DNA from: Candidatus Omnitrophota bacterium
GTDB taxonomy: Bacteria; Omnitrophota; Gorgyraeia; Gorgyraeales; Gorgyraeaceae
Reading direction: 5' to 3'
Length of the DNA: 45,777 bases
Assembly (NCBI GenBank): GCA_018819285.1
Contig: JAHJQM010000042.1
Location: 1 to 45,777 of the forward strand
Below the pieces are notes generated by a model. That model was not told the origin of the DNA. It saw nothing but the letters and a program-made list of their open reading frames with translations, and made no database searches. The translations under genes were made by a program, and so were the position numbers. Of the stretch, positions 1 to 45,777 are shown in pieces. Numbering within the stretch: position 1 is the stretch's first letter; each line of letters opens with the position of its first letter.

Positions 1-15
1 ATTGTTCTGCTCCAT
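1..15 (-). CDS. Start of a CDS running off the left edge
   Basis: An ATG at 15-13 on the minus strand is preceded, five bases upstream, by a strong Shine-Dalgarno-like AGAGGAG. Only the first five codons (Met-Glu-Gln-Asn-Asn) fall inside the window, so nothing can be said about function. It would be the next gene downstream of the metallopeptidase-like gene. The 109 bases between the two genes (16-124) show no other feature I can support. Confidence 0.35.
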
Positions 16-124
16 AGGCTCTCCTCTGTTTTTTGTTGGTTTTGCCACTTACAAAATAACAGATTTCAAGAGCTATGGGGCATTTTTATTAGATTATTTT
101 TCGCACTTACGATTACAATCTACT

Positions 125-721
125 TTAATCTTTTAAGTGAACATCCACATAAACAGCCAGCATTTCCTGGACCTTCCTGGGAGGCAAAATAACAAAATAA
201 TGATCTATTATGCAATGAGCCATTTCATGGCTAAGTATATTCTCATTTAGCTGAGTTTCAATAGTATAAATAGTATTTGTCTTGTATATATAAAAAGAAA
301 TTGCCTTATTCGGCTCATTAAAAAACTCCTCATATACCTTATCCAGGTCCTTCTGGGTCTTATATACATTAATAGCCACATGGATTTTGGCAGGATACAT
401 ATCCAGTATCTCCTCTGCCTTGTTAAATATAGCGTCTAATTTATCAGACAATATATCTTCCATGGAAAGGCCTGAAGATTCTCCGTATTTACGCGGGCTG
501 TAAAAATTTGAAAAACCTAGTCTTATACGCCTGTTCATCTTTTTCAAGTCCACGTCATTATCATAAAAAACAGTACAGAACTTTGAAGAGAAAACACTTC
601 TATTTTCTTCCTGGGAATAAACACTTTTTGCAGAAATAAATAAACATATTACAGCTATTAAAATTAAATGTTTTTTAAGTTTCATCTTGAGATCTTTTGT
701 CGCAGAGTTTACACGAAGCAA
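125..721 (-). CDS. Small secreted zinc-metallopeptidase-like protein
   Basis: This 198-residue protein has a hydrophobic signal-peptide-like stretch at about residues 17-36 ending SVYSQ, so it is probably exported. Near the C-terminus it has HEMAH at 165-169, an HExxH zinc-binding motif, followed by a glutamate at 186 in QEMLA. That spacing fits a gluzincin-type third ligand. The substrate is unknown and the domain is short for this class, so an inactive or specialised peptidase is possible. The TTG start at 721 is chosen because GAGGAG lies five bases upstream. An ATG at 685 would give a shorter signal peptide but has no clear ribosome binding site. The gene follows the HAMP protein by about 50 bases. 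Peptidase activity is inferred from the motif alone. Confidence 0.55.
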   Translation of the reverse strand: MLRVNSATKDLKMKLKKHLILIAVICLFISAKSVYSQEENRSVFSSKFCTVFYDNDVDLKKMNRRIRLGFSNFYSPRKYGESSGLSMEDILSDKLDAIFNKAEEILDMYPAKIHVAINVYKTQKDLDKVYEEFFNEPNKAISFYIYKTNTIYTIETQLNENILSHEMAHCIIDHYFVILPPRKVQEMLAVYVDVHLKD

Positions 722-770
722 ATGGGCTCCTCAGGATAAGCAGTCAGAGTTATTAAAAATTCCCTACTGC

Positions 771-1364
771 TCATTTAATTTTAAAATACCCCAGCGCCCT
801 TGACAGATTTTGCTTATCTTTTTTTAGCTCGCTTACTATTCTCTTTATGTCCTCTTTTAAAAGGATTTCCCTGCTTGAACTGTCTGAAAGTTGGCCTATA
901 AGTTTATCCAATTTTTCTGAAACCTCATTTACCTCTACGAGTCCCAGCTTAAGATCTTGAGTCATCTTGTTCAAGGAGCCAGCCATATTCTGAAACTGAT
1001 CTTTCTTTCTGATCTTTAAATCAGAATAAAGCCTGCCAGATCCTATTTCATTTATGTATTTCTCAAACCTGTACATTGGTCCCGCTATCCTGTGAGTCAT
1101 AAGCATCACGACTACGCTTGCTGCCATGGCTGTAAATATTGCCACTATTAGCCCACCGAATAAAAGCCCTGGGAAAAGATAATCAGCAGTACTCTTAATC
1201 ACAAGCCTGGAATTTTCAAAAGATGTTGTTAAAGTATGTTTGGAAAACAGGTACAGTATTATGCCAAACACAGCTGATCCTATTATTACAAGGCCGCAGA
1301 ATTTTAAAATAAACTCTGACTGAAATACCTTGTTTATAAAATAATGTTTCCTTTTATATCCCAT
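771..1364 (-). CDS. Two-TM HAMP-domain membrane protein without an output domain
   Basis: This 197-residue protein has transmembrane segments at about residues 19-40 and 63-90. A HAMP-like segment beginning RIAGPMYRFEKY follows (about 91-140), and then a coiled-coil tail. HAMP domains pass conformational signals between a membrane sensor and an output domain. Here there is almost no extracytoplasmic loop (about 20 residues) and no kinase, cyclase or methyl-accepting output domain. It may therefore act by dimerising with another protein. The start at 1364 is chosen over an upstream one at 1394 because GGGAGGG lies about six bases before it. A perfect hairpin abuts that ribosome binding site. 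No specific function is recognised. Confidence 0.6.
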   Translation of the reverse strand: MGYKRKHYFINKVFQSEFILKFCGLVIIGSAVFGIILYLFSKHTLTTSFENSRLVIKSTADYLFPGLLFGGLIVAIFTAMAASVVVMLMTHRIAGPMYRFEKYINEIGSGRLYSDLKIRKKDQFQNMAGSLNKMTQDLKLGLVEVNEVSEKLDKLIGQLSDSSSREILLKEDIKRIVSELKKDKQNLSRALGYFKIK

Positions 1365-1377
1365 ATATATACCCTCC

Positions 1378-1400
1378 CAAATTTTGTGAAACAAAATTTG
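1378..1400 (-). promoter_or_regulatory. Perfect hairpin abutting the ribosome binding site of the HAMP gene
   Basis: Ten-base arms (CAAATTTTGT at 1378-1387 and ACAAAATTTG at 1391-1400) flank a three-base loop. On the minus-strand transcript the stem ends exactly at the GGGAGGG ribosome binding site of the HAMP gene. No T-tract follows it, so it is not a standard terminator. It could modulate translation or protect a processed 5' end. Confidence 0.45.
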
Positions 1401-1423
1401 ATCCCGAGCCGCCCTTTTTATTA

Positions 1424-2008
1424 CTATTTTACAGCGAGGGACTCCAAAACTTTCTCATCAACCCTTATATAAGAACTATTTTTCAGCTCATCTATCCATG
1501 CATTCATTGCATCAGTTTCTTTTTTCTGCCTTATTATATTCATTATCTCATTTTTAACCTTTAAAAAAGGCAGTTTTTCCCCTGAATCCTTGTAATATTC
1601 TTCTATCTCATTATCATAAACATGGGTCAGGCTTGAGATCTCTTTTGACTTCCTCTCTATAAGTATTCTTAGTAGCGCTTGTTCCCAGTAATTTTCAATG
1701 CTTTTCATAAAATCCTTTTCCCTATCTATACCCTGGCGTTGCGCCTCCTGCAAAAGCACCTCTTTTTCTATGAGACCTCTTAGATATCTTTTCCTTCCAT
1801 TCTCTGTTTCAAGAAGCTCTGCTTCATCATACGGTGTATTTTTAAACTCATAACGCAAGTCTTCTTCTGTCATCTTGTATTTATTTATCTGCGCAACTAC
1901 TTTATTACCAGGATCAGTCTTTTCTGCTGAACACCCTGCAAGAAAAATAAGACATGCTATCCCAGCTAGTAACCTTCCATAATCTTCCATACCCTTCCGT
2001 AATATCAT
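1424..2008 (-). CDS. SurA-N-like lipoprotein (EpsD/SurA N-terminal-type chaperone domain)
   Basis: This 194-residue protein has a type II signal peptide ending in the lipobox LAGC, with Cys26 as the lipidation site. The mature part resembles the helical N-terminal domain of SurA/PrsA-type peptidyl-prolyl isomerases. It shows KVVAQINKYKMTEEDL, then RGLIEKEVLLQEAQRQGI, then long helices. No parvulin (rotamase) domain follows, so it would be a binding-only chaperone. EpsD-type proteins of this fold occur in exosortase-linked EPS loci, which suits the neighbourhood, although no exosortase is visible. The start at 2008 is fixed by AAGGAGG five bases upstream. The gene has its own predicted promoter in the 97-base gap after asnB. 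Confidence 0.6.
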   Translation of the reverse strand: MILRKGMEDYGRLLAGIACLIFLAGCSAEKTDPGNKVVAQINKYKMTEEDLRYEFKNTPYDEAELLETENGRKRYLRGLIEKEVLLQEAQRQGIDREKDFMKSIENYWEQALLRILIERKSKEISSLTHVYDNEIEEYYKDSGEKLPFLKVKNEIMNIIRQKKETDAMNAWIDELKNSSYIRVDEKVLESLAVK

Positions 2009-2054
2009 TGCAACCTCCTTGTTAACAGCCAACATGCTTCCTGCTGATAACAGT

Positions 2055-2083
2055 ATTATATCAAATACTATTTTTAATAACAA
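2055..2083 (-). promoter_or_regulatory. Sigma70-type promoter for the SurA-N-like lipoprotein gene
   Basis: On the minus strand TTGTTA (2083-2078) and a consensus TATAAT (2060-2055) are separated by 17 bases. The -10 box lies inside a short inverted repeat with arms AGTATT (2052-2057) and AATACT (2064-2069), which could be an operator. The predicted start leaves a leader of roughly 40 bases before the ATG at 2008. This gap also separates the lipoprotein gene from the end of the EPS operon. Confidence 0.5.
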
Positions 2084-2105
2084 TCACCATCCAAAGATAA
2101 ATATA

Positions 2106-3998
2106 CTACGGCAGGATAATTTTTTCATTTTCAAAAAAATTTTTATACCATAGCTCAAATGACAAAAGAGCAAAAATCTGCCTCTGAAAATTTCTTTTTC
2201 TACTCCGATGATCTTCTATCATTTTATTTATATAAGGAAGAATGAAATATTTATTGCAGGCTGAATTTTTAGCATTCAGAATGTCTATGGCAGCGTCGGC
2301 TAAATCTGATTGCAGCCATTTGTCCATAGGCGTTTCAAACCCCCTTTTCTTTCTATAGATTAATTCTGCTGGCAGCCATTTTTCTAATGCCCTTTTGTGA
2401 ATATATTTCACAATTCCAGCCTTTAGCTTAAACTCCGAGGGCAAGGACTCTAAAAACCTGGCCAATTCTAGGTCCAAAAATGGCACCCTCATTTCTAAAG
2501 AATTTGCCATTGTCATTTTGTCATTAAATAACAAAAGATTATCAGACAGGCTCATTCTTGCGTCAATAAACATCATTTTAGACAATGAATCCTTTAGATT
2601 TGAAGCCTGCGAATATAATCTATCTATTAATCTTTCATCTGCATTTGTCATCTGCTTTTTTATATCGCCGTTGACCATCTGCATTTTTTGCTCGGGAGTA
2701 AATATCGTATAGATGGCTAAAAATCTTTGAAGCTCTGTGGGAAACTTGCTCGCATAGACAGCCCTTCTTAACCGTTCATTTCTCGGTAATAATGCCGCAA
2801 TGCTAGCAAGCGGCAATATCCGCAATAAATTATAAAATTTAGCTATATAATTTTCTCCTACATACTTGGGATATCCGGCCAACAGCTCATCTGCCCCCTG
2901 GCCTGTCAATACGACCTTTAAATGCTGCGCGGCAAGTTTAGAAACGCAATGCAATGCCGAAACAGTAGTCTCGGCGATAGGTTCCTCCATATAATAAAAT
3001 GACTTAAAGAAAAAATCCATGTACTCTTTCTGCGTCAATTCAATGCTGTAGTGCTCGGAGCCGATCATTTCCGCTGATCGCCGCGCTAACGCCAATTCAT
3101 TAAAATCTCCGCTGCCTGAAAAACCGATAGAAAAAGTCCTGGTCTTTTCTTTTGAGTTTTTCTGCATTAAATAACCTATAGCCGCGGAGTCTACCCCGCC
3201 GCTTAATAATAACCCCACAGGAACATCGCTTATCATCTGGCGCTTAACCGCCTGTTCAAGCAATCGCCTGTATTCTTCTATGGCTTCTCTTTCAGAAATA
3301 TTGCTGTCAGTGGCAGGGATATAATTACAATAAGGGCTAATCTTAGCAGCGCCCCCGGCTGTTATTTTCAAGCAATAACCAGGCAGCAGTTTCCTGATGC
3401 CTTTAAATAAAGTTTGCGGGGAGGGATTGTATCTAAAAGTAAGAAAACTATTAAAGGCTTCATGATCCATCTCTTTTTTAACATGAGGGTGCTGCAAAAT
3501 CACCTTTATCTCCGACCCGAAAACTAAAGCCCCGTTCATATCAATATAATAAAGAGGCTTAACGCCAAAATAATCCCGCGTTAATATAAGGCAATGCTTA
3601 CGGATGTCATAAATCCCGAAACTAAATATGCCGTTTAACCGCTTAAACCCCTCTTCCCCATATTCCTGATACATATAAATAATAACTTCTGTATCAGATC
3701 TTGTATTGAAATGATGTCCTTTTTTTTGGAGATCTTCCTTTAGTTCCTGGAAATTATATATCTCGCCGTTAAAAACAATCCATATACTTTTATCGTGATT
3801 CGACATTGGCTGCTGGCCTGTTTTTATGTCAATTATGCTAAGTCGCCTGTGCCCCAGCCCCAGGCTTTCTTCCTGGTTAATATAGAATCCGTCTTCATCA
3901 GGGCCACGGTGCGATATAACACTGCGCATCCTTGATAGAACGCCTGGATCTATCTTTTCCTTCGATTTATAATTAAATACGCCCGCTATACCGCACAT
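2106..3998 (-). CDS. asnB: Asparagine synthetase-type glutamine amidotransferase (AsnB family)
   Basis: This 630-residue cytoplasmic enzyme begins MCGIAG, and Cys2 becomes the N-terminal nucleophile of the class II glutamine amidotransferase domain (about 1-200, with NGEIYN and RSDTEV). The synthetase domain has the PP-loop SGGVDS at 266-271, then TGQGADEL and RVPFLD. The usual glutamate of the GEGADE motif is Gln here. At the end of an EPS operon such paralogs, as in exosortase-associated sets, probably amidate a sugar acid or another polymer precursor rather than make free asparagine. Amidation of uronate carboxyls would fit the AlgD-like gene nearby, but that is inference. The start at 3998 is preceded by GAAGGAG. 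The gene follows the phosphoglycosyl transferase by 11 bases. Confidence 0.9.
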   Translation of the reverse strand: MCGIAGVFNYKSKEKIDPGVLSRMRSVISHRGPDEDGFYINQEESLGLGHRRLSIIDIKTGQQPMSNHDKSIWIVFNGEIYNFQELKEDLQKKGHHFNTRSDTEVIIYMYQEYGEEGFKRLNGIFSFGIYDIRKHCLILTRDYFGVKPLYYIDMNGALVFGSEIKVILQHPHVKKEMDHEAFNSFLTFRYNPSPQTLFKGIRKLLPGYCLKITAGGAAKISPYCNYIPATDSNISEREAIEEYRRLLEQAVKRQMISDVPVGLLLSGGVDSAAIGYLMQKNSKEKTRTFSIGFSGSGDFNELALARRSAEMIGSEHYSIELTQKEYMDFFFKSFYYMEEPIAETTVSALHCVSKLAAQHLKVVLTGQGADELLAGYPKYVGENYIAKFYNLLRILPLASIAALLPRNERLRRAVYASKFPTELQRFLAIYTIFTPEQKMQMVNGDIKKQMTNADERLIDRLYSQASNLKDSLSKMMFIDARMSLSDNLLLFNDKMTMANSLEMRVPFLDLELARFLESLPSEFKLKAGIVKYIHKRALEKWLPAELIYRKKRGFETPMDKWLQSDLADAAIDILNAKNSACNKYFILPYINKMIEDHRSRKRNFQRQIFALLSFELWYKNFFENEKIILP

Positions 3999-4009
3999 GC
4001 AGTCTCCTT

Positions 4010-5458
4010 CTACCTCGCCCCTACTGAAAAAAGCACAGCAGGTATTGTCTTTAATAAAATCTTGAAATCCAACCCTAATGACCATGTATCTGTATACTCG
4101 AGGTCCATTTTCATCCATTTATCAAAATCTACATTATTCCTGCCATTAGCCTGCCATAAACACGTAAGCCCGGGTTTCATGCTCAATCTTCTCCTTTGCC
4201 ATATCTCATATTTTTCCACTTCTGAAGGCAGCGGCGGCCTTGGCCCTACAATAGACATCTCGCCTTTTAGAACGTTAAATAATTGAGGCAGTTCGTCTAA
4301 GCTGGACCTTCGTAAAAAAGCCCCAAACCTCGTGACCCTCGGATCGTTATGCATCTTAAACGCGAATCCGTTCATGCTGTTAAACTTCTCCAGATCAGCC
4401 CTTTTAGCCTCCGCGTCTTCCACCATTGTCCTGAATTTATACATAATAAACCTTCTGCCGTTCAATCCGCTCCTTGTCTGCTTGAATATAGCCGGGCCGC
4501 GCGACATAGACCTTATCATAATAATAAGCGCCAGGAACATGGGCAATGACAATATTATGCCTGTCACCGAAGCTATTACATCAAATATCCTCTTCAATAA
4601 CAATTGCCATTCCGCTCCGACCGTTGTTTGAAAACTCAATAGCGGCATGCCCTCTATCTCTGTCGAAACAGAGCGCGCTATATCCAGATTAAAAAAATCA
4701 GCCGCTATACTTGTCCTGATACCCCTGGCCTCGCATGCCAAGAGGCTTCCCTCTATTATTGAAAGCCATGACCTAGGCACGATAAACATGACCTCGTCAA
4801 CAACCTTCTCGTCAAGTATTTTAGGTATGTCATCTAGAACGCCTATGACCTTTTCTTCAAATATCACCTTGTTCAGCATAGTCTTGTCTACGTCTATTAA
4901 ACCCAATACCCTGAAACCCCATTCATTATGCTTATGGACCAGCTTTATGAAATTTTCCGCCCTCTTGCCTGTTCCCACTAACAATATGTTTTTGGAATTA
5001 TACCCTTTCTTTCTAATGCGCCTCAAAATAGATACAATTGAAAAGCGCTCTATTATCAATAACAGGCAGGTTATAGCAAAAAATAACATTATAAAACTTC
5101 TGCTGACAAAATTTAATTTTAAAATAAAACCTGTCGTAGCCATTACTATCACCGTAAAAAAACCGCTCTTTACAATGCCCCATATTATTTCGAAAAAGTT
5201 TTTTCTTCTAAATGATTCGTATAGCCCGGACGCGCTAAGTGAAGCCCACCACGCAAATAACACAAGAGGCAGCATGTTAAAATACTTCAAAGGATTATAC
5301 AATTCGTCCAGCACCTGCATGCCTGGAAACAAGTCTAGTCTGTAGAAAAGATGGGGATGTTGCCTTAAAATAAGCGCGGCAAAAAACGAGGCCATCACCA
5401 CCAGCATATCCAGCGCCATCAGTAATTTTCTAAAAAGCTGTTCTCTCTCTCTAATCAT
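4010..5458 (-). CDS. Polyprenyl-phosphate sugar-1-phosphate transferase (WcaJ/PssY-type, initiating enzyme)
   Basis: This 482-residue integral membrane protein transfers a sugar-1-phosphate from a nucleotide sugar to undecaprenyl phosphate, the first step of repeat-unit assembly. It has four or five N-terminal membrane segments, then a CoA-binding-like Rossmann region (about 150-270 with NILLVGTGKRAENF). The C-terminal bacterial sugar transferase domain (about 285-482) has KRIFDVIASVTG, FIMYKFRTM, RRSSLDELPQLFNVLKGE and SIVGPRP. The length matches the long polyisoprenyl transferase class. The ribosome binding site AAGGAG overlaps the last codons of the GH5 gene upstream, so the two are translated together. 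The sugar donor cannot be told from sequence. Confidence 0.9.
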   Translation of the reverse strand: MIREREQLFRKLLMALDMLVVMASFFAALILRQHPHLFYRLDLFPGMQVLDELYNPLKYFNMLPLVLFAWWASLSASGLYESFRRKNFFEIIWGIVKSGFFTVIVMATTGFILKLNFVSRSFIMLFFAITCLLLIIERFSIVSILRRIRKKGYNSKNILLVGTGKRAENFIKLVHKHNEWGFRVLGLIDVDKTMLNKVIFEEKVIGVLDDIPKILDEKVVDEVMFIVPRSWLSIIEGSLLACEARGIRTSIAADFFNLDIARSVSTEIEGMPLLSFQTTVGAEWQLLLKRIFDVIASVTGIILSLPMFLALIIMIRSMSRGPAIFKQTRSGLNGRRFIMYKFRTMVEDAEAKRADLEKFNSMNGFAFKMHNDPRVTRFGAFLRRSSLDELPQLFNVLKGEMSIVGPRPPLPSEVEKYEIWQRRRLSMKPGLTCLWQANGRNNVDFDKWMKMDLEYTDTWSLGLDFKILLKTIPAVLFSVGAR

Positions 5459-5464
5459 AGGTCA

Positions 5465-7555
5465 TTACTCCTTTATTATTTCGTAATATATGGTTTTGTA
5501 TCTTGCGGATATGCTAAATGAAAGACTTCCAGGCCCTCTATCTATAGAAATCTGAGACTCCCTCATGCCTTTTTTATTGAGGCTAAAGACCTTGACGCCT
5601 TTTCCTATATGGTTCCCTTTGACTGTAACCTCGCCTTCTATGGGCTCGACTAAAATCGGACCTGCACCTTTATTCAAGACATATACGTCCCTTGTAAGGT
5701 CATCTGGTTTTTTTGTCAGATGAGGGGCAAGTCTTTGACCTTTGTTCCTTGCCCTGCCAACCACCGTAAGCAAAAGATGTTTTGAATCACAGATATCTTT
5801 ATTGTCTAAAGATGTTATTGTAAATGTAGCAAAATTTGACTTGGTTGAAAATTTTACTCCGCTAAACTCTTGGGTTTCCACATTCCCTGTGAATCCGGAA
5901 AAAGAAAATGTCCTTGGCGTCTTTACTATAAAAACTCCGCTTTCAGCATCGTTCACCATCTCTCCCGTATCGGATATTGCCTTGTTCTTATCTTTAGTCA
6001 AATCTGCCGTATCTGGATACTTTATTTCTGAAGAACCTGGATCTGTACCATCTGATTCATAAAAACTTTTTTCTAACTTTGACACATATGCTATGCCGGC
6101 CAATCTTAATTTATCAGGATACGGATCAATCATATTGAAAAGCTTATCAATAGGATAAGATACCTTATATGTATTAAGTGCGGGTTTCACGTCTTCCCTT
6201 AAAAAAATCAAAGCGCCCAAAGGAAAAAGCCCCATCTTTGCAGGATCATTAAATACTACGGTACCATGATAAAGTTTATTTTCCAAATCATCCCACGACA
6301 AGCTCCATCCTCCCATATAGGAATATAAAAATAAAGCATCCCAATCATTTAAAGCTGCATATGACGCTATAGTCAATATGTCCGCAGCTCTCCAATCATT
6401 AGGCCAATTGCTTCCCCATTCCGTAGAAATAAAAGGCTTGTCTTCAACCTTTGCCGCGGCCATTGTATTTATTATTGTCTGTGGATTAAAATGGCTTTGC
6501 TTTACAAGCGGGCGATTATGGAGCCTGTCTAACTGATCGCAAAGATCCCAGTATGGATGCATATCTGTAAAATCCATATTAGCCTCGGCGCATAGTATCA
6601 GATTATCATACGGTATATTAGAAGCGCCTATAGGTACCTTGACTCCTATGGAACGCAAGTATTCATACATTTCTACCTGATACATATTCTGTAATTCAAA
6701 TAAAAATTGTCTATCTTTATGCCAATCTGTTTTGATGAAACGCGGCTCCATTCTTTTATCAATAATCCACTTTTCATAAATATTTTCCGCTTCTTTCTTA
6801 TAATAACTTTGAAATTGATCATATAGCCTTTTTTTGAATATTGTATTTTCATTTGTCATCTCTATCATAGCTATAGCAGGTTCATTCATATAGCTGTTTC
6901 CCGTGTATGGATTTACGTGAGACAAGAAATCTACCGCAAATTTTTTGCTTAATTCTATAATGCGCTTATTAAAAAATGAAATTCCGCCTGCTCCAGGTCC
7001 TATTTTGTAGAATTCAGGCACATTATCTCCCGCTTTAAATTTCCTTGCGCCAAGACCTAATACATCAAAACATACGTATATTCCGCTCTGTTTTAATTGA
7101 TAAATAAAATAATCCAATCTTTCCATCTGCGAATCCGAGAAATGCTGAGAATCATTGCGGCCAGAGTCTATTATTCCTCCTGGGGATTCGTTATCCAGGA
7201 AATGCATCCTGACTATATTGCAGCCGAGCTGAGCCAGTCTCTTCGCAATATCCTCTGCCTGGCTGTGATCTGGAAAGCATGCCCTGTCTGAATGGATATT
7301 CAGCCCCCAGAATCTTGCCCTTTCCCCGTCCTGAAAATAAAAATGCCCGTTCTTCACGGTTAAAAAACCATGCTTGCCAGCAGGCGCATCCAGCAGATAG
7401 CTAACGTCAACTATTGAACCTTTGCAATAGTTCCACGGTATGTAAAAAGGAAACCACTCCTTTTCTTCTTCCAGCGCCATACTCATAGGAAGAAAGCTGA
7501 ACAGCGCCAACAAAAACCCGGCTATTAATTTTTTAACACTTTTAGCTATACACAT
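5465..7555 (-). CDS. Secreted GH5-like (clan A) glycoside hydrolase
   Basis: This 696-residue protein has a signal peptide (about 1-27) and a TIM-barrel glycosidase domain of cellulase type. Landmarks are FWGLNIHSD (83-91) and NIVRMHFLD. The likely acid/base is Glu236 in MTNENT and the likely nucleophile is Glu379 in ISTEWG, consistent with clan A/GH5 retaining enzymes. Residues about 520-696 look like beta-sandwich ancillary domains. EPS operons often encode a periplasmic endoglycosidase that trims or releases the chain, and this enzyme's place between a glycosyltransferase and the initiating transferase suggests that role. It overlaps the upstream glycosyltransferase by 14 bases. The exact GH5 subfamily and substrate are unknown, and GH-like members of related clan A families remain possible. 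Confidence 0.75.
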   Translation of the reverse strand: MCIAKSVKKLIAGFLLALFSFLPMSMALEEEKEWFPFYIPWNYCKGSIVDVSYLLDAPAGKHGFLTVKNGHFYFQDGERARFWGLNIHSDRACFPDHSQAEDIAKRLAQLGCNIVRMHFLDNESPGGIIDSGRNDSQHFSDSQMERLDYFIYQLKQSGIYVCFDVLGLGARKFKAGDNVPEFYKIGPGAGGISFFNKRIIELSKKFAVDFLSHVNPYTGNSYMNEPAIAMIEMTNENTIFKKRLYDQFQSYYKKEAENIYEKWIIDKRMEPRFIKTDWHKDRQFLFELQNMYQVEMYEYLRSIGVKVPIGASNIPYDNLILCAEANMDFTDMHPYWDLCDQLDRLHNRPLVKQSHFNPQTIINTMAAAKVEDKPFISTEWGSNWPNDWRAADILTIASYAALNDWDALFLYSYMGGWSLSWDDLENKLYHGTVVFNDPAKMGLFPLGALIFLREDVKPALNTYKVSYPIDKLFNMIDPYPDKLRLAGIAYVSKLEKSFYESDGTDPGSSEIKYPDTADLTKDKNKAISDTGEMVNDAESGVFIVKTPRTFSFSGFTGNVETQEFSGVKFSTKSNFATFTITSLDNKDICDSKHLLLTVVGRARNKGQRLAPHLTKKPDDLTRDVYVLNKGAGPILVEPIEGEVTVKGNHIGKGVKVFSLNKKGMRESQISIDRGPGSLSFSISARYKTIYYEIIKE

Positions 7556-8720
7556 TTGCCAGTCTCTCTTTGTTATAATCCCAGGTTAATTCGCCTTTTA
7601 ACCTTTCGTAACCTATCTTTCCCATCCTACATCTCTGTTCCGGGTCTTTAAGCAATTCTGCTATTTTATCCGCGAAATCCTTGACATCGTTCGGCGCAGC
7701 GTACAATGCTGCGTCTCCGGCAGAATACCTGGATTCTTTAAGATCAAAAGACACTATAGGTTTTGCCATTGCCATATATTCCAATATCTTGTTCATAGTA
7801 GATTTGTCATTAAGTGGATTCTTTGGATCAGGCGCCACGCATACATCAGAAGCTGCAAGATAATTAAACAGCTCTTCATCAGACACCCTGCCTGTAAATA
7901 TAACCTCTGCGCCTAACCGCAAATCCTCTTTCAGATTCTTTAGATCATCCAAAGAATCTCCGCTGCCTATTATTCTAAATGTAACATCATGCCTGTCGTA
8001 TTGATTGATCAGCACATCTATTGCGCGCAAAAGAAAATCTACGCCGTCCTGAGGTGCCATCACCCCTAGATATGAGACAAGAAATTTTCTTCCTGCCTTT
8101 AACCCGTCTCCTGTAAAAGAACTGTTCTTAAATCTTTTCTTGTCAGGCCCTGTCCTGACTACAAAAATCTTATCAGGCCTTACCCTTCCTCTTGAAATGG
8201 CATTATCCCTATAAGAATTATTCGTGACAATTACCCTATCTGCTGTTTTGTATGTAAGGTATTCCAGAAATAAAAGCGTCCGGTAAAGAAAATCCTTCCT
8301 TTTTTCCTTGTACTTTGAAAGATATACTTCAGGACAAAGGTCGTGTTGGTCATAATAAAATTTTTTTCCGAACACCTTGTAAAAAATACCTATGATAAAG
8401 AACGTGTCGGGCGGATTGCAGGCGTGTATAATATCAAAGTCGTGCCTGACAAGCACATGCGCGCTCAATAAAAACGTCATAATCAAGCAATACGAAAACT
8501 CCAGCATATAACTCAGCGCGCCTTTTGTTGCAGGCGCAAGGGAATATCTATATATGTTAACCCCTTCTAATTTTTCAAAACTTTTTTCTCTCTTGAAACG
8601 TGGGCATATTACGCTTACCGTAAACCCGTTTTCCTTAAGCGCCTTCGCTTCTAGCCACACGCGCCTGTCAAACGGCACGGATAAATTTTCCACTAATATC
8701 AATACCTTTTTAAGCTTCAT
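7542..8720 (-). CDS. GT4 glycosyltransferase, WbuB-like
   Basis: This 392-residue cytoplasmic GT-B enzyme starts with the typical WbuB-type segment ILVENLSVPFDRRVWLEA. It ends with a GT4 donor-binding region (VSYLGVMAPQDGVDFL, FTGRVSDEELFNYLAASDV, NKILEYMAMAKPIVSFDL). It should add a sugar to the lipid-linked repeat unit. The start at 8720 is chosen because GGAG lies seven bases upstream and it overlaps the DUF362 gene by only 11 bases. A start further upstream would overlap more. Confidence 0.88.
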   Translation of the reverse strand: MKLKKVLILVENLSVPFDRRVWLEAKALKENGFTVSVICPRFKREKSFEKLEGVNIYRYSLAPATKGALSYMLEFSYCLIMTFLLSAHVLVRHDFDIIHACNPPDTFFIIGIFYKVFGKKFYYDQHDLCPEVYLSKYKEKRKDFLYRTLLFLEYLTYKTADRVIVTNNSYRDNAISRGRVRPDKIFVVRTGPDKKRFKNSSFTGDGLKAGRKFLVSYLGVMAPQDGVDFLLRAIDVLINQYDRHDVTFRIIGSGDSLDDLKNLKEDLRLGAEVIFTGRVSDEELFNYLAASDVCVAPDPKNPLNDKSTMNKILEYMAMAKPIVSFDLKESRYSAGDAALYAAPNDVKDFADKIAELLKDPEQRCRMGKIGYERLKGELTWDYNKERLANVYS

Positions 8721-10167
8721 TTCTAATCTCCGCATAATCTTTCCACCCGACATATGGCTTAAAATCAAGACATCTGCCTTTTAAATCAGAAAGTTTTTTG
8801 CTCCAATCTGTTATATTTGAAACACAATGTATCTTATCAATATTGCAATACCTTTTATATAAACCATTATTTAATATATTCCTAAATTTAGGGATTTTTA
8901 TGGGGTCAAAGCCCATAAACCTGCTGGCTGCGATATCTATGCAGCATCCATCAAACCCTCCCAGCAAGACGCCGCAAGGTTTTGGATCCGGGTTGGTAGG
9001 CCCATTGCCTTCGCCTCCAACAATGCCGTCTATAATAATAAAGTTTTTTCGCTGCGGATTATCTCTAATAATGCCGTTCCTGTCTGCGTAAGTAACTATA
9101 AATGCCAAATCCAGGATAGTCCTCCACATAATATCATTCCCATGCCAGTTCCCTCCCTGCATATCGTGTTCAGATATCCCGGAAGGCTGTTTTCTCAACC
9201 TGTTTTTCAATAATCGCATCGCGCCGCTAAAATATCTATTTACAAAATCCCTGGAGTTTTCTGATAATATCTCTATGTTTAAAGCGACAATGTTTTTCTT
9301 TTGCGGGCTCAAAGTAACTTTATCGGAAATAATCCCGCTAAAATGCGGCAGCCAATTCCTGTCTCCAGTGATACCTACCATGTTTTTAAGCGACAGCGTT
9401 ACTCCGGCCTTCTTATGAGTCTTCAGCTTCGGAATATTAATAACTACATCTGCCTTTAGCAATGTATTAGATATCAAATATTCATTCTTATCTACATTAT
9501 GGTGCGCAAACATAATGTCATCTCTGCATTCTGATCCCTTAAAAACCTTATAATCCAGATCCCCTTCCTTGAATTTACTTATCCCGCCCAGATCCACAGA
9601 GGTATATCCGCGCGGATCTCCCTCAAGCTTTATTCGCCGGATAATTTTCCCTTTCTTCTCGATAACCCTTTCCTGCCTTAAATCATAGATTTCTATATTA
9701 AAATTAACCATATCTTTATAGAATTTTTTTATTTCATATAATCCTGCATATCTTGCGATTTTATCAAAGTCGGCGGAATTGATCGGCCCGTCTGCAACAA
9801 TTATCCTGCCATTTCCTTTTAAAGCGATATATGTGTAATCTATAATTGCCCTTATCAATGAACCATGCGTAGTCAACCCGCTATTTACCCTGCCATATTC
9901 ATCAATCTCTTTCACTAAATTTGGTTTCAATAGCACCGTATCACCAGTGGAGATAAAAGAGTTAAAAGGGTTCCATTTTTGCGTATCAAAATTTTCCATA
10001 TCCAGTTTTAACAGTTTAAATAACTGCCTTAATGAAGCGTATATCTCATTCTTCTTATCCACCCTTGTATTCTTAAAAGGGTATTCTTTAAAGATAACCG
10101 CTGGAAAATACGGGGCTTTCTTGGAATAAAATAATTTATCTTGTTTATATATGCCTATCTCGCACAT
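8710..10167 (-). CDS. DUF362 domain-containing protein in the EPS operon
   Basis: This 485-residue protein without a signal peptide has the hallmark DUF362 segments: GDTVLLKPNLVKE, IPKLKTHKKAGVTLSLKNMVG and a C-terminal IIDGIVGGEGNGP stretch followed by a cysteine-containing loop. No ferredoxin-type CxxCxxC cluster is present, unlike some family members. The biochemical role of DUF362 is not established to my knowledge. Its place within a gapless EPS operon, 9 bases after the AlgD-like gene and overlapping a glycosyltransferase by 11, suggests a step in precursor or repeat-unit modification. The start has AAGGA upstream. Confidence 0.8.
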   Translation of the reverse strand: MCEIGIYKQDKLFYSKKAPYFPAVIFKEYPFKNTRVDKKNEIYASLRQLFKLLKLDMENFDTQKWNPFNSFISTGDTVLLKPNLVKEIDEYGRVNSGLTTHGSLIRAIIDYTYIALKGNGRIIVADGPINSADFDKIARYAGLYEIKKFYKDMVNFNIEIYDLRQERVIEKKGKIIRRIKLEGDPRGYTSVDLGGISKFKEGDLDYKVFKGSECRDDIMFAHHNVDKNEYLISNTLLKADVVINIPKLKTHKKAGVTLSLKNMVGITGDRNWLPHFSGIISDKVTLSPQKKNIVALNIEILSENSRDFVNRYFSGAMRLLKNRLRKQPSGISEHDMQGGNWHGNDIMWRTILDLAFIVTYADRNGIIRDNPQRKNFIIIDGIVGGEGNGPTNPDPKPCGVLLGGFDGCCIDIAASRFMGFDPIKIPKFRNILNNGLYKRYCNIDKIHCVSNITDWSKKLSDLKGRCLDFKPYVGWKDYAEIRNEA

Positions 10168-10176
10168 AACATTCCT

Positions 10177-11442
10177 TTATTGCGCCAGATCTATTAACAT
10201 CTGGCCATTATTAGCTTTCTTTAAGCTGTCTTGAAAGTATTTTGTATCATGGCCCACAATCACTATCTCTGATGTCTTGATTACGTCATCTAGAGAGCTG
10301 CATAAAAGTGACTGTATACGGGTAATCTTTCGTTGCATATAGGCTTTATTGGATCCTATTATTTTTGCGATAGATATATTTTTATCGTATATTTTTACCT
10401 TACAGCCTCTTTTTATCAAAAGTTCCGCCAATTTCACTATCTGGCTTTCTCTCAGATCATCCGTGCCTGGCTTAAAACTTAACCCCAGTATTCCTATTTT
10501 TTTCTTTTTCGTTTTAATTATTCTCCTAAACACCCTTTTTATGTTCATATCATTGCTCTTTAATATTGATCCGATTAAAGGCACTGTCAGATTTTCAGTT
10601 TTTGTCCTATAGAGAACTGCTCTGATATCTTTAGGAAGGCACGAGCCTCCGAATGCGAAGCCCGGCTTTAAATACCTTGACGATATATTGGATATCGCAT
10701 CCTGACACAATATCTCCATGGCTTTTTTTGCGTCTATGCCGATACGCCCGGCTATTACGCCGATCTCATTCGCAAAACATGCCTTTAGGCCATGAAAAAC
10801 ATTATCTAAATATTTAGAAAATTCTGCTGTTTTTATATCTGTGGCTATCATATTCGCCTTTAAGAAACTATATAATTTTCTCAGGAGCGCGTATTCCTTT
10901 TTTGTGCGAAAACCTATTATAACCTTTGCGGGTTTATAAAAATCTTCCAATGAATCGCCTTCTCTCATAAACTCCGGGTTAACGCATACGCCAAAATCCT
11001 TGTCTACTTTTCCTCCGGATGCCTGTTCCAGCAGAGGGATAAGCGTGTCTTCCGTAGTGCCAGGCATAATCGTGCTTCTGATTACAAGAGTGTAAAATCT
11101 CTTTTTCTCCTTTAGTATTTCCCCGATCTCCGCTACGGCCCTCTTGAGATATTCCAGGTTGATGCAGCCTGATTTCATTGAAGGCGTCCCGATGCATATC
11201 ATAGCCACATCAGTCTTTAAAACAGCTTCTCTGATAGAATTTACGGCAAGGAAATGTTTATTCTTTACTGTAGACAAAACAACCCTATCTAACCCTTTTT
11301 CTATAATAGGGCTTTTACCCCTATTAATCGTATTCACCTTGTCCTTATTTATATCCACGCCTATTACGTAATGCCCTGTCTCGGCAAGGCACGCGCCTGT
11401 CACTGTTCCTACGTATCCGAGTCCCACTATGGCTATTTTCAT
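10177..11442 (-). CDS. GDP-mannose 6-dehydrogenase-like (AlgD family) nucleotide-sugar dehydrogenase
   Basis: This 421-residue NAD-dependent enzyme oxidises a nucleotide hexose to the uronate in two steps. The N-terminal Rossmann motif is VGLGYVGTVTG. The catalytic cysteine is Cys268 in FGGSCLPKD, the same number as the catalytic Cys of Pseudomonas AlgD as I recall it. GLSFKPGTDDLRESQ and HGLKACFANEIG further resemble AlgD more than UDP-glucose dehydrogenases. If the donor is GDP-mannose the product is GDP-mannuronate, the alginate precursor. A UDP-sugar specificity cannot be excluded. It lies 7 bases after a gene with a heparinase/alginate-lyase-type domain, supporting a uronate-containing polymer. 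Confidence 0.85.
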   Translation of the reverse strand: MKIAIVGLGYVGTVTGACLAETGHYVIGVDINKDKVNTINRGKSPIIEKGLDRVVLSTVKNKHFLAVNSIREAVLKTDVAMICIGTPSMKSGCINLEYLKRAVAEIGEILKEKKRFYTLVIRSTIMPGTTEDTLIPLLEQASGGKVDKDFGVCVNPEFMREGDSLEDFYKPAKVIIGFRTKKEYALLRKLYSFLKANMIATDIKTAEFSKYLDNVFHGLKACFANEIGVIAGRIGIDAKKAMEILCQDAISNISSRYLKPGFAFGGSCLPKDIRAVLYRTKTENLTVPLIGSILKSNDMNIKRVFRRIIKTKKKKIGILGLSFKPGTDDLRESQIVKLAELLIKRGCKVKIYDKNISIAKIIGSNKAYMQRKITRIQSLLCSSLDDVIKTSEIVIVGHDTKYFQDSLKKANNGQMLIDLAQ

Positions 11443-11449
11443 AGGTTTT

Positions 11450-14400
11450 CTACCTTGTTGATATTTTCGTTATTAATTCTCTGTTCCCTGTAAAATAATT
11501 CTCTGCGCGAAACGTAAACGTTTCTATTTTTTCCCCGAATTTTTCAGAATACCATCCGCAAATAGGCTCCTCGCTCCCGTTTAATATGGAGATATTCAGG
11601 GCCTTATCGAATTCTATAAATAAAACAGTTTTGGCGCTGGAGATTTCAAAAACATTGCCGCTTATCTGTTTTAAAGCGCAATCCGGATGCATATGAAAAA
11701 ATTGTTCCAAAAGATGTCCGCCTTTTGCAAAAATAGAGTCCCTTATGATTATTTCTCCCTTTAATTTATCCAAGGTCAATTCTCTCTCGTGCGTAACAGG
11801 ATCCTTTAATCTTGTATATCCTTTATGATAGCCGCATATTTTATCAATATCCCTGTCAGGGGACCAATATTTAAGATAGGATTTTGCCTTATATCCCCAT
11901 AAGAATGGCCCGGTCATCTCTGACTGGTCAAGCATATCTATCCTCACGGTATTATGCGCCATTGTGCTTCGAAAATAATCCCGCCACTTATCTCCAGAAT
12001 GATATAAATACGTGCCCGGGTCCACTAAAATTGGCGTATCCGCTACGCTCAGGGTAACTCCAAGGCTGTCTGCATGACCATGCGCAGCTAAAGACAAATA
12101 CCCTAATGGGCCGCAATCAAAACTGACAAACAAATCTTTGCTCCTTAAGATATAATAACCGCTGTCTAAAAAGCCTTTTGAATCGAGTTGAATATCCGCG
12201 ATCTTTAGGCGCGAATATTTCGCATAACCTTCGCGGCCCGCGAGCCATAGGCTTTTATCATCAACACTGCTTTCATTTCTCTTAAAATCATCTCTATTGA
12301 ATACAATGGCGGCTGTATTTAAAACAGAGATAGAATTGGCTGTGTCGTTTCGAATATCCAGCTTCACACTAACCCCGTAGTCGCTGTCGCCGATGCTTGA
12401 AAAAATTCCTTTCCTGTTAACTATATGCGTCAAAAATCCGCACATTTTTTCTAACCTTGAATACGTTTCTTTTGAAAACATGACTTTATTTTTTCTTCCG
12501 ATGATAACCGCGATTAAGTATAAGTCCGCGACAAACGTATGATAATGCGTGGACTGCTCCTTGCTCACGCCATCTGCATAGACCTGCTTTTTTATCTCTT
12601 TTTCTAAAATAACTTTTCCTTTTTTAAGCCATCTGTCCGCGTCTTTTAACTGAGAAAATAAAATGCCTGTCACGAATAGCCCTGCGGCCTGACTTATCAA
12701 ATGGTTATTTGCAGAAGAATACCTGGATAGATTGGATTCCACATAACCAGCCTGAAAATAAATATTTTTCAAGAACATAGATTCGAAGTCTTTATCAAAC
12801 TCTTTAGAATCTTTTATTAAAAAATATATCCATGCCCAGGATAACAAGCGCAATGAAATCTCCGAAGAATCCATCCAGTTTACGCCTTTCATAGCCGGAT
12901 TCTTCCCTATCCAGTCTTTTAATATAGCTACAATCCTGGCTGCTATTTTTTCATCATTCTCCAGGGCATATTGCTGCGCATAGCCAACCACCCATTGGAA
13001 TTTGTTTAATTCCCAGGCATCCTTAATCTCTGTTCTATAAAATCCAGCCCTGCGCTCTATATCATTTGCGTATCTTAACTCATCATGCCAATCAATGCTT
13101 TCACCATCCGCCGGCCATTCATTATATTTGCGCGCGCCTTTCTCAGGAAAATTCTCTCTGATAAAACCTATATCATTTTTATCTATAAAAAATACGCCTT
13201 TTCTGTTGACCTTGCGGATCACGCGATATATGTTTTTATCCGATAATACATATTTTAAACGCAAAAACTTTAATTTTACTATGCATGTTAATCTATGCCA
13301 TATTTCAAAAACGCTCATTACTTTCAATCTTTTGAAATACCAGGCGTTTGCGTTTTTCTTAGCCGCGAAAGACCGCAAAATTTCTTCCCATTTTTTGCTC
13401 GCATGCTCTATGGTATAATTTTCACAAATATAGTCAACGGCCTTACTGGAATAAAGGCTGTATTTTTCAGGATCGTTTAATAATTCTGAAACAGCTGAGA
13501 CAAAACCATCTATATCGTCTTTATCTATTAATCTGCCATTGATATTATCTTTTACCGCGTCGTTTAAATCATCCACATTAGAAACAACGGGTACGACGCC
13601 GCATGCCATAGCTTCCAGCATGGCGAGGGACAACCCTTCTTTTTCAGTGGGGAATAAGAATATCTTTGATGCGTGCAGATATTCTTCCACCTCCGATGCA
13701 AAGCCTAAAAATTGAACTACTTCTTGAAGCCCCATCTGTTTTGATAATCTCCTCAGATAATCATTAAGAATCCCATTGCCCAAGACCAGGGCTTTTATTT
13801 TAAAGTTCTTTTTTACTAGCGCCGCTATGATTTCTAAAAAAACGTTTATTCTTTTTCTGGGAATTAATTCCGCTATTGTAATCAAATCATATTGCTTTTT
13901 GGAACAATCCTGGAAAAATCTTTTTATGTCCGCCACAGCGGATAAAATATTTATTTTTTTCTTATCAATCCCTTTGGATATTAAAAAATTTCTAGTAGAT
14001 GTACCGGTAACAATAAAAAAATTACAGCCATCAGCTATTTTTAAAAGTATTCTTTCCAATAAAGAATTTTTTATCGCTATTTTTTTTAATAAATTACTGT
14101 TTGTAATGCCGAAACCGCCTCCCTCTATGCCAAAGCTTCCGCCGATAATATTTACGCAACTGGGGATACCAAGCATCCTGCCTATCAACACTACGGTAAT
14201 GCCGTGCGGCACTAAAGAGTATCCCATTAATAAATCCGGCCTTTTAAATATAGCCAGATATAAAATAATAAAAAATTTAGCAAGCCAACGGACAAATGAA
14301 TTATTATTAAAAAACTTTAATAACCTTTCCGGCAGGAAATAATATTTAACCTTTTTAAAAAATGGCCCAGGCCTGTCTGTTACATAGAAAATATGTTCTA

Positions 14401-14479
14401 CTTGAGAAGATAAGACCAATGGTTTTATTTTGGATTCAGCCATATTATTATTAAAGGTCGTACTAATTAATATTCTCAT
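11450..14479 (-). CDS. Fusion of a GT4 glycosyltransferase with a heparinase II/III-type lyase
   Basis: This single open frame encodes about 1009 residues. Residues 1-370 form a GT4 GT-B enzyme (AELIPRKRINVFLE, FLGFASEVEEYLHAS, TEKEGLSLAMLEAMACG). Residues about 388-1009 match heparinase II/III proteins. The helical toroid has WMDSSEISLRLLSWAW, SSANNHLISQAAG and QSTHYHTF. The beta-sandwich has GDSDYG, AAHGHADSLG, DPGTYLYHSG and AHNTVRID. The conserved Asn, Tyr and His of polysaccharide lyases appear to be present. There is no signal peptide, so the lyase half would be cytoplasmic. The lyase half begins at an internal MSVFEIWHRL, which looks like the normal start of a stand-alone gene, but has no clear ribosome binding site. 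An upstream TTG (14494) was rejected. Confidence 0.88.
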   Translation of the reverse strand: MRILISTTFNNNMAESKIKPLVLSSQVEHIFYVTDRPGPFFKKVKYYFLPERLLKFFNNNSFVRWLAKFFIILYLAIFKRPDLLMGYSLVPHGITVVLIGRMLGIPSCVNIIGGSFGIEGGGFGITNSNLLKKIAIKNSLLERILLKIADGCNFFIVTGTSTRNFLISKGIDKKKINILSAVADIKRFFQDCSKKQYDLITIAELIPRKRINVFLEIIAALVKKNFKIKALVLGNGILNDYLRRLSKQMGLQEVVQFLGFASEVEEYLHASKIFLFPTEKEGLSLAMLEAMACGVVPVVSNVDDLNDAVKDNINGRLIDKDDIDGFVSAVSELLNDPEKYSLYSSKAVDYICENYTIEHASKKWEEILRSFAAKKNANAWYFKRLKVMSVFEIWHRLTCIVKLKFLRLKYVLSDKNIYRVIRKVNRKGVFFIDKNDIGFIRENFPEKGARKYNEWPADGESIDWHDELRYANDIERRAGFYRTEIKDAWELNKFQWVVGYAQQYALENDEKIAARIVAILKDWIGKNPAMKGVNWMDSSEISLRLLSWAWIYFLIKDSKEFDKDFESMFLKNIYFQAGYVESNLSRYSSANNHLISQAAGLFVTGILFSQLKDADRWLKKGKVILEKEIKKQVYADGVSKEQSTHYHTFVADLYLIAVIIGRKNKVMFSKETYSRLEKMCGFLTHIVNRKGIFSSIGDSDYGVSVKLDIRNDTANSISVLNTAAIVFNRDDFKRNESSVDDKSLWLAGREGYAKYSRLKIADIQLDSKGFLDSGYYILRSKDLFVSFDCGPLGYLSLAAHGHADSLGVTLSVADTPILVDPGTYLYHSGDKWRDYFRSTMAHNTVRIDMLDQSEMTGPFLWGYKAKSYLKYWSPDRDIDKICGYHKGYTRLKDPVTHERELTLDKLKGEIIIRDSIFAKGGHLLEQFFHMHPDCALKQISGNVFEISSAKTVLFIEFDKALNISILNGSEEPICGWYSEKFGEKIETFTFRAENYFTGNRELITKISTR

Positions 14480-15608
14480 ATCGTATCCGTTCAAAAAATC
14501 TTTTATAGTTACCTAACATTATCTCCAGGCCGAACTTTTCTTCTGCCGTCTTTCTTCCATTTGCACCCATAGATGCGCAGAGTCCTTTGTTATTAATCAA
14601 AGATATAATGCCTTCTGCTAATTCATGCGGAGAATTGCTGTTGACTAAAAGACCGTTAAATCCGTGAGTTATCATTTCAGGGATGCCGCCCACCTTTGTA
14701 GTTATGACAGGTTTTCCGCATGACATATATTCTAATATAGAATTTGAAAAATTTTCTATCCCGCTTACGGAGCTTAAGCATGCTATATCAAATAAAGGAA
14801 TAATATCGGCTATATCCTCTCTCTCTCCTAAAAACCTGATATTAGAAGAGATACCTAATCCTTCCGCTGTTTTCCTTAAATGGCCATATTCTTTCCCGTT
14901 TCCGGCTATTACCAAAAATACGTTAAGACAATGTGTAAGGACATGCGGCATAGCCTTAATCAATGCGTCTAAGGCCTTTTCTTTTCTCAAACAAGCTACT
15001 ACGCCTATCACCGCTGAATTATCCGGAATAAGAAATTTACTTTTACTGCCCCCTGTCTTATCCGGCTTAAATTTATCTATATCTACACCGTTATATATTA
15101 CCTCTATTTTCTCAGACGCGATGCGTTCCTTATTGATGATATTTTCTTTTTGCGCCATAGATACGCAAATTATTTTATTTGCCTGATAAAGACTTATTTT
15201 ATTAACCAACGCTCTATAATACGGCCTGGCGTCTAAATCATAGGAAGGGAGCCTTATAACGCTTACTGGTATTCTTACAAATATAGAGCTGATAAAAGTG
15301 ACCATCTGCGTTAAAGTCTGCCCTGCAATATACAAGATATGAGGATTCTTCCTTTTTAAAATATCTACGAACTTAAATACACCAGTTATGTCAAATTTAT
15401 TATTCATGATGCCTTCATGGATTTCCACGCCTTTATTTGACAGGTCTTCTCCTAATTTGCCTTTTTTATAAAGACAGACTACAGCAACCTGATAGGAGGC
15501 AGTATCCTGGTGTAATTTAAGGGCCAGGTCATGCAATATCTTCTCGGCACCTCCTATCTTCAGCTCAGAAATAACAAAAACTATCTTTGTTACGCTATTA
15601 TAACGCAT
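14463..15608 (-). CDS. GT4 glycosyltransferase
   Basis: This 381-residue GT-B fold enzyme has the N-terminal acceptor motif ELKIGGAEKIL. The donor-site region shows VVACLRKEKALDALI, FLGEREDIADIIPLFD and NSILEYMSCGKPVITTKVGG, the EX7E-type signature of GT4. It should extend the repeat unit on the cytoplasmic face of the membrane. The start at 15608 has AGAGG eight bases upstream. Its end overlaps the GT4-lyase fusion by 17 bases, so the two are probably translationally coupled. Sugar specificity is not predictable. Confidence 0.88.
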   Translation of the reverse strand: MRYNSVTKIVFVISELKIGGAEKILHDLALKLHQDTASYQVAVVCLYKKGKLGEDLSNKGVEIHEGIMNNKFDITGVFKFVDILKRKNPHILYIAGQTLTQMVTFISSIFVRIPVSVIRLPSYDLDARPYYRALVNKISLYQANKIICVSMAQKENIINKERIASEKIEVIYNGVDIDKFKPDKTGGSKSKFLIPDNSAVIGVVACLRKEKALDALIKAMPHVLTHCLNVFLVIAGNGKEYGHLRKTAEGLGISSNIRFLGEREDIADIIPLFDIACLSSVSGIENFSNSILEYMSCGKPVITTKVGGIPEMITHGFNGLLVNSNSPHELAEGIISLINNKGLCASMGANGRKTAEEKFGLEIMLGNYKRFFERIRYENIN

Positions 15609-15620
15609 CTTGAAAACCTC

Positions 15621-16628
15621 TTATTCTTTCTCATGCATTAAGGTAAAAGCAATCCTATTTGCTAGAAAACTTGCCTTTGAAAGAGTTTCCGCTCCGATGG
15701 AAGCTAATGTCAACCTATCAGAGTTTCTATTATTAAAACCTTTTAAGGTAGACCTTGCGTGTCTAAAACCGGCCCTCTGGACAAGCGATTTTATCCTTTC
15801 GTCAAAGGCCCCGAAAGGATAACAGAAAGCGCAGTTTTCTGTCCTTAAATTTTGCTCTATAACTTTTTTTGAATCCATAAGCTCTTCTAATGCCTCGCTA
15901 TCTTTTAATAAACATAAGTTACTATGCGTTTTAGTGTGGGAACCAAAACTTATGCCGTTTTGGTTCATTTCTCTGATCTCTTTCCATCCCAACATAAGGC
16001 ATGACGTTATCTCTTTTATTGAAGTAAATTTCTTTTCCAGAGCGGCTACAAACCGTTCTATCTCGTCTGCAGGCTTATTTGCTAAAATCTTATTTATCCG
16101 GTTGGCCAGTTTTATCTTTTCTGAAATGTCATTTAATTTAGAATAAATAATATTAGTACCCATATCAATATCTGCATCTCCTGATTTAATCGAAAATACT
16201 GCATTAAATACCCTGTCCCACCAAAAAATATGATCTTTCCCTATAAAATCTGTTATAAGAAATATGGTTGCCGGAACATTATATTTCTTTAATATAGGAT
16301 AGGCGTATAAATAGTTATCCATATATCCGTCATCTAAATTTATAGCTGCGTAATTTTTCCCAGAATTACCCGCATGAAGCAACCTTAACCCATCTTGCAT
16401 AGACACCATCTTGAAATTATCTTTTAAAAATCTAATATGTTGTTCAAAAATGCCGGCAGATATCCCTAAATATTCATTTTTCTTAAAAGATGAGCATACC
16501 CTATGGTAATTAAGAATCAATAACTTAGGGGATTTTAAAAAATTCGAATACCTTAATAAAAACTGAGGTACGCCCAAGTAATAACACAAATCTTTTGCCA
16601 CATCTTTAACGCCTGTCTTTAAATGCAT
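15621..16628 (-). CDS. Polysaccharide deacetylase family protein (NodB/CE4)
   Basis: This 335-residue protein carries NodB homology motifs: LILNYHRV at the start, then LDDGYMDNY with Asp99/Asp100. His231 and His235 occur in GSHTKTHSNL, giving the Asp-His-His metal site. A CYPFGAFD motif follows. It removes N- or O-acetyl groups from sugars. There is no signal peptide, so it likely acts on cytoplasmic lipid-linked intermediates, as is usual for such genes in EPS clusters. An insert between the two metal motifs (about 140-210) is longer than in minimal NodB domains. It overlaps the GNAT-like gene by 23 bases and is followed by a GT4 gene after 12 bases. Confidence 0.85.
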   Translation of the reverse strand: MHLKTGVKDVAKDLCYYLGVPQFLLRYSNFLKSPKLLILNYHRVCSSFKKNEYLGISAGIFEQHIRFLKDNFKMVSMQDGLRLLHAGNSGKNYAAINLDDGYMDNYLYAYPILKKYNVPATIFLITDFIGKDHIFWWDRVFNAVFSIKSGDADIDMGTNIIYSKLNDISEKIKLANRINKILANKPADEIERFVAALEKKFTSIKEITSCLMLGWKEIREMNQNGISFGSHTKTHSNLCLLKDSEALEELMDSKKVIEQNLRTENCAFCYPFGAFDERIKSLVQRAGFRHARSTLKGFNNRNSDRLTLASIGAETLSKASFLANRIAFTLMHEKE

Positions 16629-17754
16629 TTATCCCGTCCTTTAATATTTTCCACATAATGTGTACTATCTTTATTTTCTTTAACCACGGCTTAATTTTAG
16701 CCTGAAAACAATATAAATGTTTTGAAAAAAATATCTCGTTAAAAATTTTGACTCTATCATGAATCCTGAAGGTTTCTGTAAATCTTTTTTTCCATGAGCC
16801 TTCTCCCCTTATAAAATCAAATTCTGAAATATCTTTCGAGGCAGAATCCTTCAGCATCCACATCATTAGTATTACCCCAGGGGAAAAATTATAATATTTT
16901 TTATCAAATGCAATATTATAATTGTAGGACTTTTGTTTATATAAATAATTATATATATAAGCTGCCGGTTTCGAGTTAATGCTCAATATTGCCACATCTA
17001 ACCATTTATTATTTGAAAATTTATTAAATATTTGTTCATGAAAGCATCTGCCTTTCCTTTTTGAAAAGATACCGCACTGGCCCTCGCCTTTCCAGCTATA
17101 TCTTTCAATATCACTTATGGTGGAAAATAAACTCTCTGCATTAATATCCCCATTCATATGCCTTTCCGCCTTAAAATTCATATCATGTAACTTGTTCTTT
17201 CTTAATCTTTTGCGCAATCTTGTAGAATATTTTTGGAAAATAAAATCTTTATTTTTGTTTAATTCTATAAAAAATGACTTTGCCTGTGGACCAATAATAT
17301 TCATGATTTTATTATTTTCTATATACCTTTCTATAATTTTCATGGTGCCAGTATTTTCTGCTATTTCTTGTAGATCTACGATATCCCACCTTCCCTTGAT
17401 CTTCATGAGATAGTCTAATATCAAAGTTATTATCTCTTCTTTATTTTTATTGCCATCTATTATGAAATCCATTCTATCTGAGATGCTTGTGCCAATAAAA
17501 CAAACCATCCTCGCGGCAAACCCCATGCATCTTTTTTTCATAATTACCAATGGCGCTATACCTACTAACTTATTATCTTGGAAAATATTCAAGATAAGCA
17601 CTTCTTCTGTTTTATGAAAATGTTTTAAACAGGCATCAATCCAATCATAAGTCAAAAATATATTATCAGCATCGCTTTTTGACAATAAATCATCCCACTC
17701 ATCTTTATAATTTCTAAATGTATTGTAATTAGAGACTAATGATACTGTTAGCAT
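16606..17754 (-). CDS. GNAT-fold acyltransferase of the CelD/BioF2-like type
   Basis: This 382-residue protein has the layout of CelD/BcsL-like acetyltransferases. It shows NIFLTYDWIDACLKHF near the N-terminus, a mid region rich in basic residues (STRLRKRLRKNKL), and a C-terminal GNAT segment (WLDVAILSINSKPAAYIYNY, then YYNFSPGVILMMWMLK and EFDFIRGEGSWKKRF). These proteins are common in cellulose and EPS operons and are thought to acylate sugars or attach an aminoacyl group as FemAB relatives do. The exact reaction is unknown. It overlaps the upstream GT4 by 7 bases. Confidence 0.78.
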   Translation of the reverse strand: MLTVSLVSNYNTFRNYKDEWDDLLSKSDADNIFLTYDWIDACLKHFHKTEEVLILNIFQDNKLVGIAPLVIMKKRCMGFAARMVCFIGTSISDRMDFIIDGNKNKEEIITLILDYLMKIKGRWDIVDLQEIAENTGTMKIIERYIENNKIMNIIGPQAKSFFIELNKNKDFIFQKYSTRLRKRLRKNKLHDMNFKAERHMNGDINAESLFSTISDIERYSWKGEGQCGIFSKRKGRCFHEQIFNKFSNNKWLDVAILSINSKPAAYIYNYLYKQKSYNYNIAFDKKYYNFSPGVILMMWMLKDSASKDISEFDFIRGEGSWKKRFTETFRIHDRVKIFNEIFFSKHLYCFQAKIKPWLKKIKIVHIMWKILKDGINAFKDRR

Positions 17755-18896
17755 GTATTAGCTACCTCTTCATATATCTTATATAGCTTATCCGTAATTA
17801 TATTGATTCTATTGCGTCCCAAAACTTTTTTCATTGCATTGTCTCCAAATTTCCTGCGCAGGTCTGCGTCTCCTATTAAAGAAGAAATTTTCTCCGCAAG
17901 CGCAATATGATCTTTAGGCGGTATCAAGAAACCATTTATCCCGTCATCAATAATATAAGGTATGCCCCCTACATTAGACGCCACTATGGCTTTTCCAGCA
18001 GCCATAGCCTGCAAAACAACCAGAGGCGCCACATCTTGATTAGAAGGCAAGATAACTATAGACGCTTTATTATATTCTTCCTTTAATCTATCTTCATCTA
18101 ATTGGCCCAAAAAATTCACAATATTATCCAGCCTGTTTTTCTCAACATACCTAATTGCATGTAAATAAAAATTACGATCTACGATCGGGCCGGCTAATAT
18201 AAATTTTATATCCTTAAAAATTTCTTTTAGCGTACTAATCGACTGTAAGGAAGTCATTATGCCCTTTGCTTCGCAAATATGCCCTACAAATAAAATTCTT
18301 CGCTCTTCTTCTAATTTATTATTTATATTGAAAAATACATCCGAGACAGGATTGTCTAATTCATATATTTTCTTTTTTCCTAACCGCAGGATATATTCCC
18401 TTGTATAAGGACTATTCACTATGATATTTTCCGCCATTTTTAAACATTTAATATAAATACGATACCGCAAATACCGCCTTATCTTATCTATTGCATCGCA
18501 GCTTATGCCCTTATTAGTATTGGCTATGCCATGGGTGCTTATAACTACTCTCTTATGCCCGCTGCTCAATGCAGCTAATGTGTAATATCCGAGTTCATGC
18601 GTATGAATTACATCCGGAACAATTTCTTTTATTTTCTCATTAAACCTTTTTATAACATTTGAATAAAATGTGATATTTCCTAGCTTCCTATCTAAAGGCA
18701 CGGCATGTATATTAATTCCGTTTAATACCATATCTTGGCCTCTATCAATGCAATGGCTGGCTGTTATAATATGCATTTCTATATCTTTATATCTAGCTAA
18801 GCCTTTGACCATATTGACTACAACTGCCTCTAAGCCGCCTTTTACAATATTAATATTTCCATCTACTGGGTAAGTGCCCATCATTGCTAGTTTCAT
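17748..18896 (-). CDS. GT4 glycosyltransferase
   Basis: This 382-residue GT-B enzyme has IVKGGLEAVVVNMVKG in the acceptor half. ILFVGHICEAKGIMTSL, LGQLDEDRLKEEYNKAS and LQAMAAGKAIVASNVGG lie in the donor half. The start at 18896 is chosen because its ATG overlaps the flippase stop as ATGA and AAGGG lies seven bases upstream. It is expected to add one sugar of the repeat unit. Among the locus glycosyltransferases it is the one translated directly after the flippase. Confidence 0.88.
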   Translation of the reverse strand: MKLAMMGTYPVDGNINIVKGGLEAVVVNMVKGLARYKDIEMHIITASHCIDRGQDMVLNGINIHAVPLDRKLGNITFYSNVIKRFNEKIKEIVPDVIHTHELGYYTLAALSSGHKRVVISTHGIANTNKGISCDAIDKIRRYLRYRIYIKCLKMAENIIVNSPYTREYILRLGKKKIYELDNPVSDVFFNINNKLEEERRILFVGHICEAKGIMTSLQSISTLKEIFKDIKFILAGPIVDRNFYLHAIRYVEKNRLDNIVNFLGQLDEDRLKEEYNKASIVILPSNQDVAPLVVLQAMAAGKAIVASNVGGIPYIIDDGINGFLIPPKDHIALAEKISSLIGDADLRRKFGDNAMKKVLGRNRINIITDKLYKIYEEVANTC

Positions 18897-20383
18897 TTTT
18901 TTCCCTTCATTAAACATAATACATCTTTTATTATTCCGGTTTTATTATTTGCTATTATTATTAAAGGCGCGCTAAAAATGAATAATATTGCTAACTTAAT
19001 AATCAACTTTAATGCATCTAAAAATACATACTGACTATTTGATACGAAAACCTCGTTTACTATAACCGCTGTCGTAATATATAGCAAAGGAATGCATAAT
19101 TTTAATAAATAAACTATACATTTATACAGCGTCCTCTTATATTTACCTAATGCATATATATAAATGACCGCATTAATAAAGAAAAAAGCAACCAAAATGC
19201 CCAAAGCCACTGCCATTAGTCCAAATCCATTATTAATAAAGATAACGCTAATAGCGGCTACGATAATAATTCCTATAATATATACGGGCATAAAAATTTT
19301 CTGCTTATTTATAGCTGTTATAAAAGCTATTGCCGTGGGGGCAAAAGATATAAAAAATACGCTCATTAATATGATAGAAAACGGGTAAATAGCTGGAATA
19401 TATTTCGGCAAGAAATGCCTTATAAAAAACGTTACTGCTGTCCAATAAAATCCCAGTATTACGGGGAATAATAATGACATGATAAGCGTCGGTTTAAATA
19501 GGTATTTTTTTAATTCTAAAATACTATGGGTTTCCCCGTATCTCTGATATATATATGGTTCAAAAATCCTATGTATGCTTTCCCTGAAATATATTAAAAA
19601 CCAAGCTGCTAGCATTGCTATGGAATGATAACCTAGATTAGTTTTTCCTAAAAATATTAAAATAATTAAACCAGCTACGCTTATAACAGTGCTTTCAAAA
19701 AAAGATCTAAGTACAAGCGGCAAACCTATATTTATTAATCGAAATGTCTCTTTAAAGTCAAAAGACAGCTTAACTTTATTAGGCTGCTTAAGCAATAAAT
19801 ACAAAAGGGTTAATAGAGGGATTGCTACAGCTACGGCATATACGCCGTATATATTGAAATATAAGACAAAAATAATCGTAAGTATTACGCTTAAAATAGA
19901 AAATATTACATTAGCTTGACTTACCAATAAAAATCTCTTCATTGCAATAAGCAATGTCTGATAAAACGCGTATATGCAATTTATAAATGAAAGCAGCGCT
20001 ATTGCTATAAATCCAATAGCTTCGCTTCTGGGAAGCTTATTCCATAAAAAAATTGCTACAAATATCAATATAAATGAAAAAAGTGACGCCATAATAACGC
20101 AGATTGTAAAAGTTACGTCTTTTATTTTCTCTGCACAGCTTATTGAATTCATGCCATTGTGATAAGGAATTTCCTTATTCATGGCATTTAAAGAGCCGAG
20201 ATTCGCATAAGCGCTATAAGTCAGGATTATATTTAATGCTGACCAAAGCCCATACAAACCTGGTCCGAGTATTCTGGCATTCAGAAAGCCCCTTATAAAA
20301 AACATCGTTTGAGCCAAATATGTGCTGCCAGAAAAAAGGCAGGCATTTTTAATTATATTTTGCGTATCAAGCGATTTTTTCAC
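18893..20383 (-). CDS. Wzx-type oligosaccharide flippase
   Basis: This 496-residue polytopic membrane protein has about 12-14 hydrophobic segments across its length and a Wzx/MOP-family start (NIIKNACLFSGSTYLAQTMFFIRGF, then LGPGLYGLWSALNI). It should translocate the undecaprenyl-linked repeat unit to the periplasm for polymerisation. A GTG start at 20383 is chosen because AGGGAG lies four bases upstream. A TTG at 20419 would extend 36 bases further into the upstream gene. It overlaps the O-antigen ligase-family gene by 17 bases and the next GT4 by ATGA. Confidence 0.87.
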   Translation of the reverse strand: MKKSLDTQNIIKNACLFSGSTYLAQTMFFIRGFLNARILGPGLYGLWSALNIILTYSAYANLGSLNAMNKEIPYHNGMNSISCAEKIKDVTFTICVIMASLFSFILIFVAIFLWNKLPRSEAIGFIAIALLSFINCIYAFYQTLLIAMKRFLLVSQANVIFSILSVILTIIFVLYFNIYGVYAVAVAIPLLTLLYLLLKQPNKVKLSFDFKETFRLINIGLPLVLRSFFESTVISVAGLIILIFLGKTNLGYHSIAMLAAWFLIYFRESIHRIFEPYIYQRYGETHSILELKKYLFKPTLIMSLLFPVILGFYWTAVTFFIRHFLPKYIPAIYPFSIILMSVFFISFAPTAIAFITAINKQKIFMPVYIIGIIIVAAISVIFINNGFGLMAVALGILVAFFFINAVIYIYALGKYKRTLYKCIVYLLKLCIPLLYITTAVIVNEVFVSNSQYVFLDALKLIIKLAILFIFSAPLIIIANNKTGIIKDVLCLMKGKK

Positions 20384-21728
20384 AACGCTCCCTTTGGCAT
20401 CTATAAATAATTCCAGCAAATATAAAAAATACGCTGTTTACAAATTCAAAATACCCCATCTCTATACAAAGCGCATTCACTACATATACCGCCATGAATC
20501 CCCAAAATATCACCACCATGGACTTAAGGTCATGTTCGCTTAATTTAAGATTTTTATACAATCTTACACTGGCCAATAATATCGATATATATATGATTAA
20601 TATAAATGTTATGCCCAATCCGCCCATCTCCGCTAAAATCCCGGCGAATGTATCGTGCGGACTTAGCCCTGTGTAATTAAAAGGCAAGTCTGGTATATTC
20701 TCAAAATATTCAGGAGAATTAGCTTTAAATTTCATAAATCCTACCCCGAATATAGGGTTACTTATAAACATATTCAGATAAACCACATATAAACTCAACC
20801 TGTCATTGATAGGCTCTTCCTGGAACATCCTCTCGTTTGCAATAGACAATGTATCGTAATCCAAGAAATGAGGCGCTATTATAAGTATTAAGACGCAAAA
20901 TATAACAGCTATTATCACAAACGCTTTCTGGTTCTGTTTGAGAATAAAAATGCAGATTATTGCAAAACTTAACATAGCCCCTAGCCAAACAGCCCTTGTA
21001 TATGTAAAAAACAGGGCCAGCGGCGATACAGCCAATAATATTATTGAATATATTTTCCAAATCCTGCCTCTTTCTAAATTAAATAAAAAATAAAATATAG
21101 CTGAAAAGGCAAAACCCAATGCCGTGCCATTTACAGCTGCCTGGCAAAAAGGCCCCCTAGCCCTTCCAAAGTGTATACCAAATTCCTCATCCAATATATA
21201 TTTAGGAAACACCAGCTTGTCTATATTAAGATGCTCAAATATAGCTGTAAAGCTAAGGTATATCCCGACTAATATAACAAATTTTAAAAAACCTCGCCTT
21301 TTTTCATGGTTATCATAGACATTCTGAGCGATAAAAAACATGGAAAACGGCATCACGTATCCTGTCAATAAATTTCCTATGGCCAGCCTGTTTCCTTCTT
21401 TGACTGCAGAACTTGTCCACATCATGGACATGGCTGCAAACAGACAGAAGAAAAACATTGAATATTCCACCCTGGTAAAAGAAAAAATCTTTCGCTTTTT
21501 TATCAATATCTCGCTAATAAAAACTACTAATAAAAATATAAAAAGCAGCCTATCTAAAGACAGGTCAGGCAATATCGAATCCGCCATGCTGATCTTTTGA
21601 TATTTAAATAAAAGGTTCGACGCTAGCCACATATAAATCCCGTAAGTGAAATCTTTATTTATTATAAAAAACAAGGCAAGGCCTATTATAGTTATAGCTT
21701 CTAATAAAATAATAATTTCAGATACCAT
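20367..21728 (-). CDS. O-antigen ligase/polymerase family membrane protein (first of two)
   Basis: This 453-residue protein has roughly 10-12 membrane segments. It has the Wzy_C-type periplasmic loop with FGRARGPFCQAAVNG, NPIFGVGFMKF and SPHDTFAGILAEMGG, in which the histidine and glutamate are characteristic of O-antigen ligase/polymerase relatives. It has no soluble tail, unlike its neighbour, so the two probably split the work: one polymerises and one ligates or terminates. Which is which is not decidable from sequence. The start has AAGGTGA upstream. Confidence 0.8.
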   Translation of the reverse strand: MVSEIIILLEAITIIGLALFFIINKDFTYGIYMWLASNLLFKYQKISMADSILPDLSLDRLLFIFLLVVFISEILIKKRKIFSFTRVEYSMFFFCLFAAMSMMWTSSAVKEGNRLAIGNLLTGYVMPFSMFFIAQNVYDNHEKRRGFLKFVILVGIYLSFTAIFEHLNIDKLVFPKYILDEEFGIHFGRARGPFCQAAVNGTALGFAFSAIFYFLFNLERGRIWKIYSIILLAVSPLALFFTYTRAVWLGAMLSFAIICIFILKQNQKAFVIIAVIFCVLILIIAPHFLDYDTLSIANERMFQEEPINDRLSLYVVYLNMFISNPIFGVGFMKFKANSPEYFENIPDLPFNYTGLSPHDTFAGILAEMGGLGITFILIIYISILLASVRLYKNLKLSEHDLKSMVVIFWGFMAVYVVNALCIEMGYFEFVNSVFFIFAGIIYRCQRERCEKIA

Positions 21729-21740
21729 TGAATCACCTTT

Positions 21741-24272
21741 TTACAAAACTTTTAACTTTAGGCTGCCTATGCTCAAGTTCCTGTCTTCCTTGGTCTTGGC
21801 GTCATAATAATCGTTATCGTAAATTATATCTATGCTATTAACAGGATAATCCACTACTATGATCCCCTGATAATACGTCCAATCACTGCTATCCACATAA
21901 ACTTCCATAATATCTACGCAATTGAATCTCACTATCATATGAGGGCCGACACCCTGCGCCTTCTCGCCTTTTGCTTCTATGTTTAATTCATACATACCAG
22001 CTGGAAGAATCACCTCTTGGCTTATGGTTTCTTCCTTATAAAGCCTGCCTTTTACGTCAAGTCTTACCTCTAAGCCTGAATCGCTGACCATAATTGGAAA
22101 TTTATTCAGATCCAATATATTAATAAAATATTTTTTGCGATCTATGCTGCCTATCGTATTTTTTAAAATTTTATACTTCGATTGAAAACCTTCTGGATTT
22201 TTCTGATCTAAAGAGATGGCGTTATCCGCGAAGGTATCTGCTGACTCTATAAGGTCCCTATTCAAACAATATTCGGCTAAAGACGCGAATAATGTTGATT
22301 TTGCATGCTTAGAAGGCCTTAGTTCCCTGTATTTATCCAATGCCTTTTTCATCAAAGATGCCTTCATATAACACCTGACCTGACCAAGTTTGGCTTCTTG
22401 GTTATTTTTTTCAAAACCTTCTGCCATCTCATAGAACACCATAGCCTTGTTTATATTACCGCTAGAAAAAGCAAGCCTTGCCACTTCATTATAAGATTTA
22501 GGGTCAGTGAATACGACCGGCACCAAAGAAAATATCTTTGTCTTAGATATAATGTATGATGCCTTCTTATAAACCTCGCTTGAAAGACCAGGGTCTGGTG
22601 TGTTCAATAGAAAATCAGCGAACCTCTTCAAATAATTGGCGTTTAAAGGGTCCAAGCCCAGCGCTTTTTTATAAGCAGCATCCGCTGATTGCCTGAGTTT
22701 ATAATCCATAGGCGCAGCTTTAAACATATTGTAATAAGTGTCGCCAAGCCCTATCCATGACCTGGAATCCATTGAATTTAGATAAATAGCCTGTTCGTAT
22801 TTTTCTTTTGCCTTATCCAACAGCCCTGCTCGACTGTAAATATCTGCGAGCTTATAAGCATAGGCGCTATTAAAAGGGTTCAGCTTGGATGCTGCTACAG
22901 TTAAATATTCAGCGGATTTTAAATCGTTTTTGGCAATAGCCTTATCTGATAATTTTAAATATCCTTCAGCTGCCAGCACGAAACCCATACAAACTATAGC
23001 CAGGCCAGCTATTATTAGCGCCAGGGCTCTAAAAAATCTAGACTGCACAGGATTCATATTAAAAACCATGTATTTATATTTTGCTTCTTTTAAAGAGCTT
23101 ATATTATATAGAAAACCTGAAAATACGGTAAATATAATAGCATTGGCAGGTATGTAAAAATTAAAATCCCCGATATTATGAATGGCTAAACTTAGAATTC
23201 CTGTTGATAAAGACAGGGGAATCCATACCTTAAAAGACCTGTGGGCAACTGCGTGCGTCTCAAGGCCTTTTTTAATTACAGTCCAAATGGCAAAAATAAA
23301 AATACCCGAGGCTAATATACCTATCTCCGAAGCTATTTGTAAATAATCGCTATGCGCATAATTTACAAACATGTTCAAGCCCGCAGGTCTGTATCTTGGA
23401 AAATTATAGATAAATGAGCCTGGCCCTGTGCCTAAAATAAGATTATCTTTTATTATCCCAAACGTACCTTTCCAGATTTCAAGCCTGCCTGCAAAATCCA
23501 GTTCTTTATAACTTGATATCCTTCTCAATAAAACGCTGGTATCTATAGCCTTGAACGCGAATATCATAAGCGTTATAAAAATCAAGGTAGATATAAAAAT
23601 AATAAATCTGGCCCTGCCTTTTCTAAACATGACAATCGCCATAAAAACCATAGAAATAGATAATGCAAACCACCCGCCTCTAGACATTGAAAGTAAAAAC
23701 GCTATTGATAAAATAAGCACCGAACAAACATATAAGACCTTTTTATACGTTTCTTTTTCAAATAAAATCATGCCTATGGGTATAGGTATCAATAATTCTA
23801 GATATCCTGCAAAATGATTGTGGTTGACATAAGTAGCTGAAAGGAACTTCGGATTATCCCACCAGGATTTGCCTATAACCCCTAAATATTGCAATATACC
23901 GAAAATAGATACGCATACCCCTGCTGCTAAAATCAAGTTTAATACGCTTTTTATGTCTTTCTCATCAATAATAAAATTTACCGTTATATAAAAAATCAGC
24001 CCAAGGTTTATAAATCTGTAAATTTCCATTGCTGAACCATAAGCGTATTTAGAATTAAAGCTTGAGGCAATAATGATTAAGAAAAATAAAAAGACAGCTG
24101 TGTCAATCTTAGTCCTTTTTAATTTTACTTGCCCTTCGCTACAAAACCTTGCTACGCATAACATTAATACAAATAATACAGCTATATACATAGGCGCAAA
24201 GGCCCAGACATTAACAGACCCTCTTAATATAGGCGCAAATATAAGAATCAGGCTGATTAAAATAGTTATCAT
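21741..24272 (-). CDS. O-antigen ligase/polymerase with TPR domain and a C-terminal carbohydrate-binding-like module
   Basis: This 843-residue protein has three parts. Residues 1-435 form a polytopic O-antigen ligase-type domain, with NHNHFAGY (150-157), SMSRGGW (195-201), GTGPGSF, and YAHSDYLQIASEIG (305-318). Residues about 438-700 are TPR-like helical repeats (AYAYKLADIYSRAGLLDKA, SWIGLGDTYYNMF). Residues about 725-843 are a beta-rich domain ending DNDYYDAKTKEDRNLSIG. That ending resembles the calcium-dependent xylan-binding CBM60/CBM36 signature (NDxxD...DRNL). Such a tail could hold the growing polymer in the periplasm next to the active site. The gene starts ATGA-coupled with the HD-GYP stop. 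Confidence 0.8.
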   Translation of the reverse strand: MITILISLILIFAPILRGSVNVWAFAPMYIAVLFVLMLCVARFCSEGQVKLKRTKIDTAVFLFFLIIIASSFNSKYAYGSAMEIYRFINLGLIFYITVNFIIDEKDIKSVLNLILAAGVCVSIFGILQYLGVIGKSWWDNPKFLSATYVNHNHFAGYLELLIPIPIGMILFEKETYKKVLYVCSVLILSIAFLLSMSRGGWFALSISMVFMAIVMFRKGRARFIIFISTLIFITLMIFAFKAIDTSVLLRRISSYKELDFAGRLEIWKGTFGIIKDNLILGTGPGSFIYNFPRYRPAGLNMFVNYAHSDYLQIASEIGILASGIFIFAIWTVIKKGLETHAVAHRSFKVWIPLSLSTGILSLAIHNIGDFNFYIPANAIIFTVFSGFLYNISSLKEAKYKYMVFNMNPVQSRFFRALALIIAGLAIVCMGFVLAAEGYLKLSDKAIAKNDLKSAEYLTVAASKLNPFNSAYAYKLADIYSRAGLLDKAKEKYEQAIYLNSMDSRSWIGLGDTYYNMFKAAPMDYKLRQSADAAYKKALGLDPLNANYLKRFADFLLNTPDPGLSSEVYKKASYIISKTKIFSLVPVVFTDPKSYNEVARLAFSSGNINKAMVFYEMAEGFEKNNQEAKLGQVRCYMKASLMKKALDKYRELRPSKHAKSTLFASLAEYCLNRDLIESADTFADNAISLDQKNPEGFQSKYKILKNTIGSIDRKKYFINILDLNKFPIMVSDSGLEVRLDVKGRLYKEETISQEVILPAGMYELNIEAKGEKAQGVGPHMIVRFNCVDIMEVYVDSSDWTYYQGIIVVDYPVNSIDIIYDNDYYDAKTKEDRNLSIGSLKLKVL

Positions 24273-25039
24273 ATGATTTTTATAAAAATGTCTACTAATT
24301 CCGAGTCAAACTGCATGCCTTTTTCTTCCATGATTTCAGATATCGCCATTTCTCTGGAAACAGGCTTTTTATAAAAATAATCCGACACCATGGAATCATA
24401 AGCCTCTGCGATTGAAATAATCTTGGCTGTTTTTTTAATATCTTTTCCCTTAAGGCCTCTGGAATAACCTGTTCCGTCTATCCTTTCGTGATGCTGTCCT
24501 ACTATATCCGCAATCTCTTTAAGTCCCTTTATTGAATTTAATAATTCCTCGCCTCTTGCAGGATGAAGTTTTATCAATTCATATTCCTGCACTGTCAAAG
24601 ACCCTGGTTTTAAAAGTATGCGCCTGTCAATAGCCATATGTCCTATATCGTGCACAAGGCCTGCCATTTTAGCTTGCAGAATATCTTTATGGCTTAAACC
24701 CAATGCCTTTGACAATTTATAAGAAGCCTCGGATACTCTAACCGAATGGCTGATAAAAAAATTGCCCAGCTCCCCCAATAATTTATACACATTCATCAGG
24801 GCCATGCAACAGTCCTCCATGTCTGCAAAATAATCTTCTGTCTTCACAGGAAGTGCCTCTCCTTCTCCCATTGCTGCAAGAAGCTCTATCTTGGATATCC
24901 TGTGATGACCGCCCGGAGTTTTCAGCGTCTTCAATTTATTTGCGTAGATATAATTTTTTATAGCTGAAAGGCTCAGATTCAGGTGTTTGGCTGCCTCTCT
25001 TGGGGTAAAATAAACATCTGTTTCTAATCTTTCTTTCAT
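24269..25039 (-). CDS. MerR/excisionase-type HTH fused to an HD-GYP-like phosphohydrolase
   Basis: This 256-residue soluble protein has an N-terminal MerR/excisionase-type winged helix (about 8-55: TPREAAKHLNLSLSAIKNY and GGHHRI). A linker and an HD-GYP-like domain follow. His130-Asp131 are in VHDIGH, HHERIDGTGYSRGL spans 183-196, and helical IISIAEAYDSM follows. HD-GYP enzymes hydrolyse cyclic di-GMP. The proline of GYP is serine here (GYS), so activity may be altered. As the first gene of the 15-gene EPS run it is a natural cyclic-di-GMP-linked regulator, possibly autoregulatory through the palindrome just upstream. The start has GAGAGG six bases upstream. Confidence 0.85.
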   Translation of the reverse strand: MKERLETDVYFTPREAAKHLNLSLSAIKNYIYANKLKTLKTPGGHHRISKIELLAAMGEGEALPVKTEDYFADMEDCCMALMNVYKLLGELGNFFISHSVRVSEASYKLSKALGLSHKDILQAKMAGLVHDIGHMAIDRRILLKPGSLTVQEYELIKLHPARGEELLNSIKGLKEIADIVGQHHERIDGTGYSRGLKGKDIKKTAKIISIAEAYDSMVSDYFYKKPVSREMAISEIMEEKGMQFDSELVDIFIKII

Positions 25040-25057
25040 ATAATCCTCTCTTTTTAA

Positions 25058-25076
25058 TAACTAACGATATTAGTTA
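25058..25076. promoter_or_regulatory. Candidate operator palindrome upstream of the HTH-HD-GYP gene
   Basis: Perfect 7-base arms TAACTAA (25058-25064) and TTAGTTA (25070-25076) flank a five-base spacer, 19-37 bases before the ATG. On the minus strand it contains TAATAT, a good -10 box, with a weak GTTAAA-like -35 about 17 bases upstream. A dimeric MerR-type HTH would bind such a site. The whole gap 25040-25155 between wzc and this gene otherwise holds only an imperfect 18-base palindrome and no clear terminator. Confidence 0.4.
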
Positions 25077-25155
25077 ATTTTGTGTTTTTTTAACTACCTT
25101 ATGCCAAAACCCCTTATATATGACTGCAAAATATTCTACAGCTTACCCTTATTAT

Positions 25156-27264
25156 TTACTTAGTTTTAAGTGGTTTGTAATACTTACCGTAATAATACTG
25201 CGGGTAATAATAACTATTTCTAGTAAGCGAGACATTATTCAACACAACTCCTATTATATTAGCGCCGGCTTTATGCAATAATTCCTTTGAATTATTTAAA
25301 AGGCCTTTTGTGGCCCTCTGGGCTTCAGCGATAAGTATTACGCCGTCAGTAAGCGCTGCTAATAATGCAGCGTCTGTAACAAGCGCTATAGGAGGGGCAT
25401 CAAATATTATTTTTGAAAAACTTGCGCTGGCTTTTTCCAGGAAAAATCTTGCGTTTTTCGAAGAAATTAGTTCTGCAGACTTATGGGATATATTACCTGC
25501 TGTAATAACAGCTAGATTATAAATGCCTGAATTCCTGATAATATTATCAAAATCTATTTCTCCTGCAAGGTAATTAGAAAAACCTCTGTGGTTATCCATG
25601 TTAAATACAGTATGAACCCTCGGCCTCCTCATATCAGCGTCTACAAGAAGCACTCTTTCCCCGCTATTAGACATCATAATTGCTAAATTAATAGCGCTTA
25701 TGGTTTTGCCTTCCCTTGGCACAGAGCTTGTGATAACCATACTTTTAGCAGAAGAACCAGTATCATTTAAGGAAAACAGCAGATTAGTTCTTATTGAACG
25801 GTAGGCTTCTGAAGCAAGACACAGGGAATCTTTTTCTACTACCCTATCCACATCCATCTTGTTCCTTATATTCTTGCCATCTTGCTTGATCCTTGGAACA
25901 GCTCCTAATACAGGCAGCTGGGTCAATGTTGCTATATCATTTGGATCTTTGATTGTAATATCCATGTATTCCCTGAAAAGCGCCAGGCCAATCCCGCCTA
26001 TCATACCTAATATAATAGAAAACACTATATTAAGCTGTTTCTTAGGTCTTATCGGCTTTCTGGGAATCTCCGCGAGGTCTTGCACGCGTACGTTATTGGT
26101 CTGCATCTTGTTAGAAATAGAAGTCTCTTTAAGCCTGTTTAAAACAATGTCCAGGATATGCTCATTGTTTTCCAGTTCTCTTTTTAGAGCATTATAACCT
26201 ATTATCTTTCTATCTAATTCCAGGGATTCTTTTTTCTTGTCATCAAGGATTTCTTTTAGCTTCGTCTCATCCTCTTTTGCCTGGTCATATTCGCTTTTTA
26301 TATTGTTCTTTATAGCGCTTATTTCGCTTTTTATGCGCGATTCAATATAGGATATGTTTTCAAGAAGTTTTATCATCTTAGGATGCTTATTTTTATATAC
26401 CTTTTGATACTCAACCAAGAGCGCCTGCTGGTTAAGATATTCCTTTTTTAATTGCGTAAATATCTGATTGTCTGCAAGCGGATTCGGCAGATTCTCTAAT
26501 CTAAGGCCATCTTCTGTTTCAACAAGGCTTCTATAAGCAGTCTCTGCCTGCATCCTATTTTTTTGGGCATCTAAATAGTTTACATTAAGTTTTGTTAAAG
26601 CGTTGTTAATGATGTTCTCTTTATTCACCACAGAGATAATGTCGTTTTTCTCTTTGTAGTCCTGAAGGTTCATCTCTGTTTCCCTTACCTTTGCCTTTTG
26701 CTGCTCAGCCTCTTTTCCGAGCCAGCCTTCCGCATCTGTAGATGGCTGTGTCTTTAAGGAAATATTTGAATTAACATAAACTTTTGAAAATTCATTTGCT
26801 ATGTGGCTAGCCTCTTCAGGATTTTCGTCTTCTACGCTTATCCTCAGGATCCTCGTGTCTTTTACGAGTTCTACTTTTAATTTTTTAAGCAAAGTGTCTA
26901 TAGGCTGGTCTTTTGCCTTTATAAACTCTTCTTTTTTTTCTAATCCAAGGTTTTTTATAACCTGGTGCGCAATACGCCTGGATTTTATTATTTCCTGCTG
27001 TGTTTCTATGTAAGCCTTGTAGGCAAAATAATTCGTCTCCCCTAATTTTACAATATCCTTAACCGCTAATATATCCGGGCTTGCAACATCTATAATAACC
27101 GTAGAGCTAGCCCTGTATATAGGTATCTGCTTAAACGTCATCCATGTGATCAGGGTAACGGTTATTACAAAAAATGAAACAACCGTCCATTTTCTGCGAA
27201 ATAATATTGAGGTGTAATATTTCACATGTAGATCTTTATTAAAATAAGTGTTTTCCATATTCAT
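25156..27264 (-). CDS. Wzc-type polysaccharide co-polymerase with BY-kinase domain
   Basis: This 702-residue inner membrane protein controls chain length and export. It has a first membrane helix at about 27-46, a Wzz-type periplasmic domain with coiled coils (about 50-405), and a second helix at about 411-431. A cytoplasmic bacterial tyrosine kinase domain follows. Walker A is SSVPREGKT (513-521), Walker A' is VLLVDADMRRP (538-548), Walker B lies near IIFDAPPI, and the C-terminal tail has eight tyrosines. The tail is the autophosphorylation site. The gene lies between the Wza-like exporter (16 bases) and the 116-base gap before the biosynthesis run. An alternative ATG six bases downstream (27258) is possible. 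Confidence 0.93.
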   Translation of the reverse strand: MNMENTYFNKDLHVKYYTSILFRRKWTVVSFFVITVTLITWMTFKQIPIYRASSTVIIDVASPDILAVKDIVKLGETNYFAYKAYIETQQEIIKSRRIAHQVIKNLGLEKKEEFIKAKDQPIDTLLKKLKVELVKDTRILRISVEDENPEEASHIANEFSKVYVNSNISLKTQPSTDAEGWLGKEAEQQKAKVRETEMNLQDYKEKNDIISVVNKENIINNALTKLNVNYLDAQKNRMQAETAYRSLVETEDGLRLENLPNPLADNQIFTQLKKEYLNQQALLVEYQKVYKNKHPKMIKLLENISYIESRIKSEISAIKNNIKSEYDQAKEDETKLKEILDDKKKESLELDRKIIGYNALKRELENNEHILDIVLNRLKETSISNKMQTNNVRVQDLAEIPRKPIRPKKQLNIVFSIILGMIGGIGLALFREYMDITIKDPNDIATLTQLPVLGAVPRIKQDGKNIRNKMDVDRVVEKDSLCLASEAYRSIRTNLLFSLNDTGSSAKSMVITSSVPREGKTISAINLAIMMSNSGERVLLVDADMRRPRVHTVFNMDNHRGFSNYLAGEIDFDNIIRNSGIYNLAVITAGNISHKSAELISSKNARFFLEKASASFSKIIFDAPPIALVTDAALLAALTDGVILIAEAQRATKGLLNNSKELLHKAGANIIGVVLNNVSLTRNSYYYPQYYYGKYYKPLKTK

Positions 27265-27280
27265 CTCTATGAACTTCTAG

Positions 27281-27877
27281 TTAAAAGAAGCTTTCAGGCA
27301 CAACTATTATATCGCCAGCCCTAATAGCTATGTCCATTTCCTTATAGCCTTTATTGGTGATGTCTTTCACTTTTACTTGTATGGTTACTTCTTTACCATC
27401 TTCCATGCGTATAACCTTTGTACCGTTCTGGGCAGCGCCTTCTTTAAAGCCGCCCGCCATAGTAATAGCCTCTAATATAGTGGTAGGCCTGTCTCTAAAA
27501 AGCTCGTATTCTCCGGGTTGATTTACAAAACCCATGACAAAAACCTTTTTTGGGTGGTATTCTTCGATAAAAACATTCACCTGCGGATTAACCAAATAAT
27601 CCTCTTTTAATAAAGACTCTATCTTTTTCTCTGTCTCGCTGACTGTAAGTCCGGTAAGGTTAACATTTCCAAGCAAAGGGAACGTGATATCGCCTTTAGG
27701 CCCCACCCTTGCCTTTGTTGTAAGATCAGACTGCTCATATACGGTTATTGTAAGAACATCTCCTGTTTCTATCTCGTATTCTTCGCCTTCCGCATGAGCT
27801 ATTGCACAGCCTAAGCTTAAAATCAGCGCTATTACCGCAAATCCCTTTAATATTTTTTTAGATCTTACAATTATCAT
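27281..27877 (-). CDS. Wza-type polysaccharide export protein (short form)
   Basis: This 198-residue protein has a signal peptide, probably cut by signal peptidase I after AHA (27-29). Cys24 is in a poor lipobox. A Poly_export domain follows (YEIETGDVLTITVYEQ, VGPKGDITFPLLGNV), then one SLBB domain (KVFVMGFVNQPGEYEL, ILEAITMAGG). It lacks the long C-terminal part that forms the outer-membrane helix barrel of E. coli Wza. The adjacent beta-barrel gene may therefore supply the outer-membrane channel. The start codon overlaps the barrel stop as TAATG, so the two are translationally coupled. Confidence 0.92.
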   Translation of the reverse strand: MIIVRSKKILKGFAVIALILSLGCAIAHAEGEEYEIETGDVLTITVYEQSDLTTKARVGPKGDITFPLLGNVNLTGLTVSETEKKIESLLKEDYLVNPQVNVFIEEYHPKKVFVMGFVNQPGEYELFRDRPTTILEAITMAGGFKEGAAQNGTKVIRMEDGKEVTIQVKVKDITNKGYKEMDIAIRAGDIIVVPESFF

Positions 27878-29049
27878 TAAAACTCCGCTCTTGTAATAAA
27901 GGTAACTAGATTTTCCTTAACATCAAATGAAGAAAAGTTTGAATCCCTTATGATGTGTTCAGCCTGCAAAGTAAATGTGAGCCAATTTCTTAAGTAATAT
28001 CTTAAACCTGCGCCGAGCGAATAATAATTATCTTTTCTTTTTTTAGTCTCGCCGTCTACAGTAACCTCTTTGGGATAAGAATTTAACTGATATATGCCTG
28101 TAATAAAACCAAGGAGCTTTGGCTTAAAATAATGGTCAAAAGTGCCTGAAACGCTGTTAACGCCGTAATAATTATTCGTGACATAAGTAGATTCATAAGC
28201 TGTTCTTAAAAATGCGAGTTTCAATAAATTTTTATCTGAAAATTTATGTAACATATCCGCGTATAAAACTCCGGATTTAAAATTTGGATTTCCGGCATCT
28301 TTATAATTGCTGAACTGATAACCTGTTTTTATAGTAGCTGTTGTCTTCTGGGTCAGTTTTCCTGTTGCTCCAACAAGAAACTGATGGTAATCAGAGTCTG
28401 AATGCGTAGATTCATCATATCTAATCTGGTTAAAATCATATTCAAGAAGAAGTTCTGTATTTGGAAAAGTCTGGTGAGTAATTATTAAGGAATACTTATG
28501 ATCTGTTCTGTCAAACTGCTCATATATAGGATCTGACTTGTAGGTACGTGTAAAATTATCATAACCTATCTGTATGCCTAATCTTTCTTTCTGCAGTTTA
28601 ACAAAAACTCCCGCGGTATTATCATCTCTCTTTACCCTGGTTGTATCTTCTGTGCTCGGCCTGTCAAATACCTTGGCAAAATTATCGTGAAGATTAATGG
28701 TAATATCGCTCCAGTTAAGCTCTAATTCTCCGGAAGCAAAATGATTGGTAGCATTTTGAGAGGTATAATCGCTAAACTTGATAATATCTACATGGTAATC
28801 AAATTTGAGAAAATTGTCCTGAAAAGGCAATTTAAGGCCAATACCTGGGGTAAGCGTAGTAATGAGGTCATGTTTTTCATTTTCTGAATCCCAAAACACA
28901 TTATCATCATATTGAACCTTGATCTCTGCCCATGGCGAAACTTCTAAGTCTCCTAATTTCATGCCTTGAACAGCGTATGATATTGAATTTGATAAAGGAA
29001 AGATGCTAAGGAATGATACAACAATAAATACCTGGTATACTTTTCTCAT
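27877..29049 (-). CDS. Outer-membrane beta-barrel protein of the EPS export system (BBP2-like)
   Basis: This 390-residue protein has a signal peptide (cleavage after about Ala26) and alternating amphipathic strands throughout, ending in phenylalanine as outer-membrane barrels do. Features such as VSPWAEIKVQYDDNVFW, LTPGIGLKLP and YYSLGAGLRYYLRNWLTF match the putative beta-barrel porin 2 family often found next to Wza/Wzc genes. It is the first gene after a strong promoter and is coupled to the Wza-like gene. It likely forms, or assists, the outer-membrane exit channel. The start has AAGAGG upstream. Confidence 0.82.
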   Translation of the reverse strand: MRKVYQVFIVVSFLSIFPLSNSISYAVQGMKLGDLEVSPWAEIKVQYDDNVFWDSENEKHDLITTLTPGIGLKLPFQDNFLKFDYHVDIIKFSDYTSQNATNHFASGELELNWSDITINLHDNFAKVFDRPSTEDTTRVKRDDNTAGVFVKLQKERLGIQIGYDNFTRTYKSDPIYEQFDRTDHKYSLIITHQTFPNTELLLEYDFNQIRYDESTHSDSDYHQFLVGATGKLTQKTTATIKTGYQFSNYKDAGNPNFKSGVLYADMLHKFSDKNLLKLAFLRTAYESTYVTNNYYGVNSVSGTFDHYFKPKLLGFITGIYQLNSYPKEVTVDGETKKRKDNYYSLGAGLRYYLRNWLTFTLQAEHIIRDSNFSSFDVKENLVTFITRAEF

Positions 29050-29085
29050 TTTGGCCTCTTGTGTTTTTATGCAACTTTGAGTAGA

Positions 29086-29114
29086 AGTATACCTGATATT
29101 AAACTATTTGTCAA
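29086..29114 (-). promoter_or_regulatory. Strong sigma70-type promoter for the EPS export genes
   Basis: On the minus strand a consensus TTGACA (29114-29109) is followed after exactly 17 bases by TATACT (29091-29086). A-rich sequence upstream could act as an UP element. The predicted start lies about 30 bases before the barrel ATG at 29049. The folE stop is only about 40 bases upstream, with no hairpin-plus-T terminator between them. Confidence 0.75.
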
Positions 29115-29152
29115 TTCTTTTTTTATCTTTTTTTAAACTGTATTATATGATT

Positions 29153-29710
29153 TTAGTTCTTTATAAGAACTAATGCCTCTGCTCTCGTCTTTGGGTTCTC
29201 CTTAAAAACTCCTCTTACTGCACTTGTAATTGTAAGAACTCCTGATTTTTTAACCCCTCTCATGCTCATACACAGGTGTTCTGCCTCTATTATAACCATA
29301 ACTCCCATTGGTTTTAACTTTTTCATGAGTATCTCAGCTATTTCAGTGGTTAATCTTTCTTGCACCTGCAGGCGTTTAGACAAAGTCTCTACAATTCTTA
29401 CCAATTTACTCAATCCCGTAACGCGTCCTTGCTTTGGAATATAAGCAATATGCACCTTTCCTATAAATGGTAGCAGATGGTGCTCGCACATAGATTGTAA
29501 AGGTATCCCCTTTAAAAGCACTATCTCATCATGTTTTTCAGATAGAAGAACTTCTAGCTCTTTAGCTGGGTCTTTTGATATGCCGCTGAATATCTCATCA
29601 TACATCTCAGCCACCCTTTCGGGGGTTTTTTTAAGGTCTTCCCTGTCTGCATCCTCTCCAATTGCCTCTAATATCATCCTTACTGCCTTTTGTATCTTAC
29701 TTTTATCCAT
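29153..29710 (-). CDS. folE: GTP cyclohydrolase I
   Basis: This 185-residue enzyme converts GTP to 7,8-dihydroneopterin triphosphate, the first step of folate/pterin synthesis. Zinc ligands Cys75 and His78 (MCEHHLLPF) and Cys147 ([10 protein letters not shown]) are present, with the signatures [12 protein letters not shown] and QERLTTEIA. Its length is typical for the short bacterial form. A copy of the palindromic repeat lies between it and mnmE, and its ribosome binding site AAGGGGG directly follows that repeat. folC, another folate gene, lies two genes upstream. Confidence 0.97.
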
Positions 29711-29721
29711 CTATCCCCCTT

Positions 29722-29756
29722 AAGTTGACACCCTGACAATGTTAGAGTGTCAACTT
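29722..29756. repeat. Palindromic intergenic repeat, copy 1 (mnmE-folE gap)
   Basis: This 35-base element has 17-base arms around one central A, differing from the perfect copy 2 (31215-31249) by a substitution in each arm. It ends 12 bases from the folE start. Neither strand continues into a T-tract, so a classic terminator is unlikely. Confidence 0.85.
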
Positions 29757-29782
29757 TGTTTGTTTTAACATTATTTCTAAGT

Positions 29783-31201
29783 TCATTTACCAATACAGAA
29801 TTCTGAAAATATCTTATCCAGCGCCTTTTCTGTTATTACATGGCCTGTTATTTCTCCTAAACTTTCTATTGAAGACCGGACATAAACGCTTATACAATCC
29901 ATAGGTAATCCACTTTTATGCGCTTTTATAGCTTCATTTATATCTAAAGCAGAGCGCCTTAAGATATCTAATTGCCTTTCGTTTGAAACTCCTATAAAAC
30001 CGGACCCAGGAGCCTTACCCTTCCAGACTATATCCTTGATTTCATTTTCCAGATTATCAACACCATCTAAATTCAAAGCAGATATACACACAAAAGGGCT
30101 TTTTGGAAAAAATCTTCTTATTCCTTTAATGTCCAGCGCTTTCCTGAGATCAAGTTTATTTATAACTACTATCACTTCCTTCTTATTATCCTTTATTCTC
30201 TTTATTATATCCATGTCATCTTTATTTAACTTTCTGGATTGATCTAAAACCAACAAAACCAGGTCTGCATTTTCTAAGCAGATATGGCTCCTTCTTATGC
30301 CCTCTTTTTCTACCAGATGGTTCGTATTTGTTATACCTGCTGTATCCACAAGCGTAACAGGTATACCTTTAATATTAACAATCTCTTCTATTGTGTCCCT
30401 TGTGGTTCCAGGCACATGTGTAACAATAGACCTGGATTCCTTTAATATAGCGTTCATCAGGCTGGACTTACCTACATTAGGGCTGCCACATATAACTGCC
30501 TTTATTCCTTGCCGTAAGATCCTGCCATGATTAGAGCTTGAGATAAACTTTTCTATCTCATTTTTCACGCTATTAAGCCTTTTAAAGATATTGTTCTTCC
30601 TGAGCCCATTAAGATCTTCTTCTGAAAAATCTATAGAAGCCTCCATATAAGCGTATATTTCAATCAGGTTTTCTCTCATTTCATTTATTTTTTTGGAAAA
30701 AAGGCCTTCTAAATTATTCAAAGCAGACCTCAGCGAAAGTTCAGTTTTTGCCTTTATTATATCCAGCACTGCCTCTGCCTGAAGCACGTCTATCCTTCCA
30801 TTTAAAAATGCCCTTTTAGTAAATTCTCCTGGTTCTGCAAGCCTTGCCCCATTAATCAGGCATAAATCCAGTATTTTCTTAAGTGGCGCTATACCGCTGT
30901 GGCAATTTATCTCAACCACATCTTCTTTCGTATAGCTTCTCGGAGCCTTCATTACAGTCAAAATCACTTCATCTACTACCTCTTGCCTCTTGTCCTTTGT
31001 CCCTTGTCCCTTTTTTACAATATGCCCGTAATGAACCGTATATGTTTTAAATCTTGAGGGCTTCTTGTCATCTTTAGCCAAAAATATCCTATCAGCGAGT
31101 TTTAAGCTATCCTTCCCGCTCAATCGCACAATACCTATGCCGCCTTCTCCTATAGGCGTTGAAACCGCTACAATTATATCATCCAGCTTGAGATTCTCCA
31201 T
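29783..31201 (-). CDS. mnmE: tRNA modification GTPase MnmE (TrmE)
   Basis: This 472-residue GTPase works with MnmG to install the carboxymethylaminomethyl group on wobble uridine of tRNA. The N-terminal tetrahydrofolate-binding domain (STPIGEGGIGIVRLSG, PGEFTKRAFLNGR) is followed by a helical domain with an inserted G domain (GSPNVGKSS, DTAG, NKLD). The C-terminus ends FCIGK with the essential cysteine. Folate dependence links it to folC and folE beside it. Odd feature: a surface loop of the N-terminal domain after YGHIV carries a lysine-rich insert encoded by a tract of 7-base repeats (30977-31011). The start has only a weak ribosome binding site, 13 bases from a palindromic repeat. Confidence 0.97.
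   Translation of the reverse strand: MENLKLDDIIVAVSTPIGEGGIGIVRLSGKDSLKLADRIFLAKDDKKPSRFKTYTVHYGHIVKKGQGTKDKRQEVVDEVILTVMKAPRSYTKEDVVEINCHSGIAPLKKILDLCLINGARLAEPGEFTKRAFLNGRIDVLQAEAVLDIIKAKTELSLRSALNNLEGLFSKKINEMRENLIEIYAYMEASIDFSEEDLNGLRKNNIFKRLNSVKNEIEKFISSSNHGRILRQGIKAVICGSPNVGKSSLMNAILKESRSIVTHVPGTTRDTIEEIVNIKGIPVTLVDTAGITNTNHLVEKEGIRRSHICLENADLVLLVLDQSRKLNKDDMDIIKRIKDNKKEVIVVINKLDLRKALDIKGIRRFFPKSPFVCISALNLDGVDNLENEIKDIVWKGKAPGSGFIGVSNERQLDILRRSALDINEAIKAHKSGLPMDCISVYVRSSIESLGEITGHVITEKALDKIFSEFCIGK
30977..31011 (-). repeat. Heptad repeat tract inside mnmE
   Basis: Five adjoining 7-mers read on the coding strand: AGGGACA, AGGGACA, AAGGACA, AGAGGCA, AGAGGTA. They encode the polar loop GQGTKDKRQEV in the N-terminal domain. 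MnmE homologs that I recall go almost directly from GHI to the VIDEV-type strand, so this is an insert of about ten residues. Similar tracts occur in folC and purH. Confidence 0.8.
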
Positions 31202-31214
31202 GTTATATGCCCAT

Positions 31215-31249
31215 AAGTTGACACTCTGACAATGTCAGAGTGTCAACTT
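31215..31249. repeat. Palindromic intergenic repeat, copy 2 (overlaps the folC stop)
   Basis: This is the perfect copy: arm AAGTTGACACTCTGACA, one central A, then the exact reverse complement. The left part of the element on the coding strand supplies the last four codons (Lys-Leu-Thr-Leu) and the TGA stop of folC. The element ends 13 bases before the mnmE start. Confidence 0.9.
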
Positions 31250-32614
31250 TGTTACATTATTAAAGCACTGCATTGCATCGCCTATTATAAACAGCGAACC
31301 AGTAACCAATATCAAATCCTCTTTATTTGCAAGTTTCAAAGCCTTCTGCATAGCTTCATCTATATCGCTGCTATCTTCAAGACCTGGTCTTGAATCTAAA
31401 AAATGCTTTTTTAATCTTGATACATCTTCTGCCCTGGGATTATCTTTTGCCTTTGTCAAAATTATTATATCACTAACTGTATCTAAAATACCACTTACGC
31501 CTTTTATATCCTTGTCGCCGGATATCCCGAATACGCATATCAGCTTTTTATATCTGAATATTTTCTTTATTGAAGAAATTAATGCTAGCATGCTGGCAGG
31601 ATTCTGTGCGCCATCTAAAATTATATAAGGCTTTTTTTGGATGATTTGTAACCTCCCAGGCCAAGTTGCTCTCTTTAATCCTTCTCTTATATCATCCTCT
31701 CCTATATTAAATTTTTTATATTCTATAGCCTTAAGCATGCCAATGCTAAGAGAAGCATTTTCAATCTGATGAGCTCCAATTAAATCTATTTCTAGATTTT
31801 TATAAGAATACCAAGAGCTTTCTATGTCAAAAATCTGGCCTGATTCATTTGAATTTACAATAGAACATTTTATATCCTTTCCAACCTCATATAATTTTGC
31901 TTTTTTTTCTTTGCATACTTTTCTTATAACATCCATTGCTTCCTTTTCCTGTAAAACGCTAACAACTAAACTCTGTTCTTTTATAATCCCTGCTTTTTCA
32001 TATGCGATCCTGCTCAGCGTATCGCCTAATTTATCCGTATGTTCTAAGCTGATATTTGTTATTCCGCATACTAAAGGCACTGTAACATTTGTTGCATCCA
32101 GTCTCCCTCCAAGCCCTGTTTCTAAAACCGCTACATCAATCTGCTCTTTCTTAAAATACAAAAAAGTGCATGCCGTCAAAATTTCAAAAAAAGATATCTT
32201 GCCTAAAATTTTATGCTCTCTAAATTTTTCTGCAACAGGCATTATTCCTTCTACAACCTCGTTGATCTCTTCTTCGCTTATCATCCCCTCAAACATATCC
32301 GTCCTATGACCTTTGGTCTGTGGCCTGTGGTCTAATATTCTAATTCTCTCTTTAAAATCCACAAGGTGCGGCGAAGTATATAATCCAACTTTATAACCAG
32401 CTTCCTTTAATATATAAGCTAAAATAGCGCATGTAGACCCCTTGCCTTTAGACCCTGCCACATGAATAACATTTAAATTTTTATGCGGATTGCCTAGTTT
32501 ATCTAAAATAGCATTCATTCGTTCCAGGTTAAACGAAGCTGCATATTGATACTTAGGTATTTTTTCGAAATTTACAAAGGAATTAATATATTCTATTGTT
32601 TTAGTGTAATTCAT
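31235..32614 (-). CDS. folC: Folylpolyglutamate synthase / dihydrofolate synthase
   Basis: This 459-residue Mur-ligase-type ATPase adds glutamate to dihydropteroate and folates. The P-loop is HVAGSKGKGSTCA, followed by GLYTSPHLVDFKERIRI, LETGLGGRLDATNV, EHTDKLG and ILDGAQNPAS. Two oddities are visible. A polar insert (LDHRPQTKGHRTDMFEG) between RIRI and the MISEEEI helix is encoded by a heptad repeat tract. The C-terminal KLTL plus stop comes from the palindromic repeat. The ribosome binding site is weak and the 193-base upstream gap holds the large nested inverted repeat. Confidence 0.96.
   Translation of the reverse strand: MNYTKTIEYINSFVNFEKIPKYQYAASFNLERMNAILDKLGNPHKNLNVIHVAGSKGKGSTCAILAYILKEAGYKVGLYTSPHLVDFKERIRILDHRPQTKGHRTDMFEGMISEEEINEVVEGIMPVAEKFREHKILGKISFFEILTACTFLYFKKEQIDVAVLETGLGGRLDATNVTVPLVCGITNISLEHTDKLGDTLSRIAYEKAGIIKEQSLVVSVLQEKEAMDVIRKVCKEKKAKLYEVGKDIKCSIVNSNESGQIFDIESSWYSYKNLEIDLIGAHQIENASLSIGMLKAIEYKKFNIGEDDIREGLKRATWPGRLQIIQKKPYIILDGAQNPASMLALISSIKKIFRYKKLICVFGISGDKDIKGVSGILDTVSDIIILTKAKDNPRAEDVSRLKKHFLDSRPGLEDSSDIDEAMQKALKLANKEDLILVTGSLFIIGDAMQCFNNVTKLTL
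32299..32333 (-). repeat. Heptad repeat tract inside folC
   Basis: Five 7-mers on the coding strand: AGACCAC, AGGCCAC, AGACCAA, AGGTCAT, AGGACGG. They encode an extra loop (within DHRPQTKGHRTD) before the conserved ISEEE helix. The tract has the same length and period as those in mnmE and purH, though the unit differs. Confidence 0.8.
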
Positions 32615-32629
32615 AACTCAAGTGGCATA

Positions 32630-32798
32630 TTAGGTCAGGCTGTAGTCTGAGGCACATTAGAAAAATTTTGGCAAATGTCCGCGAGGGATTACGGCGAGAT
32701 TCGCTCAAGTGACAAAACGATAGTCGACACAGAATCGAGCCGTAAACCGTAGCGGACGGCAAAATTTTTCAGTGCCGAACGGCTACAGCCTGACCTAA
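32630..32798. repeat. 169-base nested inverted repeat between purH and folC
   Basis: Outer 16-base arms TTAGGTCAGGCTGTAG (32630-32645) and its exact reverse complement (32783-32798) enclose further paired blocks. These are an AGAAAAATTTT/AAAATTTTTC pair, GTCCGC with GCGGAC (32678-32682 region and 32752-32757), and TTACGGC..GATTC with GAATC..GCCGTAA. The whole element can fold into one long imperfect hairpin with a loop near 32703-32730. It is more GC-rich than its surroundings. It fills the 193-base gap, has no open frame and resembles a MITE-like element or a structured RNA. Confidence 0.8.
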
Positions 32799-32807
32799 AT
32801 TTCGGTA

Positions 32808-34379
32808 TCAATGTTTGAAATGTCTTACTCCAGTAAGAACCATGCTAATACCAGCATCATCGCACGCTTTTATAACATGTTCGTCTCGAATAGAGCCGCC
32901 TGGTTGGATTATACTCGTTATGCCTGCTCTTTTAGCTTCCTCTATAGCATCTTCTTTTGGAAAGAATGCGTCGCTGGCACAAGTAGCGCCTTTAGAAAGC
33001 CCTTTAGATTTCATAATGGCGATAACCATTGAATCAACCCTGGACATCTGTCCTGCGCCTACTCCTACTGTCTTTGTTCCTTGCGACAATACTATTGCAT
33101 TTGACCTGACATGTTTTACTATCTTCCAACCAAAAAGTAAAGATTCTATTTCTTCTTTTGCAGGTTTCTTCTTTGTAACTACTTTTAAATCTTTCTCCTC
33201 TATATGAAAAATATCTCTATCCTGTATCAAAAGCCCGCCTACAACCTTTTTCAAATCATAATCCTTCTCTATGCCTTTTAACTCTCCGACTTCTATCAGC
33301 CTGAGATTTTTCTTATCCATTAAAATATCCAGCGCCTTTTTTTCATATGAAGGGGCGATAATGCATTCTGTAAAACCTGCATTGATTATTGCTTCAGCTG
33401 TTTTAAGATCTACAACTCTGTTAAGGCCTACTATACTTCCGAAAGCGGAAAGCTTGTCGCAATCTAAGGCGTTATTATATGCATCAGCCAATGTTTTATT
33501 GCTTGCCACACCACATGGATTCGTATGTTTTATAACGCTCGCTGCCGGCTCCTTGAACTCTTTCACTATTTCAAGAGCTGCATCCAGATCTATGATATTA
33601 TTAAAAGAAAGCTCTTTCCCGTGAAGCTGCTTTGCATTAGCTATACCTACTACGCTTATATTTTTATCTTTATAAAAACTTGCTTTCTGATGCGGATTTT
33701 CTCCATATCTCAAGCCCTGCACCTTTTCAAGCTTCAATTCTAGAACATCTGGAAATTCTTTGCCCTCTACCATTGACCCTTCACCTTCAACTTGTTTTTT
33801 CAAGTAGCTATAAATCACCGCGTCATACTTTGATGTTTTCTCGAAAACCTCTACGCCAAGCTTAAAATGCAATTCATCGGAAACAGCCCCGTCATTTTTC
33901 TTTAATTCTTCTATCACATCTTTATATCTATCTGGGTTGCACACCACCACGACATCCTTGGAATTCTTTGCAGCTGACCTTAACATACTCGGTCCGCCTA
34001 TATCTATATTCTCAATCGCTTCTTCTAACTTCACATCAGATTTTGCGACTGTTTTCTCAAAAGGATAAAGATTTACTACCACCATATCTATCAGGCCTAT
34101 ATCATGTTTCCTAATCTGCTCCATATGTTCTTTTTTATCCCGTATAGCAAGAAGCCCGCCGTGAACTTTTGGATGCAATGTCTTTACTCTGCCGTCCAGC
34201 ATCTCTGGAAAACCAGTGTAGTCTGACACGGATTTAACAGGTATACCCAATCCTGCTATAAGTTTAGCGGTCCCGCCTGTAGATAATATCTCCACTTTAA
34301 ATTCATTCAACACTTTTACTAATTCTTCTAATCCTTTTTTGTCTGACACGCTTATAAGCGCCCTTTTAATTTTTCGCAT
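32808..34379 (-). CDS. purH: Bifunctional AICAR formyltransferase / IMP cyclohydrolase
   Basis: This 523-residue enzyme carries out the last two steps of purine synthesis. The IMP cyclohydrolase domain (about 1-195) has ALISVSDKKGLEEL, STGGTAKLI, DGRVKTLHPKVHGG and VNLYPFEKT. The formyltransferase domain has LRYGENPHQKASFY, KHTNPCGVA, SFGSIVGLN-like AFGSIVGLN and SDAFFPKEDAIEEA. It uses formyl-tetrahydrofolate, tying it to folC. A glycine- and glutamate-rich insert (QVEGEGSMVEGKE) at the domain boundary is encoded by 7-base repeats. The start has AGGAGG four bases upstream. A palindromic repeat lies before the gene and the long inverted repeat after it. Confidence 0.97.
   Translation of the reverse strand: MRKIKRALISVSDKKGLEELVKVLNEFKVEILSTGGTAKLIAGLGIPVKSVSDYTGFPEMLDGRVKTLHPKVHGGLLAIRDKKEHMEQIRKHDIGLIDMVVVNLYPFEKTVAKSDVKLEEAIENIDIGGPSMLRSAAKNSKDVVVVCNPDRYKDVIEELKKNDGAVSDELHFKLGVEVFEKTSKYDAVIYSYLKKQVEGEGSMVEGKEFPDVLELKLEKVQGLRYGENPHQKASFYKDKNISVVGIANAKQLHGKELSFNNIIDLDAALEIVKEFKEPAASVIKHTNPCGVASNKTLADAYNNALDCDKLSAFGSIVGLNRVVDLKTAEAIINAGFTECIIAPSYEKKALDILMDKKNLRLIEVGELKGIEKDYDLKKVVGGLLIQDRDIFHIEEKDLKVVTKKKPAKEEIESLLFGWKIVKHVRSNAIVLSQGTKTVGVGAGQMSRVDSMVIAIMKSKGLSKGATCASDAFFPKEDAIEEAKRAGITSIIQPGGSIRDEHVIKACDDAGISMVLTGVRHFKH
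33757..33791 (-). repeat. Heptad repeat tract inside purH
   Basis: Five degenerate 7-mers on the coding strand: GTTGAAG, GTGAAGG, GTCAATG, GTAGAGG, GCAAAGA. They encode VEGEGSMVEGKE in the linker between the two catalytic domains, ahead of LRYGENPHQ. This tract is the most degenerate of the three, but has the same 7-base period and total length. Confidence 0.7.
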
Positions 34380-34412
34380 CTCCCCTCCTGTTTTAATTTA
34401 TAAACTCCTGAT

Positions 34413-34447
34413 AAGTTGACACTCTGACAATGTTAGAGTGTCAACTT
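34413..34447. repeat. Palindromic intergenic repeat, copy 3 (ychF-like to purH gap)
   Basis: This 35-base element is identical to copy 2 except for one base in one arm. It begins two bases after the stop codon of the YchF-like gene and ends 33 bases before the purH start. No T-tract follows on either strand. Confidence 0.88.
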
Positions 34448-34449
34448 AT

Positions 34450-35457
34450 TTAGATGTTGAAGCGAATGTTCAACATATCACCGTCTTTAACAATATATTC
34501 TTTTCCCTCTATCTTCAATAATCCCGCCTCGCGCACTTTCTGCATATTGCCACTGCACTTAATAAAATCTTCATAATTCACAACCTCTGCCCTGATAAAA
34601 CCCCTCTTTATATCAGAATGTATCTTGCCTGCAGCCTCTATAACACTCAGGCCCGATTCCAAATGCCAGCCTGTCGTATCTTTGTCTCCTGCTGTAAAAA
34701 ATGTGAGAAGATTCAATTCCTTGCATATTAGTTTTGACATATTTTCCCTGAAATTATACCCGGAGCCCATCTCTTTAGAAAATTGGTCGCGCTCCTCTGG
34801 TTTTAATTCCAAAATCTCAAGCTCTGTCTTGCCGAAAAATCTTATGCAGCTCAAGCCCATTGAAGAACAATATCCCTCAGTCTGGCTTATCTTATCCATA
34901 TCTATTCCTTCTTCTAGATTTATAACACTAACTATAGGCCTGAGGCTTATAAATGAAAAACCGGAAAAAAGCTTCAGTTCGTCCTTAGTCAAACCTATAT
35001 TACGCAGAAGTTTTGAGCTTTCAAGAGAATTCTGGCATTTTTTTAATAGTCTCATTTCACTCTCTATGTCAGTCTTGATCTTCATTCTTTCTTTCTCTAT
35101 TTTAGTAATCCTATTCTGTATAGCCTCCAGATCAGCAAGAATAATGTCCATCATATACCCTTCCAGATCTTTTTTAGGGTTTTCGCTGAAAAAAGCATTT
35201 GCCACGCATATAAACAGATCTATATCGTTCAACTTAGAATATTCCTTGCCTGTAAAATCTGCGTTTGAACTAATGTCCAGGAAAGCTGTTTCAGGATATA
35301 CTTTTTTCTTTGAGGAAAAGATATCGCTAAGTTTTTCTATGCGGCTATCCATAAATTTAAACATGCCTATATCGCCGGTAATATTAGCAGATTGCAGCAA
35401 TACCTTAAATATAGTAGTTTTCCCAGATTGCGCTGGGCCAATTATCCCTATTTTCAT
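34450..35457 (-). CDS. Divergent YchF/OLA1-like NTPase with degenerate switch II
   Basis: This 335-residue protein matches YchF in its C-terminal TGS-containing part (LLTFFTAGDKDTTGWHLE, GFIRAEVVNYEDFIK and IVKDGDMLNIRFNI). A P-loop GPAQSGKT is at the N-terminus. In YchF the third G motif is DIAG followed by a glycine-rich loop. Here it reads FLDISSNADFTGKEY, so the DxxG glycine is lost and the loop is shortened. A base-recognition NLEE remains. It is also shorter than the usual 363 or so residues. It is likely a paralog with altered or lost nucleotide hydrolysis. The start at 35457 fits the YchF N-terminus (MKIGIIG). A TTG at 35523 was rejected. Confidence 0.82.
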   Translation of the reverse strand: MKIGIIGPAQSGKTTIFKVLLQSANITGDIGMFKFMDSRIEKLSDIFSSKKKVYPETAFLDISSNADFTGKEYSKLNDIDLFICVANAFFSENPKKDLEGYMMDIILADLEAIQNRITKIEKERMKIKTDIESEMRLLKKCQNSLESSKLLRNIGLTKDELKLFSGFSFISLRPIVSVINLEEGIDMDKISQTEGYCSSMGLSCIRFFGKTELEILELKPEERDQFSKEMGSGYNFRENMSKLICKELNLLTFFTAGDKDTTGWHLESGLSVIEAAGKIHSDIKRGFIRAEVVNYEDFIKCSGNMQKVREAGLLKIEGKEYIVKDGDMLNIRFNI

Positions 35458-35483
35458 AAGATATATAGATACCTTTGAATTCT

Positions 35484-35521
35484 GTCCCGCCGCTTTGCTT
35501 CGCAAAGCGAAGCAGCGGGAC
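35484..35521. promoter_or_regulatory. GC-rich double hairpin in the leader of the YchF-like gene
   Basis: Outer arms GTCCCGC (35484-35490) and GCGGGAC (35515-35521) enclose two mutually exclusive inner hairpins: GCTTTGC/GCAAAGC (35492-35508) and GCTTCGC/GCGAAGC (35497-35513). It lies 27 bases upstream of the YchF-like ATG. No T-tract follows, so attenuation by alternative folding or a processed repeat is more likely than termination. Confidence 0.55.
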
Positions 35522-35537
35522 AAAATTGGCTAAGGAA

Positions 35538-36122
35538 TTAAGCTGTCCGGAGGCGGGTGATAACCTCGAAAATCTCACTTTCTTTAGCTTTTTTATCCTC
35601 TATTTTTATCTTTATCTTAACTGCCTTTGGCAAGCCAACACCTGACGCCTGATCAGAATTCCATGCATCTTGCCATACCAACCCGTCAAAATATGAAAAT
35701 TCCAATTCTGAAACATTATCACTCAACACATCGCTATGGCCATAGGTTGTAAAATCATAATCTGGATCTATTTCATCATTGCGCATAAGAAGCCTTTTAG
35801 CGCTATCCAGCCAGTATTCCACCTCGCTGAGTTCAAATACGCCTGAATCCGAAGAAACGAAAGAAATAAAACTAACCCTAGATTTATCTCCTGTAAACTT
35901 ACAAAAAGAATTAGAGTTGATTACCGATTGACTTATCTCTGCGCTAATCCTAGAGATAGAGCTTCTCGCATTTTGATACCGCTCGCTTCTAGTCTCACCT
36001 TTTTGCCAGGATTTTGAAGCACTACGAAAAATAGTAAATGTAGAAGCCACTATCATTGCCAATATCGCAAGGGAAATAAGCACTTCTACAAGAGTAAACC
36101 CTTTGAGCCTATTTAATGACAT
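35538..36122 (-). CDS. Minor pseudopilin, GspJ-like
   Basis: This 194-residue protein has a type IV prepilin leader, KGFTLVEVLISLAILAM, cleaved after the glycine before Phe. Glu5 of the mature protein is present. A GspJ-like globular part follows (TRSERYQNARSSISRISAEI). It would assemble into the pseudopilus tip of a type II secretion system or a type IV pilus relative. It overlaps the preceding pseudopilin by 14 bases and lacks a clear ribosome binding site, so translation is probably coupled. No gspE, gspG or gspD is in the window. Confidence 0.8.
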   Translation of the reverse strand: MSLNRLKGFTLVEVLISLAILAMIVASTFTIFRSASKSWQKGETRSERYQNARSSISRISAEISQSVINSNSFCKFTGDKSRVSFISFVSSDSGVFELSEVEYWLDSAKRLLMRNDEIDPDYDFTTYGHSDVLSDNVSELEFSYFDGLVWQDAWNSDQASGVGLPKAVKIKIKIEDKKAKESEIFEVITRLRTA

Positions 36123-36492
36123 AGGTGATAAAATCTTTAGACCTTGTGGTATTTCGTTCAGGCCAGGTTACAGTCACAATAATCTTTCTCATATCGTCGC
36201 TTGACTCTACTCCCTCTAGCGAAATATTATTTATCTTTATAGCCCACTCAAGATCTCCGTCTTTTCCTGAGAGAGGTATCTTGGGAGGAAGCTCTATTAT
36301 CGCATCAAACCCAGCCAGCTTAACATCTTCTATTTTATTCTGCGCCAGAAAAGATGCCTTTGTCATCATACCTGCGCGCTGTGACGCCCTTAAGCCAATA
36401 GGAAATATCTGCAATACTCCCACTAAACCAACAGCCAATACAGCTATTGCGATAATCAATTCCAGCAGCGAAAAACCTCTATTCCTTTTCAT
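36109..36492 (-). CDS. Minor pseudopilin, GspI/PilV-like
   Basis: This 127-residue protein has a short basic leader and a prepilin cleavage motif RGFSLLELIIAIAVLAVG with Glu at mature position 5. A compact GspI-like domain follows (ASFLAQNKIEDVK). It would be an initiating tip subunit of the pseudopilus. AAGGA lies five bases before the start. A large palindromic repeat (copy 4) separates it from gspF upstream. Confidence 0.78.
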   Translation of the reverse strand: MKRNRGFSLLELIIAIAVLAVGLVGVLQIFPIGLRASQRAGMMTKASFLAQNKIEDVKLAGFDAIIELPPKIPLSGKDGDLEWAIKINNISLEGVESSDDMRKIIVTVTWPERNTTRSKDFITYVIK

Positions 36493-36505
36493 CAGTTCCT
36501 TAGCT

Positions 36506-36562
36506 AATTTTGCTCAAGTTGACACTTTTGTCATTGTCAGAAATGTCAACTTGAGCAAAATT
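36506..36562. repeat. Palindromic intergenic repeat, copy 4 (variant, gspF to gspI gap)
   Basis: Perfect 19-base arms (AATTTTGCTCAAGTTGACA at 36506-36524 and its reverse complement at 36544-36562) flank a 19-base centre. It shares the core CAAGTTGACA/TGTCAACTTG with copies 1-3 but has a longer outer stem and a different centre. It begins 19 bases after the gspF stop. Confidence 0.8.
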
Positions 36563-36580
36563 CAGCGGTGACAATACATC

Positions 36581-37657
36581 TTATTCGATAAGCCTTGCGA
36601 GCGAGAATAACGGCATAAACATTGAAACTACAATAAATCCTACAACAAGGCCCATAAAAACTATAAGCAGAGGTTCCAAAAGAGAGGTAAGGCCGCTTAC
36701 TGCAACATCCACGTCATCTTCAAAATTATCCGCAATCTGCATCAGCATCTTTGCCAAATCACCTGTTTCCTCGCCTATATTTACCATTTTTGTAACAAGC
36801 GGAGGGAAAGCCTTGCTTGCCTCCATAGGCCCTGATACGCTTTCTCCCTCTTTGATACTATCCCGTATTTGTATAACTGCTCTGGCAATAAATTCATTTC
36901 CTATTGTATCTCTCACTGTTTGAAGCGCAGCGAGTATAGGAACTCCGCTTGAAAGTAATGTCCCCAGAGTTCTTGAAAATCTTGCGACACTAACTTGCTG
37001 TATCAAATTTCCTACAATAGGGATACGCAGCTTTAACTTATCAACTATCAATTTTCTACCAGGATTTTTTATAATTGCCTTATATAGTGCGATTATAGCT
37101 AGTGGCAAAAAAGGTATAAGAAACCATATGCGCCTCGTGACCTCGCTTATGACAATCAATATCTTGGTAGGAAGAGGCAGACTTCCTCCGAGTTCTGAAA
37201 ACATATTTGTAAAAGTAGGTATTACAAACACCATCAGCATTATTAGTATGAGAACTGCGACTATCATTACAAACATTGGATACATAAGCGCTGACTTTAC
37301 CTTATCCCTCAGCTTCTGCGTCTTATCCAAAAACTCAGACAAACGCTTAAGTATGTCTTCGAGCATACCTCCCAACTCTCCCGCCTTTATCATATTTATA
37401 TAAAAACCAGGAAATACTTTCGGAAAGTGAGCTAAGGCTTCTGAGAAATTGGAACCGCTTTCCACTTCATCTGCTATTGATTTTATAACGCTTTTTAAAC
37501 CCCCTGGCTCCAGTTGATCATGCAATGTCCTGAGGGCTTTTACAAGAGGTAGGCCTGCTGCTATAAGCGTGGCAAGCTGCCTGGTAAATAAAACGAGAGA
37601 TTTTGTGCTTACCTTTTTCTTGAAGTCTAATATTGCCAAAAATTTCGAAAAATCCAT
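36581..37657 (-). CDS. gspF: Type II secretion/type IV pilus inner-membrane platform protein (GspF/PilC)
   Basis: This 358-residue protein has the two homologous GspF domains. The first has LVLFTRQLATLIAAGLPLVKAL and GELGGMLEDILKRLSEFL. The second has RFSRTLGTLLSSGVPILAAL and GEETGDLAKMLMQIADNFE. Three membrane helices are visible near 120-145, 170-190 and 325-350. It anchors the assembly ATPase and drives pseudopilus growth. It is shorter than the usual 400 residues because the small N-terminal segment before the first domain is missing. It starts three bases after the coiled-coil gene. Confidence 0.92.
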   Translation of the reverse strand: MDFSKFLAILDFKKKVSTKSLVLFTRQLATLIAAGLPLVKALRTLHDQLEPGGLKSVIKSIADEVESGSNFSEALAHFPKVFPGFYINMIKAGELGGMLEDILKRLSEFLDKTQKLRDKVKSALMYPMFVMIVAVLILIMLMVFVIPTFTNMFSELGGSLPLPTKILIVISEVTRRIWFLIPFLPLAIIALYKAIIKNPGRKLIVDKLKLRIPIVGNLIQQVSVARFSRTLGTLLSSGVPILAALQTVRDTIGNEFIARAVIQIRDSIKEGESVSGPMEASKAFPPLVTKMVNIGEETGDLAKMLMQIADNFEDDVDVAVSGLTSLLEPLLIVFMGLVVGFIVVSMFMPLFSLARLIE

Positions 37658-37660
37658 CGT

Positions 37661-38839
37661 TCATCTTTTTACAACAGTATCATTGATTTCTATGCTCAAG
37701 CCTTCTCTTAGATCTTTGATATCGGCTGCGGCAATTCTGTCGCGCATCTGTATAATCTCTACTGAGCCAAGAAATGTTTCTCCCCTGTAAACATTAAACT
37801 TATTCCCTATGTCAATCCCGTCCTGCTTGCCGATATCTATTACAACAAAATTATGCTCCTTGTTGACTGTAACAACCCTGCCTTTTAACTCCAGCTTTTC
37901 TCCTAGCCGTTCCAAAGAAGGAGTTGTAAGCTTGGCTGTTTTCTGGGCACGAATAGGGGGCAAGTCCACTTCTTCAGGACTATGATAAGCCTCTGCCCTT
38001 GCCTCCTGAGACTTAACTGCGCTTTCCTGAAGCGCAATTTTAAATTTATTTATTTCTTGATTTTTATATTCCGCATCGCTTTCAAGCCTGGCGAGTTTTG
38101 CCTTCATGCTTTCTTTTTCAGCAAGGAGGCTATTATATTCATTCGCTATCTCTTCAAATTTTGATATCTTGGACTTAAGTACACTATTCTCCATTGCAAT
38201 TGTCTCGGATATTCTCTTGTCATCTTTATTTACATTTTTTTCTCTAAGAAGGTCATTGCTTATAATTTGCGCTACCTGTTCAGAATCTTTCAGACTTTGC
38301 TCAATTAAATTTTTCTCTTCCTGTAACTTGGCAAGCATTAGATCCTTGTTTACGCTTTCAGCCTTTAACCTGGATATAATCTGATTCTTCGGCTCTATAT
38401 CATTTTTTAATCTTTCTATCTCCACTTCCAAACCAACCTTCTGTTTAATAAGGTTTGCGACAAACATATCTGATTCCATTTCTCTCAATCTCTTTTCAAG
38501 AAACGCTTTTCCTTTTTTGACACTCGCGAGCTCTCTCTTCAAACCATCCCTTTCGCTAACCGCTATCTCGTGTTCAGATCTCAGGTCAGTATGGCTTACC
38601 TTCAGGGTGTTAAATCTTTCTTCTATGGACTGTAATTTTGATTTTAATTCTGTCTTTTCTCTGGTTGCCAGCGCAAGTTCCGTGCTTAGTTTATCCATAG
38701 TGGTTTTAAATAATTCTTCCAGATTTGTATATTCATTATAGAGTTTTTCCTTTGAAAGAAAAAACCAAGCTGTGCTAAAGCTGCTTAACACCACTAATCC
38801 TACCAATATCCATAGTATTGACCGCAGTGTTTTATCCAT
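37661..38839 (-). CDS. Membrane-anchored coiled-coil protein with a FlgT-C-like terminal domain
   Basis: This 392-residue protein has one N-terminal membrane helix (about 9-28), then roughly 270 residues of heptad-patterned coiled coil rich in Lys, Glu and Leu. A C-terminal beta-rich domain follows (LELKGRVVTVNKEHNFVVIDIGKQDGIDIG, split here as LELKGRVV then FVVIDIGKQDG). That domain resembles the FlgT C-terminal fold found in periplasmic proteins. It is probably a periplasmic spacer or tether coupled to the secretion genes that follow three bases later. No family name can be given with certainty. AAGGAG precedes the start. Confidence 0.6.
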   Translation of the reverse strand: MDKTLRSILWILVGLVVLSSFSTAWFFLSKEKLYNEYTNLEELFKTTMDKLSTELALATREKTELKSKLQSIEERFNTLKVSHTDLRSEHEIAVSERDGLKRELASVKKGKAFLEKRLREMESDMFVANLIKQKVGLEVEIERLKNDIEPKNQIISRLKAESVNKDLMLAKLQEEKNLIEQSLKDSEQVAQIISNDLLREKNVNKDDKRISETIAMENSVLKSKISKFEEIANEYNSLLAEKESMKAKLARLESDAEYKNQEINKFKIALQESAVKSQEARAEAYHSPEEVDLPPIRAQKTAKLTTPSLERLGEKLELKGRVVTVNKEHNFVVIDIGKQDGIDIGNKFNVYRGETFLGSVEIIQMRDRIAAADIKDLREGLSIEINDTVVKR

Positions 38840-38869
38840 AGCTTTGTCTCCTTAAATATTTTTACAGGT

Positions 38870-41800
38870 TTACCTTTTTTTTATTATACCATATATTCTT
38901 CTTCGAATAAATACTAATAATCGTTTTGGCATTAAAACTATTGCATTAAAATCTTCGAAGATCATATAAACGCTTGGTACCAAAAATAATGTCATTAGTG
39001 CGGAAGATGTGAGCCCGCCAATAACAGTTATCGCAAGAGGAGACCACAGGTTTGCTGATTCGCTTCTATCAAATGCCATTGGCACCAGCCCGAGTATTGT
39101 CGTAGACGTAGTCATAAATATCGGCCTGAATCTGTTCTCGCCTGCCATAACGGACGCGCGCAGTATATTCCAGTATTTGTCAGTGTGACTGCCGTCTTTT
39201 TTAATCCTAAGGAAATTTATCCTATCAACTAATATGATAGCGTTATTCACAACAATACCAGCCAGCATTATAGCGCCTATAATAACGCCTCTTGATATAG
39301 GCTTATGAGCTATAAAAAGCGCTGTTACAACTCCAATTATTGCAAGCGGAACTGAAAGAAGTATTACAAAAGGCTGGATAAGCGACTCAAATAAAGACGC
39401 CAGCACCATAAAAACTAATAATAGCGTTATCCATAGAACGCCTGGCATCTGGACATAGGGTGACGTTAGAGAAAAAGGAAACGCTGATAATTCTTTTTCA
39501 TTTTTTATATTCCTTTCATAATCTCCGCCTATCCTCCAGTAATAATCCTTTGGAAGTTCCATGTCCCCAAGGCTTGCCTTTGCTTTTTCCACTGCCTTCT
39601 GCAAAGACCCTTTTGAAACCATTGCTGTTATTTGCACAATTCTTGTCTTATTCTTTCTTATAATTTCACTCATGCCTATGTCTGGCACAAAATCCGCGAT
39701 CTGCTCTAGAAATACAGAGCCACCTTCCGGAGTATATACTGTAAGTCTCCTTACATCATCCACTTTAGCTCTGTATCTTTTCTGTAGCCTTGTTATAGTC
39801 TCTATTTCTTTTGCTTCGGTATGGAAAAGTGTAGCCCTTAGGCCTTTTATTTCTCCATGCAATGTCTCTGCTACTTCCTGGGTTGTAAATCCAAACGAAC
39901 TTGCCTGCTGTTTATCTATTTTAACAAGCCATTCAGGCCTGCCGCTTATTCTGGACATTCTTATATCCTGAAGGCCGTCTATACTGCCAAGCCTCGTAGC
40001 TATCGAGATAGCGGTTTCTTTTAATATCTTGTAATCGTATCCACAAAGATCCAGAGTAAGTTCTTTTAACCCGCTTTCTTCTAATTCTGAAAAATATATA
40101 AAACCTCCCTTATAATGCCTTGCAACTGTATCCCCTTCCAGCCGTATAGCATCCATTACTTCTTTTGTAGAGCTGGCTCTGTCTTTTATAGGCTTTAATT
40201 TAACATATATCTTTGAAGACCCTGGCTCAATCCTGGATGTAAAAGTCTTTATCTCTTTTACATTAGTAAGCTTTTCCTCTAATTCTTTCGCCATCTTATC
40301 AGTGACATCTAATTTAGCGCCAGGCTCTAATTCAACAAATATTGTAAAGCGGCCTTCTTCTGCATCTACCATAAATTCTTTTTGCAATTTCATACCGAAA
40401 AATAACGCAACAGCTAATATCAAAAATGCCGCGACCAGCAATAGATACCTAAACCTCAGTGCCATAAATAGGCCTTTTCTGTATAAGCCTTTTATTTTAA
40501 TAACCACGCTCTTCTTTAACGCCTTCCGTTCTTTTTTTTCTATTGGCTTACGCGCCATCTGGCTTAATAAAGTAGGCACCAGAGTCATAGCTACAAATAA
40601 ACTCGTCAATAGAGAATAAGTAACGGTAAAGGCAAGCCCGCTCCAAAGCATCCTTGTTTCTTTATTTACAAATACAAATGGAAGAAATACTATAACAGTG
40701 GTTATCGTGGATGTAATTATCGCCAGAGCCATTTCTGAAGCGCCTTCTATAACCGCATTTTTATCCTCACCTCTCCAACCGAGCGAAGGCAAAAGTTCAG
40801 ACCTTTTTTTATCCACGTTATCAAGCACAACTATTGAGTTATCTATAAGCATACCTATGCCAAGCGCAAGGCCGCTTAATGTCATTACATTCAAGGAAAG
40901 CCTCTGAAAATACATAAGGATAAACGTAAACATAACTGAGATTGGAATAGTAACGCTTATTATAAATGTCGGCCTTAGGTCTCTCAGCGTTATCAAAAGT
41001 ATCAGGACTGAAAGAAATGCGCCAATTACAAGAGAACTCTTCACTGCATCTATCGCATTATTAATTACATCTGCCTGATTAAGCGTAGCCTTTATATAAA
41101 TGCTTTTATCTATTATATTTTTAATCTGATTAAGTTCTTTTTTTATGCCACTAATTACTTTGATTGTATTGGCTGTAGATTCTTTCTGGATATATATTGA
41201 AACTACCGGCTCTATATCTGTCCTTGCATAATTTGAAGGATCTGCATAAGAGTCCTTCACGGTTGCAATATCCTTAAGTTTTATAACAGCTCCTTGCGGG
41301 GTAATGCTCACGCCTATATTTTCCATATCTTTAACGCTTTTAAAAGCTCCTATAGCCCTTATAAGGTATCTATTTTTCGTCTTGGTAATGTCTCCCAAAA
41401 GCAGGTTGAAATTATTCGCTCCTAATGAACTCACTACGCTATTTATAGGCACGTGATAAGCCTGAAGCCTTGCCTGGTCTATCTCAACAAGAATCTTCCT
41501 TTCTTTCCCTCCATATAAATCCACATTTGCCACGCCTTCTACCCTTAAGATCCTTTCCTTAATCTGCTCGTCTACGACCCTCCTCAACGCTTCTACTGTA
41601 TGGATATTGCTTGTAACTGCAAGCACCATTATAGGGGTATCGGATTCTTTATATTGGGCTAATATTGGTTTTTCAATTTCCCTGGGAAGTTTGTCTTTTA
41701 TCCTAGAAAATTTTTCTCTTGTTTCCAGCGCTGCAAAATCCATATTAATGCCAGGCTCAAACTCAAGCCATATCGTGGATTCTCCTGCCTTTGATGTAGA

Positions 41801-42046
41801 ATAGACGTTTTCAAGATGGGTAACCGTAGACACAGCTTCTTCTATCGGCTTTGTAACCATACTCTCGACTTCCTGCGGAGGCATGCCTCCTCTTACTTCT
41901 ATAATTATACTGATGTCTCCGTAGGAAATATTCGGCTTTAGTTCAACAGGAAGCCTATACAGAGAAACTACGCCCAAAATAACAATACCTATAAAGAACA
42001 TTGTTATGCTTACAGGCTTATTTACTGAATAACTTGGAAGGCTCAT
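38870..42046 (-). CDS. RND efflux permease (second of a tandem pair)
   Basis: This 1058-residue inner-membrane proton-driven exporter has the RND layout: TM1 (PVSITMFFIGIVILGVVSLY), a porter domain, and TM4 with GLALGIGMLIDNSIVVLDN, which supplies the proton-relay aspartate. The second half repeats this with GAIMLAGIVVNNAIILVDR and RPIFMTTSTTILGLVPMAF. It follows the winged-helix-tailed permease with an ATGA overlap. An adaptor plus two different permeases is the arrangement of MdtABC-type heteromeric pumps. Its substrate is unknown. The translation start is coupled, with only a weak ribosome binding site. Confidence 0.93.
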   Translation of the reverse strand: MSLPSYSVNKPVSITMFFIGIVILGVVSLYRLPVELKPNISYGDISIIIEVRGGMPPQEVESMVTKPIEEAVSTVTHLENVYSTSKAGESTIWLEFEPGINMDFAALETREKFSRIKDKLPREIEKPILAQYKESDTPIMVLAVTSNIHTVEALRRVVDEQIKERILRVEGVANVDLYGGKERKILVEIDQARLQAYHVPINSVVSSLGANNFNLLLGDITKTKNRYLIRAIGAFKSVKDMENIGVSITPQGAVIKLKDIATVKDSYADPSNYARTDIEPVVSIYIQKESTANTIKVISGIKKELNQIKNIIDKSIYIKATLNQADVINNAIDAVKSSLVIGAFLSVLILLITLRDLRPTFIISVTIPISVMFTFILMYFQRLSLNVMTLSGLALGIGMLIDNSIVVLDNVDKKRSELLPSLGWRGEDKNAVIEGASEMALAIITSTITTVIVFLPFVFVNKETRMLWSGLAFTVTYSLLTSLFVAMTLVPTLLSQMARKPIEKKERKALKKSVVIKIKGLYRKGLFMALRFRYLLLVAAFLILAVALFFGMKLQKEFMVDAEEGRFTIFVELEPGAKLDVTDKMAKELEEKLTNVKEIKTFTSRIEPGSSKIYVKLKPIKDRASSTKEVMDAIRLEGDTVARHYKGGFIYFSELEESGLKELTLDLCGYDYKILKETAISIATRLGSIDGLQDIRMSRISGRPEWLVKIDKQQASSFGFTTQEVAETLHGEIKGLRATLFHTEAKEIETITRLQKRYRAKVDDVRRLTVYTPEGGSVFLEQIADFVPDIGMSEIIRKNKTRIVQITAMVSKGSLQKAVEKAKASLGDMELPKDYYWRIGGDYERNIKNEKELSAFPFSLTSPYVQMPGVLWITLLLVFMVLASLFESLIQPFVILLSVPLAIIGVVTALFIAHKPISRGVIIGAIMLAGIVVNNAIILVDRINFLRIKKDGSHTDKYWNILRASVMAGENRFRPIFMTTSTTILGLVPMAFDRSESANLWSPLAITVIGGLTSSALMTLFLVPSVYMIFEDFNAIVLMPKRLLVFIRRRIYGIIKKR

Positions 42047-45000
42047 TTTAGCTCATACCATCTTCCCGGCCCCAGAGGACCTTCTGCTTTCAGAAAACCT
42101 TTATCCATAAGATGCCTCAAATCCCGCGCCGCAGTAGGTATTGATATCTTAAATAAATCCGCATATTCTTTTCTTGTAATCCTTCCTGATGTTTTAATAT
42201 ATTCCAATAATTGAATCTGCCTTTTGGTAAGCTGTATGTTCTTTGGCTCCTCTTGCTTTTTAGGCGCGTATTCTATTTTAAATACCTGAGGTTTTTCCAG
42301 CGCCTTTAAAGGCATTACAATTACATCTTTTACAACCTCAGGCTCATCAATTTGCAGTGGTTCATTGCCGCTCACTACCTTAACGGGTTCTATTTTAATT
42401 GCTTCAGGAGCAGCTTGCGCTGTAACGGACGCAACTTGCTCTTTCTTTCTTTCTAACCACGTTGCAGTCATAGTATAAAGCGTTGGAATTACAAAAAGCG
42501 TCAGAAAAGTGCAAACAATAAGACCTCCCATCACAGCTATTGCCATAGGGGCTTGAAGCTCAGAACCTTGTCCAAGGCCAAGCGCTAGCGGAAGAAGGCC
42601 TAAAACCGTAGTAAATGATGTCATCATTATCGGCCTGAGCCTGTTTGACCCTGCCTGGATAACCGCTGTCAAAAGATCCTTCTCTTTACTTCTAAGAATA
42701 TTTATTTTATCTATTAGAACTATCCCATTATTGACAACAACCCCGCCTAGCATTATTACGCCTAATATAACCACAACGCTGATAGACGTATGAGTCAGAA
42801 ATAAAATCCATGCAACGCCTATCAAAGATAATGGCAGGGTAAACATAATAATAAAAGGCTGCCAGAATGATTCAAATTGGCTCGCCATAATCATATACAC
42901 CAGCAGCACTGAAAGGATTAACGTGAACATCAAACTTAAAAACGATTCTTTCATTTCCTGGTTCTCGCCGGCTAATTGTATTGTAAAATCCTTCTCGATC
43001 TGCTTTGCGGCCTGCTTTTTTATATCAGCGTACTTGTCCATTATAGAATCTATCGCTTTATTGACATCCCCTATTACCTTATCGATGGGCCTGCCCGTAA
43101 CATTTGCGGTCATTAGTATTATCCTCTGCTGATCAAGCCTTTTTATTTCGCTCGGACCGACTCCATGCGAAATATAAGCAACCTCTGAGAGCGGGACATC
43201 TATTCCTAATGGCGAGTGTATTAATATATTTCTTACGCTTGAAAGCTTTTTTCTGTCCTCAGGCCTTAGCCTTACCTTTATATCTATCTCCCTCCCCTGC
43301 TCTTTAAACTTTGTAGCGGTAATTCCTTTAATAGCCACATGAGCTGCCTGAGCTATAGAACCTACCGAGAGATTGTATAAAGCAGCTTTATCCTTAATAA
43401 TATTCACTTTTGTTTCTGGCGCCGGAGGCGCAAGGCTCGTTCTTATACCATATATACCTGGTATTTTGGCCAGTTCAAAACGAAGTTCTTCATAAAGTTT
43501 TTTTGTAAAACTAAGATCTTGGCCTTTTATCTCTATCACTATAGGCGCGCTGCCCATCAATGCACTCTTAAAAATACTATCTTGCAAAATATATTCTATT
43601 TCTGCACCTTCTAGATTTTCTTTATCTAATTCTTTTTTTAGATTCTGTATTATTTGAGAGGTATTGAGCTTGCCTTTTTGTTTACCTTTTTTAAGATTAA
43701 CAATAATATTGGCCTGATGTGAACCAAGGGTCTCTATCATATCCCCCATGCCTCTTTCTTTGCTGGAACCGATAGTGATCGCTATACTATCAACATCTTT
43801 ATTATTTAAAAGTTTTTCTTCTATCTTCCTAATGCTGGAATCCGTTATCTCAAGCCTTGTGCCTGTCATAAGATTAACTTTCATGGCAAATTCGCGCTGG
43901 TCTACCTTAGGCATGAACTCTTTATTAAGAAACCGGAATATAATCATGCTAAATAAAAACAGGATAAGAACTCCAAATATTACCAGTTTTTTATTTTTTA
44001 GCACAACTGGCAGAGACTTGCCATATACGCTTCCCATCCATTTGACCAATTTAAACTCTGAACCTTCTGTCATAGGCGCTTCCTCGACAGAGCCGGGCTT
44101 TTTCCTGCTACTTAAAGTTACAAACAAAGGAATTAACGCTAAAGACACATATAATGAGGCCATAAGAGAATATGTAACAGTTATAGCAACCTCTTTAAAG
44201 AGTTGACCCGCGATGCCTGTAACAAATATCATAGGTAAAAATACAACTACTGTTGTCATGACAGAGCCCCATATAGGGCTTTCAACCTCATTTGCGCCAA
44301 TCCTTGCAGCCTCTTTTAATTCTTTTCCACTCTGAATATGATTTGATATATTCTCAATAACCACAATACCTGCGTCTACAAGCATACCTATGCCCAAGGC
44401 AAGTCCGCCGAGAGAAAGCATATTCAGCGAAATGCCACTAAAATACATAAGCGTAAATGTAATCATTATTGAGATAGGAATAGACAAAGCAACTATCAAT
44501 GCGGGCTTTAACTTTTTTAAAAATAACCACAAAACCAGGAATGCTAAAAGTCCGCCCTGCCATGCAGCGTCTCCAACATCCCTGATGGATTTTCTGATAA
44601 AAATAGACTGGTCATATACTATATTTAAGTTTATACTTTTAGGCAGGTCTTTTTTTATATCATTAATCCGTTTCTTTATGCTGTCCGCCACCTGCAATGT
44701 ATTAGAACCTGCCTGTTTCAGAATAGATACCGATATATTTTCTTTCCCGTTAAACCTGGAAATACTGGTACGTTCCTGAAATGTATCCTTTACTTCTCCA
44801 ATATCTTTCAGGTATACAAGCCTCACCATTTCTTCTTTTTTCTTTTGAGCCTCCAGGTTTTCTAAAAGAGACCTCTGACTTTCAGGCTCGTCGCTCCCTA
44901 CAACCGTATCCTTTATCTGAGAGATTATTTCAAACTCCCCTATAGTGCGTATCAGATATTCGTAAAAATGCTCTTCTATGTTACCTGCGGGATAATTAAG

Positions 45001-45630
45001 ATTTGAGGCTTTTAACGCTTCCACTATTTTATTTATTCCTACGCCTGATGCCCTTAGCCTTGCCTGGTCAATTGATACAACTATTTCTCTCTCCAGCCCG
45101 CCTGTTATATTGCACGAGGCAACACCGGGCACTTTTTCAAGTTCATCTTTTATAAATTTCCTGGTAAGTTTTAAAAGTTCCAAAGGCGTTTTTTCGCCTG
45201 TAACGCTAAGGGTCATTACGGGGAGTTCGAATGGATTGAATTTCATTACTATAGGATCTGCTGAGCCCAGAGGAAGTCTTTCTTTCACAAGGTCTATCTT
45301 TTCCCTCACGCCTAGCGAGGCAAAATCCATATTTGTTCCCCAGTTGAATTCTGTAGTCACAAGGGAAATACCTTCCTTTGAAGTGGAGCTGATCCGCTTA
45401 AGACTGCCGACAGTGCCGACCGCCTCTTCTATGATCTTAGTTATAAGGGTTTCTACTTCTTCCGGAGCGGCGTTTTCGTATGTAGTTACAATGGTAAGTT
45501 GGGGATAAGAAATGGCTGGAAATAATTCCTGAGGCAACCTGCCGAGGGAGATCAAGCCCATAAGCACAATCCCCAGGAAAATCATTATTACAGTTACAGG
45601 TCTATTTATCGAAAGGTCTGGTAGCTTCAT
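42043..45630 (-). CDS. RND efflux permease with a C-terminal winged-helix DNA-binding domain
   Basis: This 1195-residue protein is a complete RND permease to about residue 1060 (TM1 PVTVIMIFLGIVLMGLISLG, relay motif GLALGIGMLVDAGIVVIEN, late motif GVIMLGGVVVNNGIVLIDK). A charged, proline-rich linker of about 65 residues follows. The final 66 residues form a winged helix: LTKRQIQLLEYIKTSGRIT, then RKEYADLFKISIPTAARDLR and HLMDKGFLKAEG. This matches DeoR-, Fic- and RecG-tail-type HTH domains. The C-terminus of RND pumps is cytoplasmic, so the domain could reach DNA. The frame is continuous. The start overlaps the adaptor stop and the end overlaps the next permease, both as ATGA. Confidence 0.92.
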   Translation of the reverse strand: MKLPDLSINRPVTVIMIFLGIVLMGLISLGRLPQELFPAISYPQLTIVTTYENAAPEEVETLITKIIEEAVGTVGSLKRISSTSKEGISLVTTEFNWGTNMDFASLGVREKIDLVKERLPLGSADPIVMKFNPFELPVMTLSVTGEKTPLELLKLTRKFIKDELEKVPGVASCNITGGLEREIVVSIDQARLRASGVGINKIVEALKASNLNYPAGNIEEHFYEYLIRTIGEFEIISQIKDTVVGSDEPESQRSLLENLEAQKKKEEMVRLVYLKDIGEVKDTFQERTSISRFNGKENISVSILKQAGSNTLQVADSIKKRINDIKKDLPKSINLNIVYDQSIFIRKSIRDVGDAAWQGGLLAFLVLWLFLKKLKPALIVALSIPISIMITFTLMYFSGISLNMLSLGGLALGIGMLVDAGIVVIENISNHIQSGKELKEAARIGANEVESPIWGSVMTTVVVFLPMIFVTGIAGQLFKEVAITVTYSLMASLYVSLALIPLFVTLSSRKKPGSVEEAPMTEGSEFKLVKWMGSVYGKSLPVVLKNKKLVIFGVLILFLFSMIIFRFLNKEFMPKVDQREFAMKVNLMTGTRLEITDSSIRKIEEKLLNNKDVDSIAITIGSSKERGMGDMIETLGSHQANIIVNLKKGKQKGKLNTSQIIQNLKKELDKENLEGAEIEYILQDSIFKSALMGSAPIVIEIKGQDLSFTKKLYEELRFELAKIPGIYGIRTSLAPPAPETKVNIIKDKAALYNLSVGSIAQAAHVAIKGITATKFKEQGREIDIKVRLRPEDRKKLSSVRNILIHSPLGIDVPLSEVAYISHGVGPSEIKRLDQQRIILMTANVTGRPIDKVIGDVNKAIDSIMDKYADIKKQAAKQIEKDFTIQLAGENQEMKESFLSLMFTLILSVLLVYMIMASQFESFWQPFIIMFTLPLSLIGVAWILFLTHTSISVVVILGVIMLGGVVVNNGIVLIDKINILRSKEKDLLTAVIQAGSNRLRPIMMTSFTTVLGLLPLALGLGQGSELQAPMAIAVMGGLIVCTFLTLFVIPTLYTMTATWLERKKEQVASVTAQAAPEAIKIEPVKVVSGNEPLQIDEPEVVKDVIVMPLKALEKPQVFKIEYAPKKQEEPKNIQLTKRQIQLLEYIKTSGRITRKEYADLFKISIPTAARDLRHLMDKGFLKAEGPLGPGRWYELK

Positions 45631-45777
45631 TGAGCTTGAGTATTTTCCTGGACTTCTATAACTTGAACCGGCATTTCTTCTTTTAGTTCCTGAGGTGTTT
45701 CTGTAACTACCAATTCACCTTCGGCGATACCTTCTCCTATAACAGAATAATCTGTAGTAACGTATTCTACCTTGACC
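45627..45777 (-). CDS. C-terminal end of an RND membrane-fusion (adaptor) protein, partial
   Basis: The last 49 codons of a gene entering from the right edge read VEYVTTDYSVIGEGIAEGE, LVVTETPQELKEEMPVQV and end in QENTQAQ. The pattern GL.EGD.VV..G...L..G..V is the usual membrane-proximal end of HlyD/AcrA-type adaptors, and a tandem pair of RND permeases follows with an ATGA overlap. The rest of the protein lies outside the window, so signal peptide and hairpin domains cannot be assessed. Confidence 0.75.
   Translation of the reverse strand, partial: VKVEYVTTDYSVIGEGIAEGELVVTETPQELKEEMPVQVIEVQENTQAQ

Follow-up and report, generated by a model that had tools for sequence, protein, structure and literature searches.

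Can a pump subunit of a bacterial exporter also be a DNA-binding protein that acts on genes? The question is raised by one gene in the DNA analyzed here, a stretch of 45,777 nucleotides from a Candidatus Omnitrophota genome that we call the window. An initial annotation read this gene as an RND permease that continues in the same frame into a linker and a winged helix, and proposed that the tail might act on the pump's own operon, whose promoter was expected to lie outside the window. We know of no RND exporter with a DNA-binding domain, nor of one that acts directly on genes, and full-text searches of a literature collection for an RND-HTH fusion returned nothing relevant.

Domain layout and fold of the pump subunit

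The gene, rnd1, is a single open reading frame at 42043..45630 on the minus strand, uninterrupted from ATG to stop over 1195 codons. In its product, RND1, residues 5-1054 match ACR_tran (PF00873, E 5e-236), and the permease part, residues 1-1054, corresponds to 42469..45630 (minus strand). The nearest solved structures are those of MdtB (the closest), CmeB, MexB and AcrB, and the alignments to them end at query residue ~1054-1069. The domain is full-length and the model shows the helices expected, arranged as two six-TM repeats with loops in the periplasm, which places the permease in the HAE-type ACR_tran family. Asp419 in TM4 (..LVDAG..) and Asn968 are kept without change by 33 relatives. 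The second relay Asp and the Lys of AcrB appear to be replaced in RND1, as judged by eye against AcrB.

The permease is followed by a cytoplasmic linker, residues 1055-1131 (42238..42468, minus strand), and by the winged helix, residues 1132-1195 (42046..42237, minus strand). In the full-length model, pLDDT is mostly 70-90 in the permease, falls below 50 in residues 1066-1131, which are disordered, and is ~90 in the winged helix. Residues 1137-1180 match HTH_DeoR (PF08220) with 23.7 bits against a curated cut-off of 21, and the score rises to 26.9 bits when the tail is scanned alone. The AlphaFold2 model of the tail, made with 25 homologues, is an H-H-H-E-E winged helix with a mean pLDDT of 92.9. 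Pfam and this model together give the elements of a MarR/DeoR-type winged helix, namely, an HTH, a recognition helix and a two-stranded wing. The recognition helix is the third helix of the models (residues 1164-1176, IPTAARDLRHLMD; 42103..42141, minus strand) and carries the near-invariant PTAARD motif. Foldseek searches with the tail returned the winged helices of AspA, MarR (TMq 0.76-0.82) and Fic2, the top match being a plasmid centromere-binding protein. As modeled, RND1 is a complete AcrB-type RND permease followed by a disordered linker and a confidently predicted winged helix. The termini of RND permeases are cytoplasmic, as established for AcrB, so the tail of RND1 should face the DNA. 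The layout given in the initial annotation is thus confirmed by the reading frame, Pfam and the models; the strand and the start of the winged helix at residue ~1132 are additions to it.

The pump operon

The tailed gene sits in a TolC-MFP-RND1-RND2 operon, the TolC (PF02321) and HlyD (PF16576) genes being immediately upstream of rnd1. The window contains the 3' end of the membrane-fusion protein gene (45627..45777, minus strand), the remainder lying beyond it (L005:5628-6842(-), PF16576 HlyD_D23). In the TolC of the operon, also just beyond the window (L005:6855-8693 (-)), the outer membrane efflux domains are preceded by an N-terminal TonB_C domain (PF03544, residues 72-137). On the other side of rnd1 is the gene of the partner permease RND2 (38870..42046, minus strand), whose start overlaps the rnd1 stop by 4 bp. 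RND2 has 1058 aa, matches PF00873 (E 2e-218) and lacks the tail. Next come a gene for a membrane-anchored coiled-coil protein (37661..38839, minus strand), which follows RND2 in genus and family relatives, and a type II secretion / type IV pilus F-like gene (36581..37657, minus strand), with a 77-95% identical gene at the equivalent position in relatives. Immediately upstream of the operon, in this genome and in many relatives, is the gene of a ROK-family repressor with an N-terminal wHTH.

Distribution and constraint of the tail

The same fusion is present in eight other genomes of the genus (77-93% identity in the tail) and in other genera of the family (59-71%). Among 334 sampled Omnitrophota genomes about 52 have it, and it is found across many families of the class. 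Searching 84,980 species genomes for the two most conserved tail motifs, an approach blind to any fusion elsewhere that uses another winged helix, gave 55 confirmed tail loci, all from assemblies titled Omnitrophota or Omnitrophica (one is Ca. Saelkia, placed in Omnitrophota). The RND1 permease precedes the tail in 50 of the 55, the other five being fragments of the locus only, and RND2 follows in 52.

In 25 aligned relatives the winged helix is near invariant (consensus ..RQ..LLE.L...G.ITRKEYA..FKIS.PTAARDLK.L.DKG.L.A.GPLGPGRWYELK), and the recognition-helix residues ..PTAARDL[KR].. are kept. The linkers of relatives, by comparison, range from 37 to >300 residues, and their sequences are unrelated to each other. 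Seven members of the genus gave a dN/dS of 0.062 in the permease and 0.055 in the winged helix, against 0.471 in the linker. The winged helix is under the same constraint as the permease, with a relaxed linker between them.

Two state changes account for the tail on the RND1 gene tree, or three counting one exception. The exception, G238, has a tail-less RND1, and the same winged helix is found beside it (L226:3637-4869 (-)) on a 410-aa protein with a long coiled coil and an apparent N-terminal membrane segment. That the winged helix is here on a membrane-anchored neighbor suggests that a membrane-held winged helix belongs to the system even when it is not fused to the pump. Three loci that appeared to be tail-less members of tail clades (L207, L212 and L228) proved to be cut at contig ends, and the missing tail lies on a different contig of the genome concerned. 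An apparent RND1-RND2 fusion in another genome (L222:2864-9085 (+), a 2073-aa frame in G206) was also discarded, the joint being a run of masked bases.

Tandem boxes at the operon promoter

The operon promoter is indeed beyond the window, upstream of tolC. An alignment of 12 genomes of the same family shows there direct repeats of a 9-bp box, ACCGTATCA-TA-ACCGTATCA, just upstream of TTGACA-17-TATACT, a near-consensus sigma-70 promoter; in the present genome the boxes are at contig position C50:48713-48732. The repeat consensus is TAACCGTATCA, and most pairs have an 11-bp period (one helical turn), a count that is biased by loci having been fetched partly through pair searches. The placement of the boxes varies among families. 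They are upstream of a -35 element at the pump promoters of f1, f3, f10, f11 and f46, and near or downstream of the likely promoter in f6, f22 and f52. The present genome (1.56 Mb) has only two matches to the tandem site at ≤3 mismatches, one at the operon promoter and the other at yidC-parA. Two imperfect pairs are present in this genome, and none that satisfies the strict pattern given below. Within the window, near-matches to the box occur at about chance level, as expected since the operon promoter lies outside it.

Co-occurrence of boxes and tail

The 334 Omnitrophota genomes were scanned for a strict pair, defined as AC[CT][AG]TATCA occurring twice, 0-3 bp apart. Such pairs were found in 29 of 52 genomes with the tail versus three of 282 without it (Fisher p 2.8e-24), and a reversed control pattern gave two matches in all 334. 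The three tail-less genomes are G002, G302 and G262. The first, of the same genus, has the yidC-parA pair, and the pump operon was not found in its fragmentary assembly of 300 contigs. In the second, RND1 is cut at a contig end; it is the only one with a pair among 81 genomes that have RND1 without a visible tail. The third has a single weak site. Pairs follow the tail within families as well: in f3 they are present in 3/5 genomes with the tail versus 1/58 without, and in f46 in 3/6 versus 1/16 (stratified exact p 1.8e-5). These within-family contrasts carry the argument, because the tail approximates a single event on the RND1 tree, where an independent-pairs test has one contrast and no statistical power.

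The association is also seen at the promoters themselves. With a matrix trained on the family of the present genome, pairs of at least 18 bits were found upstream of tolC in 8/12 tail operons of other families, whereas the best score in 24 tail-less operons was 12.4 bits. In a de novo comparison of 9-mers upstream of tolC that excluded that family, ACCGTATCA ranked first (8/11 tail versus 0/24 tail-less operons). The signal is in close pairs only, as genome-wide counts of single ACCGTATCA boxes showed no enrichment. The strict pair is missing in 15 of 44 genomes with a canonical tail, some of which have single boxes or other spacings. In G238, where the winged helix is on the coiled-coil protein, boxes were sought near the operon and none was found. 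The tails of family f17 have an altered recognition helix (LPIADRELEEL) and an altered wing, and strict pairs are found in 0/8 of its genomes. At the f17 operons a conserved promoter was found, and an alternative tandem box was looked for and not found. The f17 operons (L061, L315, L318, L319 and L320) have a conserved GCAAA(A/G)GGAATTGC just before the tolC start codon.

None of the results that would have spoken against the initial annotation turned up: close homologues have the tail, its model is that of a winged helix, and the recognition residues are preserved. As regards action on the pump's own operon, the proposal of the initial annotation has gained support, in that tandem ACCGTATCA boxes, putative sites of the tail, abut the operon promoter and track the tail across the phylum. 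As a candidate role, direct action of the pump on its own operon through DNA binding has good comparative-genomic support.

Other sites in the genomes

Genomes with strict pairs have one to four of them. The box contexts that were fetched belong to three main classes, namely, pump promoters, the origin-proximal yidC-parA region, and genes of very large exported or anchored proteins. The first class is exemplified by f1, f3, f10, f11 and f46. In the second, which was found in at least seven families, the boxes are in the rnpA-yidC-parA region, either between yidC and parA or within the yidC coding region; the yidC-parA site of the present genome has four boxes. In f22 and f32 (L292, L293 and L311), several ACCGTATCA boxes are within the yidC coding region, where they encode a repeated Asp-Thr-Val in the N-terminal part, past the first hydrophobic segment.

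In the third class, the boxes are at the promoters of the very large proteins, and the first gene often encodes an 82-aa membrane protein. The gene of the very large protein adjoins RND2 in f10, f18 and f52; in f11 and f46 it and tolC point away from each other across a common site. Peptidase_C39 domains were found in four of the six very large proteins examined. Those adjoining boxes at L282, L276, L291 and L300 have >1690 aa and are incomplete in the fetched stretch. The giant proteins have a signal-like N-terminus, KKWVKVIAV..FL.YDIAWA in the family of the present genome. In five loci of that family (L276, L280, L282, L284 and L287), the giant locus opens with the 82-aa membrane protein and begins immediately 3' of a gene for tRNA-Glu(CTC), the tandem box separating the two. 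Elsewhere (L297, L300, L306, L307 and L308), a small cysteine-rich protein (CKICxxEFxPxKxxPxQxxC...) is encoded beside a box that the giant gene has in common with the pump. Omnitrophota are known for giant ORFs, a trait as yet unexplained (PMC10066038), and the box-linked genes may be of that class.

A probable DNA-binding pump and its alternatives

We think it probable that RND1 is both a pump subunit and a membrane-integrated DNA-binding regulator of its own operon and of a small envelope regulon. The sequences show a conserved and constrained fusion with its fold, together with conserved boxes that co-occur with the tail; that the tail binds the boxes, with what sign it regulates, and whether it depends on transport are parts that we infer. 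RND1, RND2, the membrane-fusion protein and TolC would form a tripartite exporter, probably with a mixed RND1/RND2 trimer like that of MdtB/MdtC. The winged helix would hang in the cytoplasm from its flexible linker and bind tandem direct repeats TAACCGTATCA at an 11-bp period. A 20-bp candidate target, ACCGTATCATAACCGTATCA, can be named for it (residues ~1130-1195). MdtB2C is a trimer with two copies of MdtB, and a trimer with two copies of RND1 would likewise offer two tails to two boxes. The predicted targets are the promoter of the tolC-mfp-rnd1-rnd2 operon, yidC-parA, and, in many relatives, sites upstream of the very large exported or anchored protein genes. As subunits build up in the membrane, their tails would come to sit on the tandem boxes, adjusting how the pump and its client envelope genes are expressed. 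The abundance or state of the pump would most likely thus feed back on expression of the pump and the accompanying envelope proteins, and transport itself might change the availability of the tail. We prefer negative autoregulation as the sign, given that the promoters come close to consensus and have boxes to either side; near-consensus promoters with varying box placement would favor repression or tethering over classical activation. A point against this account is that boxes within the yidC coding region (f22, f32) are odd for a plain promoter operator. A membrane-held RND trimer would also seem an awkward platform for DNA binding, but ToxR and CadC do bind DNA while held in the membrane.

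The tail could instead be a membrane tether, with which the pump fixes yidC-parA, its own operon and the giant exported-protein genes to the inner membrane, so that their products are expressed and inserted locally (transertion) or the origin is positioned. We regard this as possible but unlikely, and give the same low weight to its corollary that, by anchoring chosen loci, the pump would tie the position of genes, their expression and membrane insertion to whether the export machine is present. The main target classes, which are the origin region or genes of membrane or exported proteins, fit a tether, as do the boxes directly before parA or within yidC codons, which are unexpected for a promoter operator, and the top Foldseek match to a plasmid centromere-binding protein. 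There are precedents in VtrA, which captures its locus at the membrane (PMC9977878), and in Noc, which brings DNA to the membrane (PMC4331003). However, the boxes are positioned relative to promoters at the pump operon and the giant genes, and likeness to the AspA fold is common to MarR-type folds generally. Moreover, there are just one to four strict pairs per genome, and site sets of the Noc or parS type are more numerous.

The boxes could also be bound by another, co-inherited regulator, such as the upstream ROK repressor, with the tail binding DNA weakly or non-specifically, or binding a protein. In favor are the position of the ROK gene, with its N-terminal wHTH, directly upstream in the present genome and many relatives, the high affinity of the CbFic2 winged helix for random DNA (PMC10628234), and the RND1 tree, which by itself, with one independent contrast, leaves room for a co-inherited factor. 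However, at least 13 tail-less operons have a ROK gene upstream and no strong boxes, while four tail operons whose fetched loci show no ROK gene (L123, L133, L134 and L145) have strong boxes. The ROK repressor is thus disfavored as the owner of the boxes, and the boxes follow the tail within families too; we consider another regulator improbable. It is very hard to believe that the winged helix is carried along as a harmless passenger and does nothing related to DNA. Many Fic and SLFN/AlbA_2 proteins in these genomes end in a similar winged helix, which would be a ready source for domain accretion, but the reading is disfavored because the winged helix is constrained, with a dN/dS of 0.055, a recognition helix and wing near invariant over many families, and two or three changes on the tree. 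An artefact of assembly or gene calling, namely, read-through into a separate small gene, is refuted because the same in-frame fusion recurs in dozens of independent metagenome assemblies, one of which is a single-contig chromosome (L127, CP070655.1).

If RND1 is a regulator as we propose, the pump controls its own operon directly and a separate regulator becomes unnecessary. The analysis goes beyond the initial annotation in finding the same sites at yidC-parA and at giant exported-protein genes, and the winged helix of one relative on a neighboring protein. It defines a candidate regulon for an uncultured phylum of tiny, often host-associated bacteria, one that includes very large exported proteins of a kind whose role is unexplained (PMC10066038).

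Comparison with known systems

Within these genomes, the tail is most closely related to the winged helices at the C-termini of SLFN/AlbA_2-HATPase_c_4 and Fic proteins, and its closest solved relative is the wHTH of Coxiella Fic2 (8cil, E 7e-5). The winged helix of CbFic2 binds DNA, and CccR, a related Fic protein, represses its own promoter (PMC10628234). However, the Fic and SLFN/AlbA_2 proteins are soluble enzymes, and RND1 has only their winged helix and not their catalytic part. Its wing (GPLGPGRWYEL) and helix (PTAARDLK) also set the RND1 tail apart from theirs as a distinct subgroup. To exporters of the MdtBC/AcrB type RND1 is alike in that the permease matches over its full length and in that two tandem RND genes accompany those of an MFP and TolC, as in mdtABC. 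It differs from them in its tail: the matched solved chains have ~1025-1069 aa, and none of those shown carries a winged helix.

As in ToxR, CadC and VtrA, the winged helix of RND1 would be held at the inner membrane and act from that position on DNA. In those three proteins the DNA-binding domain is N-terminal and is joined by a single TM helix to a periplasmic sensor, whereas in RND1 the winged helix is C-terminal and the membrane part is a 12-helix transporter. Judged by its domains, RND1 would work like a membrane-integrated one-component regulator, yet it is not a member of the ToxR/CadC group, since the architecture differs. Noc resembles the proposed RND1 in tying specific DNA sites to the membrane (PMC4331003), but it does so through many sites around the chromosome and is not a transporter. 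In CbrA, an SLC5 transporter joined to a histidine kinase, a transporter and a regulatory output are also combined in one polypeptide (PMC7096432, PMC13022988). A Pfam scan found no kinase domain in RND1, which sets it apart from transceptors of the CbrA type. CbrA signals by phosphotransfer to CbrB, whereas the output of RND1 would be direct DNA binding and its transporter is an RND exporter. If our reading is correct, the pairing of a transporter with a regulatory output, seen in CbrA, reaches further in RND1, where an active exporter would itself bind DNA.
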